A DNA stretch of 64,000 nt from an uncultured Pseudomonadales bacterium (GTDB lineage Bacteria; Pseudomonadota; Gammaproteobacteria; Pseudomonadales; Balneatricaceae). Where the stretch lies: assembly GCA_943787595.1 (NCBI GenBank), contig CALSNA010000001.1, forward strand, positions 310,001 through 374,000. The letters run 5' to 3'. Numbering within the stretch: position 1 is the first letter of the stretch; each line of letters begins with the position of its first letter. This document shows positions 1 through 64,000 of the stretch, piece after piece. The translations under genes and the position numbers were made by a program. The notes below the pieces were generated by a model. The model had not been told where the DNA came from and did not search any database. It saw nothing but the letters and a program-made list of their open reading frames with translations.

Positions 1-65
1 CAAAGTAGTGATTAGCCTGTGATAGTATGGTAATCTCATGCTTAAATAAGACTGGGAAGCTTAGT

Positions 66-1061
66 TTAACTACTAGCTAGATTCAGTACTTGTTGCCACA
101 ATTCGGCATCAATAGTGACATGATTCGGCCAGTTTTGTCTGGCTCCTGGTAGACGAGCCCCAGGCTGTTGGGCCACCGCTTCACTGATCGTATCCAGTCT
201 TTGCCAGAAAGTTTCGCCTGCAAAGCTAGTCGGGTCAATCAGAAAATAAAATTGACCAAAATCTTGGGCAGGCCCTTCTGTGGCTTTAACGGGGGAGGCG
301 GTAATACTGAGATCTGAACCAGTTACTGCTGCGGCCAGAATTTCAGCCATGAGTCCAAAACCATAACCTTTATATCCGCCTGATGACGACAATGAACCAC
401 TTTGCAGAGCAATATTGGGGTCATCTGTGGGTTGGCCATCACTATCTACTGCCCAGCCCAAGGGTATTTTTTCACCATGGGCAGCGGCCATGCGGATTTT
501 ACCAATGGCAATGGCGCTGGTGGACTGATCAAATTGTATTGCAATGCCGCCATTACGGGCTGGTATCGACATAGCAATGGGATTGGTTCCCAGAAGGGCG
601 CGGGTGCCTCCTGGGGGGGATACACAGGCGGGGGCATTCGTTGTGCCAACACCAATCATTCCAAAAGCAGCAATCTGGGCAGTAAAGTAGCCCATGGACG
701 TGCATGTGTGGGAATGACAAATGGTAAAGGCACATATTCCCTGTCGGTGAGCTACCGAGGTCGCCAGCTCAATGCCCTGGGCAAAGGCCGGCTGGGCAAA
801 GCCAGCCATGGCATCCACCTTTACGGTGGCAGGTTTTGGCTGGCTAACTTTTGGTTGCACTGCGCCTTTAACCCGGCCACTGTGCAACTGGCGACAGTAG
901 CTGTCCAGATAATAAAGTCCGCAGATGATGTTGCCCGTGGCTTCAGCTCTGCGTACAGCCTGGGCGACGCTGTCGGCAATCCATGGTAGGGCCCCGTGAG
1001 CTTGTAGGGCTGTGCTAGTCTTTTGTTCTATGGTGTCAAGGCTAACGGTTACTGTATTCAT
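66..1061 (-). CDS. Ldh_2-family malate/L-lactate/imino-acid dehydrogenase
   Basis: 331-aa cytosolic NAD(P)H-dependent oxidoreductase of the YlbC/YiaK/DpkA superfamily (pfam Ldh_2), whose members reduce 2-oxo acids (malate, lactate, ureidoglycolate, diketogulonate) or cyclic imino acids such as piperideine-2-carboxylate. Visible signatures are the HSHTCTSMGYFT segment around residues 115-126, GGTRALLGTNPIA around 150-162 and GGYKGYGFGLMAEILAA near 225-242, where the conserved Lys-Gly lies in the dinucleotide site. Length is normal for the family (about 330-350). The ATG start has only a weak purine stretch ahead of it. It stands alone, with an IS relic upstream on the same strand, so context does not reveal the substrate. 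Family placement is firm; the exact reaction is open. Confidence 0.85.
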   Translation of the reverse strand: MNTVTVSLDTIEQKTSTALQAHGALPWIADSVAQAVRRAEATGNIICGLYYLDSYCRQLHSGRVKGAVQPKVSQPKPATVKVDAMAGFAQPAFAQGIELATSVAHRQGICAFTICHSHTCTSMGYFTAQIAAFGMIGVGTTNAPACVSPPGGTRALLGTNPIAMSIPARNGGIAIQFDQSTSAIAIGKIRMAAAHGEKIPLGWAVDSDGQPTDDPNIALQSGSLSSSGGYKGYGFGLMAEILAAAVTGSDLSITASPVKATEGPAQDFGQFYFLIDPTSFAGETFWQRLDTISEAVAQQPGARLPGARQNWPNHVTIDAELWQQVLNLASS

Positions 1062-1469
1062 GTCAAAATACTCTACTTAATAAGAATGCTTTATTGAATG
1101 GAAATCAATGCTTTCAAAACAATTTAAATGTTTTATCAAACACGAACACTGATTCACATAATACATTTATAGAACGTCTCTAACTATTTAAACCGTATGC
1201 ATACCCTATTAGATAGTAGGCTTTTATTTAACTCCTTATTTGTATTGATTATGCCATACCATAAGGCCTGTGCACAAAACGCAAAATAGAAATATTCCGT
1301 TTGGCTTTTCCATTTTTTATTTTTCTCAGCAGTCAGGATCAATATTGACCATCATAGTAGTGTCTGTAATCAGATAGAATGTTTTAAACTTAACTGGATC
1401 ATTTATGTATCACTCACGTTATTAATGGTTTTAACAAATGTTAAGTACACCAATCTTGTGATCGTTCTA
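1062..1469. other. Non-coding gap, no gene seen
   Basis: AT-rich stretch between the dehydrogenase start and the IS630 relic. I see no open frame with family resemblance and no strong hairpin. The promoter of the minus-strand dehydrogenase must lie here, but I cannot place it confidently. Confidence 0.5.
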
Positions 1470-1825
1470 GCCAAAGCTTTTTACTACACCAAGGTAACGC
1501 ACCTGTTGCATGGTTTGACGATTCCACAGGGCAAGAGGACATTTAATCTGTGCTGAATGTTTATCACACACCTACTTCATTAACAGGCTTTCTTGAGTGT
1601 CATGTAAGCGGTTTTGATCATCGTTCTTTCGGCTTTTCCAACCTTTTTCCATGGCTGTTTTATCGCCGTTTTCCCAAGCGTATACCCAACGATAAAATCA
1701 AGCCTGATTAAGCCTAATAAATCGGCTATTTTAAATCCGGAAAACCCTTATTTGCGCAACCGAATCGCTTTATAGTGGATTTGTTGCCAGGCTTCTGAGG
1801 ATGGTTTTCTAGTCTCTGCTTTCAT
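1470..1825 (-). pseudogene. Degenerate IS630-family transposase (5' part only)
   Basis: Reading the minus strand from the ATG at 1825 gives MKAETRKPSSEAWQQIHYKA, then a stop, then GFSGFKIADLLGL. After a frameshift it continues FYRWVYAWENGDKTAMEKGW. Later comes DKHSAQIKCPLALWNRQ. This is the N-terminal helix-turn-helix region of IS630-type transposases, which typically read (I)ADLLGVNQATV-RWVKAWENGG and DK-P-QLK-PFALWTRE. I count at least one frameshift plus stops of all three types, and resemblance ends near 1470, so the catalytic DDE half is gone. ATAGTA/TACTAT arms at 1831-1849 just upstream may be what is left of a terminal inverted repeat. It is a dead element, not a gene. Confidence 0.8.
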
Positions 1826-1849
1826 CAAGGATAGTATATATCCTACTAT

Positions 1850-2241
1850 GAAATCATCGGGTTAATATCTTGCATCAAGCTAATATGCTATGTGAAATGA
1901 GTTATATGATCAATCATATAATAAAGTGATTGATTTAAAAATAATGTTGTAGTGTAGCCCGCTTATAATAAATCTTTTTAAATAACGATATTTTAATGAT
2001 CAAGAATTATCCAAACGACTAAAGGTTTCATGAATTAAGTCTCTTACATGCTGGTTTGCTGCTATGATTGGGTTGCATTAACAGTGCTTTCGATTAATTT
2101 ATTAAAAAGAAGCCACTTTTCCAAAAATAGTGCATCCCTGATGCCTTGGAGATGAATACATGTTTAGTGTAATACCCTGGGAGTGGGTTAAATTAATTTC
2201 GTATCAGTGTGCATAATCATTTTGCAGAGGTAGTTTGATTT
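1850..2241. other. Non-coding gap upstream of patB
   Basis: Very AT-rich region between the IS630 relic and patB with no recognisable coding remnant. It should contain the patB promoter; GAGGTAG about 9 nt before the ATG at 2242 is the ribosome binding site. Confidence 0.5.
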
Positions 2242-3375
2242 ATGAGTATATTTGATCAGATCATTGACCGTAATAATACCCATAGTTTGAAATGGGATAA
2301 GTACCGAGGCCAGGATATTCTGCCTCTGTGGGTTGCAGATATGGATTTTAAGGTTGCTCCAGCTATTCAGGCAGCCATTGAAGAGCGTTCTTGTCACCCT
2401 ATTTATGGTTACACTCGTGATCAAATGGATTGGAATCATCAGGTTGTTGAACGCATGCAATATAAATATGGCTGGCAGATTAAACCAGAATGGGTGATAT
2501 GGGTACCTGGAGTGGTGCCCAGTATGCATCTTGCCTGCCGTTCATTAACACCCAATCATACTCATGTACTGACTCCAGAAATTATTTACCCCCACTTTAC
2601 CAGTACTCCATGTTTATCTGGTAAGCAGGCTACGACTGTGGCCATGACCTACGCTCAGGGACGTCTGCGAATCGATCTGGATAAGCTTGGCAGTAGCACC
2701 CCTACTCAGAGTCGGCTACTACTATTTTGTAATCCACAAAATCCTGGTGGTTGCGTTTATACAGCTACTGAGTTGACACAGTTGGATCAATTCTGCCAAC
2801 AACATAACTTGTTGGTCTGTGCTGATGAGATTCATGCTGATCTGATCCTGGATCGCCACAAACGCCATATCCCCTATGCTTCTGTTAGTTCATATGCCCA
2901 GCAAAATTCGATTGTTCTGCATTCGCCTAGTAAGAGTTTTAATATAGCCGGTTTGGCTTGCTCAGTAGCAATTATTCCTAATCTAGAGTTGCGTCAGACC
3001 TTTAAACGCAGCATGGAAGGTATTATTTCGGAGATTAACCCGTTTGGCTATGCTGCAGCTTTAGCTGCTTATCGTAATGGTGAACCTTGGTTACAGGAAT
3101 TACTGAGTTATTTGTGTGGTAATCGTGATTACTTAATTGATCAGTTTTCTCAGATCAAAGGTATTGATATGTTGCCCCTTGAAGCCACCTATCTAGCCTG
3201 GTTAAATGTTGCAGAACTGGGATTAAAGCAGCCTACCCAATTTTTTGAACAAGCTGGCGTTGGGCTTTCTCCAGGTACAGTTTATGGCGACGCTAATTTC
3301 TTGAGGCTCAATTTTGCCTGTCCACGTAGCGTACTAGAACAAGCTATAGGTCGCATCCGTAAAGCGCTTTATTGA
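2242..3375 (+). CDS. patB: PatB/MalY-type PLP-dependent cystathionine beta-lyase
   Basis: 377-aa class I/II fold aminotransferase-like enzyme of the MalY/PatB branch. These cleave the C-S bond of cystathionine or cysteine conjugates to thiol, pyruvate and ammonia, in methionine biosynthesis or cysteine catabolism. The N-terminal DILPLWVADMDF, the FCNPQNPGG turn (about residues 160-168), CADEIHADL with the cofactor aspartate, and SPSKSFNIAGL near 232-242 containing the PLP lysine are all present. Length matches the family (380-390). The start is supported by GAGGTAG upstream. It stands alone between large gaps. Assignment to PatB/MalY is firm; whether it works in methionine synthesis or sulfur scavenging is not visible here. 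Confidence 0.9.
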   Translation: MSIFDQIIDRNNTHSLKWDKYRGQDILPLWVADMDFKVAPAIQAAIEERSCHPIYGYTRDQMDWNHQVVERMQYKYGWQIKPEWVIWVPGVVPSMHLACRSLTPNHTHVLTPEIIYPHFTSTPCLSGKQATTVAMTYAQGRLRIDLDKLGSSTPTQSRLLLFCNPQNPGGCVYTATELTQLDQFCQQHNLLVCADEIHADLILDRHKRHIPYASVSSYAQQNSIVLHSPSKSFNIAGLACSVAIIPNLELRQTFKRSMEGIISEINPFGYAAALAAYRNGEPWLQELLSYLCGNRDYLIDQFSQIKGIDMLPLEATYLAWLNVAELGLKQPTQFFEQAGVGLSPGTVYGDANFLRLNFACPRSVLEQAIGRIRKALY

Positions 3376-3775
3376 TTGAATGCTTCACCCAAAGGAGATG
3401 GCAATTTGTAATGAGGTAGCGCCTGAATGGGATATTTCATATAGGGTTTGACCACATGACATAGTATGTTTAAGAGTATCTGGATGCTTGAATAATATGT
3501 AACGTTTTAAAGGATATAGTCCCAGATGTAATTAACGATATTTTTAGAAAAATATGAACCATAACGATAATTATTTACTTTATAATTAATCGCTCAGGCA
3601 TCACAGTTGGGCTTTTTATATGAAATATCTGAGTTAACCCCTCAGCTTGATAGTGCAGTAAAGATCAGGCATTCTGAAAGTTTTCTTGGAATATAATTAT
3701 AGTAATCAACAAAAATAGAGCTAAGTTAATTTAAATTGACATGAAGCAGTGGTGCGCCCTAAATGGAGACTTACA
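3376..3775. other. Non-coding gap
   Basis: About 400 bases of AT-rich sequence between patB and the PHP-domain gene. I see no ORF with family resemblance. Confidence 0.5.
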
Positions 3776-4600
3776 TTGATAGACTTACATTGTCATACCA
3801 ATTGTTCTGATGGCACCCTTACACCCTTGCAACTCTTGCAGTTGGCACAGGAAAGTGGGGTGCAAAAACTGGCTATTACTGATCATGATACCGTAGCTGC
3901 TTATTCCCAGTTAGAGGATATAATACAGGGTAGTGCAGTTGAATTAATTCCTGGAGTTGAGTTTTCGTCCCAATGGGACAAGCATTCTGTACATATTGTT
4001 GGGCTTAATATTGATCTACAACATCCAACTTTACATACAGCTGTTGCGCATCAGTTTGTAGTTAGGGGCCAAAGAGCCATGCGTATTGGCTTTAAATTGG
4101 CTCAATTGGGCTTTGGTGATGCATATGCTGGTGCACTGCAATTAGCGGGCGACGCAGTAATATGCAGACCTCATTTTGCTCGCTATCTAGTACAACAAGG
4201 TGTGGTAACGAGTCATGCAAGTGCTTTTGAAAAATACCTTGGCGCAGGTAAGTTGGCTGATATTCAAAATATTTGGCCAGAGTTAACAACTGTGATTGGA
4301 TGGATTTTGGACTGCGGTGGTGTACCGGTATTAGCCCACCCTAGCCGTTACAAAATGACCCGTAGTAAACGCATGAATTTGATACGTGATTTTACTGAAG
4401 CTGGGGGGCTTGCTTTGGAGGTTTGCTGTGCCAACCAGGCTCATGGAGTAGCAGAGCATATGGCTGATATCTGTGAGCAATACAACCTACATGCTTCCGT
4501 GGGCAGTGATTTTCATTCACCAAATTATCACTGGGTGAAATTAGGAAAATATCCACCCTTACCTAAACGCTGTCTTCCGGTATGGCAGTTATGGCAGTAA
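3776..4600 (+). CDS. PHP-domain phosphoesterase (RNase AM / nucleoside 3',5'-bisphosphate phosphatase type)
   Basis: Metal-dependent phosphoesterase of the YciV/TrpH PHP family; characterised members remove phosphate from 3',5'-nucleoside bisphosphates or trim RNA 5' ends. The PHP metal-ligand motifs are DLHCHTNCSDG at the N-terminus, ITDHDTV, PGVEFS, a central HP in VLAHPSRY and the C-terminal SVGSDFHSPN. I chose the TTG at 3776 because GGAG lies at 3765-3768, 7 nt ahead, and homologues begin right at DLHCH; GTG codons at 3749 and 3752 would only add a basic tail. This gives 274 aa. In pseudomonads this gene precedes a YciO/Sua5 gene, scpA, scpB and rluB; here the YciO gene is absent and scpAB are dead. 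Confidence 0.85.
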   Translation: MIDLHCHTNCSDGTLTPLQLLQLAQESGVQKLAITDHDTVAAYSQLEDIIQGSAVELIPGVEFSSQWDKHSVHIVGLNIDLQHPTLHTAVAHQFVVRGQRAMRIGFKLAQLGFGDAYAGALQLAGDAVICRPHFARYLVQQGVVTSHASAFEKYLGAGKLADIQNIWPELTTVIGWILDCGGVPVLAHPSRYKMTRSKRMNLIRDFTEAGGLALEVCCANQAHGVAEHMADICEQYNLHASVGSDFHSPNYHWVKLGKYPPLPKRCLPVWQLWQ

Positions 4601-4696
4601 GATTGTGTTTGAGCTACGTTAGTAATAATTATTATAATAGTCGTATAAACTATACAGTTTACCAGTGGCTCTGACAGATTTTTAGCTGGACTTTTT

Positions 4697-5374
4697 ATGG
4701 AAATAACCTTTGAAGGGCCATTGGATCTGTTGCTTTACCTGATCGGATAATAAAATCTAGATATCCAGAAAATCCATGTAGCAGATATCACCTGTCAGTA
4801 CATTGGCTATACTGAGCTTATGGGAGATAGTCAGTTTGAACTTGCTGGAGGATATCTGGTCATGGTACCCATGTTGGCAGAAATTAAGAATCTTAGTTTG
4901 TCACCATAATCTCATAATGAAGTAAATGAGGATAAAGACTCTCGAGTTACTTTTGTCCGCCAGCTATAAGTATATGAACGTTTTAAAGAAGCTGTAGAAC
5001 GCATTGATGCCTTACCCCAAATAGAGCGCGATACCTATTCTGATTGCATGGGTATACCTAATGTTGATTGTGTATATTATCAGCCGACAGAGCAACTTGA
5101 TGCACTGTCAGGCGCATATCGCAATGTATTGAGTCATTGTGATTCATATGAACACCACTTTGTGGGTTTTTACACACTAGGTTGTCCTTCTGAAGGTCGC
5201 ATAGGTGTAGATGTGACTTTCCTGGCCGTGCTGTAACTGGTTAAAGATCAGTTGGTGAATTTATTACAAGCAAAGGACTGTGGTACCATCCATATTGTTC
5301 TGGTAAAGGATCATGATGTGGATACTACGCAACCATAATATCAGCCTGTACAGACCTTACAGGAGACGCTGTGA
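4697..5374 (+). pseudogene. scpA: scpA pseudogene with six in-frame TAA stops
   Basis: ScpA is the kleisin subunit of the SMC-ScpAB condensin that compacts and segregates the chromosome. The frame from ATG 4697 reads MEITFEGPLDLLLYLIG then two stops, NLDIQKIHVADITCQYIGY, ELAGGYLVMVPMLAEIKNL, VYERFKEAVERIDALPQIERD and at the end NLLQAKDCGTIHIVLV, which follows the ScpA consensus throughout. Premature TAA codons lie at 4748, 4751, 4907, 4967, 5234 and 5336. There is no net frameshift: all are in the same frame as the ancestral TGA at 5372-5374, which overlaps the scpB GTG. The 226-codon span is close to a full-length gene. It sits exactly where scpA belongs (PHP gene - scpA - scpB - rluB), so this is an in-place loss. 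Confidence 0.93.
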
Positions 5375-5502
5375 TTATTAACTTAGTTACCATTTTGGAA
5401 GCTTTGCTGCTGGCTTCGGATAAGCCCCTAACCCTTTTAACATGGCATTCATGCACCCTAATGACACCGCAATTTTCACTGTATTGCCTGAAATTATTGT
5501 AA
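5371..5502 (+). pseudogene. scpB: scpB remnant (N-terminal fragment)
   Basis: A GTG overlapping the scpA stop as GTGA opens VIINLVTILEALLLASDKPL, the recognisable N-terminus of ScpB (winged-helix partner of ScpA). After about 25 codons the resemblance ends and the frame closes at 5500-5502 with an unrelated tail. The rest of the gene (normally about 200 codons) is missing before rluB. Confidence 0.85.
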
Positions 5503-5730
5503 ACCATTATATCATGCAGTTATACGTAGCATGCCGATAGAAAGATATCATGTTAAATATATAGTTAAATAATACCTAGCCTTACAGCCCGATCTTTGTA
5601 GTTCAATTTTAATATTTAATTACATACTTTTGATCACGATGATGTGTCATTCCCTACTATGGGCCCAACATCATGTGGTAATTAGCCAGTTGTGTTAAAC
5701 TTAAGTCATGATTGTCTTGATGGAATCACC

Positions 5731-6552
5731 ATGAAAAACCTTAAAAATACTTGCGCTAAAACTGTTCCTCCAGGGGAAAAATTACAAAAAGTCCTTGCGC
5801 GTGTTGGTCTTGGTTCACGCCGACAAATGGAACTCTGGATCAGTGGAGGTCGTGTACAGGTTAATGGAACTTGTGCTAGTCTAGGATGTCGGATCCGTGG
5901 TCATGACCGCGTTAGTGTGGATGGAAAAAGCATTGATTTGGCTACTAACGGGTCAATAAAACGCCGGATTTTGATTTATAATAAACCAGCAGGTGAAATT
6001 GTGACACACAATGATCCTGAAGGCCGCCCCACAGTATTTGACCGTCTTCCTCAGGGTGAACGCTGGCTCTCCATTGGTCGCTTGGACCTTAATACTGCTG
6101 GTCTGCTGATGTTTACTAACGATGGCGAATTAGCTAATGCTCTGATGCATCCATCTGCCAACATTGAGCGGGAGTATGCGGTGCGAGTGATGGGGCAAGT
6201 CACTATTGCTATGGTGAATGCCATGCATAAAGGTGTATTGCTGGAGGATGGTATTGCTAACTTTACCGACATTCAAGAGTTTGGTGGTGAAGGCATTAAC
6301 CGTTGGTTTCATGTAGTGATTATGCAAGGTCGAAATCGTGAAGTTAGACGTCTTTGGGAATCACAGGGATTACGAGTCAATCGCCTTAAGCGAGTTCGAT
6401 TTGGGCATGTGTTCCTACCGTCTCATTTACGTTCTGGTATGTGGATGGAAATGCCTCAAACCGAGATAAATGCATTGTTAGCTTTAGTGGACATGCAATC
6501 TAAGCATCGTCCACTTGAGCAGCGATGGAAAACTCGTCAATACATGACTTGA
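5731..6552 (+). CDS. rluB: 23S rRNA pseudouridine(2605) synthase RluB
   Basis: Cytosolic pseudouridine synthase of the RsuA/RluB/E/F family, isomerising U2605 in 23S rRNA helix 93. An N-terminal S4 RNA-binding domain (EKLQKVLARVGLGSRRQMEL) is followed by the catalytic domain with the RLDLNTAGLL motif carrying the nucleophilic Asp. NKPAGEIVTHNDPEGRPTVF and MQGRNREVRRLWES are also diagnostic. I prefer the ATG at 5731 (273 aa); an in-frame GTG at 5692 would add 13 residues. Its position after scpAB is ancestral. The C-terminal tail is shorter than in many pseudomonads. Confidence 0.93.
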   Translation: MKNLKNTCAKTVPPGEKLQKVLARVGLGSRRQMELWISGGRVQVNGTCASLGCRIRGHDRVSVDGKSIDLATNGSIKRRILIYNKPAGEIVTHNDPEGRPTVFDRLPQGERWLSIGRLDLNTAGLLMFTNDGELANALMHPSANIEREYAVRVMGQVTIAMVNAMHKGVLLEDGIANFTDIQEFGGEGINRWFHVVIMQGRNREVRRLWESQGLRVNRLKRVRFGHVFLPSHLRSGMWMEMPQTEINALLALVDMQSKHRPLEQRWKTRQYMT

Positions 6553-6614
6553 TGTTAGCTTGGTTTTGATTTTGAATATAGATGTTCTGTGCGTTTTCTG
6601 TAAAATATGACCAA

Positions 6615-6640
6615 CTAAGGTCAGCAATTGCTAACCTTAG
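6615..6640. terminator. 26-bp near-perfect palindrome after rluB
   Basis: Arms CTAAGGTCAGCAA and TTGCTAACCTTAG match with a single mismatch around an AATT centre. It lies 62 bp after rluB and 165 bp before galU. No T-run follows, so it may be a factor-dependent terminator, a processing site or an operator for galU. Confidence 0.5.
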
Positions 6641-6804
6641 CGATTAATTATAGTTTATCCACAGTACACGGCAAATCTTGTGCCAATACTTAACAGTGTG
6701 TCAGTCCCTGTCATTATCTTAGTGTGTGCCTCAAGACTAAGTCAGTTATTAGAAGGGGCAGATAGTGTGGCGATAATACTTTAAGTTAAGGTTAAGGGAA
6801 TTTT

Positions 6805-7698
6805 ATGAAAGCAGTTATTCCGGTCGCTGGTCTAGGTACTCGCATGTTGCCAGCTACCAAGGCAATACCCAAGGAAATGCTATCCGTGGTCGATAAACCC
6901 ATGATCCAGTATGTCGTTGAGGAAATTGCAGCGGCAGGGATGACAGATATTGTACTGGTAACCCATGCTAGTAAGAATTCCATTGAAAACCACTTTGATA
7001 CTCAGTTTGAGCTTGAGTCTACTCTGGAAAAAAGGGTTAAACGACAGTTACTGGAAGAAGTGCGTTCCATTACACCCCGGGGCGTGAATATTATGCATAT
7101 TCGTCAGGGGCAGGCTTTGGGGTTAGGCCATGCTATTCTGGCAGCTCATCCAGTTGTGGGTGATGATGATTTTGTAGTGGCTCTGCCTGATGTAATGATT
7201 GGACAGCAGCGCAGTGATTCAACTTGTGATAATCTGGCTGCGATGATCAGGCGTTTTAATATCAATGCTGCTTGCCAGATTATGGTCAACTCTATACCAG
7301 TGAGTCAGGTCTCTAAATTTGGTATCGTGGATATTCAGGGTAATAACCTCAATCCAGGCTCATTTGCTCGTGTAGAGGCTCTGGTGGAAAAACCGGATGT
7401 TCAGCAAGCACCAAGCAATCTGGCAATTACTGGCCGTTATGTCCTGCATCGCAATGTTTGGAAAATACTTCAACAAGTTCAACCTGGGTTTGGCAATGAA
7501 ATTCAGTTGACTGATGCAATTGACCAATACTTGGCTGCTGGTGGTTCTATTGAAGCCTATCATGTTATGGATAGGGCTTATGATTGTGGCAGTAAGTTAG
7601 GGCTAGCTGTAGCCTATGTAGAGCATGCCTTGCAGCACAAAGATATTGGAGCTGATTTTGCAGTCCATTTAAAATCATTGTGCAGATCAACTGATTGA
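6805..7698 (+). CDS. galU: UTP-glucose-1-phosphate uridylyltransferase
   Basis: 297-aa cytosolic nucleotidyltransferase making UDP-glucose from UTP and glucose-1-phosphate, for lipopolysaccharide core, exopolysaccharide and osmolyte synthesis. The N-terminal [20 protein letters not shown] is the nucleotide-binding signature; [20 protein letters not shown] and [20 protein letters not shown] follow in the usual order. AAGGGA about 6 nt before the ATG is a good ribosome binding site. Length is slightly longer than the usual pseudomonad protein. Its product could feed the surface-polymer pathway to which the ligase-like gene near 30-31 kb belongs, but that link is inference. Confidence 0.95.
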
Positions 7699-8013
7699 GG
7701 TCTTATCACTATGATTATTATCACTGCTGCGCCATACTAGATAAACTAGTATTAATTTTATTAAAAAGGAATTTTTATAAAGTTTCAATTACTATATTGA
7801 GTCAATTTCACCTCAATAAATAACTAACCACGTGGTATATTTAACGGTTAAGCAAGATAATGCAGTGTTTAACCTTTATTCATGAGTTCAAAGGTACAAT
7901 ATTGAGTGTTTTTAAGCTGTTAGCTTTACGCTAGCAATTGGTTTGGTCAACCAGGGTTGACAGGATAATCAGAATTCATGTAAAAGCCAGTTAATGATTT
8001 GGATGAAAGTGTC
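7699..8013. other. Gap between galU and the coiled-coil gene
   Basis: About 315 bases with no recognised gene. It presumably holds the promoter of the following gene. Confidence 0.4.
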
Positions 8014-9849
8014 ATGTCAAAACATAATGAATTTGATGAAATTCCCAGTCTGATACCAGACTCAGATGAGATTAAGTCATCTAGATCCAGGCTTCCTTCT
8101 CAGGATAAGCACTCAGCTACGCGTCGATCTGTATCCGTTGAGCATAGGCAGTCGCCGGGTAACTTGCCTCCTCGTGCTGCAAACTATGGTTCTCAATCTA
8201 AACGGCAGGAATCTCAGGTAAACCGTAGTGGAGGACGATTACCCCTATTGCTGATATCAATACTAACGTTGACTATAAGTGCAGTTGGTTATTGGTATCA
8301 TAGCCAACTGGAAAAAATGGATATGCTGCTGGCTACAACTAAGGGAGAGCTTGATCATTCCCTTAGACGCATTGGTGAATTGGAAGCTTTAGTCGTAGAA
8401 ACAGATGCGAATGCCAACCAATCAGGTAGTGTGATGTCAGCTCGAGTTAAGATGTTAGATGAACGCAGAAAAGCGCGTGCCAAGTTGATCGACTCGGAGC
8501 TTAACAAGTTATGGGGAGTTGCCAATCAAACTAATAGACCTGCAATCACTGAAAACCAAAAAGCCATCGAAAATAACTCCGCTGCAATTAAAGAACATGG
8601 TCGTCAGGTTAATGATCAATCTCAATTGATTGATCAGCAAAATACTCTGATTGAGACCCAAAAAGGTAAAATTGAAGACTTCATCGAGGTTAATCAACAG
8701 GCTAGTGTGCTAATTAATCAGCAGCGAGAGGAATCGAAGCTGCAATTAGAGGCTTTACAGAAACAACAAAACCAAGTTAATGAACTTATTAACCAGATGG
8801 AAATACAGCAGTCGACTGTTAACAGCAATATATCTGAACAGTTGCAATTGTTTGGGCAACAAAATCGTAATCAACTTCAGAGTATCAATAATTTGCAAAG
8901 CGAGCTAAAAGCGACTATTGATGAAAGCACTGCATCACGAACTTCAACAGATTTGATGAATACCAAAATTAGCCAATTGCAGGCTGAGCTTAAGCAGTTA
9001 CAACCGTTACGCAATATAACTGACAAAAATGTCCAACAGTTGGTTCTACTACAACAAAAGCTATCTAATTTTAATAAGTTGATGGCTAGTCTTGATCCGA
9101 TGATAGCTAATCTTGATCAACAGATTGTTAATATTGATCAGAAGATGATCAGTGTTGATCAACAGGTTGTCAGTTTAGGCCAGCAAATGGTCAGTGTTGA
9201 TCAACAGGTCACTAGCTTTAGCCAACAGATGACCAGTTCTGACCAACAGATGGCTAGTTTAGGCAAACAGGTGACCAGTTCTGATCAACAAGTAACCAGT
9301 TTAGGTCAGCAGATGTCTAGTTTAGGGCAGCAGGTGTCCAGTTCTGATCAACAGGTGACTAGTTTAGGGCAGCAGATAGCTAGTTTAGGCCAACAGGTGA
9401 CCAGTTCTGATCAACAAGTAACCAGTTTAGGTCAGCAGATGTCTAGTTTAGGGCAGCAGGTGTCCAGTTCTGATCAACAGGTGACTAGTTTAGAGCAGCA
9501 GATAGCTAGTTTAGGCCAACAGGTGACCAGTTCTGATCAACAAGTAACCAGTTTAGGGCAGCAGGTGTCCAGTTCTGATCAACAGGTGACCAGTTTAGTG
9601 CAGCAGATGGCTGGTTTAGGCAAAAAAATGGCTAGTTTAGGCAAACAGATGACGCAAGCTACGACTGAAGCTAATGCTTTGAAGCGCCAGTTGAATGCTT
9701 TTTCAGTGCTTGAACAAACCACTGGACAACTGGATGAAAAGATTTATGGACTAGAGCAAGATATTATGGCAATCAATGGTTTCCGGAGCGACACCAATGC
9801 AACTATTGAGCAGTTCCGTGCGCAGATTACTGCGTTACAGTACCAGTAA
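8014..9849 (+). CDS. Membrane-anchored coiled-coil protein with heptad repeat array, function unknown
   Basis: I do not recognise a family. From the ATG at 8014 the protein is 611 aa; a TTG at 7999 would add five residues. The first 75 or so residues are polar, serine- and arginine-rich and probably cytoplasmic. One membrane helix follows (RLPLLLISILTLTISAVGYW). The remainder is a long, probably periplasmic coiled coil rich in Gln, Ser and Asn. Between about residues 359 and 547 lie 27 consecutive seven-residue units of the types SLGQQVS and SSDQQVT, with hydrophobics spaced 4-3 as in a coiled coil. The C-terminus returns to ordinary heptads (KIYGLEQDIMAINGF). No enzymatic motif is visible. 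A structural, envelope-spanning or surface-tether role is conceivable but unproven. Confidence 0.8.
   Translation: MSKHNEFDEIPSLIPDSDEIKSSRSRLPSQDKHSATRRSVSVEHRQSPGNLPPRAANYGSQSKRQESQVNRSGGRLPLLLISILTLTISAVGYWYHSQLEKMDMLLATTKGELDHSLRRIGELEALVVETDANANQSGSVMSARVKMLDERRKARAKLIDSELNKLWGVANQTNRPAITENQKAIENNSAAIKEHGRQVNDQSQLIDQQNTLIETQKGKIEDFIEVNQQASVLINQQREESKLQLEALQKQQNQVNELINQMEIQQSTVNSNISEQLQLFGQQNRNQLQSINNLQSELKATIDESTASRTSTDLMNTKISQLQAELKQLQPLRNITDKNVQQLVLLQQKLSNFNKLMASLDPMIANLDQQIVNIDQKMISVDQQVVSLGQQMVSVDQQVTSFSQQMTSSDQQMASLGKQVTSSDQQVTSLGQQMSSLGQQVSSSDQQVTSLGQQIASLGQQVTSSDQQVTSLGQQMSSLGQQVSSSDQQVTSLEQQIASLGQQVTSSDQQVTSLGQQVSSSDQQVTSLVQQMAGLGKKMASLGKQMTQATTEANALKRQLNAFSVLEQTTGQLDEKIYGLEQDIMAINGFRSDTNATIEQFRAQITALQYQ
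9088..9654 (+). repeat. 27 x 21-bp in-frame tandem repeat with a 126-bp super-repeat
   Basis: Each 21-bp unit encodes one heptad. Units alternate between SLGQQ(V/M/I) and SSDQQV types and are organised in a 126-bp (six-heptad) higher-order repeat: the GTGACCAGTTCTGATCAACA start recurs at 9271, 9397 and 9523, exactly 126 bp apart. Units near the ends are more diverged, those in the middle nearly identical, which implies recent duplication. Confidence 0.95.
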
Positions 9850-10166
9850 CTAGTGTATTTGGTTGGCTAAATTGGTCTATATAATTGGTAGAAATTGTCC
9901 AGCATTCTCCCTTTATAATTTACTTTCGTACGGCTGATGGCCGTGAGTTAAATGATATATCCTGATATGATGTTGTGATTCTGTTTTTAGCTATAAGTGA
10001 CTGCATATTGGGTTGGTAGGTTCAAGATTTACTGATGAGCACTGCAAATGCTGGTTGGTTATATTCTGTCCGGAACGGTTCTTGAACCGAATTGTGTTGA
10101 TAATTATCCGGTTTAATCTGCAAATGGTTTTGTAAAGTTAATGTACATGCTCATCTACTATTGCTG
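9850..10166. other. Gap with a short hairpin
   Basis: No coding remnant seen. CGGTTC/GAACCG arms with a 2-nt loop sit at 10076-10089; a strong inverted repeat begins at 10167. Confidence 0.4.
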
Positions 10167-10210
10167 ATATTGCGCAAACTCTAAATATTTATTTAGAGTT
10201 TGCGCAATAT
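10167..10210. terminator. Perfect 20-bp inverted repeat at the 3' end of ybbP
   Basis: Arms at 10167-10186 and 10191-10210 are perfectly complementary (left arm starts ATATTGCGCAAACTC) around a 4-nt loop. The repeat covers the last codons and the stop of the minus-strand permease gene. It can act as a bidirectional transcript end between two converging genes, although no T-tract follows on either strand. Confidence 0.65.
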
Positions 10211-12673
10211 TTGTAGTGGCGGTGTGACGATGACTTGTCGGTTGGACCACCAGCCAGTGAAACCAATCAGTCCCATACCAAACAGTGGCGCCATAACCCA
10301 CAAAGGCCAGTGAAGGCTAGTTGGAACATTAAACACTTGAGTCTGAAGCAACATAATCAATGCTTCGGCACCTAACCCAGCCAGTAGGCCGGCCATAGCG
10401 CCAAGGCTGGCATACTCAATAATAATCAGTTTGCGAATCATTTGGCGACTAGCTCCAATGGTACGCATAATTGCACTTTCGTGCAGTCTTTCGTCTAGCG
10501 TAGCTTGCACGCTGGCTACCAGTACTATTAAGCCTGCAGCCAATATCAATAATAGGATACTTTCAACAGCCAGAGTTAACTGCCCAATAATTTTTTGGAT
10601 TTGTTGAATCAATTGATCTACATCAATAACTGATACTGTAGGGTATTGTCGTAACAGTTGGGTGAGTAGCGGGCGTTTATCAATTGGAAGGTAGAAACTG
10701 GCCAAGTAGGTACTGCTGCCAGCAGATGTTATAGGCTTGGAAAATATATAATAGAAGTTAGGTTGCAGGCTACTCCAATCTACAGCTCTTAAATTAGTAA
10801 TGGTTGCGATATGTTCTAGCCCTCCTACATCAAAACGTAGTTGATCACCTACTTTTAGGTTAAAGCGCATTGCATAGCTGACTTCTAGTGAAACCTGCAA
10901 GTTTTTTGAGTTTGGTTGCCACCAATCACCTTCTACTAAGGTATTGTTGGCCGGTAGTAATTTGCTCCAGGTTAGGTTAAGTTCCCGATCTGCAGGTGGT
11001 CCACCGTGACGATTGGCCTGCTGATCAAGTTGTTGGGGGTCGGGATTGACAAGACGACCACGGCTGACGGGGTAATAGTTCAGGCCCGTGTCTTGAAAGT
11101 CATGTTGTGCCATAAACTTGTCAAGGGTTAGGCGCTGTTCATCAAAAATATTTAGCAGAAATATGTTAGGGGTATTTTCGGTCAGTTGCTTTTGCCAGTC
11201 AGAAAGTAAGAATGAGCGTACTGAAATCAAGCTGAACAATAACATCAAGGCAAGGCCAAAGATAGCAATCTGAATTTGATTTTGCCATCGATGCCGCTGT
11301 AGACTGGCCAGACCCAATTGCCACTGAGTGGGCAAATGTGAACGCAAGTGACTACTGGCGTATATGAGGCCCCATGCTAGTAACAATAGGAATAATATCA
11401 CGATTAGGCTGGCTGCTAATAGGCTCAGTGTGATGGTCACAGAGTTACTATGCCAGTAGACTAGGCCAATAATAGCTACCAGCCCCAGTACATTATGCCA
11501 CCAGGGTTGAGTGCTATTAGCTTGGTGAGCTTGGTGGCATACTTGTGAAGGAGCCACCTGAATCAAAGATAGCAGCGGTGGTGCTATGAATGCAAACAAG
11601 CATAATAGACCGGTCACAGTACCTAAGGCGAAAGGTCGCCATGGTATTTTAGCATCACTGACTTGAACATAATCGACCACTAGCCACAATAATCCTTCGT
11701 GCAATAACCAGCCTAGTGGCAGGGCAACTAGCATGGCCATAAAGGCTAGTAATAATAACTGTAAGCTATACATCAGATGTAGTTGTGCCGGTTTTAGACC
11801 TAAGCATTTTAGCAAGGCAACATGATTCAGTTGGCGCAGGGCATAACGGCGAGCAGCTAGGGCTAATGCAATGCCAGATAGCACTACAGCCAGTGAACCG
11901 GACAGTAGCAAAAACTGTTCTGCTTGTTCCAAAGAAGCTTGCAAATTTGTGTTGCCTTGGCGTGGTGTCAACCAGCGTTGACCTGCTTTTAACTGATCGG
12001 CCAATTGCTTTTGCAATTGCTCCAGTGATGCACTGTCACCGGCCAATAACCACCTATGGCGAATGCGGCTACCTGGCTGAATTAATCCAGTGGTGTCTAG
12101 GTCATCCATGTGCATTATGGCACGTGGTGCAAAACCGGCAAAACCTCTAACTTGGTCAGGTTCAGAAATCAGTACTTGACTGACACGCAACGGGGTCTTG
12201 CCAACATCAACTAGATCGCCAAGTTTTACTGCTAGGCTGGCCATCAATCTAGAATCGAGCCATATTGTTCCCAAGGTTGGGCCTCTGGCTGTTTCTTGAC
12301 CAGAACTAAATGGTACCTGACTGACCATTAACTGGCCTTTGAGCGGATAAGTTTTTGTTACTGCTTTGATGCTTGCTAGCTGCATTTCCTGTGGGCTAAA
12401 AAGCATTGCTTGAAAGCCACTGGTGTGGGCTTGCTTTAATCCCAGTGTCTGAGCCTGCTGTTTCCATTTCTCACTGATAGCATAGTTGCTATTGAGGCGC
12501 AGATCAGCAGCCAGTAGATTAGCACTTTCTACGGTCATAGACTGTTCAATGCGGTTAGTAAACAGGCTGATGCTAGTCAAACTGCTGATGGCTAATATCA
12601 GTGCCATCCATAGCAGGCGCAACTCGCCACCCCGCCAATCACGCCAAATCAGCCGCAGAGCTAGCTTAAACAT
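10193..12673 (-). CDS. ybbP: ABC transporter permease, YbbP/FtsX-MacB family
   Basis: 826-aa inner-membrane protein with the doubled FtsX-type permease layout. There is an N-terminal helix (LWMALILAISSLTSISLF), a periplasmic domain of roughly 200 residues, a first bundle of helices around residues 250-480, a second periplasmic domain and a C-terminal three-helix FtsX domain beginning near ESILLLILAAGLIVLVASVQ. The start is the ATG at 12673, which overlaps the stop of the ATPase gene by 8 bp; an upstream codon at 12709 lies inside that gene. It forms the YbbAP-type transporter with the next gene; members are linked to lipid or lipoprotein handling but the substrate is unproven. Length is normal for YbbP (about 800-830). 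Confidence 0.9.
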   Translation of the reverse strand: MFKLALRLIWRDWRGGELRLLWMALILAISSLTSISLFTNRIEQSMTVESANLLAADLRLNSNYAISEKWKQQAQTLGLKQAHTSGFQAMLFSPQEMQLASIKAVTKTYPLKGQLMVSQVPFSSGQETARGPTLGTIWLDSRLMASLAVKLGDLVDVGKTPLRVSQVLISEPDQVRGFAGFAPRAIMHMDDLDTTGLIQPGSRIRHRWLLAGDSASLEQLQKQLADQLKAGQRWLTPRQGNTNLQASLEQAEQFLLLSGSLAVVLSGIALALAARRYALRQLNHVALLKCLGLKPAQLHLMYSLQLLLLAFMAMLVALPLGWLLHEGLLWLVVDYVQVSDAKIPWRPFALGTVTGLLCLFAFIAPPLLSLIQVAPSQVCHQAHQANSTQPWWHNVLGLVAIIGLVYWHSNSVTITLSLLAASLIVILFLLLLAWGLIYASSHLRSHLPTQWQLGLASLQRHRWQNQIQIAIFGLALMLLFSLISVRSFLLSDWQKQLTENTPNIFLLNIFDEQRLTLDKFMAQHDFQDTGLNYYPVSRGRLVNPDPQQLDQQANRHGGPPADRELNLTWSKLLPANNTLVEGDWWQPNSKNLQVSLEVSYAMRFNLKVGDQLRFDVGGLEHIATITNLRAVDWSSLQPNFYYIFSKPITSAGSSTYLASFYLPIDKRPLLTQLLRQYPTVSVIDVDQLIQQIQKIIGQLTLAVESILLLILAAGLIVLVASVQATLDERLHESAIMRTIGASRQMIRKLIIIEYASLGAMAGLLAGLGAEALIMLLQTQVFNVPTSLHWPLWVMAPLFGMGLIGFTGWWSNRQVIVTPPLQILRKL

Positions 12674-13367
12674 ATTGAGAGCCTCTGGTATCAGCTTGCA
12701 GATAACCACTATCCAGGATCAAGCAGCGTTCGCAGCGCCGCGCCAGTGCTCGATCATGAGTAACTAGAATTAGGGTAGTTTGGTGGGCTTGGTTCAGTTC
12801 AAATAGTAACTCACTGATTATATCGCCAGTTTGTGAATCTAGGTTGCCAGTGGGTTCATCAGCAAATAGAATAGGCGCCTGAGTGGCAAAAGCTCGAGCA
12901 ATGGCTACTCGTTGTTGTTCGCCACCAGAAAGCTGTACTGGATAATGGCTGCCACGCAACTCCAGACCAACTCGCTTTAAATAGTTATTGGCTTGGGTGG
13001 CAGCATTGCGTTCACCTTTAATTTCTAGTGGCAACATCACATTTTCGAGTGCTGTCAAACTAGGAAGCAGTTGAAAGTTTTGAAAAATAAACGCTACCTG
13101 ATGTTTACGAATTTCTGCTCTGGCTTCTTCATCTAGGCCAACAATCTGTTGGCCAGCCAGAAAAATTTCACCTTCACTGGGGGTGTCAAGACCTGCTAAC
13201 ATGGCTAGCAGGGTTGATTTGCCTGATCCAGAGGCGCCAATAATCGCTACCGATTCAGCATGCTTGATGTTAAGTTCAATTTGATTGAGAATTGTCAGTT
13301 CTCCACTAGGGCCAGTAATGGTTTGGCTCAAATGCCGGGCAGCAATATAAGTATGGAATTTGGACAT
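12666..13367 (-). CDS. ybbA: ABC transporter ATP-binding protein YbbA
   Basis: 233-aa LolD/MacB-type ATPase energising the YbbP permease. Walker A GASGSGKST, the Q-loop FQNFQLLPSLT, signature LSGGEQQRVAIARA, Walker B ILFADEPTGNLD and the switch His in VTHD are all intact, so it should be active. The start is the ATG at 13367 before SKFHTYIAARHLS. It is divergently transcribed from tesA with only 52 bp between the two starts, the same arrangement as in Escherichia coli and pseudomonads. Confidence 0.93.
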   Translation of the reverse strand: MSKFHTYIAARHLSQTITGPSGELTILNQIELNIKHAESVAIIGASGSGKSTLLAMLAGLDTPSEGEIFLAGQQIVGLDEEARAEIRKHQVAFIFQNFQLLPSLTALENVMLPLEIKGERNAATQANNYLKRVGLELRGSHYPVQLSGGEQQRVAIARAFATQAPILFADEPTGNLDSQTGDIISELLFELNQAHQTTLILVTHDRALARRCERCLILDSGYLQADTRGSQYV

Positions 13368-13419
13368 GGTATACAATAACTCGTGGTTGACAGGTGATTC
13401 CAAGAATTTAGTGGGAATT

Positions 13420-14067
13420 ATGCTTAACTTAATAACCAGGCCTCACTACTTCTGGGTTTTGGTTTTTGCATTTTTTACCTCTATTATAGATGAAGCGAGA
13501 GCCAATACACTGTTGGTGTTTGGTGATAGTATCAGTGCTGGTTATGGCATTAATTCTAGTCAGACTTGGCCTGCTTTGCTACAACAAAAACTGTACCAGT
13601 TTGGAGATTGGCAGGTAGTCAATGCCAGTGTCAGTGGTGAAACCACCCAGGGTGGTAAGCGGCGATTACCAGAATTGCTACAGCAGTTGAAGCCAGCCTG
13701 GGTGTTACTAGAGCTGGGCGGTAATGATGGTCTGCGGGGCTATCCACTCGCTCGCATTACCAATAATTTAGCTGCTATGATCAAACAGAGTCAGAGTGTC
13801 GGTGCTGAGGTCATGTTACTTGGTATGCGCGTACCACCCAACTATGGACCGCGCTATACGGAACCCTTCTTTCAACAATACCAGATTCTGGCAAAAATCC
13901 ATGACACTGCATTGGTGCCATTCTTATTAGACAACATTGCTACTGACCCAGATCTGATGCAGGCTGACGGCATTCACCCACGTGCTGAGGCTCAATCATT
14001 GATTACGGATAAGGTGTGGCAAGTACTGGAGCCTCTGTTGACTTCAAATACACAATTATTACCCTGA
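13420..14067 (+). CDS. tesA: Periplasmic SGNH esterase/lysophospholipase TesA
   Basis: Arylesterase/acyl-CoA thioesterase I/lysophospholipase L1 of the SGNH (GDSL) hydrolase family. From the ATG at 13420 (GGGA just upstream) it begins with a signal peptide MLNLITRPHYFWVLVFAFF ending near DEARA, so the mature enzyme starts about NTLLVFGDS. Block I GDSISAGYG has the nucleophile Ser, GGNDG is block III with the oxyanion Asn, and DGIHP is block V with the catalytic Asp and His. It is the divergent neighbour of ybbAP, a conserved pairing consistent with lipid turnover in the envelope. 215 aa, normal length. Confidence 0.93.
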   Translation: MLNLITRPHYFWVLVFAFFTSIIDEARANTLLVFGDSISAGYGINSSQTWPALLQQKLYQFGDWQVVNASVSGETTQGGKRRLPELLQQLKPAWVLLELGGNDGLRGYPLARITNNLAAMIKQSQSVGAEVMLLGMRVPPNYGPRYTEPFFQQYQILAKIHDTALVPFLLDNIATDPDLMQADGIHPRAEAQSLITDKVWQVLEPLLTSNTQLLP

Positions 14068-14079
14068 GTGTGCTCAGGG
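14062..14079 (+). terminator. 7-bp stem-loop at the tesA stop
   Basis: CCCTGAG, a TGTG loop and CTCAGGG form a perfect GC-containing stem that includes the tesA stop codon. It is not followed by a T-run, so intrinsic termination is doubtful. Confidence 0.45.
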
Positions 14080-14109
14080 GGATTTGAACCATAACAACTG
14101 CTGTATCTT

Positions 14110-14961
14110 TTAAACGGCCATGGACAGTTTGATTTTTTGCATGGCATTTCTTTCTAACTGGCGAATGCGCTCGGCAGATACCTGATACTGGCTGGCTAAT
14201 TGATGTAGTGTTAATTTTGGTTCATTGAGCCACCGCTGTTGTAGAATGTCACGACTACGTGCGTCCAACTGTCCCATGGCTTGTCTTAGACGTTGCCTGG
14301 AATCCATCTGCCAGTCCCTTGTTTCTAACAGTTTGGCTGGATCAGAGGTATTATCTTCCAGATAGTATGCGGGAGTCTGATAACTGCTGTCGTCATCTCC
14401 TTCGGGAGTGTCAAACGGAATATCCTGAGCACTCAGTCGGCCTTCCATCTGTTGTACAACTTTGGTATCAACACCTAGATCTTTGGCTATTGCATTCGTT
14501 TCATCATGAGTCAACCATGCTAACTTCTTTTTTGCACTCCGTAAGTTAAAAAATAACTTACGTTGGGATTTGGTAGTAGCTACTTTAACAATTCGCCAAT
14601 TACGCAGAATATATTCATGTATTTCAGCTTTAATCCAGTGCACCGCAAATGATACCAACCTAACACCCAGCTCTGGATTAAAGCGTTTGACTGCCTTCAT
14701 AAGTCCTACGTTACCTTCTTGGATCAGATCACATTGAGCTAATCCATAGCCAGAGTAGCTTTTGGCTATATGTGCGACAAAACGCAGATGTGACATAACC
14801 AACTGGCGCGCTGCCTCAAGGTCATTCAAATAGTATAGGCGTTCTGCTAGGCTGCGTTCTTCTTCTACGCTGAGTATTGCAATGGCACTAATTGTTTGCA
14901 GATAAGCCTCGTGATTTTGGCCGGGAACCATTACATCAATGGGTTGTAGCGCTTTTCCCAT
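14110..14961 (-). CDS. rpoH: RNA polymerase heat-shock sigma factor sigma-32
   Basis: 283-aa sigma-70 family factor directing transcription of chaperone and protease genes after heat stress. Region 2 (DLIQEGNVGLMKAVKRFNPE, then VSFAVHWIKAEIHEYILRNW) and the RpoH box (QRKLFFNLRSAKKKL) identify it specifically as RpoH. Region 4.2 with the helix-turn-helix TLHQLASQYQVSAERIRQLE is complete. In relatives rpoH follows ftsE-ftsX; here the 1.2 kb upstream is empty, so that linkage has been lost. A thermosensor in the leader is common in the family, but I cannot demonstrate one. Confidence 0.95.
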   Translation of the reverse strand: MGKALQPIDVMVPGQNHEAYLQTISAIAILSVEEERSLAERLYYLNDLEAARQLVMSHLRFVAHIAKSYSGYGLAQCDLIQEGNVGLMKAVKRFNPELGVRLVSFAVHWIKAEIHEYILRNWRIVKVATTKSQRKLFFNLRSAKKKLAWLTHDETNAIAKDLGVDTKVVQQMEGRLSAQDIPFDTPEGDDDSSYQTPAYYLEDNTSDPAKLLETRDWQMDSRQRLRQAMGQLDARSRDILQQRWLNEPKLTLHQLASQYQVSAERIRQLERNAMQKIKLSMAV

Positions 14962-16191
14962 AATTTTTCTCTATTCTCTCATCTTGTTTTTGATATTGTA
15001 TCATAAATAGCGATGTTCAATTGTTTTGAACAGTTTATGTATAAACTTTCTTAAGTCCAAGGAACCTGGTCCTGTCACTTTTTGGCCATGTTAGTGCTAA
15101 TTAAATCAATGATCAATGTTCGTTGGAAAAAACCATGTAAAAAGATATAAAAATCAGTTTTAGAAGTTAATAAATGATAATTCTATACTAATTATATTCA
15201 TATGGTCACTTAAACTGTCTAATACTTGCAAATACAGATAGTGTCCTTTACCCACAATTTTTCTAGCCGCCGGTGCGATTCACAAAATAGCTCGTTTTAA
15301 ATTTTATGTGTGCCTCGTCATCATTTTTTTCATCACGCCATATTGAATTATAAAACACACTGAATCTAGTGTAATACATTGTTTCAGTTGGCTTCCTTAG
15401 TTAGGTATTCGATCATATTTGTGCTGGTCAAAAAACGCTTTACATATACATGATTGCTTTGTATCGCTACTGACTGATATTGGACTGGAGTGTGTTGGTT
15501 CTGAATATACTTCACCACCCATAATATGCATATTGATAACCTCGATCAGAATGGATTAAAATTCCAGTGTGATACCCATACCCTCACCACGAAAAACAAG
15601 AATAGCTCAATTTTTCTTGAGCCCGGAGGCCTGTGATGTCAGTTACTGTTGGTGACATTGGGTTAGAAATCTAAAATATGCGTGTCAAATAATGCCTTGC
15701 CATCATTCAGAGCCCTCTAGTTGAAATAATTTAATTTAGATTTTAAATAATCTAATTTGTTTCATGGAGGCTGTATAGGCATAGGTTGAGGTATGCTTCT
15801 ATTTTTCTAGCTACAGTAGCTTTTAGCTGCGTTACTAGTGTTTTAATTAATACTTTCACTAATGCACTATAATGCCTAGTAACTATGGTGGGGTTTTCAG
15901 TTTTGATATTGACTATGTCCAATCAGCGAAGCGATACGGTAAGCCCGACCGTAAACATATCAGCACCTGATTACGTTGAACGATAAAACTTAAATATGAG
16001 AACCTGTATGAGCTAATTTACATGTTCTAATGATAGCTTTTGTGGACGGCTGTAAAATCACATGCATACATTACTTTTGTGCTTTGTATACCGTAACTGT
16101 TTCATGAAATACCTGTAACTGGTTATAATTGCACCAATTAGCATAGATGGCCATTTTAATTTCCAACTTTATCTTAAGCTAAAGGAATATT
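14962..16191. other. 1.2-kb gene-free region between rpoH and ubiX
   Basis: No ORF with recognisable family resemblance on either strand. Two weak hairpins are visible: GCTCAA/TTGAGC at 15605-15622 and TTAGATT/AATCTAA at 15736-15755. In relatives ftsX would lie upstream of rpoH and mpl upstream of ubiX; I could not read remnants of either. The ubiX promoter and the rpoH leader must lie at its two ends. Confidence 0.5.
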
Positions 16192-16839
16192 ATGATGATC
16201 GCTGGCAATTCAGTTCCTCAATCCGTTACTCTGGCAATTACGGGTGCATCAGGTGTGCAATACGGCCTGCGTTTGCTTGAATGTTTGGTCGCCGCTGAAG
16301 GATCGGTAGCTTTAATGGTATCCAATGCAGCCCAAGTAGTATTCGCTAGTGAGACTAAACTACAAGTGCCTGGACAGCCTAAGGCGATGGCTGCCTTTTT
16401 CACTGAACTTTATTGCGCTGCTCCAGGACAGATTCAGGTCTACGGCAAGCAACAATGGTTAGCGCCGGTTGCGTCTGGTTCTGGACGACCACGTTCCATG
16501 GTGGTGTGTCCCTGCAGTACAGGTAGCCTGTCAGCTATCTCGATTGGCGCTAGTAACAATTTAATTGAACGCGCAGCTGATGTGGCTTTGAAAGAGCGCT
16601 GGCCTTTAATTTTGGTGCCACGGGAGGCTCCTTACACCGAGGTCCACCTGAAATGCATGTTAGACTTGACCCGCATGGGAGCAGTGATCATTCCAGCTAG
16701 TCCTGGTTTTTATCATCAGCCAAAGACGGTGGCAGATTTAGTTGATTTTGTAGTAGCACGTATCCTCAAGCAACTCGGTTTTCCACAAACTTTGTTACCA
16801 TATTGGGGTGAAGCTGGTTTGAGCCCTCAGGAGAGTTAA
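16192..16839 (+). CDS. ubiX: Flavin prenyltransferase UbiX
   Basis: 215-aa flavoprotein that joins dimethylallyl phosphate to FMN, making the prenylated-FMN cofactor used by the UbiD decarboxylase in ubiquinone synthesis. The N-terminal LAITGASGVQYGLRLLE (FMN-binding), VVCPCSTGSLSAISIGASNN, LILVPREAPYTEVHL and VIIPASPGFYHQP are the standard UbiX blocks. AAGGA lies about 5 nt before the ATG. Its partner ubiD is at 44.8-46.3 kb in this window, so both halves of the decarboxylation step are retained. Confidence 0.95.
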   Translation: MMIAGNSVPQSVTLAITGASGVQYGLRLLECLVAAEGSVALMVSNAAQVVFASETKLQVPGQPKAMAAFFTELYCAAPGQIQVYGKQQWLAPVASGSGRPRSMVVCPCSTGSLSAISIGASNNLIERAADVALKERWPLILVPREAPYTEVHLKCMLDLTRMGAVIIPASPGFYHQPKTVADLVDFVVARILKQLGFPQTLLPYWGEAGLSPQES

Positions 16840-17069
16840 AATGTATCTGGGCTGGGTGTTGCATTAACTGGACTTGAATCAGGAATATCAATTCGTTTGT
16901 GTAACTCACTTGTCTTTGATGGCTTTTATTTTTTGCTGCAATCTGATGCGCTAAATTCACGTTGTGATACCTGGCTGGACTTTATCAATTTAACTGCCGT
17001 AATACTGGGCTGATTCAGGCTAAACCGCTATAATTGCATACTACTCTTAATAGGCGAGCTAGACACAGA

Positions 17070-18341
17070 ATGACCACCGCTGAATATATGCGTGTCATGG
17101 GGCAGCATGCTAAAGCTGCGTCAGTCCTGATGGCTCAGGCATCAACTCAGACTAAAAATGCTGCTCTATATGCAATGGCCGAAGCACTGCATCAGCGTCG
17201 TGTCGCGCTGTTACAGGCTAATGAGCATGATATTCAGAAAGCCACAGCATCAGATTTAGCACCTGCGTTATTAGAACGTTTGGAGCTGACTGAAGCTGGC
17301 ATTGTTGCTATGGCTGAAGGCTTAGCGCAGGTGGCGGCGCTAGTTGATCCAGTAGGGCAGACTACTGAGCTTCACTACCGCCCATCTGGTATTCAGGTGG
17401 GTAGGATGCGAGTGCCCCTGGGGGTTATTGGCATTATTTATGAATCGCGGCCTAATGTGACCTTGGATGCAGCCAGTTTATGCTTGAAGTCTGGTAATGC
17501 TGCCATTTTGCGGGGTGGTTCCGAAGCCGCAGCCTCTAATCAGGCCATTGCAGATTGTATCAGTGTTGGCCTGCAGCAGGTTAATCTGCCGACATCAGCT
17601 GTGCAAGTTGTTAACACAACAGACCGGGCTGCTGTGGGTGAGTTGATCACGATGACTGAGTATGTGGATGTAATTGTCCCTCGTGGAGGTAAGAGCTTGA
17701 TCGAACGCATTAGTCGAGAGGCTCGTATTCCAGTTATCAAACACTTGGATGGCAACTGTCACGTGTATCTGGACGACGAAGCAGACCCTGTTAAAGCCAT
17801 TGATATTGCTATTAATGCCAAGACTCGCCGTTATGGTGTTTGCAATGCGATGGAGACCTTGTTGGTGGCGTCTGCCTGCGCTGACCGCTTGTTACCTGAG
17901 TTGGCGCAGAATTTACAGAAGTTTAATATTGAATTACGGCTGTGTGAGCGTGCCATGCTGCTACTGCCTGAAACACTGGGGCAGCGTCGACAGATTGCTG
18001 TAGAAGCCGACTGGTTTACTGAATATCTGGCACCAGTCCTAGCAATCAAGGTAGTAGATAATATATCTGCTGCCATTGATCACATTAATCACTATGGTTC
18101 CCATCATACTGATGCCATAGTCACAGAGAATTACAGCAAAGCACAAGCTTTCCTTACCCAAGTGGATTCCAGTTCAGTAATTGTCAATGCTTCCACTGGT
18201 TTTGCTGATGGTTTTGAATACGGGCTTGGTGCCGAAATTGGCATTTCAACTGATAAAATCCATGCTCGTGGGCCGGTTGGCCTAAAGGGGTTGACGTCAC
18301 AAAAATATATTGTGTTGGGTAATGGGCAGGTGCGTCATTGA
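17070..18341 (+). CDS. proA: Gamma-glutamyl phosphate reductase
   Basis: Second enzyme of proline synthesis, reducing gamma-glutamyl phosphate to glutamate semialdehyde with NADPH. 423 aa from the ATG at 17070, where homologues begin; an in-frame upstream codon at 17034 would add 12 basic residues. Signatures are [20 protein letters not shown], the glycine-rich [20 protein letters not shown] and [16 protein letters not shown] with the catalytic cysteine. It heads the conserved proA-nadD-rsfS-rlmH-mrdA-mrdB block. The proB kinase is not in this window. Confidence 0.95.
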
Positions 18342-18440
18342 CTGGTAAACAGCGGTTCAGCTGGATCAACACGGCACCATGAAAAATCTGCCACTGCGCT
18401 GTATACCAAGTGGTCATGATTCTGAATGGTGTATTGGATA

Positions 18441-19073
18441 ATGACGCCTCTGGTATTATTTGGAGGAACCTTTGATCCAGTCCACCTGGGCCACTTGAAA
18501 TCAGCTCTGGATGTCTGTGAGCACTTGCAATTGAGCCAGATTCACTTGGTGCCCAATGGCCAGCCCCCGCACCGGCAAGCAACTGGAGCATCTTCACAAC
18601 AACGTCTTGAAATGCTTGAGTTAGCTGTTGTTGGCTATGATAGGCTGGTTATTGACCTGCGCGAAGTACAGCGTCAAGGTAACAGCTATATGATTGATAC
18701 CTTGCAAGAACTGCGACAGTTGCATGGACCCCACCAAGCCTTTATATTATGTATGGGCAATGATGCTGTTATGCAGCTTACTAGCTGGAACAGATGGCAG
18801 CAACTAAGTGATTATACTAATCTGCTGATTTTGCAGCGGCCTGGAATGAAATCATCTGCTAACTTGGAATTGATGAGCTGGCAGCGATGTGATGATCCAT
18901 CTCAACTGATGCACTGGTCGGCTGGTTATTTTAGTTCGATTACATTGGGGCAATATGACATTGCTGCTACGAACATTCGCACAAGCATTGCTTCTGGTCA
19001 GTCATTACCTGAACATTGGCTGACACCTGCAGTAGCTACATACATAGCAGAACACCGTTTGTATAAAGATTAA
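18441..19073 (+). CDS. nadD: Nicotinate-nucleotide adenylyltransferase
   Basis: 210-aa cytosolic adenylyltransferase converting nicotinate mononucleotide to deamido-NAD, an essential NAD step. The N-terminal LFGGTFDPVHLGHLKSA contains the (H/T)xGH nucleotidyl-transfer motif, and IRTSIASGQSLPEHWLTPAV includes the C-terminal phosphate-binding segment. The start is taken as the ATG at 18441 directly before TPLVLFGG; another ATG at 18426 is in frame. It lies 99 bp after proA and is followed closely by rsfS. Confidence 0.93.
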   Translation: MTPLVLFGGTFDPVHLGHLKSALDVCEHLQLSQIHLVPNGQPPHRQATGASSQQRLEMLELAVVGYDRLVIDLREVQRQGNSYMIDTLQELRQLHGPHQAFILCMGNDAVMQLTSWNRWQQLSDYTNLLILQRPGMKSSANLELMSWQRCDDPSQLMHWSAGYFSSITLGQYDIAATNIRTSIASGQSLPEHWLTPAVATYIAEHRLYKD

Positions 19074-19093
19074 CCAAATTTTTGAGCAACCAT

Positions 19094-19480
19094 ATGCCTA
19101 TTGAAGTTTTATTGCAATTGGTCATCGCTACTCTGGATGATTTGAAAGGTCAGCACTTGGTAAAACTTAATGTGCGCAGTTTATCCAATATAACCGATTT
19201 TATGATCGTTGTGACTGGAACCTCAGACCGGCATGTTAGAGTGTTGGCTCGTGAGGTTGCACTGCAGGCTAAAAAACATGGTATATCGCCATTGGGGGTT
19301 GAAGGTGGACAAGCGGCTGACTGGATGATAGTGGATCTGGGTGATGTGATTGTACATATTATGCAAGCAGAAGCGCGCCAGTTTTATGATCTAGAACGAT
19401 TGTGGAACCCAGCTTTACAGAAAGCTGATGTCCCACATGTGGATGTTATTGGCGCAACTCCCAACGAACCGATTAGTTGA
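19094..19480 (+). CDS. rsfS: Ribosomal silencing factor RsfS
   Basis: RsfS (Iojap/DUF143) binds uL14 on the 50S subunit and blocks subunit joining when nutrients are scarce. 128 aa from the ATG at 19094. SLSNITDFMIVVTGTSDRHV, GVEGGQAADWMIVDLGDVIV and IMQAEARQFYDLERLW are hallmark segments. The tail after LERLW extends about 25 residues more than in the shortest homologues. Only about 20 bp separate it from nadD, so the two are probably cotranscribed. Confidence 0.93.
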   Translation: MPIEVLLQLVIATLDDLKGQHLVKLNVRSLSNITDFMIVVTGTSDRHVRVLAREVALQAKKHGISPLGVEGGQAADWMIVDLGDVIVHIMQAEARQFYDLERLWNPALQKADVPHVDVIGATPNEPIS

Positions 19481-19650
19481 CACACGGTAGGTTGTAGTAA
19501 ACAACACTTTAAACTAGTTGTGAGATTATGGTGGATGAATGCTGCAATGCTCTGATTTATCTTGTCTGAAGACAAAACTACTGATAACAAATACCATCGT
19601 GGTATCTTTCTGGTTCATCATAAACGCATTGTCTAACAACAGGCTTTAGG

Positions 19651-20118
19651 ATGAAAATTCGCTTATTAGCAGTTGGCACCCGAATGCCGCAATGGATTAA
19701 TATCGGGTTTCAGGAGTATAGCCGCCGTTTACCACCGGAATTCCAGTTACAATTGGTTGAGTTACCTCTTGGCCCACGTGGTCAGGGACTCGATTTCCAG
19801 CGAGCCATGACCAAGGAAGGACAACGAATGTTAGCTACTATTAATGCTGTAGAGCGGGTCATCGCTTTGGATGTAAAGGGCCAATGCTGGAGCACTGAGA
19901 CATTGTCAGAACAAGTTTGGCAATGGCGCATGGATGGACGCAACGTCAGTTTGTTGGTGGGTGGGCCCGATGGTCTGGCGGATATTTGTCTAGCTAGAGC
20001 AGAACAGCGTTGGTCTCTATCGCCTCTAACTTTGCCACACCCGTTGGTTAGGGTTTTGCTGGCAGAGCAAATTTATCGTGCGTGGAGTATACTAGCACGT
20101 CATCCTTACCATAAATAA
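19651..20118 (+). CDS. rlmH: 23S rRNA pseudouridine(1915) N3-methyltransferase RlmH
   Basis: 155-aa SPOUT-class methyltransferase that modifies pseudouridine 1915 in helix 69 on 70S ribosomes, using S-adenosylmethionine. It begins MKIRLLAVGTRMPQWINIGF and carries the trefoil-knot motifs IALDVKGQCWSTE, LLVGGPDGL and LPHPLVRVLLAEQIYRAW plus the C-terminal HPYHK that reaches into the active site. It ends within 20 bp of mrdA, consistent with one transcript. Confidence 0.96.
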   Translation: MKIRLLAVGTRMPQWINIGFQEYSRRLPPEFQLQLVELPLGPRGQGLDFQRAMTKEGQRMLATINAVERVIALDVKGQCWSTETLSEQVWQWRMDGRNVSLLVGGPDGLADICLARAEQRWSLSPLTLPHPLVRVLLAEQIYRAWSILARHPYHK

Positions 20119-20134
20119 ATTGAATAACAGTGTG

Positions 20135-22024
20135 ATGAACGCCTGGTCAAACTTACAGGATAAGCGCACCGAATACGACAAGTATATTGGACGCCTGTGG
20201 CTGGCTGTTGGATTGATTATAGTGACATTTTTAATGTTACTGTTGCAACTATCTTGGTTACAGATATTTGAACACGAGCGTTATGTGACTGCGTCTGAAG
20301 ACAATCGTCAGCAGTTACAGCCGCTAGTTCCTACACGGGGTCTGATTTATGACCATAATGGTGTATTGCTGGCTAATAATAAAGCTATTTACAATTTGAC
20401 TCTGGTGCCTGAGCAAGTGCCGGGTAGTAAGTCTAATTTACAACAGGTTCTGGATCATATCGAACAACTGATTGGCCTTAATGAAAGTGATCGTCAGCGT
20501 TTCTGGCAGCGTCTTGATCAGTATCGTCGCCCTTACAGTGCAATTCCGTTACGTTTTCAGCTTAATGAACAGGAAGTAGCTGTGATTGCCGTTAATCAAC
20601 ACCTGATCCCAAGTGTCAAAGTAGTAGCTGATTTAGTACGCCATTATCCTATAGATGGCAGTATGGTGCATGCCCTGGGTTATGTTGGTCGCATTAATGA
20701 ACGAGACTTAGCACGATTAGATGCTGACAACTACGGTCCGACTAACTACATAGGTAAGTTAGGCGTAGAAAAATTTTATGAGCAAGAGCTGCATGGCAAG
20801 GTTGGTTTTCAAACAGTAGAAACTAATGCTCGAGGTCGGGTATTGCGGGTCTTGCAGCGTCATGATCCAGTGCCAGGTGCAACTCTAGTATTACATTTGG
20901 ATGCTCGGTTGCAACAGTTGTCTAATACGTTGTTACGAGGTCGACGTGGTGCAATTGTTGCTATTGATCCCCGTAGTGGTGGTATCTTGGTCTTGGTGAG
21001 TAGTCCCAGTTACAGAGCTAATCAGTTTGTTACCGGTATCAGCAATAAGCATTATGCTGCGTTGCGTGATTCACTGGACTTGCCTTTATTTAACCGTGCA
21101 CTACAGGGCCGTTATCCACCTGCTTCTACAGTGAAACCTATTATTGCCTTGGCTGCCATCAATTCAGGCAGAGTTGGACGTGGGTATACCATTTGGGATC
21201 CTGGCTATTATCAATTAACTGAGGGTGGACGGCTTTACCGTGATTGGAAGGACGGCGGTCATGGATGGGTTAACCTGCATAAATCCATCGTTGAGTCGGT
21301 AGATACCTACTATTATGACTTGGCTCATCGCATGGGTAATAAAATCATAACAGACATGCTTGGTAATTTTGGTTTGGGTCAGGTTACCATAGCTGACCAG
21401 CCTGATGCGATTGCCGCGGTGTTGCCTACCCGAGATTGGAAGCGGGCTTGGCGCAATGACTCTTGGTATCCTGGTGACTCCCTTAACTTAGGTATTGGCC
21501 AGGGATTTTTATCAGCCACGCCATTGCAATTGGCAACTGCAACAATGGTTCTAGCCAATAAAGGCCGCTGGGTTCAACCGCGCATGCTGAAACGTATTAA
21601 TGACCAATTACTAACTAATATTACTGACCTGGGTCGTGAAACAGTTCCAGTGCCTAATGATGTTAAACTAAAAAATGCTGCTGATTGGGATCGAATTCAA
21701 ACAGCTATGATTGATGTAATGCACGGTCAACTGGGTACAGGCCGATCCAGTGGTATTGGCAGTATTTATAAAATGGCGGGTAAAACTGGTACAGCACAGG
21801 TATTGGGTATCAAACAGGATGCTACCTATGATGTAAACGAAATTGCTGAACGTTTCCGTGATCACAGCTTGTTTGTGGGTTGGGCACCAGCAAATGATCC
21901 ACGTATTGTTTTAGCCATAGTAGTGGAAAATGGTGGGGGTGGTGGTGCAATTGCAACACCTTTGGCTAGACAGATTTTTGATTATTATCTATTAAATTCA
22001 GATGGACAGTTAAAGAACTTCTGA
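20135..22024 (+). CDS. mrdA: Penicillin-binding protein 2, peptidoglycan transpeptidase
   Basis: PBP2, the class B transpeptidase of the rod-shape (elongasome) machine. A single N-terminal membrane anchor (LWLAVGLIIVTFLMLLLQLSWLQ region) is followed by a periplasmic dimerisation domain and the transpeptidase domain. The active-site motifs are complete: YPPASTVKPI (SxxK with the nucleophile Ser), SVDTYYYD (SxD) and GKTGTAQV (KTG). ATG 20135 gives 629 aa; a TTG at 20120, 2 bp after the rlmH stop, is an alternative start giving 634. It works with MrdB, encoded next. Confidence 0.94.
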   Translation: MNAWSNLQDKRTEYDKYIGRLWLAVGLIIVTFLMLLLQLSWLQIFEHERYVTASEDNRQQLQPLVPTRGLIYDHNGVLLANNKAIYNLTLVPEQVPGSKSNLQQVLDHIEQLIGLNESDRQRFWQRLDQYRRPYSAIPLRFQLNEQEVAVIAVNQHLIPSVKVVADLVRHYPIDGSMVHALGYVGRINERDLARLDADNYGPTNYIGKLGVEKFYEQELHGKVGFQTVETNARGRVLRVLQRHDPVPGATLVLHLDARLQQLSNTLLRGRRGAIVAIDPRSGGILVLVSSPSYRANQFVTGISNKHYAALRDSLDLPLFNRALQGRYPPASTVKPIIALAAINSGRVGRGYTIWDPGYYQLTEGGRLYRDWKDGGHGWVNLHKSIVESVDTYYYDLAHRMGNKIITDMLGNFGLGQVTIADQPDAIAAVLPTRDWKRAWRNDSWYPGDSLNLGIGQGFLSATPLQLATATMVLANKGRWVQPRMLKRINDQLLTNITDLGRETVPVPNDVKLKNAADWDRIQTAMIDVMHGQLGTGRSSGIGSIYKMAGKTGTAQVLGIKQDATYDVNEIAERFRDHSLFVGWAPANDPRIVLAIVVENGGGGGAIATPLARQIFDYYLLNSDGQLKNF

Positions 22025-22120
22025 AACATCATGTAAGCAAAGTTGAGTCATTTTTTGACGCGGTATCCCAAGACGTAACAATTTTTCAGAGTTCCATTAA
22101 CAGTAGTCGGAGTTTGCAAC

Positions 22121-23269
22121 ATGGAATACCGCGAATATCAGCATATCCTGCCGGGTGCAGGCCGGCATCTCAATAAGAAGCCAAGTTGGTGGCAGCGTAC
22201 TCGTATTGATTTTATGCTGCTACTACTGATTTTTTTGATTATGAGTTCTGGTCTAGTGGTACTCTATAGCGGTTCAGGTGCCAGCTTTACTGCTGTGGAA
22301 AAACAGCTCCTGCGCTATGGCCTAGCTATGGGGCTAATGATATTTTTAGCACAGATTGACTTACGTAAATTTAGCCGTTGGGTGCCAATATTCTATTTAT
22401 TAGGCCTGCTATTGCTGGTTGCGGTGCTGGTGTTGGGTTATGGTGCCAAGGGGGCGCAACGTTGGCTCATGATTCCTGGAATAACTCGCTTCCAGCCATC
22501 GGAGTTAATGAAATTGGTGTTGCCATTGATGTTAGCTTGGTACTTGTGTAGGCAGCCTTTGCCACTCAGTTACCAGAGAATTCTAGTTGCGCTGTTATTG
22601 ATTATTGTCCCAGTACTGATGGTTGCCCGTCAACCTGACTTAGGGACTGCGCTGTTAATTAGTTGTTCTGGTATTTTTGTATTATTTTTTGCAGGCATTA
22701 GTTGGCGTTATATTATTGGTGCGATTGTATCTGCTTTATCTGCGTTGCCACTGTTGTGGATGAATATGTATGCTTACCAAAAACAGCGGATACGTGTATT
22801 TCTAAATCCTGAAAGTGATCCGCTAGGTACAGGCTGGAATATCATTCAGTCTAAGATTGCCATTGGTTCTGGTGGACTTAAGGGTAAAGGTTGGCTGGCT
22901 GGAACTCAATCTCATCTCGACTTCCTGCCTGAAACCCATACAGACTTTATTGTTGCCGTGTTAGCAGAGGAATTTGGTCTGCTGGGTATGGTGGCATTAC
23001 TGAGCCTGTATTTATTGCTTCTGCTACGCTGCCTATATATGGCAAGTCAGATTAATTTGATCTTTGGGCGTCTATTGGTGAGCAGTTACAGTCTAACTTT
23101 TTTTGTTTATATTGTGGTTAATATAGGTATGGTTAGTGGACTATTGCCAGTGGTTGGCGTGCCATTGCCTTTGGTCAGTTATGGTGGTACTTCTGCAATC
23201 ACACTATTGGCTAGTTTGGGGTTGATTATGGCAGCTTATGCTGATCGTAGAACTAAAGTGGAGTATTAG
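22121..23269 (+). CDS. mrdB: Rod-shape SEDS peptidoglycan polymerase RodA
   Basis: 382-aa SEDS-family glycosyltransferase that polymerises lipid II in the elongasome with PBP2. About ten membrane helices are evident. Typical motifs are YGAKGAQRWLMIPGITRFQPSE, the conserved loop LNPESDPLGTGWNIIQSKIAIGSGG carried at about residues 225-255, FLPETHTDFIVAVLAEEFG and GVPLPLVSYGGTS near the C-terminus. GGAG lies about 10 nt before the ATG. In relatives mltB/sltB, rlpA and dacC follow; here the block stops at this gene. Confidence 0.95.
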   Translation: MEYREYQHILPGAGRHLNKKPSWWQRTRIDFMLLLLIFLIMSSGLVVLYSGSGASFTAVEKQLLRYGLAMGLMIFLAQIDLRKFSRWVPIFYLLGLLLLVAVLVLGYGAKGAQRWLMIPGITRFQPSELMKLVLPLMLAWYLCRQPLPLSYQRILVALLLIIVPVLMVARQPDLGTALLISCSGIFVLFFAGISWRYIIGAIVSALSALPLLWMNMYAYQKQRIRVFLNPESDPLGTGWNIIQSKIAIGSGGLKGKGWLAGTQSHLDFLPETHTDFIVAVLAEEFGLLGMVALLSLYLLLLLRCLYMASQINLIFGRLLVSSYSLTFFVYIVVNIGMVSGLLPVVGVPLPLVSYGGTSAITLLASLGLIMAAYADRRTKVEY

Positions 23270-23587
23270 ATAGATATGGCCTTGGTGATCTCAATACACA
23301 ATGATAAATGTCAAAATAATCCATTCGGTTGTTATTGATGCTGTCAGTCATGTGATGATGATCTTTTAGTAAATGGTAAAATTGATGATGAATACGGATA
23401 TGGACAAAAAAATGCTGAGTATATATTGAGCGGGGATTACATTTTCTTGATTCTTTGAGTAGTTCACTCCGTAACCAGTATTTAGATGATGTATTTCATG
23501 AATTTTTTACCAAAATTGATCTGGATGGCGTCTGTAACCTAGGTTACACCTGAATCCAATGGCAACATATTAATCATAATAGGAACA
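23270..23587. other. Gap after mrdB, possible coding scrap
   Basis: No intact gene. A plus-strand open stretch of about 40 codons near 23435-23555 reads SLSSSLRNQYLDDVFHEFF among other residues and looks protein-like, but I cannot assign a family and it lacks a convincing start. It may be debris of the genes (lytic transglycosylase and others) that normally follow mrdB, or chance. Confidence 0.3.
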
Positions 23588-24520
23588 ATGGTGTCGATTG
23601 CTTATCTTTCTCATCCAGCTTGCCTTGCCCATGATGTTGGTGAATTCCATCCTGAATGCCCAGCTAGATTATATGCCATTGAAGACGATCTTTCCCAATC
23701 TCAAATAGCATCGCGCATCAAGTATATTAAAGCTCCCAAAGTTGATATGGCACATCTAATTCGGGTACATGATCAGGAATATATTGATTCATTATTTGAA
23801 TGTTCGCCCCAATCAGGCTGTATTGCCTTAGATCAGGATACTCTTATGATGTCGCACACATTGGTGGCAGCTTTGCATGCCGCTGGGGCGGTTGTGGAGG
23901 CAGTTGATCTGGTGATGAATGCTGATTTTATACGGGCATTTTGTGGAGTTCGTCCACCTGGTCACCATGCCAAACGAGACCAAGCTATGGGCTTTTGCTA
24001 TTTTAACAATATTGCTGTTGGTGTTGCTTATGCATGTTCACAATATGATCTGAAACGAGTTGCCATTGTGGATTTTGATGTACATCATGGTAATGGTACA
24101 GAGGACATCTTCAAGTCTGATCCTAGAGTGCTGTTATGCTCCAGCTTTCAGCATCCGTTCTATCCATTTACTGGTGCTAATACGACAGTTGAAAACATTC
24201 TAAATATGCCACTAATAGCCAATACAAATGGTACTCTATGGCGGGCTAAGATAGAGCAGCAGTGGCTACCAAAACTGAATAACTTTGCACCACAACTAAT
24301 CTTTGTTTCGGCAGGCTTTGATGCGCATTGGGAAGATGATATGTCTCAGATTAATCTGGTTGAAGATGATTATCAATGGCTGACGCAACGGTTAGTAGCT
24401 TTGGCTAGCCAGCACTGCCAGGGGCGCATTATTTCTGTCCTGGAAGGAGGTTATGCACTAAAAGCATTGGGTCGTAGTGTTTTAGTCCACCTTAATAGCC
24501 TCCTGAGTGATCAATACTAA
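23588..24520 (+). CDS. Histone-deacetylase-superfamily (class II-like) amidohydrolase
   Basis: 310-aa zinc hydrolase of the HDAC/acetoin utilisation/acetylpolyamine amidohydrolase family, removing acyl groups from lysine or polyamine amines. All metal and catalytic motifs are present: RPPGHHA with the His pair, GFCYFNNIA, DFDVHHGNGT with zinc ligands Asp and His, SAGFDAHWED with the second Asp, and LEGGYALKALGRSV. AGGA precedes the ATG. The typical opening (HPECPARLYAIEDDL) is kept. It stands alone, so the physiological substrate cannot be inferred from neighbours. Confidence 0.9.
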   Translation: MVSIAYLSHPACLAHDVGEFHPECPARLYAIEDDLSQSQIASRIKYIKAPKVDMAHLIRVHDQEYIDSLFECSPQSGCIALDQDTLMMSHTLVAALHAAGAVVEAVDLVMNADFIRAFCGVRPPGHHAKRDQAMGFCYFNNIAVGVAYACSQYDLKRVAIVDFDVHHGNGTEDIFKSDPRVLLCSSFQHPFYPFTGANTTVENILNMPLIANTNGTLWRAKIEQQWLPKLNNFAPQLIFVSAGFDAHWEDDMSQINLVEDDYQWLTQRLVALASQHCQGRIISVLEGGYALKALGRSVLVHLNSLLSDQY

Positions 24521-25337
24521 CCTGATTTTAGCTCACACACTCAATAAATATGAATGATGCTTACAATGGAACTGTGATTTAGAAAAATTGAAAGTAATCC
24601 TGTGTCAGACAGATGCTACTGTTTATTTGTCAAAGCGAGTGAATTTACTGGCATGGTAAAGCCCCTAGTAATCCTTGATGCCATCATTGCAGTTATGATC
24701 ACCATTGTTTCTAACTTGACTATTGCTATAATACTGGCGTAAATCAAGTGTGCGCTCTGTTTGCCAAAAGACAGTCTTTGGTTGGCCAGGGGTAATTAAG
24801 ACTCTCAATTTTTTGGTCATGTCATCACTCTAACGCCATCTTGACAAAAGTTTTCAACGCCAATGCAACGGCGGTATGGTTACTCTCTCGACAATTCCAT
24901 TAGAACAGATTAAGATTTGCAGGGTTAGCTCAACATTTAAATACTGAATTAAGAGTGCTTTACTGATGTATATTGGTAGTATTTTTATTTGTAATACGCA
25001 TTTGAACGATAATGTGATGTTTGGCAAACTTAATAAGTAATATTATTGTATTGTAAGGTCAATTTGCTTCATTCTGGCCGATTTATACAGGGCTCATCCT
25101 ATATCCTGTCAAGTCAATGCCAATACCAACTTGATGTGTTGTGGGTTAGATTTAGAATATGCTTCCTAATCTTGGCAAACTTGGTTTTGTACAATCACAT
25201 TGGCGCCGAGTTGAAAAAATAAGTTAAAGCCGGTTGGTTTATTTGGTGTGCTTTGCAATTAAAGTTTGTAGTGTCAGTATTTATTTGGAGCTGGTACTGA
25301 CACAATGCCTCAATCGGCTGTATATTGGAGGCTTTGA
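24521..25337. other. Leader/intergenic region before btuF
   Basis: About 800 bases with no coding remnant I recognise. It holds the btuF leader. I looked for the B12-box hallmarks of a cobalamin riboswitch and did not see a convincing one; the strongest structure is the 9-bp inverted repeat at 25271-25303. Confidence 0.45.
25271..25303 (+). promoter_or_regulatory. Inverted repeat in the btuFCD leader
   Basis: GTGTCAGTA and TACTGACAC are perfect 9-bp arms with a 15-nt loop, ending 34 bp before the btuF ATG. It could be an operator or an RNA hairpin controlling the importer genes. No T-run follows. Confidence 0.5.
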
Positions 25338-26174
25338 ATGAACCTCAAGCACCACATTTGGTACAGCCTGTGCATTAGTTTCACCATAATGACGATGCCA
25401 GTTTCAAGCTGGGCAGACATTGCTCAACGCATAATTTCTCTTTCCCCTTCGGCTACAGAAATTTTGTTTGCCATTGGGGCGGGTAAACAAGTTGTGGCAG
25501 TAGACAACCACTCCAATTATCCTCCCCAAGCACCTGTGATGAAATTGTCAGCTTACCAACCTAGTTTGGAAGCCATTGTTAGTTATAAACCTGATACGGT
25601 GGTTATTACCTTCGATGTCATTGGCATTAAAGCTGGATTGCAAACGATGGGGGTTAATGTTGTCCATCATACTGCTGCTACTAGCTTAGATGACATGTAT
25701 CGGCAAATTGCTGAACTGGGCGCAGTAAGTGGACATCAAGCTGAGGCTGCTCAGTTGAGTGAGCAGATTAGAACCGATTTGGCTCAGGCTATGGAGCAAA
25801 TTCCAATCCTAGATGATCCGTTGCGCATTTATCATGAATTGGATGCTGCTTATTACAGCGTCAGCAGTGCCAGTTTCTTAGGTCAAATATATCAACAAAT
25901 GGGTTTGATAAATATTGCGGATGCCGCTGATAGGCACAATTCTGGTTACCCACAGTTGTCAGTGGAATATATATTGCAGATTAATCCGCAGTTGATTGTC
26001 ATTACCGATCAATCTGGTTACAACCGCGCTGATGTGTTGCGCCGTCCTGGTTGGCAGTTTTTGGATGCTAGTCGACAGGGTCGTATTATTCAGGTCAATG
26101 CTGATATTGCTTCACGCTGGGGGCCACGTATTGTTGAGTTTGTTCGCCTGATTGTTGCCAACATCCAACCTTAG
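25338..26174 (+). CDS. btuF: Periplasmic B12-type substrate-binding protein (BtuF-like)
   Basis: 278-aa class III periplasmic binding protein that delivers ligand to the BtuC-type permease. The signal peptide ends near VSSWA before DIAQ. The opening RIISLSPSATEILFAIGAG, with SNYPPQA soon after, is characteristic of BtuF and its heme/siderophore relatives. TGGAGG about 7 nt before the ATG is a strong ribosome binding site. It is the first gene of a compact btuF-btuC-btuD operon with gaps of 9 and 5 bp. Cobalamin or a related corrinoid is the best guess from the overall sequence, but a heme or siderophore ligand cannot be excluded, and no outer-membrane receptor lies nearby. Confidence 0.8.
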   Translation: MNLKHHIWYSLCISFTIMTMPVSSWADIAQRIISLSPSATEILFAIGAGKQVVAVDNHSNYPPQAPVMKLSAYQPSLEAIVSYKPDTVVITFDVIGIKAGLQTMGVNVVHHTAATSLDDMYRQIAELGAVSGHQAEAAQLSEQIRTDLAQAMEQIPILDDPLRIYHELDAAYYSVSSASFLGQIYQQMGLINIADAADRHNSGYPQLSVEYILQINPQLIVITDQSGYNRADVLRRPGWQFLDASRQGRIIQVNADIASRWGPRIVEFVRLIVANIQP

Positions 26175-26183
26175 AGTTTTTAT

Positions 26184-27242
26184 ATGGCCAGCATCACCAA
26201 ATCATCGGCAGATTCGATCCAACATGCTACTTCCCAGGCTTTTCGTCTACCACGTTTTGCCACTTTACTTATAGCGGCTTTACTACTCGGGTGTGGCTTA
26301 GCCAGTATGCTATTGGGAGCAGCCCAGATTCCAAGCATAGCGATTATTGCTGAATTGCTGCACATAGATAGTGGCTTGACTAAAACTGAAGTCACTATTA
26401 TTTGGCAATGGCGCCTGCCACGAGTACTGTTAGGCATGTTGGTGGGTGCTTCCTTGGCACTTGCCGGGGCAGCTTATCAGGGTGTTTTTCGCAATCCTTT
26501 AGCTGATCCGTTTTTACTCGGTGCCGCCGCTGGTGCCGGACTTGGGGCGACCTTGGCTATTGTCAGCGATATTCCTCAAGATGTAACACCTTTGGGCACA
26601 GTGCCAGTGGTGGCTTTTATTGGTGCTCTGGTTGGAGTATCGTTATCTGCTGCGCTTGGACGCGCTGCTGGACGGTCAACCGCTGCTTTATTATTGGCAG
26701 GGGTAGCCACTGCTGCATTCCTAACTGCCTGCCAGACTTTTTTAATGCATCATTACATGACATCCATCCAAGCAGTCTATAGTTGGATTATTGGCCGTTT
26801 AGTAACATCTGGCTGGAATGAGGTCAATTTCATTACACCATATTTTGTGGTGGGTTTTGGGATTATCTTGCTACATCGTCGAGAACTGGATCTGTTGCGT
26901 TTAGGTGATGACGAAGCTGTCAGTCTAGGTGGTCATCCACGTCGTTCCAGATTAATTCTGATTTTAGCAGCATCATTGCTCACAGCCAGTGCAGTTTCAG
27001 TCAGTGGCCTAATTGCTTTCGTGGGAATTGTGGTACCACACCTGATTCGTTTAACCCTGGGTTCCAGTTATCGTATCATCGTGCCTTTAAGCGCTATTGC
27101 TGGAGGTGCTTTTTTGTGTTTGGCAGATTTATTGGCACGTAATATCCTGGCTCCTGCAGAATTGCCCATTGGTGTTATCACAGCTTTTGTGGGTGCTCCC
27201 TTTTTTGCCCTAATCTTACGTTTATCGAGACAACTACTTTAA
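26184..27242 (+). CDS. btuC: FecCD/BtuC-family ABC importer permease
   Basis: 352-aa inner-membrane subunit with about ten helices. ARVLLGM-like IWQWRLPRVLLGMLVGASLA and YQGVFRNPLADPFLLG (about residues 95-115) are the canonical FecCD signatures, GLIAFVGIVVPHLIRL marks the coupling region that contacts the ATPase, and ELPIGVITAFVGAPFFALIL ends the protein. It forms the transmembrane channel of the importer encoded with the flanking genes. The N-terminal 20 residues are polar and slightly longer than usual. Confidence 0.88.
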   Translation: MASITKSSADSIQHATSQAFRLPRFATLLIAALLLGCGLASMLLGAAQIPSIAIIAELLHIDSGLTKTEVTIIWQWRLPRVLLGMLVGASLALAGAAYQGVFRNPLADPFLLGAAAGAGLGATLAIVSDIPQDVTPLGTVPVVAFIGALVGVSLSAALGRAAGRSTAALLLAGVATAAFLTACQTFLMHHYMTSIQAVYSWIIGRLVTSGWNEVNFITPYFVVGFGIILLHRRELDLLRLGDDEAVSLGGHPRRSRLILILAASLLTASAVSVSGLIAFVGIVVPHLIRLTLGSSYRIIVPLSAIAGGAFLCLADLLARNILAPAELPIGVITAFVGAPFFALILRLSRQLL

Positions 27243-27247
27243 ATTTC

Positions 27248-28015
27248 ATGACTGCCCTTGCCATTATCGTCCACAACCTCTCTGTTAGACTTAGTCGTGG
27301 ACTAGTAATTAGTCATATAGACCTGTGTATTCGTATTGGCGAATTGGTAGTCATTATTGGCCCCAATGGTGCTGGCAAATCAACTCTTTTGCGTTGCTTG
27401 GCTCAGCTAGTACCGCATCAAGGTGAACTGAGTTATTTTCCAGATACACGAAAATTACTTAATCTGGCTTATGTGCCACAACGTCCAATGTTACCCACTG
27501 GAATGACTGTTGCTGAATATGTTTTACTGGGACGCAGTCGTCATTTGCATTGGTTAAGTGCTGAAACTTATCATGATCGTTATCTGGTAGCTCAAACTTT
27601 GGAACAATTGGATCTGGAGCAGCATGCTGGCTATCTACTTGAGGAGTTGTCTGGAGGTGAGGTGCAACGGGTAGTTTTGGCTCGTGCTCTAGCCCAGCAG
27701 GCCTCCATATTGGTGCTTGACGAACCTACTAGTGCACTTGATCTTGGTCACCAAATGCAAGTTATGCAATTGATTGACTCATTGCGTCACCAATATAAAC
27801 TAACTATTGTCATGGCCTTGCATGACTTGAACACAGCAGCTCGATTTGCAGATCAAGTGATGCTGTTACAACAGGGTTGCTGTATGGCTACTGGTTCACC
27901 TGATGAGGTTCTAACCGAAGCTAAATTAAGCAGGCTATATAATACACCCATACAAGTATTAACCGGTGCTGATGGTCATCTTGTGGTTAGCTTGGCTATG
28001 GCTGAGATATCCTGA
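27248..28015 (+). CDS. btuD: BtuD/FepC-type ABC importer ATPase
   Basis: 255-aa ATPase driving the BtuC-type permease. Walker A GPNGAGKST, Q-loop YVPQRPMLPTGMTVAEYVLL, signature LSGGEVQRVVLARAL, Walker B SILVLDEPTSALDLGHQ and the switch His in ALHDLNTAARFAD are intact. It starts 5 bp after btuC. The carboxyl region matches the vitamin B12/iron-siderophore subfamily; the ligand is inferred from the operon rather than from this protein. Confidence 0.9.
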   Translation: MTALAIIVHNLSVRLSRGLVISHIDLCIRIGELVVIIGPNGAGKSTLLRCLAQLVPHQGELSYFPDTRKLLNLAYVPQRPMLPTGMTVAEYVLLGRSRHLHWLSAETYHDRYLVAQTLEQLDLEQHAGYLLEELSGGEVQRVVLARALAQQASILVLDEPTSALDLGHQMQVMQLIDSLRHQYKLTIVMALHDLNTAARFADQVMLLQQGCCMATGSPDEVLTEAKLSRLYNTPIQVLTGADGHLVVSLAMAEIS

Positions 28016-28527
28016 TTAGGTTGAGTATTATGTGAATGTCATGACAATTACTATTGCCAAGGAGTGTTATAAACATTACCGTCAAAAATAGATTTCTATG
28101 CCCCAGAAATTTTTGTTATTCCATCCACATGATTGTAGAGATTAACTGGTGATTTGATAATCAATTAAGCTGTTTGTTTTGTCTTCGTATCAAATTGCAT
28201 TCAAAAGCAATTCACCTGTGAGTGCTACTTTAGTGCTTGTTTCTGTTTCTATCTAAAGCGATACGATTCATTCTGGGTTTCAATAATTGGGTAATGGTAC
28301 GCGACTTATAGAAAATGTGAGTGATCATAAAATATTGGCAAGTGATTCTTTCATGTAGCGTTAGCAGAGAGCACACACGATTATAGTTATTTTTGTAACT
28401 GTTTGGGTAGTTTGGCTTTCACACATCAAATTTTTTATTAATTCATTGTGTTATCAGTGTAATTAGGTGTACTTTAACCTACCGAGAGATATTATTTTTA
28501 ATATAGGTTGTGTTGTGTTGGGGTTCA
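28016..28527. other. Gap with no gene seen
   Basis: About 500 AT-rich bases between btuD and the DUF501 gene. No recognisable coding remnant and no strong hairpin. Confidence 0.45.
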
Positions 28528-29064
28528 ATGAAAATGTCAGACTTTATGAACTTTATTGATCCAACACCACAGCAAATTCTGCTAATTGAAAAACAACTGG
28601 GCCGGCCACCCCGTGGCATACGTGCTATTTCTTGTAGTCATGATAACGATGTTCCTCTAGTCGTTAAAATGGCTCCACTGGTTGATAAACAACCATTTCC
28701 CACCTTATTTTGGCTCTGTTCTAAGGACTTACACAAGGCTATCAGTCAGATTGAGTCAGAGGGTTGGGTAAAGCGCTTGGAAAAACAGATAGCCAGTGAT
28801 CCTGTTTTGTGTAGCGCCTACCAAGAGAATCACCGAAGCTATATTGCAGCTCGTTGGCGCAATTGTAGCCACACTGAACGCCAACTGTTACACCGCCTTG
28901 GCTTTGGAGGTTTATTTGACCATTATGGTATCGGTGGCTTACGTGATTGGAACCAAGTGCGCTGCCTACATATGCATTATGCACATCACTTGTGTGGTCA
29001 AAATGTGATTGGTCAGTGGTTAGACCGCAAATTTGACTTACATCATTTGAAGATTACAATTTAG
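28528..29064 (+). CDS. DUF501-family protein
   Basis: 178-aa soluble protein of the uncharacterised DUF501 family, known in actinobacteria and some gammaproteobacteria. The family shape is visible: an opening QILLIEKQLGRPPRGIRAIS, then PFPTLFWLCSKDLHKAISQIESEG, and a carboxyl segment GGLRDWNQVRCLHMHYAHHL with clustered Cys and His. No catalytic role is established. I use the ATG at 28528 (GGGG upstream); the second ATG at 28534 is almost as good. In actinobacteria the family often neighbours eno and ppx, but that context is absent here. Confidence 0.8.
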   Translation: MKMSDFMNFIDPTPQQILLIEKQLGRPPRGIRAISCSHDNDVPLVVKMAPLVDKQPFPTLFWLCSKDLHKAISQIESEGWVKRLEKQIASDPVLCSAYQENHRSYIAARWRNCSHTERQLLHRLGFGGLFDHYGIGGLRDWNQVRCLHMHYAHHLCGQNVIGQWLDRKFDLHHLKITI

Positions 29065-29181
29065 TCCAAGTCATTGTTCGTATCACAAGGCTAGCGTACC
29101 AGCATGACGAACAATACAAATGTTTTTGGCATGTATCAAATAAATATTGTAGCAAAATGTAGGCTAGTCTTTAACAGCTTG

Positions 29182-29898
29182 CTATTCATAGTAATGATAA
29201 ATCAGATCCCATATGCCATGTCTCTTGTTTTCTGCTCGTCGCTGAAACTTGGTAGGGGGTCTGAAACTTGGTTGGGCTGCGTACTGGCCGGCTCCCTGGC
29301 TACTGGAAAAACCCTCGGCTGCCTCCATAACAGTCAGCATATGCTCAGCATAGGGTTGCCAGTCAGTTGCCATATGAAAGCTACCACCTACTATTAGTTT
29401 AGTGCGAATATCCTGCACGAAGGGAGCTTGTACCAAACGGCGTTTATGATGTTTTTTTTTGTGCCACGGATCTGGAAAAAATAATAGTACTTTGGATAGG
29501 CTGTGATTGGGAATGCATTGGTGCAACACCGTAACCGCATCGTCACAAAAAACTCGTATATTTTCCAAGCCAGCCGCAGTTGCTCGATTCAATAACTGAC
29601 CGACTCCAGGCTTATATACTTCTACACCAATAAAGTTATATTCCGCCATTGTGCTAGCCATGGTGATTAATGAATCACCCATGCCAAAACCAATTTCCAG
29701 AATCACTGGATGGTTGTTACCGAACACCTGTTCTAGCTTCAGCAAGCCTGCGTTAACCCGTAAACCGTAGCCTTCCCATTTTTGTTCAAGGGCTTTCTTT
29801 TGGGCTGTTGTCATACGTTCAGAGCGTCGTACAAAACTGCGAATTCGGCGCATGGGATAAATAATGCCATCAATTGGAGAAACGTGGTTATTAAACAC
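29182..29898 (-). CDS. trmB: tRNA (guanine46-N7)-methyltransferase
   Basis: Class I S-adenosylmethionine-dependent methyltransferase forming m7G46 in the variable loop of tRNAs. VILEIGFGMGDSLITMA is the SAM-binding motif, LLFFPDPWHKKKHHKRRLVQ carries the conserved catalytic loop, and PTKFQRRAENKRHGIWDL is the C-terminal signature. A GTG at 29898 gives 238 aa; an ATG 15 codons downstream would give 223, and homologues often carry such a leader, so the start is uncertain. Confidence 0.93.
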   Translation of the reverse strand: MFNNHVSPIDGIIYPMRRIRSFVRRSERMTTAQKKALEQKWEGYGLRVNAGLLKLEQVFGNNHPVILEIGFGMGDSLITMASTMAEYNFIGVEVYKPGVGQLLNRATAAGLENIRVFCDDAVTVLHQCIPNHSLSKVLLFFPDPWHKKKHHKRRLVQAPFVQDIRTKLIVGGSFHMATDWQPYAEHMLTVMEAAEGFSSSQGAGQYAAQPSFRPPTKFQRRAENKRHGIWDLIYHYYE

Positions 29899-30316
29899 AG
29901 CCTAGATACTCGTCCTATAAAAATCAGTTATTGGTACTTATGCTATCGTAAAATGAACTGTTATATATAGACGATAGTACAAAATTGTCTATTTTTTTAA
30001 CATAAATCTAGATGGTGTCGTTAAATACTGCATTAAGTTACCCTGATACTTTATTGGACCACGAAAAAACCAGAAAAAATGACGTGACCATGATGGACAT
30101 GTTGATAAAATCAGCCGTTTTGTCTAACGCTTAAGCAGTAGCGTGGCGTTGTCACATGCCATGCTAAAAATACCCGCTGTTTCCTTGCAGTCCTACATAT
30201 TTGTTGTTGCATTATGTGGGGCCAAATTGTTCGACAACAACATCTAGTCTGCTTGTACAGCAGCCGACAAAGATAAGTAAATTATGTTAAAATTAAAGCT
30301 TTAAGAATTTTAATTG
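29899..30316. other. Divergent intergenic region
   Basis: About 420 bases between trmB (leftward) and the ligase-like gene (rightward), which must hold both promoters. In relatives thiG lies upstream of trmB; I could not read a thiG remnant here. Confidence 0.4.
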
Positions 30317-31618
30317 ATGTACATAATGCTAAGGTTTTCTATTACAGTGAAAAAAAAATTACTTGGAGAACATGTAAAATTGTTCTTTGTGGCTAATGCG
30401 TTAATTTCAATTATTGCTTTTATAGCTCCAGCAGCCAGTGTTAATTTGGCCGATGGCTTATATTTTAGTGCTATAACTTTGGTTTTTTTGAGTCTTTTAA
30501 TGCTACCTTGGTTACATGTTGGCCATAGTTTCTCAACTGTGGAAAAAGCCATGATATTTTTCTGGCTTTTTTATTTTACTTTTACCTTGCTAGATCTATT
30601 GCTGCGTTCCAAATGGGACCTGGGTGAATTACAAGAACCCAGCCGCTTTTTATTATTATTACCCGGTTTTCTACTTATTCGTCATGTAGGTTACTCCGAG
30701 AGAGGGTTACGTTATGGCATACTTGCAGGTGCTATTTTTGCTGCACTCTGGGCCTATTACCAAAAAGTACATCTAGGGCTATATCGAGCTTGGGGAGGTA
30801 CTTCTAGTTCACCAGCTGCTTTTGGTAATGTAGGTCTAATTTGTGGTGTCATGTGTGTGGCATTATTACAGCCTCTGTGGCGTGAAAAAACACTTTGGAA
30901 ATGCATTGCGCTGCTCGGTTTCCTGGCCGGGTTGTTTGCATCTCTGTGCTCTGGAACCAAAGGGGGTTGGTTGTCTCTGCCATTGCTAGGTTTGGTGCTG
31001 GTTGAACTGACTGATGAGCCATCTTATAAAAAGCGGTTTGGAGTGCTAGTCTTTGTAATAAGCATGGCTACATTAGCTTATCTTTTGTCGCCATTTATTC
31101 AGGAGCGTATGAACGTTATATTGCCGGCAATCTATGAGTACATTGTCAATGGTGTGGTGTATGATAATTCAGCAGGTCTCAGGTTAGCATTATGGCATGG
31201 TTGCCTGCTAATTTTCTGGGATAATCCATTATTTGGCACGGGTCCTGGCACGTATTGGCAATATCTGATGCACTATGTTGAAATTGGGGCTCTATCATCT
31301 GACGTAACATGGATTAATGGGCCTCATAGTCAGTTGTTTAATAGTTTATATGAATCGGGTATTTTTGGTCCGTTCATGGTGTACGGTATTTATTTGTCGT
31401 TTATTTTGCACTGTAAACAACATCTTAAGCAGAATAAATCCCTAGCGACAGCAGGTATGATATTGGCGGTTGGTTTTATAGATTTTGGTTTGGTAGAGGT
31501 TATTTGGGCAATTAATAATGCGGGTGTATTTTTTACTATGATGATGGTGCTGATTGCTGGGTTACTCAGTTACCAAGGCCGTCAGCAGGTAAATACCAAA
31601 ATCAGACGTGAATGGTAG
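30317..31618 (+). CDS. O-antigen ligase/polymerase-like (WaaL/Wzy) membrane protein
   Basis: 433-aa integral membrane protein with about ten to twelve helices. A large periplasmic loop towards the C-terminus contains FGTGPGTYWQYL and then GPHSQLFNSLYESGIFG, the Wzy_C pattern shared by O-antigen ligases and polymerases of the WaaL/RfaL family, which join or extend undecaprenol-linked glycans at the periplasmic face. Start at the ATG 30317; a second ATG at 30326 is possible. It has no glycosyltransferase neighbours, so whether it ligates O-antigen, polymerises a repeat unit or glycosylates protein is open. Confidence 0.8.
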   Translation: MYIMLRFSITVKKKLLGEHVKLFFVANALISIIAFIAPAASVNLADGLYFSAITLVFLSLLMLPWLHVGHSFSTVEKAMIFFWLFYFTFTLLDLLLRSKWDLGELQEPSRFLLLLPGFLLIRHVGYSERGLRYGILAGAIFAALWAYYQKVHLGLYRAWGGTSSSPAAFGNVGLICGVMCVALLQPLWREKTLWKCIALLGFLAGLFASLCSGTKGGWLSLPLLGLVLVELTDEPSYKKRFGVLVFVISMATLAYLLSPFIQERMNVILPAIYEYIVNGVVYDNSAGLRLALWHGCLLIFWDNPLFGTGPGTYWQYLMHYVEIGALSSDVTWINGPHSQLFNSLYESGIFGPFMVYGIYLSFILHCKQHLKQNKSLATAGMILAVGFIDFGLVEVIWAINNAGVFFTMMMVLIAGLLSYQGRQQVNTKIRREW

Positions 31619-31619
31619 T

Positions 31620-31660
31620 AAAGGGTTTTTCATTATCTATATTCATTTAGAAAACCCTTT
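31620..31660 (+). terminator. Hairpin after the ligase-like gene
   Basis: AAAGGGTTTT at 31620-31629 pairs perfectly with AAAACCCTTT at 31651-31660, starting 2 bp after the stop codon. The 21-nt loop is long but position and an adjacent T suggest transcript termination. Confidence 0.55.
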
Positions 31661-31772
31661 TAGTTTCTCTATAGTTTTAAAACCTAACATGAGAAAGGCT
31701 ATTCCATCACAGCATCTGTTGGCATTTCAGATCAGGCATAATCTACCGTAGCATGGGGTTTATAGCAAAATA

Positions 31773-31850
31773 TCCAAGGCAGAAAAAGCCAGGCACCTGA
31801 GACAAACCAATTGTGGTGCCTGGTTTTAATCCACATATTTTCTGCTTGGA
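31773..31850. repeat. Nested inverted-repeat element
   Basis: An outer pair (TCCAAGGCAGAAAA at 31773-31786 against TTTTCTGCTTGGA at 31838-31850, one bulged base) encloses a perfect inner 9-bp pair, CCAGGCACC at 31789-31797 and GGTGCCTGG at 31815-31823; the latter is followed by TTTT. The inner part alone would serve as an intrinsic terminator on the plus strand. The whole could be a small structured RNA or a miniature inverted-repeat element. Confidence 0.6.
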
Positions 31851-32059
31851 TCAGAGCGTGCCTTATCGCTGATCTTTGTTTAATGTCTTCAGAGTATGCT
31901 CTTTTTTAATCGCTCGTATATCATTTATCTATAATACAACCAGCAGTTTCAACCGCAGATGTTGTTCTACCATCTAACATCTTTTTAAAAACCAATTACC
32001 TCATATCGTCTGGCTTCACATCACCTATTTTAAGGTAAAAATTGTATCCTGCCCCCAAA

Positions 32060-32610
32060 CATGTTTTCACACTAATCTTTGAGCCGCCTTGGCTAGCTCC
32101 ATGTCCATCAGGTCGACGATGACTATCTGTATCTGTTCAGTTGTGGTTTTATGATCCTTTTGGACATAGATCGCCCTTGCTGAAAACAGCTCGGTAGAAG
32201 TGAACGATGCTGGGTTAACACTGTGCATCGGCAAAATCATCACCGGCACTTTCTAAGAGCCTCCTGCGAGCATCTGAAACGGTCAGCTGCTCGCCTTATA
32301 GCTACCAGTATGGCGAGTATCAGAGGAAGCTCGGCCAGCCAGACTTGTCTTTCTGGGTGCCTCAGAGCGCCTTGGTGGTGTCCTCGATCTGGCGCATAGA
32401 AACGTCTACCAAGTACAGCCCGATCAACACCGCTTTGACCGAATTTTCGCGTCGTCAGTATTGTTCGATGATTGCTGTCTCAACAGCTTGCTCGCGCAGT
32501 TTTGCTTCATCGGCTCATTCTTCTGTCTAGGGTTCGTTCGCCGGCTCACAAGCGTGTTCTTACGGCCTTTGTTAAATGGTTGGTCTTGGCATCAAGCATC
32601 CTGTTCAGCG
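32060..32610 (-). pseudogene. Degenerate IS256-family (Mutator) transposase
   Basis: Read on the minus strand in shifting frames: MLDAKTNHLTKAVRTRL, then KLREQAVETAIIEQY, RRENSVKAVLIGLYLVDVSM, RQIEDTTKAL, KDKSGWPSFL, then LTVSDARRRLLESAGDDFAD, PSIVHFYRAVFSARA and VDLMDMELAKAAQRL. The order and wording follow the IS256-family transposase domain (SVEE-LIEMYLAGVSVRRVEDITEALWG; LIISDA-RGLVESA; CVVHFYRNVFS). Stops, frameshifts and a deletion after the KAL stretch remove the segment around the first catalytic Asp. GC content is visibly higher than the flanks, consistent with an acquired element. No clear terminal repeats remain. Confidence 0.85.
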
Positions 32611-32814
32611 CTATTTAATAGATTCACGAAGAATAAACTTATTGCATTCTTAGGCGATCATCATGGATTTGGCGGAATGATTAGACTTAAACTAGGCTTA
32701 TGGAGCAACGCAAGAGATAATGATTGACAACTTTTAATAAGACTAATGTGTACCCAAAAGATCTAGGTTTGAGGATTACGGGTTTGGCAAGGTTTTAGTT
32801 TATATATCAAAGTT

Positions 32815-32888
32815 TGGAGGCTGAGGTCGGAATCGAACCGGCGTACACGGAGTTGCAGTCCGCTGCATGACCACTCTGCCACTCAGCC
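32815..32888 (-). tRNA. tRNA-Cys (GCA)
   Basis: The minus strand folds as a 74-nt cloverleaf: acceptor GGCTGAG/CTCAGCC, anticodon loop with GCA inside GGACTGCAACTCC, T arm CCGGTTCGATTCC, and an encoded CCA end (TGG on the plus strand at 32815-32817). It lies 36 bp downstream of tRNA-Gly and is probably cotranscribed with it. Confidence 0.96.
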
Positions 32889-32924
32889 TGATTGAGTGCC
32901 TACCTTATTGTAGGTTTTATGATT

Positions 32925-33000
32925 TGGAGCGGGAAACCGGGTTCGAACCGGCGACCTCAACCTTGGCAAGGTTGCGCTCTACCAACTGAGCTATTCCCGC
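32925..33000 (-). tRNA. tRNA-Gly (GCC)
   Basis: 76-nt cloverleaf on the minus strand: acceptor GCGGGAA/TTCCCGC, D arm AGCTCAGTTGGTAGAGC, anticodon GCC in CCTTGCCAAGG, T arm CCGGTTCGAACCCGG and encoded CCA. It is the first gene of the Gly-Cys pair, a pairing also found in pseudomonads near pgsA. Confidence 0.97.
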
Positions 33001-33018
33001 ACTGCATTTGGACGCAAG

Positions 33019-33047
33019 ATCATACGAAGGTTTGATAAGGATTGCAA
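33019..33047 (-). promoter_or_regulatory. Sigma-70 promoter of the tRNA pair
   Basis: On the minus strand TTGCAA (33047-33042) and TATGAT (33024-33019) are separated by exactly 17 bp, 18 bp ahead of the tRNA-Gly 5' end. A TGCAAG/CTTGCA inverted repeat at 33043-33060 overlaps the -35 box. Confidence 0.75.
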
Positions 33048-33259
33048 GTATAATCTTGCAGGGTTTCCTGAACATGGATACGTTAATGTATTTGAAATGT
33101 GAACATACAACGCTTTTTACCCATGTTATTGTCCTGCCATAAGATATCTAGGTTTGGTCTTCTTTCAATTTAAATAGTTAAATATTATGATAGTTCCTTT
33201 TAAAATTGATGTTATATGAACCACTTTCACTAGCAGCTATATCCTAACAATAGTGGTTG

Positions 33260-33898
33260 TTAGTGTACGGCTATCCCAATGGTACGAATATGGTGGCGTT
33301 GGTTATCGAAGACAGTACGTAGATGAGATAATTGTAACAAATTATGGTCAAGGGGATCTGCTGGCAGGTCTAACCAATTAATGCTGGTAATGCGGGTCAT
33401 AAGGTCGTATTCACCTAAGATTGCATCCAGCAACATCATTACACCTTCCATTCGCGGATCTTCATTAAAAGCGTTTAGGTCTTCCAAATAAATATCTAGA
33501 TGCACGGTCTGCCCTTGTTGCCGCAATTGAAAGAATGGATCTTCTAATGCCACCCAAAACTCACCCATATCAATTAGTTCAGGTATCTGTACCGCCCTGG
33601 CATTAAAGGCTACTGGGCGTAGCCCTTGTAACTGAGGCGCAGCATTGACAATATCCAATACTAAATCAATCCGGTTAGTATAGCCATCACAACCAAACAC
33701 CAGATCTACATAATCACTTTGCTCATTGCGAACAAAGTGAAAGGTAAGGTAAGGATCAATATCAACTAGGCGTTTCTGGATGCTTTCAAGCAAGTTATTA
33801 TTCAGTGGAATTTGATTCATACCTAACATACGAATTGCTTCACAATGCTGCGTTACTTGCCACCAAAACTGTTTAATGAGCTCATCAAAACGATTCAT
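33260..33898 (-). CDS. Conserved-looking hypothetical protein
   Basis: 212-aa soluble, acidic protein with no signal peptide or membrane helix. I do not recognise a named family. The N-terminal half has a pattern LVDIDPYLTFHFVRNEQSDY followed by GCDGYTNRIDLVLDIVNAAP and LRPVAFNARA, resembling proteins of unknown function in proteobacteria that contain a 'discrepancy of mean field' type fold; this likeness is impression only. The C-terminal part carries MEGVMMLLDAILGEYDLMTR. It lies 93 bp downstream of rpsA on the same strand but is probably separate. Confidence 0.65.
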   Translation of the reverse strand: MNRFDELIKQFWWQVTQHCEAIRMLGMNQIPLNNNLLESIQKRLVDIDPYLTFHFVRNEQSDYVDLVFGCDGYTNRIDLVLDIVNAAPQLQGLRPVAFNARAVQIPELIDMGEFWVALEDPFFQLRQQGQTVHLDIYLEDLNAFNEDPRMEGVMMLLDAILGEYDLMTRITSINWLDLPADPLDHNLLQLSHLRTVFDNQRHHIRTIGIAVH

Positions 33899-33991
33899 GG
33901 ATCAGAGTACTCAGATGTCAGCGGAAACTAAATATCCGGCTCTGCTATGGACAACCAAAATTTGGTACTTTAGTCACCAAAAAATGCAAAG

Positions 33992-35668
33992 TTAATGTTT
34001 GTCCAGTTGTTGCTTGATGAGATCACCAACGGTCATTGGTCCAGAAGCAGTAGACTCCAGGTCGCGAATTTTTTTCATGGCTTGCTTTTGATCAGATAAA
34101 TCTTTACTCTTAACAGATAAATTGATGCTACGGTTACGATGGTCAATTCCAATAATTTTAGCTTCAACTGTATCACCTTCGTTATATTTTTTACATGCAT
34201 CTTCGACTCGGTCAAGACTCATTTCAGATGCTTTTAGTGTTCCTTCGACATCCCCCTGAAACGCCACCAAGGCTTCCTTGGCATCAATAGATTTGACAGT
34301 GCCAACCACTATGGAACCACGTTTATTAGCATTAACGAACTCGGTAAACGGATCAGCCTTAAGTTGCTTAATACCTAGAGAAATACGCTCTTTCTCAGGG
34401 TCTACAGACAGAATAACAGCTGCCACTTCTTCGCCTTTATTGTATGCCCGTAGTGCTGTTTCATTATCAGCTTCCCAGGTTATATCGGACATATGTACCA
34501 AACCATCCAGATTGCCTTCCAGGCCCACGAAGACACCAAAATCAGTAATGGTTTTAATCTTACCCTGAACTTGATCACCAGGGGCAAATTTCTCTGCAAA
34601 ATCAGTCCATGGATTACTGAAACACTGTTTGATCCCAAGAGAAATACGGCGGCGACCCTGATCTACATCCAAAATCATTACGTCTACTTCATTGCCGACT
34701 TGCACAACTTTGGAGGGATGGATATTCTTATTAGTCCAGGACATTTCAGAGACATGTACTAGGCCTTCAACTCCATCTTCAATGGAGGCAAAGCAGCCGT
34801 AATCAGCCAAGTTAGTTATTTTAGCCTTGACTCGAGAACCATTTGGATAACGAGCTTTGATGGATGCCCATGGATCTTCTTGTAACTGCTTCAAGCCTAA
34901 TGATAGGCGACCATTTTCTTTATCAAACTTAATAACCTGAACGGTAATTTCATCACCTGAGGATAGAATATCGCTAGGATGAGAAATCCGCTTCCAGGCC
35001 ATATCAGTGATGTGCAATAGGCCATCAATTCCACCCAAGTCAACAAAGGCACCATAGTTGGTTAAGTTTTTCACAAAGCCAGAAACCTGCATACCTTCTG
35101 CGAGGCTGTTCAGCAATGCATCGCGTTGAGCACTGTTGGCTTCCTGTAATACAGCACGGCGCGAAACAACCACATTATTGCGCTTGGAGTCTAGCTTGAT
35201 CAACTTGAACTCCAACTTTTTGCCTTCTAAGTGATCTACATCATGTACTGGGCGCACATCAACGAGTGATCCAGGTAGAAAACCCTGGATATTATTGATG
35301 AACACTGTAAAACCTCCCTTTACCTTGCCTGATATAACACCAGTTACATTGGCTTCTTGATCAAAGGCAGTTTGCAATACTTCCCATGTTTCTGCACGTT
35401 TGGCCTTTTCGCGGGATAACTTGGTTTCGCCACAGCCATCGGCTACACTTTCCAGAGATACCTTAACCTCATCACCTACTTTGACTTCAATCTCACGGGT
35501 ATCACTGAGAAATTGCTCCAAGGGGATAATTGCTTCGGATTTCAGGCCAGCATTTACGGTAACCCAGTCATCATCAATATCAAGCACTGTCCCGGTTACT
35601 AAAGTTCCAGGACGCATTTCTACTGCACTGAGGGATTGTTCAAATAGATCAGCAAAGCTTTCGCTCAT
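33992..35668 (-). CDS. rpsA: 30S ribosomal protein S1
   Basis: 558-aa RNA-binding ribosomal protein that unfolds mRNA leaders during initiation. Six consecutive S1 (OB-fold) domains are visible, for example [60 protein letters not shown] and [20 protein letters not shown]. The start at the ATG 35668 gives the usual [13 protein letters not shown]; a codon at 35680 would add four residues. In relatives cmk lies upstream and ihfB downstream; neither is here, so the operon has been broken. Confidence 0.96.
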
Positions 35669-37012
35669 GTTTCTTACCATACTGTTGCATGGATCTTAGG
35701 ACAAGAACCATGACACCATTCCTAATTGCCTGTAAGCCAGTTATTACAGGGCCGTTAATAGTAGAGTTGCGATGTGTCAGGAACTGACTCCTTCAGTGAC
35801 ACCATTGATTCGCACAAGAGTTAAATATTATACTCCTAAACCAATAGGAGTGCGAACTTACAGCAGCCATTTACAAAATGGGATGGAATTTCTGAAATAT
35901 GTTGTGAATAGGATATAAAGGTTGTGTTTAGAAATTATATTGTAGGAAAAATAAGTGAACCTAATTCAAATATCCTTATTTTCCAATCAGAATTAATGAT
36001 TGTTTCTCCTTACAATGATTTGGTTTGTTAACTAACCTCAGAAGCACTGTCCTGGAAGTTTGATATTAGTTTAAACTTCCAGGACAGTGCTTTCCCTAAG
36101 CATATTGCTTAGCTTAGAGTATACATACTCGTTGTCGTTTTATATGTGTGCAATCCATGAATCTAGTGTTTTTACTCAATCAAAATTACAGTATTTTCGA
36201 AGGGTATTATGAGCCCTTATTACTGTCTAAGGTATATTTCCACAGTTCTAATAAGCTAGGTACAATTGAACACCCACAATGCACAGTATGATCCCTGCAA
36301 TATTATCCTTATAGTTACACTCCATTGCATTGCCAAATATAATCTAGACTGCATAAGTTATGCTAAATATCCAATTATTATTGCCCAACCCAATCAGTGC
36401 TATGGTATGGCTTATCATAGGGCATAGTCAGTGAAAAATACGATCTTGCTATAGGCGTTGACAAATTTTTTCTGATGAATTTCACCCATAACTGTTGTTT
36501 ATGTTTTTCTCAAGGTTGTAAACTGTGTTCCGTTGAATATAACGCATTAGCATCAGCAACGATAGCCAGTTTAGTGGGCTCATTGATTCAACTTTTCTAA
36601 TTTGGAAACCTCCGATTTTGTTCTGATCCGGCTGTGGCTAGGCTATGTTAAGTCTGATGTGTTGTCAGTTGACATAAGCTTGTGTGCGTTTACCTCCTGT
36701 ATTGTTTGCCTCTTGTGTTGAAATGCTCCTATAATTCAGGCAAAAATATGTGGAGGTGTATGACTATCGAATAATTTTCATTATTCTAAAGTACTACCAT
36801 GTGTACCAAACAACTTAGGCTGTTCCAATATAGGGTATCTTTTAGTGATAAGGTAAAAGATATGATCTCTGATTCCATCTTATCAATTGTTAGCCGAGTA
36901 CTTGACCTGATCGGAATAATTCGTTCCTGGTTTATACAGGACTTTATTTGTGCTCAAACCTTTTGCCATAATTGCTTATTGATCTAATGATCATAAATAT
37001 GAGAATGTTGCC
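35669..37012. other. 1.3-kb gene-free region between rpsA and fldB
   Basis: Divergent intergenic space holding the promoters of rpsA and fldB. An open stretch of 62 codons at 36799-36987 has no recognised family and no good ribosome binding site. The notable structures are a perfect 20-bp inverted repeat at 36042-36092 and, directly after, CTAAGC/GCTTAG at 36096-36112. I could not read a cmk remnant. Confidence 0.5.
36042..36092. repeat. Perfect 20-bp inverted repeat
   Basis: AAGCACTGTCCTGGAAGTTT at 36042-36061 is the exact complement of 36073-36092, with an 11-nt loop. It stands alone in a gap, 370 bp upstream of rpsA. It looks like a strong hairpin terminator left behind by a lost gene, or a miniature element. 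Confidence 0.75.
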
Positions 37013-37525
37013 ATGACTATAGCACTTTTTTTCGGCTCAACGACTGGTAATACAGAAGACATTGCCGAACAAATTTGTGATCAATTTAATAACCAGATGG
37101 TTGAGTTATTCAATATTGCTGATGAACCGCTTAGTCTGGTTGCAGCTTATGACAAGCTTATCTTTGGTATCCCTACTTGGGACTATGGTGAGTTACAGGC
37201 AGATTGGGATGATATCTGGGATGAGATTGATGCACTGGATTTTACCAACAAACGTTTTGCTTGCTTTGGTTGTGGTGATCAGGTTGGTTATCCCGAATGG
37301 TACCAAGATGCCATGGGCTTATTACATGACAAATTAATTGCCCTGGGCGGTTTACCACTAGGCTACTGGTCAACCAACGGTTATACCTTTTCAGCGTCCA
37401 AAGCTACTACAACTGATGGCAGTCATTTTGTAGGCTTGGCACTGGATGAAGACAATCAACATGAATTGACTAGTGCGCGAATAGTTGGCTGGTGTCGGCA
37501 ACTGGAACAAGAATTCATCCAGTGA
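37013..37525 (+). CDS. fldB: Long-chain flavodoxin (FldB type)
   Basis: 170-aa FMN-binding electron carrier. The phosphate-binding loop FFGSTTGNTEDIA, the flavin-stacking IPTWDYGELQADWDDIW and the GCGDQVGYPEWYQDAMG loop mark a long-chain flavodoxin, and the YWSTNGYTFSASK segment matches FldA/FldB. The highly acidic surface is typical. The resemblance to FldB (LDALGMLHDKL, VGLALDEDNQ) is slightly closer than to FldA by eye. It may donate electrons to radical-SAM enzymes or to methionine synthase reactivation; no partner gene lies nearby. Confidence 0.88.
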   Translation: MTIALFFGSTTGNTEDIAEQICDQFNNQMVELFNIADEPLSLVAAYDKLIFGIPTWDYGELQADWDDIWDEIDALDFTNKRFACFGCGDQVGYPEWYQDAMGLLHDKLIALGGLPLGYWSTNGYTFSASKATTTDGSHFVGLALDEDNQHELTSARIVGWCRQLEQEFIQ

Positions 37526-37709
37526 ATGTAACATTAGCATTCGTGCTAAGTTCAATCATCGTTTATCCTGGGCTAATTGTTTATCAATGAATACATTCAA
37601 TCAGTCAACCCCAATGGGTCGTTAAGCTGGAGTATTTTGGGATTACCAATGACCATATATCCCAAGAGCAGTAATTAGCGGTGATGCTCACCATTATTTG
37701 GCGTATCAG

Positions 37710-38924
37710 TCAGCTTTGGATAACCTGAGCTACAGCCGCTTCAAAGCGCTCCAAGCCAATATTGATTTCGGACTCAGTAATAAGCAGAGATGGGGTCATA
37801 CGCACTACATCTGGCCCAGCAATTAACACCAGTAGTTGTTGGTCTTGAGCAGCATGCATAAAATGATGAGCAAAGCCTTGGTAAGGCAAATTGAGTGCGC
37901 AGCCGATTAATAACCCATCACCACGAATTTCACTACAAAAGTTGTATTTGGCATTGATCGCGGCCAACTTTTCTCGTATAAGCTGATGCTTATACCTGAC
38001 GCCAGCTAACACTTGTGCGTCATTGATAATGTCAAACACAGTTTCGGCTATAGAACATGCCAAAGGATTACCACCAAAGGTACTGCCATGGGTTCCTACA
38101 GCCATTGCTGATGCAATTTCAGCTGTAGTCAACATGGCAGCAATCGGGAAACCATTACCCAATGCCTTAGCAGTAGTCAGAATATCTGGTGTTACCCCCA
38201 GTTGTTGGTAACCATAGAGGCTACCCAGCCGACCCATGCCAGTTTGCACTTCATCCATTACCAAGAGGGCATGATACTGATTGCACAGTTCGCGGGCCCG
38301 AACCACAAAAGCTGGATCAGCACTGATTACGCCACCTTCGCCTTGCAATGGTTCCATAACAATGGCACACGTGCGTTCAGATACAGCCGTTTCTAAGGCA
38401 GTTATATCATTGTAAGGTAGGTGGGTGATGCCAGTTGGTGTTGGTCCAAAACCTTGCCGGTATTTTGGTTGTCCGCCCACGCTGACTGTAAACAGAGTCC
38501 GCCCGTGGAAAGACTGATCAAATGCGATTATTTCATGTTTTGTATCACTATATCGTTCGTGATTATAGAGCCGAGCTAGTTTAAATGCTGCTTCATTAGC
38601 TTCACTGCCTGAGTTGGCGAAAAAAACACGTTCTGCAAAAGTTGCAGCAGTTAATTTTCTAGCCAGTCTCAAAGCTGGCTCGTTAGTCATGAAATTGGAC
38701 AAGTGCCAGATGCTATCTCCTTGTCTTTTTAGGGTGCTCACTAGTTTGGGGTGACAGTGGCCTACACCAGTTACGGCAATGCCACCGGCAAAATCAAGGT
38801 ACTCGCGGCCATCTTGATCCCATACTTGGGATCCTCGACCACGTACTGGAATAATTCTGGTTGGGGCGTAATTAGGCACCATGACCTGATCGAATAGACT
38901 GCGGTTTAACGGCTGGTTTAACAT
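37710..38924 (-). CDS. argD: Acetylornithine/succinylornithine aminotransferase
   Basis: 404-aa class III PLP aminotransferase of the ArgD/AstC/AruC group, exchanging the delta-amino group of N-acetyl- or N2-succinylornithine with 2-oxoglutarate. DFAGGIAVTGVGHCHP, FFANSGSEANEAAFKLAR, the cofactor Asp in VMDEVQTGMGR and the PLP lysine in TTAKALGNGFPIAAM are present; STFGGNPLACS is also typical. It follows the NAD-glutamate dehydrogenase gene by 12 bp on the same strand. That pairing favours a catabolic role (arginine succinyltransferase route, AstC/AruC), but biosynthetic ArgD activity is equally possible because the enzymes are often bifunctional. Confidence 0.9.
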   Translation of the reverse strand: MLNQPLNRSLFDQVMVPNYAPTRIIPVRGRGSQVWDQDGREYLDFAGGIAVTGVGHCHPKLVSTLKRQGDSIWHLSNFMTNEPALRLARKLTAATFAERVFFANSGSEANEAAFKLARLYNHERYSDTKHEIIAFDQSFHGRTLFTVSVGGQPKYRQGFGPTPTGITHLPYNDITALETAVSERTCAIVMEPLQGEGGVISADPAFVVRARELCNQYHALLVMDEVQTGMGRLGSLYGYQQLGVTPDILTTAKALGNGFPIAAMLTTAEIASAMAVGTHGSTFGGNPLACSIAETVFDIINDAQVLAGVRYKHQLIREKLAAINAKYNFCSEIRGDGLLIGCALNLPYQGFAHHFMHAAQDQQLLVLIAGPDVVRMTPSLLITESEINIGLERFEAAVAQVIQS

Positions 38925-38936
38925 GGTGTTAATGCC

Positions 38937-41900
38937 TCATGAGTGCAGTTTGGCAACTTCCCGGACGGCTACAGATAGCATGGCTAGATCAATCTGTTGA
39001 CTGCGTTTAAGTTTGGCGAATAAGTCGGAACAGCGACTGAACATGTTTTGGTGGCACAGTTTCCAGTCCTCGGTGTTGAATACACCATCATGATCTTTGA
39101 GTGCTAAGATAGTGAGCTGTCGCAGACTGGTTTCCAGTTCCTGTTTGAGGCCAAATCTGGCCTTACGCTGCCAAGCATCATGTGCTGACAGATTATGAAT
39201 AGCCCTGGTTAGCCAGTTAAGTTCCAACAGGTGATAGAGTCCAAACCAAGTATTTATTATGGGCTCTAAAGCCATCTGGCTCTGTTGTGCAGTAAGCGCG
39301 ATATGTAGGCCATGGTAGCAGTAATTGAGGCAGGCTAACTGGTTGCTAGTATTGGGCTCAATACCAACTGCTGTTAATGGTTGGCTGCATTTGTCAAACT
39401 GTATCAAGGTGTTTGCATCAAGGTGTTGGTCTAATTGTTTCAGTAGGGCAGATACAGCTGGCTTACAGGTTGTAACCATAGTTTTAATAGTGATACTACG
39501 CTGGTGTTGTAATAGCCACAAAGTGGTATCTTTTACCAGATTTTGGATATTTTGTTGCAGTGTTAACAGCTGGCGATGGTCCAATGCCATAGCAAATTGA
39601 TCCAGCTCGTGCCACAAGGATTCGATGTTCATAATTTCTCTGGCGGCAAAGAAAGCCCTAACCACATCTGTTGTATCGGCACCACTTTCATCACTGATAC
39701 TATGACAAAAGGTGGAACCCATCCCGTTAATTACTGTATTGGTCAGATGAGTGGCAATAATCTCTTGTCGCAGGGGATGCTTATTCAGTGCTATTGCATA
39801 ATTTCGGCGTAGTTGACTGGGAAAATATTCTAACAGCATTTGGTGAAAGTATGGATCATTACTAATACTGGCTGTGTTGAGTTGGTCAAATAGACGCATC
39901 TTGCTATATGCCAATAAGATGGCAATTTCAGGCCGAGTCAAGCCTCTGTGTTGTCGGGAACGCTCGGCAAGGGTCGCATCATCTGGCAGGTATTCAAGAG
40001 TTCGATTGAGGCTGCCTTCCTGCTCCAAACAGTGAATCAGTCGAATATGGTTATCTAGATCTTTATCAGCATGGCTGTTGGCAATACTCAGTACTTGGCT
40101 CTGGTAGTGGTTATTGGCTAGAACTAACTGGGCTACCTCATTAGTCATACTTGCGAGCAGTTCATTACGTTGCTTTAATGTCATATCTCCATTAGTAACT
40201 AATTGGTTCAGCAGAATCTTAATATTGACTTCGTGATCAGAACAGTCGACTCCACCTGAATTGTCAATGGCGTCGGTATTGATCAAACCACCATGTTCAG
40301 CAAATTCGATTCGGCCAGCTTGGGATAAACCCAGGTTACCACCTTCACCCACGATCTTGCAGCCCAGTTGGTTGCCATTAATCCGAACACTGTCGTTGGC
40401 CGGGTCACCAATATTGGCATGGCTTTCACTGCTGGCTTTGACATAGGTACCAATGCCACCGTTCCACAGTAGATCTACGGGCATCTGCAGCAGTTTCTGG
40501 ATCAATTCATTGGGTGTCAGTCGGTTTGCATCAGTTTGCAGCATATGCACCATTTCCATGCTCAGTCTGATAGACTTTGCTCCACGACTGAAGATGCCGC
40601 CCCCTTTGGAAATCAGTCCAGTATTGTAATCTGCCCAGCTGGAATGCGGCAGTTCAAATAGCCGCTGGCGCTCAGCCAAACTAAGACTTGCATTGGGTAA
40701 AGGATCAATAAATATATGTTGATGGTTAAAAGCAGCTTGCAGGTGGATATGTGGGGACAATAGCATTCCGTTGCCAAACACATCACCCGACATGTCGCCA
40801 ATGGCCAGCACTGTAAAGTCCTCTTTCTGAATATCACGATCCAATTCCATGAACAGATATTCGACCGATTTCCAAGCACCCTGGGCGGTAATACCCATTT
40901 TTTTATGATCGTAACCATTGGCCCCGCCAGAGGCAAAGGCATCACCAAGCCAGAAGCCATGATGCAAAGCAATTTTGTTGGCAATATTAGAAAAACTGGC
41001 TGTGCCTTTATCAGCAGCAACTACTAGATAGGGATCACTGTCGTCATAGCAAACCAGGTTAGCTGGTGCTTTTACCTGTTGATTAACCAAGTTATCAGTT
41101 AAATCTAACAATGCTTGGATAAAGGTGGAATAACTGCGTACTGCTGCTTTTATTCGTGTTTCTTGGTTGCTGTTTTGAGCAAGCTGCTTGCAAATAAAAC
41201 CACCTTTGGCACCTACTGGCACGATAACAGAATTTTTGACCATTTGTGCTTTGACTAAACCCAACACTTCGGTTCGATAGTCTTCTTTACGGTCAGACCA
41301 GCGCAATCCACCTCGCGCTATCTTGCCGCCGCGTAGGTGAACCCCTTCAACCCAGGTAGCATAGACAAAAATTTCATATTTTGGTACAGGTAATGGCATC
41401 CCAGGTATCTGACATGGGTCCAGTTTGAACGCTAGGTAATCTGGTGTTGAACCATTGATGTCAGTTTGATAATAATTGCACCTAAGCATAGACTGTATGA
41501 TGGTTAGAAAGTGCTTGATAATACGATCTTCATCTAGGTTTTTAACCTGATCCAAAGTCTGATGAATTGAGTCCAGCAATAGAGACTGGCGTTGTTCATC
41601 CGCTGTTTCGTCTGGATTAAAGCGGGCGTCGAATAAATGCATTAATGACCGAGTCAGCTGTGCATTACCAGCCAATGTCTCCTGCATGTAAGCTTGGCTG
41701 AAAGGCACCTGTATCTGACTCAAATATTTGCCAATGGCTCTGATTAAAGTGACTTCACGCCAATTGAGTCCAGCCAGTAAAACTAGCTGGTTATAGCTAT
41801 CGTCATCAACTTGTCCCTGATAAACCTGGTTGAAAGCTTCCTGGAAACGTTCCTTAATGGCATAACCTTCCAGGCTGACATTGGTGTCAATCGTAATAAC

Positions 41901-43751
41901 AAAATCAATAATCCACTGGCCTAAGCTTCCAGTTTGATGGATAACGTATGGGTGGGCATGAATAACTTTAACTCCCATATGCTCCAATATGGGAAGTACT
42001 TCAGACAAAGTGCGAGGCTGGCCTTTACCAAATATCTTAAAGCTGAAGGTCATTTCAGGCTGATCTTTAGCACGGTATAGGTAAGTTGACAATATCGCGG
42101 TTGTAGAAATTTGTTCCAGTCGCAGGATATCTACAGCTGCCACCTGTGGTGAAAAGTGATCTTTATATGCTACTGGAAAAGACTGTTTGTATTTTTTGAA
42201 TAGCACATTGCCGCGAGCTTCCATGTGCTTGCTCTGTAAGATTTGGAGCAAATGATCTTCCCATGACAACATGGCATCACGCATCTGCTGTTCAATATCC
42301 TCTAGCCGAAAGATACGATTATTCATTTGTTTGCCATGTACGGTAAAGTGTACACGCACTAGGGGTTGTTCAGAAAATAGAACTCTGAAATCAGTACTTT
42401 GGCCATTAAATTCTTGTAATAGTATTTGCTGCATGTGTATGCGCAATTGGGTATTAAAACGCTCTCTAGGAATATAGACTAAGGCAGTTACAAAGTGACC
42501 ATAGGTATCAATACGGATAAATAGCCGCAATTGGTGAAGTTCCTGAGTTTCCAGAATCCCCTGGATCATAGGTAACAGTTCATCTACACTAGCCTGTAGC
42601 ATTTCATCACGAGGAAAGTAGTTAAGTACATTCTGTAGCGATCTACATTTATGACTGTTAGGCAAGATTTGTATGCGATTAATTAGTACTTCCACCTTGC
42701 GCCGCAGTAAGGGAATTTGGTCAATTTTGGCAGTGTAGGCAGCGGAGGAATAGAGTCCGTAGAAACGATCTTCACCAATCACTTGGCCTTTGGCATCAAA
42801 GCGCTTCACGCCAAGATAGTCTAGATTGACCAGTCGTTGAACCGTTGAACGTTTGGAAGATTTAGTCATCACAAGTAACTTTGGTTCGCGCGCCAGCTTT
42901 AATTGGCAGGGGTTCAGCTTGATAGCTTCCAGGCTACCGGCATTGCCATAACGCTCTTTTAGACTACCCAGTCCGGACTCCTTGATAACACTGAGTTGGT
43001 ATAGATCGTTTATTTTATCTGCCACTAGATCATAGGATTGGTAACCGATAAAAGTAAAATGGCTATCAACCAACCAGCGCAAAAAGGCCAGGCATTCTTC
43101 CTTATCTTCTTTATTGATTGGTAGCTGTTGATTATCAGTATCTTCGATTACCTTGATCAGTTGCCCACGCATCGCTTGCCAGTCTTTTACTACCCGGTGT
43201 ACATCCCTGATAACGTTACGCAGTGTTGTGGTAATAACTCGTATTTTATTTTCGTTACTTTCACGGTCAATTTCAAACCGCATTACTGCTTCTAAGGGCG
43301 TATTTTGACAACGACCAGCGAATTCATAGATCTGTTTGATATTTCCTTCAGGATAACGCTTAATAGCTATAATTGGATGGGTATTGCGGTGTATTTTATA
43401 CTCTAGCTGGGCTAGTGCATTGGTGATGGACGATACCAGAAATGGGCTGTCGTCGCAGACAATATCAATGACTGTATGAGACGATTGCCACAGATGCTCG
43501 GCATGGCTGGGGTTATAGATTTTGATATTGCACCCACTACGTGATCGCTGATAGACATGGTGCCATAAGCTAGTAATGGCACCGTAAAGATCAGTAGCGG
43601 TAGATCTCAGCAATTCTCTAGGCATAATTTCACTGAAATACTGCTTGGCCAATTGCTGCAGATTATTTACTTGTGCTGGCGGTTGATGTTCTGCAATCAG
43701 TTTGCAGACTGTTCTGATGGTGTCATGTTTTTTATTTAACGTATTTTGCAT
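38937..43751 (-). CDS. gdhB: Giant NAD-specific glutamate dehydrogenase (GDH-180 class)
   Basis: 1604-aa enzyme of the large bacterial NAD-GDH class, oxidatively deaminating glutamate to 2-oxoglutarate and ammonia. A long N-terminal regulatory region of about 700 residues contains ACT-like segments (for example IDIVCDDSPFLVSSITNALA near the start). The catalytic region begins around residue 780, with RGGKIARGGLRWSDRKEDYR, then QMVKNSVIVPVGAKGGFICK holding a key lysine, and VVAADKGTASFSNIAN. GDMSGDVFGNGMLLSPHI lies in the nucleotide domain. Length agrees with Pseudomonas GdhB (about 1620). It is the largest intact gene in the window and is retained despite the surrounding decay. Confidence 0.95.
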   Translation of the reverse strand: MQNTLNKKHDTIRTVCKLIAEHQPPAQVNNLQQLAKQYFSEIMPRELLRSTATDLYGAITSLWHHVYQRSRSGCNIKIYNPSHAEHLWQSSHTVIDIVCDDSPFLVSSITNALAQLEYKIHRNTHPIIAIKRYPEGNIKQIYEFAGRCQNTPLEAVMRFEIDRESNENKIRVITTTLRNVIRDVHRVVKDWQAMRGQLIKVIEDTDNQQLPINKEDKEECLAFLRWLVDSHFTFIGYQSYDLVADKINDLYQLSVIKESGLGSLKERYGNAGSLEAIKLNPCQLKLAREPKLLVMTKSSKRSTVQRLVNLDYLGVKRFDAKGQVIGEDRFYGLYSSAAYTAKIDQIPLLRRKVEVLINRIQILPNSHKCRSLQNVLNYFPRDEMLQASVDELLPMIQGILETQELHQLRLFIRIDTYGHFVTALVYIPRERFNTQLRIHMQQILLQEFNGQSTDFRVLFSEQPLVRVHFTVHGKQMNNRIFRLEDIEQQMRDAMLSWEDHLLQILQSKHMEARGNVLFKKYKQSFPVAYKDHFSPQVAAVDILRLEQISTTAILSTYLYRAKDQPEMTFSFKIFGKGQPRTLSEVLPILEHMGVKVIHAHPYVIHQTGSLGQWIIDFVITIDTNVSLEGYAIKERFQEAFNQVYQGQVDDDSYNQLVLLAGLNWREVTLIRAIGKYLSQIQVPFSQAYMQETLAGNAQLTRSLMHLFDARFNPDETADEQRQSLLLDSIHQTLDQVKNLDEDRIIKHFLTIIQSMLRCNYYQTDINGSTPDYLAFKLDPCQIPGMPLPVPKYEIFVYATWVEGVHLRGGKIARGGLRWSDRKEDYRTEVLGLVKAQMVKNSVIVPVGAKGGFICKQLAQNSNQETRIKAAVRSYSTFIQALLDLTDNLVNQQVKAPANLVCYDDSDPYLVVAADKGTASFSNIANKIALHHGFWLGDAFASGGANGYDHKKMGITAQGAWKSVEYLFMELDRDIQKEDFTVLAIGDMSGDVFGNGMLLSPHIHLQAAFNHQHIFIDPLPNASLSLAERQRLFELPHSSWADYNTGLISKGGGIFSRGAKSIRLSMEMVHMLQTDANRLTPNELIQKLLQMPVDLLWNGGIGTYVKASSESHANIGDPANDSVRINGNQLGCKIVGEGGNLGLSQAGRIEFAEHGGLINTDAIDNSGGVDCSDHEVNIKILLNQLVTNGDMTLKQRNELLASMTNEVAQLVLANNHYQSQVLSIANSHADKDLDNHIRLIHCLEQEGSLNRTLEYLPDDATLAERSRQHRGLTRPEIAILLAYSKMRLFDQLNTASISNDPYFHQMLLEYFPSQLRRNYAIALNKHPLRQEIIATHLTNTVINGMGSTFCHSISDESGADTTDVVRAFFAAREIMNIESLWHELDQFAMALDHRQLLTLQQNIQNLVKDTTLWLLQHQRSITIKTMVTTCKPAVSALLKQLDQHLDANTLIQFDKCSQPLTAVGIEPNTSNQLACLNYCYHGLHIALTAQQSQMALEPIINTWFGLYHLLELNWLTRAIHNLSAHDAWQRKARFGLKQELETSLRQLTILALKDHDGVFNTEDWKLCHQNMFSRCSDLFAKLKRSQQIDLAMLSVAVREVAKLHS

Positions 43752-44372
43752 AAAAAAGTCCTCTGTACTCCTGTACTGTGGGCTTTGAACATTTCCAATC
43801 TAACATACGTGGTTCGAATCATCTCTGTAAGCTGTTATTCATAGTTCACCCAAATATCAGCAATTCATAATCATTCTACAGAAGCAATTGCACCAAGGGC
43901 TAGAAAAATTCTTTATGGATACTATGGATTAACCTAAAGGTAATAAAATAGCTTTGCATCGACTTTCCTAAAGCAGATTAGATTTTTTAACCTGAAACAT
44001 CTCTGGATACTGGGTCTGTGCTTGTAGATTAGGTTACAGGCTTAACCTGAATATAATATGAGGCGTTTGATAATTAGGTTGCTTTAGTTGAGTAATTGGT
44101 ATGTTCATCAGAAATGTCATCGTGATGCCTGATGTAAATCTGATCCTGTAACATAGTCTTAAGTTGAGTTGAATTGAGCCGGTTACACTGTTATGAAAAC
44201 ATCACATATAATTATTGAATGCACAAAAAATATGAATATTCATGTATTTTAGTAAGTAGTGGAGCTCAATATAGTTCAATCTCAGTACCTAAATTCAATT
44301 TAGTGGTCCCGGTTATGCTGAGTTAGGCTATAATAGCATCTATCAGCAATCTAAAGGAAACAGGTGGGTATT
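43752..44372. other. Divergent gap between gdhB and the lipoprotein gene
   Basis: About 620 AT-rich bases with no recognised coding remnant, holding promoters for both diverging genes. No strong hairpin noticed. Confidence 0.45.
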
Positions 44373-44813
44373 ATGAAAATCTCTTGGGTCCATCTATGCA
44401 CTGCATTATGTTTTACAATCCTTAGTGGTTGTGTATCTACTGGCCTGCTTACAACTACGGCCGGAGTCGGAGCGACCACAGGCAATGTTCCTGTGGTCGC
44501 TAACTCATTCGCTGATATACCCATTGCCCCATCAGATTTTGTTGATGTACAACGCTCTTTATTGCTCAACACTGGTGAACAATGGATTGGTCGGGCCGTA
44601 TTGAAATCGAGCCAAGCTCTGAGTGAGGCCTTCGACTACTATCAAGCTAATATGAGTCAGTATGGCTGGATTGCCATTACCAGTGTACAAGCTAATATTT
44701 CTGTCCTGACATTTGAAAAAGGTCAACGGGTAGCGACAATACATATTGAACCTAATACGTTACTTGGCAGCGTGATTTCAATTACTGTTACACCACGAGA
44801 AACCAGCCGATAG
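44373..44813 (+). CDS. Small envelope lipoprotein, unknown function
   Basis: 146-aa protein starting at the ATG 44373, with AGGTGG a few nt upstream. A signal peptide with lipobox ILSGC places the lipidated Cys at about residue 19. After a glycine/threonine-rich linker comes a compact domain: DFVDVQRSLLLNTGEQWIGR, then SEAFDYYQANMSQYGWIAIT and VLTFEKGQRVATIHIEPNT. This domain resembles a widespread family of uncharacterised proteobacterial lipoproteins whose members keep the 'ERSLxLGxGExWxGR' and 'FDFxxxxMxxxGW' patterns. No enzymatic residues are evident; an envelope or assembly role is conceivable. Confidence 0.8.
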   Translation: MKISWVHLCTALCFTILSGCVSTGLLTTTAGVGATTGNVPVVANSFADIPIAPSDFVDVQRSLLLNTGEQWIGRAVLKSSQALSEAFDYYQANMSQYGWIAITSVQANISVLTFEKGQRVATIHIEPNTLLGSVISITVTPRETSR

Positions 44814-44840
44814 GCAGGGTAAACTAAATCAACCTGTGGT

Positions 44841-46310
44841 TTAAATATCCAGCTTACTCCACATCTGGTCTATTTTGTCTTTAACCTGCTGATCCATAAC
44901 AATAGCTTGGCCCCAGGATCTATTTGTCTCTCCAAGCCACTTGTTGGTGGCGTCCATACCCATTTTTGATCCCAAGCCGGATATCGGTGATGCAAAATCA
45001 AGGTAATCTATAGGTGTATTTTCCATCAACATGGTATCACGGGCTGGGTCCATGCGGGTGGTTACTGCCCAGATTACATCACGCCAATCCCGAGCATTAA
45101 TATCTGCATCAGTGACTATCACGAATTTAGTGTACATAAACTGGCGTAGAAATGACCAAACTCCCATCATTATTCGTTTGGCATGCCCTGGATACTGCTT
45201 GTGGATAGTCACTACAGCTATGCGGTAGGAGCAACCTTCTGGCGGTAGGTAAAAGTCAACAATTTCAGGAAATTGCTTTTGTAAAAGAGGTATGAACACC
45301 TCATTAAGGGCTATTCCAAGGATAGCCGGTTCATCCGGTGGTCGGCCAGTGTATGTACTATGGTAGATAGGGTCATTACGGTGGGTAATACGGGTGACTG
45401 TAAACACAGGGAATTGACTTACCTCATTATAATAACCAGTATGATCTCCAAACGGGCCTTCTGGTGCCATGTCACCAGCTATAATATAACCTTCAAGGAT
45501 ATATTCCGCACTAGCTGGAACTTGCAAGTCACTGGTTTGGCAGGTTACCACTTCGGTTTTTTTGCCTCTCAGCAGACCTGCAAATGCATATTCACTCAAG
45601 CTATCTGGGATTGGTGTAACTGCTCCCAGAGTGGTAGCAGGATCTGCACCCAACACAACAGCGACAGGAAAATGCTTGCCTGGGTGGGCTTGCTGCCAGT
45701 CGCGCAGGTCTAGGGCTCCACCACGGTGTGATAACCAGCGCATAATCAATCGGTTACGGCCAATGACTTGTTGTCGATAGATGCCGAGATTCTGGCGTTT
45801 TTTGTGAGGTCCGCGAGTAACTACTAGAGGCCAAGTAACCAACGGGCCAGCGTCTCCAGGCCAACAAGTCTGGATTGGCAGTTGATTCAGGTCGATGTCA
45901 TCACCATCTAATACATTGGCCTGACACGGTGCACGCTTGACTTGCCGTATCCCCATATTAAGCACTTGCTTATAGACCGGCAGTTTATGTAGTGCATCCC
46001 TAACCCCTTTTGGAGGCTCAGGTTCTTTAAGTGCTGCCAACACTTCACCAATTGCCCGTAGGCTGTCAACATTCTCAGCCCCCATACCCAGTGCTACCCG
46101 TCTGGTGGTGCCAAATAGATTAGCAAGTACTGGAGTATTAAAGCCTTTGGGGCTTTCGAATAACAAAGCGGGCCCATTTTGGCGTAGCACTCGGTCACAA
46201 ATTTCTGTGATTTCTAAGTATGGATCTACAGTTACTGAAATACGCTTTAACTCACCTAGTTTTTCTAGCGTATTAATAAAGTCTCTCAGATCTTGGTACT
46301 GTAAGCTCAT
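44841..46310 (-). CDS. ubiD: 4-hydroxy-3-polyprenylbenzoate decarboxylase UbiD
   Basis: 489-aa prenylated-FMN-dependent decarboxylase acting early in ubiquinone synthesis. It opens [20 protein letters not shown], with later blocks [40 protein letters not shown] (active-site acidic residues), [20 protein letters not shown] and [19 protein letters not shown]. Length is standard (about 490). It lies 27 bp after rho on the same strand, the pseudomonad arrangement, and depends on the UbiX cofactor enzyme encoded at 16.2 kb. Confidence 0.95.
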
Positions 46311-46337
46311 GGGCAGGAACTGCCACTTAGTAAATGA

Positions 46338-47597
46338 TTATTTACGGCGCATGGACAAGAAGAATTCTTGATTAGTCTTGAAATCTTTTAATTTGTCCAC
46401 TAGGAATTCAGTTGATGCGGTGTCTTCCATAGGGTCCAGTAGCTTGCGCAAAATCCACATACGCTGCAATTCTTCTTCACTCGTGAGCAATTCTTCACGC
46501 CGAGTGCTAGAGCGCCGGATATTGATTGCTGGGAAGATACGCTTCTCGGCAATACGACGGTCTAAGTGTACTTCTGAGTTTCCAGTTCCCTTAAATTCTT
46601 CGTAGATTACTTCATCCATCTTGGAACCAGTTTCGGTCAGAGCTGTGGCTATAATGGTTAAGCTGCCTCCTTCCTCAATATTACGGGCGGCACCAAAGAA
46701 ACGTTTAGGACGTTCCAATGCATGAGCGTCTACACCACCGGTAAGTACTTTACCAGAAGATGGCACTACGGTATTGTAGGCTCGGGCTAAGCGGGTGATT
46801 GAATCAAGTAATATCACTACATCTTTCTTGTGCTCAACTAGACGCTTGGCTTTCTCCACCACCATTTCAGCAACCTGAACGTGGCGGGAAGGCGGTTCAT
46901 CAAATGTGCTTGCTACTACTTCACCGCGTACTGAGCGTTTCATGTCAGTTACTTCCTCAGGCCGCTCATCAATCAATAATACAATTAAATAGCAATCTGA
47001 ATTATTGCGGGTGATAGAGTGGGCGATATTCTGCAACATCAGGGTTTTTCCAGCTTTAGGTGGTGATACCAGTAAAGCCCTTTGGCCGCAGCCCATTGGA
47101 GAGATTAAATCAACCACTCGTGCTGTTAAATCTTCTGTAGAACCATTACCAATTTCCATACTCAGACGCCGTTGAGGGAACAGCGGAGTTAGATTTTCAA
47201 ACAAGATCTTATTTTTTGCTTGCTCGGGCGGCCCAAAATTAATGTTAGATACTTTTAACAAGGCAAAATAGCGCTCGCCATCCTTAGGTGGGCGAATTTT
47301 GCCTTCTATGCTATCACCCGTACGCAGATTAAAGCGTCTGATCTGACTGGGGGAAACATAAATATCATCTGGGCCTGCTAGGTAGGAAGAATCTGCTGAG
47401 CGTAGAAAACCAAACCCATCTTGCAGAATCTCCAATACTCCGTCACTATATATATCTGCACCACTTTTGGCATGACGTTTTAGAATTGAAAAGATGACAT
47501 CTTGTTTACGAGAACGAGCCAGATTATCTAGCCCCATGCCTTTAGCAATGTCCAGCAATTCAGGCATGGACTTGGTTTTAAGATCGGTAAGATTCAT
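46338..47597 (-). CDS. rho: Transcription termination factor Rho
   Basis: 419-aa hexameric RNA helicase that terminates transcripts. It has the N-terminal Rho domain [20 protein letters not shown], the RNA-binding [20 protein letters not shown], Walker [17 protein letters not shown], Walker [18 protein letters not shown], the Q-loop [20 protein letters not shown] and the arginine-finger region [14 protein letters not shown]. Length 419 is exactly the family norm. A perfect 14-bp palindrome lies between the promoter region and the start. thioredoxin (trxA), normally just upstream in relatives, is missing. Confidence 0.97.
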
Positions 47598-47607
47598 AAG
47601 TACAATC

Positions 47608-47621
47608 GCAGCTTAAGCTGC
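47608..47621 (-). promoter_or_regulatory. 14-bp perfect palindrome in the rho leader
   Basis: GCAGCTTAAGCTGC ends about 10 nt before the rho ATG, so in the transcript it covers or abuts the ribosome-binding region. It could serve in autoregulation of rho, which in other bacteria is attenuated in its leader. Inference only. Confidence 0.4.
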
Positions 47622-47802
47622 CTTAAGAAAAATCATTGATTTTGGTGGGGTTAATTTTGGACGCAATCATTGGATGAAGTTATTAGCGCCCAGCGGCAGG
47701 TCAGAAAGCGATCTTATGACATAAAAAATGTATTTAAAACTATATTACATTATTTGATATAGTTTAGATGCCCTTGGGTAGGCCTGTCAATGACCTATAT
47801 CA

Positions 47803-49011
47803 CTATATTACACTTGTCGTCCCAGCTTCGCCACTAGCAGCACGAAAATAGTTCAGACTCTGCTGTGTTTCACCCATCTGATCTAAAAGTGCTGCTAGCT
47901 CTAATTGGACTTCACGATCAGTCTGTAAGGCTAAACTGGCTCTTAAATAGTCACATGCTTTACCCCACAATTGCAGTTGTCGACACAAACGTCCTAGAGC
48001 CAACTGTAGGGCAGCGCTTGCTGGGGCTTGTTTTTGCCATGCTTCAGCCACAGTTAGGGATTTTTGTACATTAACCAAGGGTAGATTAGCATATAATAGC
48101 ACTAGATCATCTTGCCACTGCTTTTGTAGGGCAGATTGGATAAATCTCTCAGTGATCCCATGATGACCGTTGGCTAACTCTGTATATTGTAAAGCTTTAG
48201 CGTATTTCTTACGTAGGAGTGGCTCTTGTATGACATGATTAGGTGCGTTTCGCCAAAATCTCTGCAGAGCAGTTAGACCTTCCTGTATATCCCAATTGCT
48301 TATGGCTTGATCATAAGCGAGGCTTTGTTGAGCAGCTAACTGGTTAGTTGGTAACTGTTTACTTCGATCTAGTTGCATTAATAATACAATCAAATCCTGC
48401 CAGTATTGCAGGCGTTGTAGTACGCCGAGCAAATGCTGGTTTGCATCAGCATGTGTTTTGTCGGATTGAAGGATTTTCTTCAGCAATGGTAGTGCGGCCA
48501 TGTCGTTACCGCTTTGTAAGTAAAGCTCAGCCCGTTTGAGCAGTGTCAGGCTAGTGGTTTTTGGATGTTGGTTTGCTAACTGTTGTAGTAATGACTGGGC
48601 TTCATCCATACGACCTTGGCGAGCCAAAGCTTGAGCTAAACTGGGTTTAATTACAACGAGCATTATGTCCTGCTTGGCAAGCATTACCAAACGTTTCTCA
48701 GCATGTTGGTAGTAGCCACTGGCTAATGCTAACAAACCTTGGTGTAACTGGTTTTGTTGGCTCCGGAGACGGTTTGAAATAGTCCAGCGATTAAAATACA
48801 CCCATGGTGTTTTGATAGAAAACAGGAGCCACATTAGGAAATAACTCAATAGCCCAGCTATTAATATCAGTAGAAGTAATACCCAAACACTCATTTCCAA
48901 TGTCGTATTGCTCCATGATATAAGCACATAACCAGAATCATGGTACATGAGGGAACCCAGCCAAGTGCCTAACAACATGACACCCAACAAAATCAGTAGC
49001 ATCCGATGCAT
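47803..49011 (-). CDS. hemY: HemY-like TPR membrane protein of the heme cluster
   Basis: 402-aa inner-membrane protein with two N-terminal helices (MLLILLGVMLLGTWLGSLMY and SVWVLLLLILIAGLLSYFLM) and a cytoplasmic or periplasmic TPR domain of stacked helical pairs, for example LALASGYYQHAEKRLVMLAK and QALARQGRMDEAQSLLQQLA. This is the enterobacterial/pseudomonad HemY, not the Bacillus protoporphyrinogen oxidase of the same name. Its exact role in heme metabolism is unsettled. It starts immediately after the hemX stop, so the two are translationally linked. Confidence 0.88.
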   Translation of the reverse strand: MHRMLLILLGVMLLGTWLGSLMYHDSGYVLISWSNTTLEMSVWVLLLLILIAGLLSYFLMWLLFSIKTPWVYFNRWTISNRLRSQQNQLHQGLLALASGYYQHAEKRLVMLAKQDIMLVVIKPSLAQALARQGRMDEAQSLLQQLANQHPKTTSLTLLKRAELYLQSGNDMAALPLLKKILQSDKTHADANQHLLGVLQRLQYWQDLIVLLMQLDRSKQLPTNQLAAQQSLAYDQAISNWDIQEGLTALQRFWRNAPNHVIQEPLLRKKYAKALQYTELANGHHGITERFIQSALQKQWQDDLVLLYANLPLVNVQKSLTVAEAWQKQAPASAALQLALGRLCRQLQLWGKACDYLRASLALQTDREVQLELAALLDQMGETQQSLNYFRAASGEAGTTSVI

Positions 49012-49012
49012 A

Positions 49013-50227
49013 TCACTGTGGTTCCTGTACTAATAGGCTGTTTGCTGATGCATCAATAATAGGTGTATTGATCTGGTTTTTGGTAGCCTGCCGGGATGAG
49101 AGATTCATATACTGCTGGAAGGTACTCATGGAAGCACTGATATCTGGCAAATCTATAGTAACTGGATGCTGTTTCAGGATATGTATCTTTTCTGACATTG
49201 CTTGTACTGCTGGATCATCAATGCGGTAATAGGTATGTAGCAGTTTCTGCACTTGATCTAGGCTGGCATAATAAAATTCTTGTTGTTGACTCAGTAATGC
49301 TGCCTGAGCCTGGCTCAGTGCCAGTTCAATGTGCATGCTTACCACCAGTAAGGCTTGGGGTGATAACAACTGCTGTAGTGGCTGAGTGTGTTGTCGTATC
49401 ACAATCAATTGACGCAAATCCCACCATATTTCAGAACTAAAGTCTTTAATTTGCTGCCAAACCCAAAAGGCAGTATCGGTTTCAATTGTGGTTATTAGTT
49501 CAGCTGTTTTCTCTGGCTTTATATTGGTGACCAATGATTGGTTTGTCACCATATCTGGCCAGTACGCTAATGCCTTACTCTGTTTAATCAAGGCACTCAA
49601 GCTGGCATAGACACCATTGATATCTTGTTTAGCTACCGATTGTAAGGCCATCATATCTGCTGCAATGGCTTGTCGTACCATATCAGTATCAATATTTTCA
49701 TGTGCACGCACAAGCTCATCAGCTGCTTTTAATAACATCAAGGCGCCTTGGCTAGATCGTTCAATCACTAGTCGATGGTTGGCCAGTCGCAACAGGTATT
49801 GCACTTCTTCCATTGACCAGTCAACTGCAGTATGTCTCATTGTTGCTTGAGTCAATTGTTCAAATGCTGTATTCGATTTTTCTTCTATTTTCAAAAGCTT
49901 GGTTTCAATACTCTGTTGCAATTGTGCTATATTTTTGCGTTGTACTGTCATAGTTTGGTTCAAGCTAGCTTCCATCTGCAGTTGTTGTTGGGTCTGCTGT
50001 AATTGATCTGCTTGCAACTGCTGGTAGTCAATCAATTGTTGTTGTAGTTGCAGTTGTTGCCAACCCAGCCATGACAGGATTAAAATCAAGGTAACGGCAT
50101 TTAGCCACAACAGTGCTATGGGCCAACGCCGCCATGCTGACCGGGCAGTTGCCGTATTGGCTGAATCATTTGGGGGCGCAACATTGAGTTCATGTGGCGC
50201 ATCAGTATGGGAAGTGGTTTGATTCAT
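49013..50227 (-). CDS. hemX: HemX-like membrane coiled-coil protein
   Basis: 404-aa protein with a polar N-terminus of about 30 residues, one membrane helix (WPIALLWLNAVTLILILSWL), a Gln-rich coiled coil and a globular helical domain with VDWSMEEVQYLLRLANHRLV, the hallmark of the HemX family. The name uroporphyrin-III C-methyltransferase is often attached to this family but the SAM methyltransferase fold is absent; it is better seen as a membrane scaffold of unknown function in the heme cluster. Confidence 0.88.
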   Translation of the reverse strand: MNQTTSHTDAPHELNVAPPNDSANTATARSAWRRWPIALLWLNAVTLILILSWLGWQQLQLQQQLIDYQQLQADQLQQTQQQLQMEASLNQTMTVQRKNIAQLQQSIETKLLKIEEKSNTAFEQLTQATMRHTAVDWSMEEVQYLLRLANHRLVIERSSQGALMLLKAADELVRAHENIDTDMVRQAIAADMMALQSVAKQDINGVYASLSALIKQSKALAYWPDMVTNQSLVTNIKPEKTAELITTIETDTAFWVWQQIKDFSSEIWWDLRQLIVIRQHTQPLQQLLSPQALLVVSMHIELALSQAQAALLSQQQEFYYASLDQVQKLLHTYYRIDDPAVQAMSEKIHILKQHPVTIDLPDISASMSTFQQYMNLSSRQATKNQINTPIIDASANSLLVQEPQ

Positions 50228-50481
50228 TTACTTAATAATCGTTATTGAATGCCAGTTAGCCAGGATACACAAGACCATACTTACCTTATCAGTCATTATC
50301 TTTACTTCTATCTGATAAAAACTATCATTATTTTAAGTTTTAGTGCGAAGATATTAGCATGAATGTATATGCTCTGGTTATGGAGAGTTACATTTTTTTG
50401 TGAATTCTGATGTATGGTCAACTATTGGTCAATCATATTAACATTTTAATAGAGAATTGAGAGTGTGCTACCACCATCACA

Positions 50482-51312
50482 TTAGTTAACTTGATGTGAG
50501 GAAACATAATAATATTCATCCAACGCGTTGCACATGGCTTGATCTGATGCTCCGACACTGATCTTAACACGCCTGAACCCTAAGCTATAAGCTAAATCAG
50601 CCACTCGTTGACTCGGCGCTACTATCAGGATTCGATGGCGTTTTAACCATAGTTGTGCGGGCATGAGGTGGTTGAAATTGATCAATGTTTCACCACTTTG
50701 GCATAAAACTGCCGATGGGTTGTAAGATGCTACTTGGGCGATGTCTGCCTTTGAGGGCTTAGTCCTTTGACGAATGTAGCATTCAGCATAGTCTACTTCT
50801 GCTAGATGGGCACGACAGGCTGCTGCCAACGTGTCCCGTCCACCTACACCTCGCACAATCAATACCCGGTCACGGGCTTTTAATTGTGGTAGCAGGCCAG
50901 CCAGTAAGGCCTCACTATCACATCCCTGATGTGGTCGCTGGGCGTGGATATCAAATGCCTGTAACCGATAACCAGTTGCCTCTCCTATTGCCCACCAATG
51001 TAGGGTTATTGGCAGTTTTATCCAGTAACGATTAACCCAGGGCAGCCAGAAGGCTGCTGCATTGGCACTAACCACGATAATATGTTGGTAACGGTCAATT
51101 TCAGTGGCACGGACACTGCATTGTTGAGCCATAGCTGAATCAGCACTGATCGGTTCAATGGCCAAACAGGGAAAGGCCATTGCTTCATAGCCTCGATCCT
51201 GCAACTGCTGTAGCAATGGTTTGGCCTGTTGTTGAGGTCGAGTCGCTAATACTCGTATCTTGTGATGACCAACTTCAGCAGAATTGTCCACACTGGTTAA
51301 CTTAACGTTCAT
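50482..51312 (-). CDS. hemD: Uroporphyrinogen-III synthase
   Basis: 276-aa cytosolic enzyme that cyclises hydroxymethylbilane and inverts ring D. The family is poorly conserved, but RVLATRPQQQAKPLLQQLQD, HIIVVSANAAAFWLPWV, LIVRGVGGRDTLAAACRAHL with the conserved Gly-rich loop, and AVLCQSGETLINFNHLM follow the two-domain HemD pattern. It follows hemC by 110 bp. A 254-bp gap to hemX is wider than the near-contact usual in relatives. Confidence 0.9.
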   Translation of the reverse strand: MNVKLTSVDNSAEVGHHKIRVLATRPQQQAKPLLQQLQDRGYEAMAFPCLAIEPISADSAMAQQCSVRATEIDRYQHIIVVSANAAAFWLPWVNRYWIKLPITLHWWAIGEATGYRLQAFDIHAQRPHQGCDSEALLAGLLPQLKARDRVLIVRGVGGRDTLAAACRAHLAEVDYAECYIRQRTKPSKADIAQVASYNPSAVLCQSGETLINFNHLMPAQLWLKRHRILIVAPSQRVADLAYSLGFRRVKISVGASDQAMCNALDEYYYVSSHQVN

Positions 51313-51422
51313 CTTTTGTAAACGGATTACAGGTTCATGCTAAACCATCAGTCTTCAAGGCGGGCACAGTAGCAATATATTATTTTTCATATACATTGTT
51401 TTTTCAATTATTCAATTTATAT

Positions 51423-52349
51423 TTAACTGGTGTGTACCGATTGCAAGATTGCGCCAGCACCTTGTGACAGTAGCGCTTCTGCCAATTTTATGCCAAGGGC
51501 TTCTGACTCCTTTCTAGGTGCGTGTCCCTGGCTGCGCAATAATATGGTGCCATCTGGCTGTCCCACCAGAGCACGCAAAAATAACTTGTTATCTTTAACT
51601 AATTGCGCAAAACAGGCAATAGGGACTTGGCACCCTCCCTGCAGGTGACGATTGAGGCTGCGCTCAGCCATAACACAGTCAGCAGTATCAGCATGATGAA
51701 GCGGCTCCAGTAGTGTCTGTGTGACTGCATCATCCAGACGACACTCTATACCTATTGCCCCCTGACCAGCAGCTGGTAGACTCTGGCTATCCTTAAAACG
51801 ATAGGTAATACGGGACTCCATTTGCAAGCGCAGCAGGCCTGCACTGGCCAGAACAATGGCATCGTATTTTCCAGCATCAAGCTTAGCCAGTCGAGTATTG
51901 ATATTACCTCGTAAATTGCGAATAGTTAGATCTTTCCTCAAGACATGTATCTGCAACTGACGCCTTAGACTGGAAGTGCCGATACAAGCGTATGCTGGTA
52001 GCTGATTTAGATGGGTGTAATGATTGCTGACCAAAGCATCGCTAGGATCTTCTCGTTCACAAATAACGGCTAAACCAAGTCCTTCTGGAAAGGTCATGGG
52101 AACATCTTTCATGGAATGAACAGCAATGTCAGCACGTCCATCAATTAGCGCTTGTTCCAGCTCTTTTACAAACAGCCCTTTGCCACCAATCTTTGCCAAT
52201 GGCGCATCCAGAATTTTATCTCCCTGAGTGGTGATGCCAATCAATTCGACTTCTAGCTTTGGGTACAAGGCTTGTAGATGACCACGGATATGATGGGCTT
52301 GCCACAAGGCTAACTGGCTTTTCCGGGTAGCAATGCGGATAATTGGCAT
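51423..52349 (-). CDS. hemC: Porphobilinogen deaminase (hydroxymethylbilane synthase)
   Basis: 308-aa enzyme joining four porphobilinogen molecules. The N-terminal [20 protein letters not shown], the substrate arginines in [12 protein letters not shown] and [14 protein letters not shown], and the cofactor cysteine in [15 protein letters not shown] (attachment of the dipyrromethane) are all present. [20 protein letters not shown] and AVHSMKDVP are also diagnostic. It is the first gene of hemC-hemD-hemX-hemY on the minus strand. Confidence 0.97.
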
Positions 52350-52710
52350 TAGATTATCACCTGCTCATTGGCTAACGGTATAGCCAATAGGTTTGAAACT
52401 TATAGGATACCTCATCATACAGCCTTGGCACAATTTGATAGCTGTTTGATAATATGAAGGCTTTCGTAATTTGCGGCCAGACTACGCAACAATAGCTAGG
52501 TTAACAATCTGTTGCTTTAATCGTAAGCATAATGGAATAGATTGTGTAATGCATGGTATTATTATGGCTTATGGTTTAATGAAAAAAATGCATACGCATC
52601 ATGGCGATTTATTTTTTTAACTATATTATTCACACTATTTAATCAGTTACTTGTCTGTTTTTATAATGTACATGAGTCTTATCGTACTAAAGTTATGTTG
52701 TAGGTATTAG
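52350..52710. other. Gap between hemC and 6S RNA
   Basis: About 360 bases with the hemC promoter region. In many gammaproteobacteria the gene after 6S RNA is the 5-formyltetrahydrofolate cyclo-ligase; no readable remnant was found. Confidence 0.4.
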
Positions 52711-52892
52711 GAACTTCCCGCAATGTCGTATTTGACTCAAGCCCTGAACCCATGGATTCAAGGTGGAAGCTACTGTTACACGGAAGGCTTTCCACAATTC
52801 AGTGGACATGCACAAAGTGTAATTTTTCGGCCTCCAATACTGGCATATCGGCTCGAGGGACGTAGCCAAAACTCAATCACTGCAGGAAGTCT
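52711..52892 (-). ncRNA. ssrS: 6S RNA
   Basis: The minus strand contains the 6S RNA landmarks in order: 5' closing strand ACTTCCTGCAGTG, the CCCTCGAGCCGATAT segment, the central bubble region, CCACCTTGAATCCATGGGTT, and a 3' strand CATTGCGGGAAGT that pairs with the 5' strand (with G-U pairs). 6S RNA mimics an open promoter and sequesters sigma-70 RNA polymerase in stationary phase. It lies just downstream of zapA on the same strand, as in most gammaproteobacteria. Ends are approximate to a few bases. Confidence 0.88.
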
Positions 52893-52898
52893 CTTGTA

Positions 52899-52904
52899 AG
52901 TATA
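52899..52904 (-). promoter_or_regulatory. -10 box for 6S RNA
   Basis: TATACT on the minus strand ends 6 bp before the inferred 6S RNA 5' end. No convincing -35 box was found at the usual distance. Confidence 0.5.
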
Positions 52905-52954
52905 CTCATTTTAGTGAATTTTTCATCTACTTTGGTAAAAAATTTCCTGGCACA

Positions 52955-53239
52955 TTAACTGGAATCAAGTACTTTGCCAATACACTGGTCAAGCTGTTGA
53001 CAGGTTATTTGAGTTAGTTTGGCAAATTCCCTTGCTTCAACTAACTCAGCACTAATATTAAGTGCGGCTATAATCGCTGTACGTTCCGGCTTTTGCAACC
53101 GATCTGAATGACGCAAGCTATCTAATTGCTGGTTAAGAAGTGTGGCCGCCTGGTGCAGGATTTGTTCATGTTCTGGGGCGCAACTAATTGTATATGCCTG
53201 CCCTAAGATAGAAATGCTTGTGGTCTTATTGTTGGTCAT
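52955..53239 (-). CDS. zapA: Cell division protein ZapA
   Basis: 94-aa FtsZ-bundling protein. From the ATG at 53239 (AGGG upstream) it reads MTNNKTTSISILGQAYTISC, then EHEQILHQAATLLNQQLDSL and RTAIIAALNISAELVEAREF, the short globular head plus C-terminal helix of ZapA. An upstream codon at 53257 would add six residues. 6S RNA follows it, the conserved zapA-ssrS arrangement; ygfB/pepP-type neighbours upstream are absent. Confidence 0.93.
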   Translation of the reverse strand: MTNNKTTSISILGQAYTISCAPEHEQILHQAATLLNQQLDSLRHSDRLQKPERTAIIAALNISAELVEAREFAKLTQITCQQLDQCIGKVLDSS

Positions 53240-54017
53240 TCTATTGCCCTGTCTCAAGGTTTTTAAGGGCTAATTTTAGTAATAGTTGCAGTTCTTGTGT
53301 CATCGTTTTAATTCATCAATTACCTAAATTTGTACTTTAGCAGCTATTCCAATTAACATGTTGCCGCACTTAACTTGCACATGATGAACTGTGTCAATAT
53401 TATCAAATCATTATAAAAATACTACCATTGCAGGTCAATTTCCATGATGGTCAGTATCATGATAATGATTTTATACTATGTTGATTATAAGGGGTTAGTG
53501 CTATGATCGAATAGGTCAGATACAGGCTGGTTGTCCCCATGCGCTAAATTCAACCTTTCTCCTCTATGTAGAACACTTGAAATAAAGTCCTATTCTCTTA
53601 ACTACCATACTGACTGTAAGGTACGCTAATCAAGATGATAAATTGTGTGTTCTATGCAATTGTAGCTCTGGGTGCTATACGATATATTGGTGCCGTATAG
53701 GGTCGGATGTGCTTGGTTGAATACAACTGTGTGAGCAGTGTTATAGGACGACAACAATGTTGTATGTAATGATACATACCGTTTTACGGTACAACCATCA
53801 ATATGTTGGTGCAATCTATAATATATTGGCACGTAATGTACGTACAACGACTCTTGCTAAGCCTACCGATGTATTAGAGGCGTAAGGTATAGTAACGCAA
53901 CCTAAGGCTATTTTTTATTGTCTACTGCTGTCGTGGGTGACTAATATAGCGATTGGTTTTTTAATTCTGGTGTAATTAGGGATGTATGCTGGTGTGTCTA
54001 ACACTATTAATCACCTG
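53240..54017. other. Gap with clustered short inverted repeats
   Basis: No gene seen. Between 53675 and 53843 at least five perfect short inverted repeats occur: CTATACG/CGTATAG (53675-53700), ACAACA/TGTTGT (53751-53763), GTATGTA/TACATAC (53762-53779), TACCG/CGGTA (53777-53791) and ACGTA/TACGT (53831-53843). A motif like ATATATTGG with a following TGC or CAC occurs three times (near 53683, 53800 and 53822). Confidence 0.55.
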
Positions 54018-54566
54018 TCATAACAATTTCTCAATAGCGCTTGAGAGTGATTGTGATTCGGGTCCGACCCAACTGGAAAAACGGTTAATAACTTGTCCCT
54101 GGCGATCCACTAGGAATTTGTTGAAATTCCAGCTGGGTTCACCCACGTGTGATGCTAAATATTGAAAAATAGGATGGGCCTGTTCACCGGCTACTGAAAT
54201 TTTTTCTGTCATTAGAAAGGTAACACCGAAATTCAAGTAACAAATGCGTGCAGTTTCTTTTGCGGTAGCAGCCTCTTGATTGAAATCATTGGAAGGGAAT
54301 CCGATTACTACTAGGCCACGATCGCGATAGCGTTGGTAAAGCGCTTCCAGGTCACCAAATTGGCTGGTAAAACCACAATGACTGGCTGTATTAACCAACA
54401 ATATAGGCTTATCTGTGATCTTTGCACAAACATCAATCATCTGATCACTGTGTAGCTGCTGCAAGGAATGATTAATCCAATCAGGGCATGCTGTCTGTGC
54501 CTGTACAATAGGTAATATCAGCAATGTCACTAGGAATACATGCAGGCGCCTAAAGGTTGTGTTCAT
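54018..54566 (-). CDS. Exported glutathione peroxidase-family thiol peroxidase
   Basis: 182-aa thioredoxin-fold peroxidase with a signal peptide (VFLVTLLILPIVQA before QTACPDW), so it should act in the periplasm. VNTASHCGFTSQFGDLEALY carries the peroxidatic Cys, FPSNDFNQEAATAKE is the second family block and WNFNKFLVDRQG contains the active-site Trp and Asn. Most GPx enzymes of this type use thioredoxin or glutathione; the reductant is not visible here. Length after signal removal (about 160) is typical. It stands alone. Confidence 0.9.
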   Translation of the reverse strand: MNTTFRRLHVFLVTLLILPIVQAQTACPDWINHSLQQLHSDQMIDVCAKITDKPILLVNTASHCGFTSQFGDLEALYQRYRDRGLVVIGFPSNDFNQEAATAKETARICYLNFGVTFLMTEKISVAGEQAHPIFQYLASHVGEPSWNFNKFLVDRQGQVINRFSSWVGPESQSLSSAIEKLL

Positions 54567-55017
54567 AAGAGAAGCTCCAGTTGCTTATCCATATGTTGTA
54601 GTTTATTTATGTATCTTAGCCCTTACTACCTATATACACTACATGCTACCATCAATAAGTATAATCTATTTTAGATTGATAAATAGTGGCTTGCAACTCT
54701 TCGTAACAATGTATTTTTCAAAACCTGATTACAGGTCATTCCTCAACTCAAGTTGCTAGTTAATTTAAGCAGTATCATTGTGTTTTTTTTAGCTGATCAA
54801 GCGTAAAACGTCACTTGAGTGTTTTACTTCTTAGGGGAGCAAAGTAGAAGTTGCGTGTTTTTATTCTTAATAAAGCATGCAGCAGATCGATAACTGCCAG
54901 GGTGGTACGCTGCCAATAGCTATGTGGGGTCGCATTAGCTATTGCAAGCCCTTAATCATTTAGTCGCCAGATCTTGTGCGGGTTCAACTGATTCAAATCA
55001 GTTCGTATCTAGCCAGA
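54567..55017. other. Gap upstream of the peroxidase
   Basis: About 450 bases without a recognised gene. GTAAAAC/GTTTTAC form a small hairpin near 54808-54829. The peroxidase promoter should lie at its left end. Confidence 0.4.
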
Positions 55018-55101
55018 ATGACCTCTTAGATGGATTGGCTGTGGCTAAAATTCTAGCTAGACCATCTAATAAGTCTTAATAATGCTCAGATATGAGGTCA
55101 T
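55018..55101. repeat. Nested inverted-repeat element after the pilin cluster
   Basis: Outer arms ATGACCTC (55018-55025) and GAGGTCAT (55094-55101) enclose inner arms TTAGATGG (55026-55033) and CCATCTAA (55062-55069), all perfect. The left arms are contiguous, so the left 16 bases pair with two separated segments on the right. It lies just downstream of the leftward pilin genes and may be their terminator, a small structured RNA or a miniature element. Confidence 0.6.
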
Positions 55102-55143
55102 GCCCATCCCACTGTTTTATGAGATTCTAGTTAAGAACAAACA

Positions 55144-55578
55144 TCAGCCACACCTGCCTGTAGTTTGCCCTAACTGATCATAAGCTTGGCGTCTGCCCCA
55201 TTGATCCAGTTGCAATTGATAGCAGCTATGGTCAGCAGCTTGCAGACCAGTCTTGCGTATTTCAGCATGTAGAGTATAGCCTTGTTCGTTTAGTTCAATA
55301 CGGTAGTGGTAATACTCATCCAGGGGTTCTTGTATATCTGCACTGGCGAAGTCAGCAAAATAGGTATGGTAACGGCTATACCATACTGATTGAGCTAAGC
55401 CGATTTGTTGTAAGGTCTTCCATCCCTGTTGTCGTCCAGCGTGTAGCAGATGCTGATTCCATACAGGTAGTGCTAGATTTAGCAATAGCCCTAGCAGTAT
55501 TAAGACTACTAGCACTTCCAATAGACTGAACGCTTGTTGATGGTGTTTTGATTGAGTAGTTATGGATTGATCTAGGTA
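55144..55578 (-). pseudogene. pilE: PilE-like minor pilin without a recognisable start
   Basis: The frame carries a type IV prepilin signature, KHHQQAFSLLEVLVVLILLG, followed by a pilin body with YHTYFADFASADIQEPLDEY and a C-terminal cysteine pair (SCYQLQL and GRCG) as in PilE-type minor pilins. No ATG or GTG precedes the hydrophobic helix: upstream of it the frame is open only to 55578, and the first usable codon is a TTG at 55521 inside the helix. The residue before the cleavage point is Ala rather than the near-invariant Gly. I judge the gene to have lost its start and to be non-functional, though an unusual start codon cannot be excluded. Confidence 0.65.
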
Positions 55579-55763
55579 TCAAATTGGAAATACACTCTTG
55601 GCAATGAGGCCAGATAAGCTTGTCGTTGCTGATGACTGTCGCCAGCAGCAGTCAATAGGTAGCTGCTCTGTTGCAACATGGCAACGGTAGTTAACATCAT
55701 CAGCATTAATATGACCAGTGCCAGTGGTAAGATCCACCCCTGTTGTTGTTTAGATTGCTGCAC
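55572..55763 (-). pseudogene. pilX: pilX fragment
   Basis: From a GTG at 55763 the frame reads QQSKQQQGWILPLALVILML and continues with QQSSYLLTAAGDSHQQRQAY, the N-terminal helix of PilX (typically RQ-GAALLV--LILLLV-TLLG). It ends after 63 codons with LPRVYFQFDT, whereas PilX is about 170-200 aa, so the globular domain is gone. It lies between the pilW and pilE pieces in the order found in pseudomonads. Confidence 0.7.
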
Positions 55764-56416
55764 ATGCAGGCCGTGGATCAGGAATGGGCCAAATACCAAT
55801 AACTTGGGTATGTATGGTTGATTGACTTAACTGCATTGTTTGAGTTGAGTCTACCCTATTAGGCAGTGCCAACAACTGACGCCAGTTGCCAGACCAGGTT
55901 TGCAATTGTAAAGTCACCTGCACCTGTCGTACTTGCCATTTATCATGAGCTGGCATGGTTGCCAGCCAGCCAACGATCTAGTTGGCAATCACCATCACTG
56001 TCTACGCCGAAGCACAGTAACATGGAGTTAATATCAGCTAGCAGTGAGCTATTTGTCAAACGTCGGCGTTTAATACTTTGTTGATCAGCAAAAAAACGGT
56101 ATTCATAACCTTGGCAGCCTTCTTTACCTTGACGTTCTACCTGCAGCCATACTCCAGTTTTTAAATTGCTTTGTCCGGCCAGCAATGCATTACCACAACT
56201 TTGTCGCCAGTCCTGTAATAATACGGTCAAACTCAGGTCAGTGGCAACTTTCAGGCTGAGTTGGTTGTTAATCATTCGTTTATGCCTCTGTAAGTGATCC
56301 ATATACGTCAGCAGTCCTGCTATCAATGCAACGCCAAGGGCCAGGCTTATCATCAGCTCCAGTAGCGTATGACCACTACTGAAAAAGGGCTTTCTCCATT
56401 GATCAAAGTGGTACAT
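55750..56416 (-). pseudogene. pilW: pilW, frameshifted
   Basis: The first part, from the ATG at 56416, is an intact-looking PilW beginning with the prepilin signature SSGHTLLELMISLALGVALI, then LLADINSMLLCFGVDSDGDC. It ends at 55943 in GNHASS. The remaining PilW-like tail, WQVRQVQVTLQLQTWSGNWR up to QVIGIWPI, is in a different frame (55750-55956), so a frameshift near 55945-55956 splits the gene. The two parts sum to about 220 residues, close to a normal small PilW. The +1 residue is His instead of Phe. It overlaps the pilV stop by 14 bp. Confidence 0.7.
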
Positions 56417-56897
56417 TGACTGATAAACAGTAACGTTCTATTTCACCACAGCTCCCTGTAGATGGTAAAAGTTGTGATTGCCAACTAATTTGTATTACTA
56501 GGTATTGACCAGCACTGCAATGGGTTTGGCAACTAACTTGGAGCTTAGATAATGGCAATTGTTGCAAAGTTGATTGCCACTGCTGATTCCAATAAGCCAG
56601 CATTTGTACTGCTTTGCAGTATTGGCCAGCGCCGCAATGCGTTGCAATCGGCAAATTTGCAGTGTTGGTATAAAATTGCGCTAGTTGCTGTGGATATTCG
56701 CGTAAGGTCAGAGCGATTTGTTCTAGTAACATGCTGGCTTGACGTTGTTGTAAGCCTAACTGTGCTGCTTGGCCAGTGCTTTGTTGAATCATATAGGTAG
56801 TGGCCAGAGATAGATTAACCAGTCCCATAACGAGCAATAGTTCAAGTAGAGTTACACCCGACTGTGACTTATGTGTGATGGATATTACGCATTGCAT
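56403..56897 (-). CDS. pilV: PilV-like type IV minor pilin
   Basis: 164-aa prepilin with leader ending in KSQSG and mature start VTLLELLLVMGLVNLSLATT, which has the glutamate at position 5. The body has two cysteine pairs (ATHCGAGQYCK, QVSCQTHCSAG) and ends ERYCLSVNVPL. PilV helps prime type IV pilus assembly with FimT/FimU, PilW, PilX and PilE. It is the only gene of the cluster with no visible defect, but its partners are broken, so it may be non-functional in practice. Confidence 0.75.
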   Translation of the reverse strand: MQCVISITHKSQSGVTLLELLLVMGLVNLSLATTYMIQQSTGQAAQLGLQQRQASMLLEQIALTLREYPQQLAQFYTNTANLPIATHCGAGQYCKAVQMLAYWNQQWQSTLQQLPLSKLQVSCQTHCSAGQYLVIQISWQSQLLPSTGSCGEIERYCLSVNVPL

Positions 56898-57547
56898 GGC
56901 TGTTCCTTTGCATGATTAATGCGTCCACCGCTGGATATTTTGATGCTGGGACCATTGTAATGATAGCGAGGCTCACAGATCACGAAAGTTCCTGTTCGGG
57001 CTGTTGTCTCTGCTGGAGTAAAGTTTAACCAGTTGCCACGGTTAAAATGTAGCCCCAGACCAGCAGGCAATTCCCAATATTGTAAAATCGGTTCCTGGGT
57101 TTGGCGCTGGTGGTCGCTGTTATAATCCACAAAAACCAATACATTGTTATAGGGGGGCTGAGCATGGGAGTGGCTTGTGTGGCAGTCAACAGATGTTGAT
57201 CCTGCAGCCTGCCCTAAACATATGGTCACTGAGTATTGTTGCTGTATTGCCGCAATTCGGGCAGCCTGTAGATTTTGTTGCAGTATCTGGCGTTATTCTA
57301 GCAGTTGCTGACGACTCAGGGCATGTTGCCAAGCAGGCCAAGCTATGGCGGCTGTTATACTAATAAGTACTACAACCAGCAGCAACTCCAGTAAACTGGT
57401 GCCTAATAATCGTCTCCGAATATCACAATGATTTTGATTGATTAGCCTACAAGGATACCGGTGGCGGCTGATTTTTACATTGAGGTCAATCGTTACAGCC
57501 AGTGCGTGTTTGTCGGTTAACTGCTCAGATAAATACTGTATCACCAT
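56885..57547 (-). pseudogene. fimT: fimT/fimU (GspH-type) minor pilin with one premature TAA
   Basis: The minus-strand frame from 57547 carries GTSLLELLLVVVLISITAAI, the prepilin helix, then QHALSRQQLLE and a TAA at 57293-57295. In the same frame it resumes at once as RQILQQNLQAARIAAIQQQY and then the GspH/FimT body (LVFVDYNSDHQRQTQEPILQ, LNFTPAETTARTGTFVICEP) to 56885. One nonsense codon therefore splits a single gene of about 220 codons. The N-terminal leader of roughly 49 residues is far longer than normal for a prepilin. Confidence 0.8.
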
Positions 57548-57876
57548 GAAGTTATACTATAGTCACTGTACGTCATAATATTATTTTTTAATTGGTTTTA
57601 TTTTTTGCTATAAGTCAGATCTGCCTGGCTCAAGCTTAAGTGCTTGACTATGTAGTGTTTTGCCGATTACCGGAAGGATTCAGCGAAATCTAGATTCCTT
57701 GTGGAATATTAGTCATACCCCACGGCTTTTTTGAGCCAGCCACAGAGTTCATCTAGATGTTTATCCAGCATCTACTTATGACAATAGTTTAGGCGCTATA
57801 ATCATAAAATGGGTGGGGATAGCAGGGTTAGTGTCCAAAGGGACAAGATTCGTTTATGTTTCTGTAGTTCTGTGAA
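57548..57876. other. Gap where ispH normally lies
   Basis: About 330 bases. In pseudomonads ispH sits between fkpB and the pilin genes; here the position is empty and I could not read an ispH remnant. Confidence 0.45.
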
Positions 57877-58299
57877 TTAATCAACCTGAACAATTTTGAC
57901 TTCAAAGCGTAATTCTCGACCGGCCAGGGGATGGTTGAAGTCGACGATCACCTGATCTGAGGTAACGGCTTTGACTACACCGGGCACTTCTCCTTGAGCT
58001 GCATCGGTAAAGTTAACCACTAGGCCTGGTTGTAGCAATATATTGGAGTCGAATTGTCGACGTGATAAGGTTTGCACATTATTGGGGTTGGTTTGGCCAA
58101 AGCCAGTTTCAGGCAGAATCCTGAAACTACATTCTTGTCCTGGCTTTAAGCCTAACAGTAATTTTTCAAATCCGGGCAGCAGATTGCCGTCACCCATAGT
58201 GAAGCGGGCAGGCTGACCAGAAAAATTCGAGTCGATGGTATCGCCATCAGTAGTTTTAAGGGCAAAATGCAGAGTTATACAGGATTGTTCGGTAATCAT
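57877..58299 (-). CDS. fkpB: FKBP-type peptidyl-prolyl isomerase FkpB/SlpA
   Basis: 140-aa cytosolic prolyl isomerase and chaperone. LHFALKTTDGDTIDSNFSGQ, RFTMGDGNLLPGFEKLLLGL and the inserted-flap segment SFRILPETGFGQTNPNNVQT match the SlpA class rather than SlyD (there is no His-rich tail). The end, VIVDFNHPLAGRELRFEVKI, is a family hallmark. The start is taken at the ATG 58299; a TTG at 58305 would add two residues. It follows lspA by 128 bp, in the conserved ileS-lspA-fkpB order. Confidence 0.93.
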   Translation of the reverse strand: MITEQSCITLHFALKTTDGDTIDSNFSGQPARFTMGDGNLLPGFEKLLLGLKPGQECSFRILPETGFGQTNPNNVQTLSRRQFDSNILLQPGLVVNFTDAAQGEVPGVVKAVTSDQVIVDFNHPLAGRELRFEVKIVQVD

Positions 58300-58427
58300 C
58301 TTCAATGCTGTTGTAGTATGTTTGTATGACGTTAGTAACGTGCTCTATCCCACATATCAAAATCAGGCTTTTTTAGCTAAATTGTTTAGCTGATCATCTA
58401 ATATTGAGTTTTCGAACTTTGTGTTGT

Positions 58428-58931
58428 TCAATTGTGTTGAGAGCGTTGACTCCAGGCATCCAGCAATAAACCAATGGCTCCAGAGCTAATGGCAGCGTCA
58501 GCCAGATTAAAAGCTGGAAAATAATACTGTTGGTAATGCAGCGAAATAAAATCGATAACATATCCGTATAACATGCGATCTACTAAATTACCTATGGCGC
58601 CAGCCAGCACTAATATTAGGGCTAGGCCTAGTAACCATCGTTGGCGTGGTAAGCGCCGTAACCAGACTACTAGAACCAAGCTGATGCTAATGCTAATGGC
58701 GGTAAATAACCAGCGCTGCCAGCCACCTGCATCGGCCAGAAAGCTGAAAGCTGCCCCGGGGTTATGGGCTCGAATCAGATCAAAAAATGGCCATACAAAA
58801 AATCTCTCCCCAAGCATAAAGTTACTTATGATCAAATGCTTGAGTATCTGGTCAGTGATCAGCAGTAGTAAACCAAGCCACCCCCAACGTTGCAGAGCTG
58901 ATTCGTGCAGCAAAAGTTTGGCTTCAGGCAA
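58428..58931 (-). CDS. lspA: Lipoprotein signal peptidase (SPase II)
   Basis: Four-helix inner-membrane aspartyl protease that removes lipoprotein signal peptides. The catalytic pair is visible in [17 protein letters not shown] and [40 protein letters not shown] with [18 protein letters not shown] gives the family signature. I prefer the TTG at 58931, which overlaps the ileS stop by 8 bp and has GAGG about 8 nt upstream, giving 167 aa; GTG codons at 58946 and 58952 are alternatives. The window's lipoprotein gene at 44.4 kb is one possible substrate. Confidence 0.92.
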
Positions 58932-61731
58932 AGTACCGCACCTCACCTGCACCGATCATGTTTTCTACACAACGCCCACACAGGTCTTTATGATCACCAA
59001 TAGTGCCCACGTCTTTGCAGTGGTGCCAGCAACGCTCACATTTTAGGTCTGTAGATGCTGATATCGACAGCCGCAGTCCATCAATATCAGTAGCATCACC
59101 AGTATCGTCCACTAATGGTAATACAATAGCTGTAGAGGTAATCAATACAAAACGCAATTCATCTTTTAGTTTACCTAGCACTTGGGCGATGTTGGTATTG
59201 GAATATAAAACCACTTGCGCACTGAGAGGAGAGCTGATTCGACCCGCATTACGTTGATTTTCAAGAGCTTTATTGACAGCTTGTTTGACCGTTATAATTT
59301 GCTCCCAAAAAGCGGTGTCCATATCTTCTTGTTCCGTTGATGGCAAGATATGCCATGTTGATAGTTGCACCGACTCAACACGCTTACCGGGTATGTATTG
59401 CCAAATCTCATCGGCAGTAAAGCTGAGTATAGGTGCAATCCAATGGCACAGCGATTCAATGAGATGAAACATAGCTGTCTGGCAGGAGCGCCGTGCTAGG
59501 CTGTTTACGCCACAGGTATATTGTCGGTCCTTGATAATATCTAGATAAAAGCCCCCTAAATCTCGTGCACAGAAGAGTGTTATTTGTTGATAAACAATGT
59601 GGAAATGGTAATTGTTGTAAGCTTGTTCAATATCGGTTTGCAATTGTGCTGCCCGTTTCAACACCCAGCGATCTATTGCCAGCATAGCCTCACTATCCAC
59701 CAGATCTGTTTCAGGGCAAAAACCATTCAGGTTTGCAAGTAGGAATCGTGCTGTATTACGGATCCGGCGGTAGGCATCTGAGGTGCGTTTGAGAATTTCA
59801 TCAGATACTGCCATTTCTGCGCTATAGTCAGTAGAAGCAACCCACAGGCGCACAATATCTGCTCCCAAGCTATTGCAAACTTTTTGTGGCGACAGCACGT
59901 TACCAAGAGACTTGGACATTTTGTGGCCCTGACCATCAACAGTGAACCCGTGGGTTAATACTCCCTTGTATGGCGCTACTCCGTGCATGGCTATAGCCGT
60001 TTTTAGAGATGACTGAAACCACCCTCGGTGTTGGTCTGAACCTTCCAGATACAGATCAGCAGGAAATTGTAATTGTGGGTGGGTTGTCAACACAGCAAAA
60101 TGGGTTGAGCCAGAATCAAACCAGACATCCATAGTGTCTGTGACCTTCTGGTAGTCAGCTGCTTCATTGCCTAGCAGTGCTTCGGCAGATAATTCGAACC
60201 AGGCATCGATACCACCTTTTTCTACCTGCTGTGCTACAACTTCAAATAATTCTGCGGTGCGTGGGTGCAGTGTTTGAGTTTGGTAATGTATGAATAGCGG
60301 TATGGGTGTTCCCCAAATTCGCTGACGGGAAACACACCAGTCAGGGCTGGCGTTGAGCATCGCAGTCATGCGGGCTTGACCCCATTCAGGGTGCCATTTT
60401 ACATGTTGAACTGCTTCTCGAGCTTGTTCCAGAAGATTATTTTCATTCATGGAAATAAACCACTGCGGTGTGGCACGGTAAATTAGGGGGGTCTTCGTAC
60501 GCCAGCAGTGGGGATAACTGTGTGTTAGTTGTCCTTGACAAAGCAGATTATCATTGGCCTGAAGCCGCTCTACAATAGCTGGGTCTACTTTGTAAACATG
60601 TTGTCCAGCAAACTCTCCCGCAGCATCTACAAATACACCATGATTATCGACCAGATTGAGGGTACCAATGCCATTGGCACGTGCTACATTAAAGTCATCG
60701 ACACCGTGATCCGGTGCTGTATGCACTGCACCAGTACCTGTTTCAGTAGTCACATGTTCGCCCACTAAAATTGGTACTTGTCGATCCATCAAGGGATGTT
60801 GTAGCAGTTGCCCTTTCAGAGCCATGCCTTTACTGTAGCCAGCCAACTGGTAATCGTCGATGCCATAGCGGTGCATGGCGCTGCTACATAAAGTGTTTGC
60901 TAGCACCAGATATTCATATCGACCATTGCGTTGGTATTGAACTAGGCTGTAGTCTAGTTCAGCATGCAGACAAACCGCTTGGCTGGCTGGCAGCGTCCAG
61001 GGCGTGGTAGTCCAGATTGCCACTGCCACTGCTGCACCATTAGTTTGTACTCCAAAAGTAGCTGCTACAGCCTCAGGATTGGTTGCTAAATAGCGTACGT
61101 CAACCGCCAGTGAAACTTTATTTTGATATTCTACCTCGGTCTCAGCTAAGGCTGAAGCACCAACTACACTCCAGTAAACTGGCTTATACCCCTTGACTAG
61201 GTGGCCATTGGCGACAACCTTACCCAATGCCCGGATAATGTTGGCTTCAGTTGTAAAACGCATGGTTAGATAAGGCTGATCCCAATCTGCTATAACGCCC
61301 AAGCGCTTGAAATCTTGCATTTGGCCATCTACTTGACGCCTGGCATAGTTACGACATTGAGCACGAAAATCAGCATCACTGACTGTGGTACCTGCTTTGC
61401 CAATTTGTTGTTCCACTTTGTGCTCAATGGGTAATCCATGACAGTCCCATCCTGGAACGTAGGGTGCATCATAACCACTCAGGGTTTTTGACTTGATGAT
61501 GATATCTTTGATGATCTTGTTGACCGCATGGCCGATATGGATATCCCCATTAGCATATGGAGGGCCATCGTGCAGGATAAACTTTTCTCGCCCAGCTCCA
61601 ATCTGGCGCAACTTAGTGTACAAACCCATTGCCTGCCAGCGCTTTAGTATCTGTGGTTCGCGCTGGGGTAGGTTACCTCGCATAGGAAACCCGGTTTTAG
61701 GTAAATTCAAGGTAGATTTGTAATCACTCAT
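58924..61731 (-). CDS. ileS: Isoleucyl-tRNA synthetase
   Basis: 935-aa class I aminoacyl-tRNA synthetase charging tRNA-Ile, with editing of mischarged valine. The HIGH motif lies in [20 protein letters not shown] and the KMSKS motif in [13 protein letters not shown]. The editing domain is represented by [20 protein letters not shown] and [19 protein letters not shown]-terminal zinc finger has CERCWHHC and CGRC cysteines. Length is normal for proteobacteria (about 930-945). Confidence 0.97.
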
Positions 61732-61746
61732 GTGGTGTTGTTACCG

Positions 61747-62694
61747 TTAAATATCAGAGGCAGTGCTGTTATGGTCAAAATAGTGTCGTGCGACAGCAAT
61801 GTCTTGTTTGATTTGTTGTTGTAGTTCGGTCAGGGAATTAAATTCTTGTTCAGCGCGGATAAATTGACACAATTCTACCTCAATACGATATCCGTAAAGA
61901 TCTTTTTGTAGTTCAAATAAATGCACTTCCAATTGCGCTTGCCGGCCCTGTAATGTGGGCCGATAGCCAATATTTGCAATTCCTTCCTTGATCCCTTCAG
62001 CCAGGCCATAAGTACGGGTGGCAAAAACACCACGCACCACTGGCCGTGATTTTGGCAAACGGATGTTGGCAGTTGGCACTTCCATTTTACGCCCTAATTG
62101 CTGACCGCTAACGACTTTACCCGAGATGGTAAATGGCCTGCCCAGCATGTTTTGCACATGGTGAAGATCATATCCTACCAGTGCTTCTCTGATGCGCGTG
62201 CTGGAGGCTCTAATGCCATTCACCAAGTGAGTGTTTGTACGAGCGACTTGAAAGCCGTAGATTTCCCCAGCCTGCTCCAGCAAACTGAAATCGCCAGAGC
62301 GTTTATAACCAAAGCGAAAGTCATCACCTACAATAAAATGTTTCACTGCCAGTCCGTGCACCAACAGACTGTGGATAAAGTCTGTTGGCTGCATGTGCAA
62401 CAATCGATGGCTAAATTGTAGGCACACAACCCGATCTATCTTGCAGGCCGACAGCAACCGTAATTTGTCTCGCAAATGAGTCAACCGTAACGGCGCTGAG
62501 CTACCAGCGACAAACTCTAATGGTTGTGGCTCAAACAACACGACAACTGCTGGTAAGTTGAGGCTATCTGCTTGTTCACGCACCTGAGACAGGACTTGTT
62601 GATGACCCAGATGTACTCCATCAAAATTGCCTATGGTGGCAACACAACCACGATGTTCTGGTTTTAGATTATGTAGGCCGCGCACAAAGTCCAT
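61747..62694 (-). CDS. ribF: Bifunctional riboflavin kinase/FMN adenylyltransferase
   Basis: 315-aa cytosolic enzyme making FMN and FAD. The N-terminal adenylyltransferase domain shows ATIGNFDGVHLGHQQVL, FIVGDDFRFGYKRSGDFSLL and GIRASSTRIREAL. The C-terminal kinase domain begins at about residue 185 with ISGKVVSGQQLGRKMEVPTA and contains YRPTLQGRQAQLEVHLFE. It is followed 15 bp later by ileS, as in relatives. FMN from this enzyme is needed by fldB and ubiX products. Confidence 0.96.
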   Translation of the reverse strand: MDFVRGLHNLKPEHRGCVATIGNFDGVHLGHQQVLSQVREQADSLNLPAVVVLFEPQPLEFVAGSSAPLRLTHLRDKLRLLSACKIDRVVCLQFSHRLLHMQPTDFIHSLLVHGLAVKHFIVGDDFRFGYKRSGDFSLLEQAGEIYGFQVARTNTHLVNGIRASSTRIREALVGYDLHHVQNMLGRPFTISGKVVSGQQLGRKMEVPTANIRLPKSRPVVRGVFATRTYGLAEGIKEGIANIGYRPTLQGRQAQLEVHLFELQKDLYGYRIEVELCQFIRAEQEFNSLTELQQQIKQDIAVARHYFDHNSTASDI

Positions 62695-63102
62695 AGCACT
62701 ATTGTTACCAATGCATAAATAAACAAAAATTAATCCGAAGAACTTGATTCAACGTAAAATGGATCAGCCAACATTGATGTGGTCTACGACCTGTCCGCTG
62801 ATGTATATGGAGTAGCTAGTGAATCGCACCCAGCATTTGCAACGGAAATCTTATATAACAACTTACGATTATACACCAACTAATATAATGATAGCGACTT
62901 ATGTGGGTTAAGGTCCAGGTTTATACATTGCCTGCGGGTTACTCTCTTATCAAATCATCCTATTTGCTGGTATAACAGTAAAAATGAACGCAAAATAATC
63001 TATTCTATTATAGATAAAATTTACCACAATCTGTCTATTAACACTGTTAATAATTTGATTTTTATGAAAATATTTTTCTGGTTCTGGTTTATCAGAATAT
63101 GT
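62695..63102. other. Gap between murJ and ribF
   Basis: About 400 AT-rich bases downstream of murJ. No gene and no strong terminator recognised; the ribF promoter probably lies at the left end. Confidence 0.45.
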
Positions 63103-64000
63103 TTAAAGATCTCTTAAATGATACAACCGCAATCCGAATAACCACAAGCAGCTTACGTAGACCAGACCGCCAAGGATAGTCAGTTGAGCAAGCTGCCAGA
63201 CTCGTTGCCATAAGCTCCATTCCAGCCACTGCTGTAAAGGATTTTGCAGCCAGAGTATAAAGCCAATCAAGGCAGCATTGGCTATCAGTAGACGTAACCA
63301 CCACAGTAGCCAGCCTGAACTAAATCTTAATATATTCAGTCGATACAGACCCCAAGCCAGTAGGGCTGCATTAACAAAGGCTGATAATGCAGTGGCAAGC
63401 GCTAGACCTACATGTGCTAAATCCCAGTTATAGGTGGCTAGATACCATACGAAAATCACATTCAGGATCATATTACTCAGCATTGCCCAGATGCCAATGC
63501 GTACAGGTGTACGCATATCCTGACGAGAGAAGTAGCTCGGAGCTAATACCTTAATGAACATAAAAGCTAACAGGCCGAATGCGTATGCCTTGAGACTGGC
63601 AGCACTGGATACCACATCTCGAACAGTCATTTCACCGTAATGAAACAAAGTTATAATTAGTGGTTCAGCTAATAGCTCCAGTACCAGTGTTGCTGGTAAG
63701 CCAATCAGCAATACCATGCGTAGCGCCCAGTCCAAAGTGGCAGAAAAGGCTTGTTTAGAAGCTTTGGTGTATTGCTGTGATAGACTGGGTAGGAGCACCG
63801 TGGCAATGGCAATGCCAAAAACACCTAAGGGCAACTGCACCAGTCTCTCTGAATAATATAGCCAGGAAATACTGCTAGTCTGCAATAGTGATGCCAATAC
63901 CGTATCTAATAGCAGATTGATCTGGCTAACTGATATCCCAAATAGAGCAGGCAGCATCAATTGCATGATTTTTCGGATATGATGATTATTAAAATCAACT
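63103..64000 (-). CDS. murJ: Lipid II flippase MurJ, C-terminal part (runs off the window)
   Basis: MOP-superfamily inner-membrane protein that flips lipid II across the membrane. The visible 298 codons cover helices from about TM7 to the end: HHIRKIMQLMLPALFGISVS at the window edge, then LLDTVLASLLQTSSISWLYY, LPLGVFGIAIATVLLPSLSQ and APSYFSRQDMRTPVRIGIWA, all typical MurJ segments. The frame is open through base 64000, so the N-terminus lies beyond the window. It precedes ribF, ileS and lspA on the same strand, as in pseudomonads. Confidence 0.95.
   Translation of the reverse strand, partial: VDFNNHHIRKIMQLMLPALFGISVSQINLLLDTVLASLLQTSSISWLYYSERLVQLPLGVFGIAIATVLLPSLSQQYTKASKQAFSATLDWALRMVLLIGLPATLVLELLAEPLIITLFHYGEMTVRDVVSSAASLKAYAFGLLAFMFIKVLAPSYFSRQDMRTPVRIGIWAMLSNMILNVIFVWYLATYNWDLAHVGLALATALSAFVNAALLAWGLYRLNILRFSSGWLLWWLRLLIANAALIGFILWLQNPLQQWLEWSLWQRVWQLAQLTILGGLVYVSCLWLFGLRLYHLRDL

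Follow-up and report, generated by a model that had tools for sequence, protein, structure and literature searches.

An scpA pseudogene with six in-frame TAA codons in a genome with apparent condensin loss

We found that scpA, which encodes the kleisin of Smc-ScpAB, is a dead gene as far as its sequence can be read, a pseudogene, in a 64,000-nucleotide stretch of DNA (the window) from an uncultured Pseudomonadales bacterium. It is almost certainly a true and fairly young pseudogene that remained once Smc-ScpAB condensin had been lost from the lineage. The genome of ~2.28 Mb carries ParB and has, in our judgment, probably lost all SMC-type condensins (Smc-ScpAB, MukBEF, and MksBEF), with scpA as their last recognisable fossil, caught soon after its inactivation. 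The stop spectrum of the pseudogene is mildly unusual and the pseudogene is otherwise ordinary; the apparent loss of condensins above 2 Mb is the more interesting observation. The features of the locus are collected in Table 1.

Table 1. Features at the scpA locus (positions in the window)
Feature	Position	Strand	Basis
PHP-domain gene, uninterrupted, upstream neighbour	3749..4600	+	Pfam PHP; 54% identical to G001
Probable remains of the scpA N-terminus, likely frameshifted, directly after the PHP gene	4601..4696	+	g2 length, G001 spacing, motif-like match
scpA pseudogene, traceable in one frame to the ancestral stop	4697..5374	+	Pfam, profile of 92 ScpA, six TAA
Two adjacent TAA	4748..4753	+	Arg/Lys column (Arg 75/92, Lys 17/92), then Gln column (87/92)
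TAA	4907..4909	+	Conserved Arg column (90/92)
TAA	4967..4969	+	Conserved Gln column (91/92)
Junction of 24-residue (72-nt) in-frame deletion	5158..5159	+	Comparison with G001 and g2 ScpA
TAA	5234..5236	+	Conserved Glu column (90/92)
TAA	5336..5338	+	Unconserved C-terminal tail
scpB remnant, ~22 recognisable codons, remainder deleted or unrecognisable	5371..5436	+	tblastn and ScpB profile
rluB-like pseudouridine synthase, uninterrupted, downstream neighbour	5692..6552	+	Pfam S4 and PseudoU_synth_2; 64% identical to G001

The letters of the window place in-frame TAA codons at 4748, 4751, 4907, 4967, 5234, and 5336 of the plus-strand frame 4697-5374, exactly as the first-pass annotation had listed them, and the 225 codons ahead of the terminal TGA contain no internal TAG and no internal TGA. 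With TAA read as Gln, the translation matches Pfam SMC_ScpA (PF02616) with an E-value of 4.1e-15. A profile of ScpA sequences matches the same stretch in a single frame with 201 bits, at profile positions 42-199 and 218-266 of 271. This profile was built from the 92 distinct, stop-free sequences among 102 ScpA found by motif in the loci; the own-genome loci L001 and L066 were excluded beforehand, and L014, which is not in alignment A1, was usable for it. The best 80 of more than 590 loci, from which the records nearest the own genome may be missing, show 38-45% identity in the best segment. The pseudogene has 50-54% identity to 10 of 11 ScpA proteins of a related genus, g2, and 45% to the remaining one. 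Both the homology to ScpA and the syntenic position are those of an scpA orthologue, as the g2 genome G001 has the order smc-zipA-ligA-orf-PHP-scpA-scpB-rluB. The identity of 54% between the PHP neighbour and its G001 counterpart is near that of the pseudogene with g2 ScpA, which points either to a recent death of scpA or to a long-lasting constraint on it.

The frame had been described as running from its start to the ancestral stop without a frameshift, and this description holds for the 3' part. Profile positions 1-41 were not found in the frame, and the ancestral start cannot be placed at ATG 4697, which aligns within the conserved ScpA N-terminus. In g2, ScpA has about 30 residues ahead of the FEGPLD motif, and in G001 the PHP gene and scpA are 1 nt apart, with scpA beginning 2 nt past the last PHP base. 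The true N-terminus lies upstream of 4697 and is probably frameshifted. The top upstream match to the motif PxDLYIPPxAL, at 4641-4673, lies in a frame that differs from the rest of scpA and suggests such a frameshift, although it is only suggestive because scores as high were reached by 15 of 1727 pieces of the window and by 8 of 2000 shuffled sequences. The lack of a frameshift is thus borne out in 4709-5374 but not upstream. Likewise, ahead of 4697 the original frame also has a TGA at 4610 and a TAA at 4646, so the statement that all stops are TAA hinges on where counting starts; it stands within 4697-5374 before the terminal TGA and falls with the TGA at 4610.

At the other end of the frame, the terminal TGA overlaps the former scpB start, GTGATT at 5371. 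In g2, scpA and scpB overlap by ATGA in 10 of 11 scpA genes, nine of which have ATGATT; GTGATT therefore represents a g2-type overlap, and the net frame has been retained to the ancestral stop. The supposed absence of indels was not upheld, since 72 nt are gone in frame at the deletion junction. What remains of scpB matched residues 1-22 of G001 ScpB in tblastn with 59% identity (E 3.2e-4), and a profile of 81 ScpB matched it over 19 positions with 6.5 bits.

The damage extends well beyond the stops. We compared the pseudogene at the 66 columns that are at least 95% conserved across the 92 stop-free ScpA and found 14 missense changes and three stops, a total of 17/66 (26%), with one of the missense changes at residue 1, the alignment edge. 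When each of the 92 ScpA was scored against the others, the maximum was 5/66 changes (8%) and the mean was 0.86. Constraint at invariant sites is evidently relaxed, and the damage to conserved sense codons agrees with the earlier suggestion of a young pseudogene. The other earlier suggestion, selection that held the frame, would mean that the cell still produces ScpA, whole or in part, because TAA is read through or has taken on another meaning. Six TAA in one frame with no other internal stop and the strong single-frame profile match speak for it, but a kleisin reading frame interrupted six times, without positions 1-41 in frame, without 24 residues, and with more than a quarter of its conserved columns altered no longer has the conserved terminal Smc-binding and central parts of a functional ScpA. 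In addition, its partners ScpB and Smc were not found, and broken invariant residues, the deletion, and the vanished scpB leave little for selection to have held. Recoding is further opposed by TAA terminating 18 of the 34 mechanically chosen ORFs of at least 200 aa in the window, and by aligned stop columns that differ in residue (Arg, Gln, and Glu); TAA here neither stands for one residue nor has given up its role as a terminator. We regard continued production of ScpA as extremely improbable.

The first-pass annotation proposed that several stops replaced Gln, Lys, or Glu codons. The aligned columns agree for Gln and Glu, allow Lys only at 4748, and show two columns of mostly Arg, a residue that it did not name. 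In the 11 g2 ScpA, the columns of the first two stops have Arg in 10 and Lys in one, then His in 10 and Gln in one, whereas the columns of stops three to five have Arg in nine and Ser in two, Gln in nine and Arg in two, and Glu in all 11. All Arg codons are more than one substitution from TAA; hence, more than one step led to the stop at 4907, and the stops at 4748 and 4751 may have arisen likewise.

We simulated neutral decay under mutation models that were assumed, not fitted. Simulations matched to the missense damage gave a mean of 3.7-4.4 stops, with a probability of 0.17-0.27 for six or more and, given six stops, a probability of 0.015-0.043 that all are TAA. In another neutral simulation set, the latter probability was 0.006-0.040, depending on the mutation model. 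The all-TAA pattern carries less weight as evidence because it was singled out after the fact in a 64-kb window. The probability of zero frameshifts in the 3' 660 nt (4709-5374) was ~0.17, 0.012, and <0.001 with indels assumed at 2%, 5%, and 10% of substitutions, respectively; the lack of a frameshift there is unremarkable at 2% indels and odd at 5% or more. A mutation bias towards A+T, as the earlier reading had proposed, is visible: half of the 14 missense changes at conserved columns (7, or eight counting one ambiguous row) are G:C to A:T transitions, and GC content is 36% in seven sampled gaps versus 43% for the window. AT-biased neutral decay is enough for the stop pattern, although six stops that are all TAA are uncommon.

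Comparison pseudogenes for stop spectra were sought in gaps of the window, scanned in six frames (1062-2241, 14962-16191, 31619-33259, and 35681-37012) or on one strand (24521-25337, plus; 52350-55942, minus), and none of use was found. Three of these gaps, each longer than 1 kb (1062-2241, 14962-16191, and 35681-37012), were searched in all six frames without a Pfam match at E 0.01. A Mutator-family transposase fragment with 51 matched residues is located in the gap at 31619-33258 on the minus strand, and the gap scans also gave ZapA, ComP-like, and GSHPx matches. Elsewhere in the window, a 616-aa ORF (7999-9849) follows a galU-like gene and contains, at 9113-9653, a long array in which 42/63/126-nt repeats code for coiled-coil units of the type SLGQQ/SSDQQ.

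We searched the own genome, a draft of 2,284,036 bases in 6 contigs with 96.9% completeness (G000), for ScpA, ScpB, and Smc, and for MukB and MksB as the searched members of MukBEF and MksBEF. The genome search, repeated in a wider scan of the family, found the pseudogene as the one ScpA match, and it found no ScpB. A decayed duplicate of an intact scpA elsewhere, which the first-pass annotation had named as the case that would overturn its reading, is therefore highly unlikely: the incompleteness of the draft leaves the only room for it, while the pseudogene occupies the same place between PHP and rluB as scpA does in G001. The SMC hinge search gave no match in the own genome and was positive in all 23 of the other genomes examined from the family, but it is imperfect, with 10 of 14 controls positive and silence in G028, a genome with both ScpA and ScpB. 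MukB was searched for and not found. The Smc of G001 as query retrieved a RecN-like gene only (E 2.8e-4), and the best E-value with the MksB of another family member, G018, was 0.098. The SMC_N search was positive in 14 of 14 controls and gave 17 matches in the own genome, none of which is of condensin kind, since the longest open frame, 634 aa, is too short for an SMC protein. One of these matches, on contig C2 (334975-335973; L198), is a 540-aa ATPase that we take to resemble OLD-type nucleases and that is possibly a defence gene.

Neither Smc nor ScpB was thus found encoded in the draft, whereas ParB is uninterrupted with an open frame of 344 codons. The zipA-ligA pair is likewise uninterrupted; it lies on contig C2 and, unlike in G001, is not preceded by smc. 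In a draft of six contigs, displaced genes could lie in gaps. The loss of condensins is accordingly apparent, and the several searches that agree on it are based on a draft genome. Because the remaining condensin parts were not found, the run of identical stops looks like ordinary decay. An assembly or base-calling error is scarcely credible as its source; frameshifts are the commoner result of such errors, and real decay is what the six stops, the missense damage to invariant residues, the 72-nt deletion, the stub of scpB, and the missing smc all indicate.

Among the 23 same-family genomes other than the own genome, both ScpA and ScpB were found in G001 alone. In the wider scan, 13 of the 116 family genomes gave a ScpA match (11 of g2, the own genome, and one weak match below the cut-off in G067), and 103 gave none; judged by these scans, scpA survives in one related genus, g2. 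The identity of the hinge proteins as Smc was read in G001 and G016. A reading of the other 22 genomes (G002-G023) as having Smc without ScpAB was rejected for most of them, from the four of the 22 hits that were opened, in L061, L062, L064, and G016. The Smc of G001 matches just 30-38 residues in L061, L062, and L064. In L064, from G018, the hinge protein lies within an operon that we read as MksF-MksE-MksB, names that we assigned from size and order. This putative operon (L064:2610-8147) belongs to a 2.4-Mb genome with no ScpA or ScpB match. The Smc of G016 is real, with 70% identity to that of G001, and the absence of ScpAB there may be an assembly gap because an rluB orthologue is also missing (best match 30% identity). 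The own genome thus appears to have neither the g2-type Smc-ScpAB nor the MksBEF of another family member.

We propose that Smc-ScpAB became dispensable, whereupon smc, scpA, and scpB would all have drifted. Large deletions may have removed smc and most of scpB, and scpA would have decayed chiefly through point mutations, with an AT bias that could drive Gln and Glu codons, and Arg codons in two steps, to TAA. If a genome of more than 2 Mb with ParB indeed has no condensin, one can ask what compensates, by comparison with g2, a related genus whose member G001 has smc, scpA, and scpB. A literature search at the level of titles and abstract starts gave no report of the locus or of scpA decay through stop codons, which leaves their absence from print unproven.

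Compared with known systems, MksBEF is a complex type that could stand in for Smc-ScpAB, but its operon was read in one genome of the family, and the MksB of that operon has no convincing match in the own genome. In the case of ScpA, the sequence, the order PHP-scpA-scpB-rluB, and the junction at which the scpA stop and scpB start overlap are the same, and the differences are the six in-frame stops, the deleted 24 residues, the lost N-terminus, and the failure to find its partners. Genomes in early reduction have pseudogenes that are recognisable in one frame and carry AT-biased changes. The scpA pseudogene differs from these in that TAA is its only internal stop and that its 3' 660 nt are free of frameshifts, which is uncommon, and it shares with them the recognisability in one frame and the AT-biased changes, in a window of which ORFs of at least 80 aa cover ~77%.
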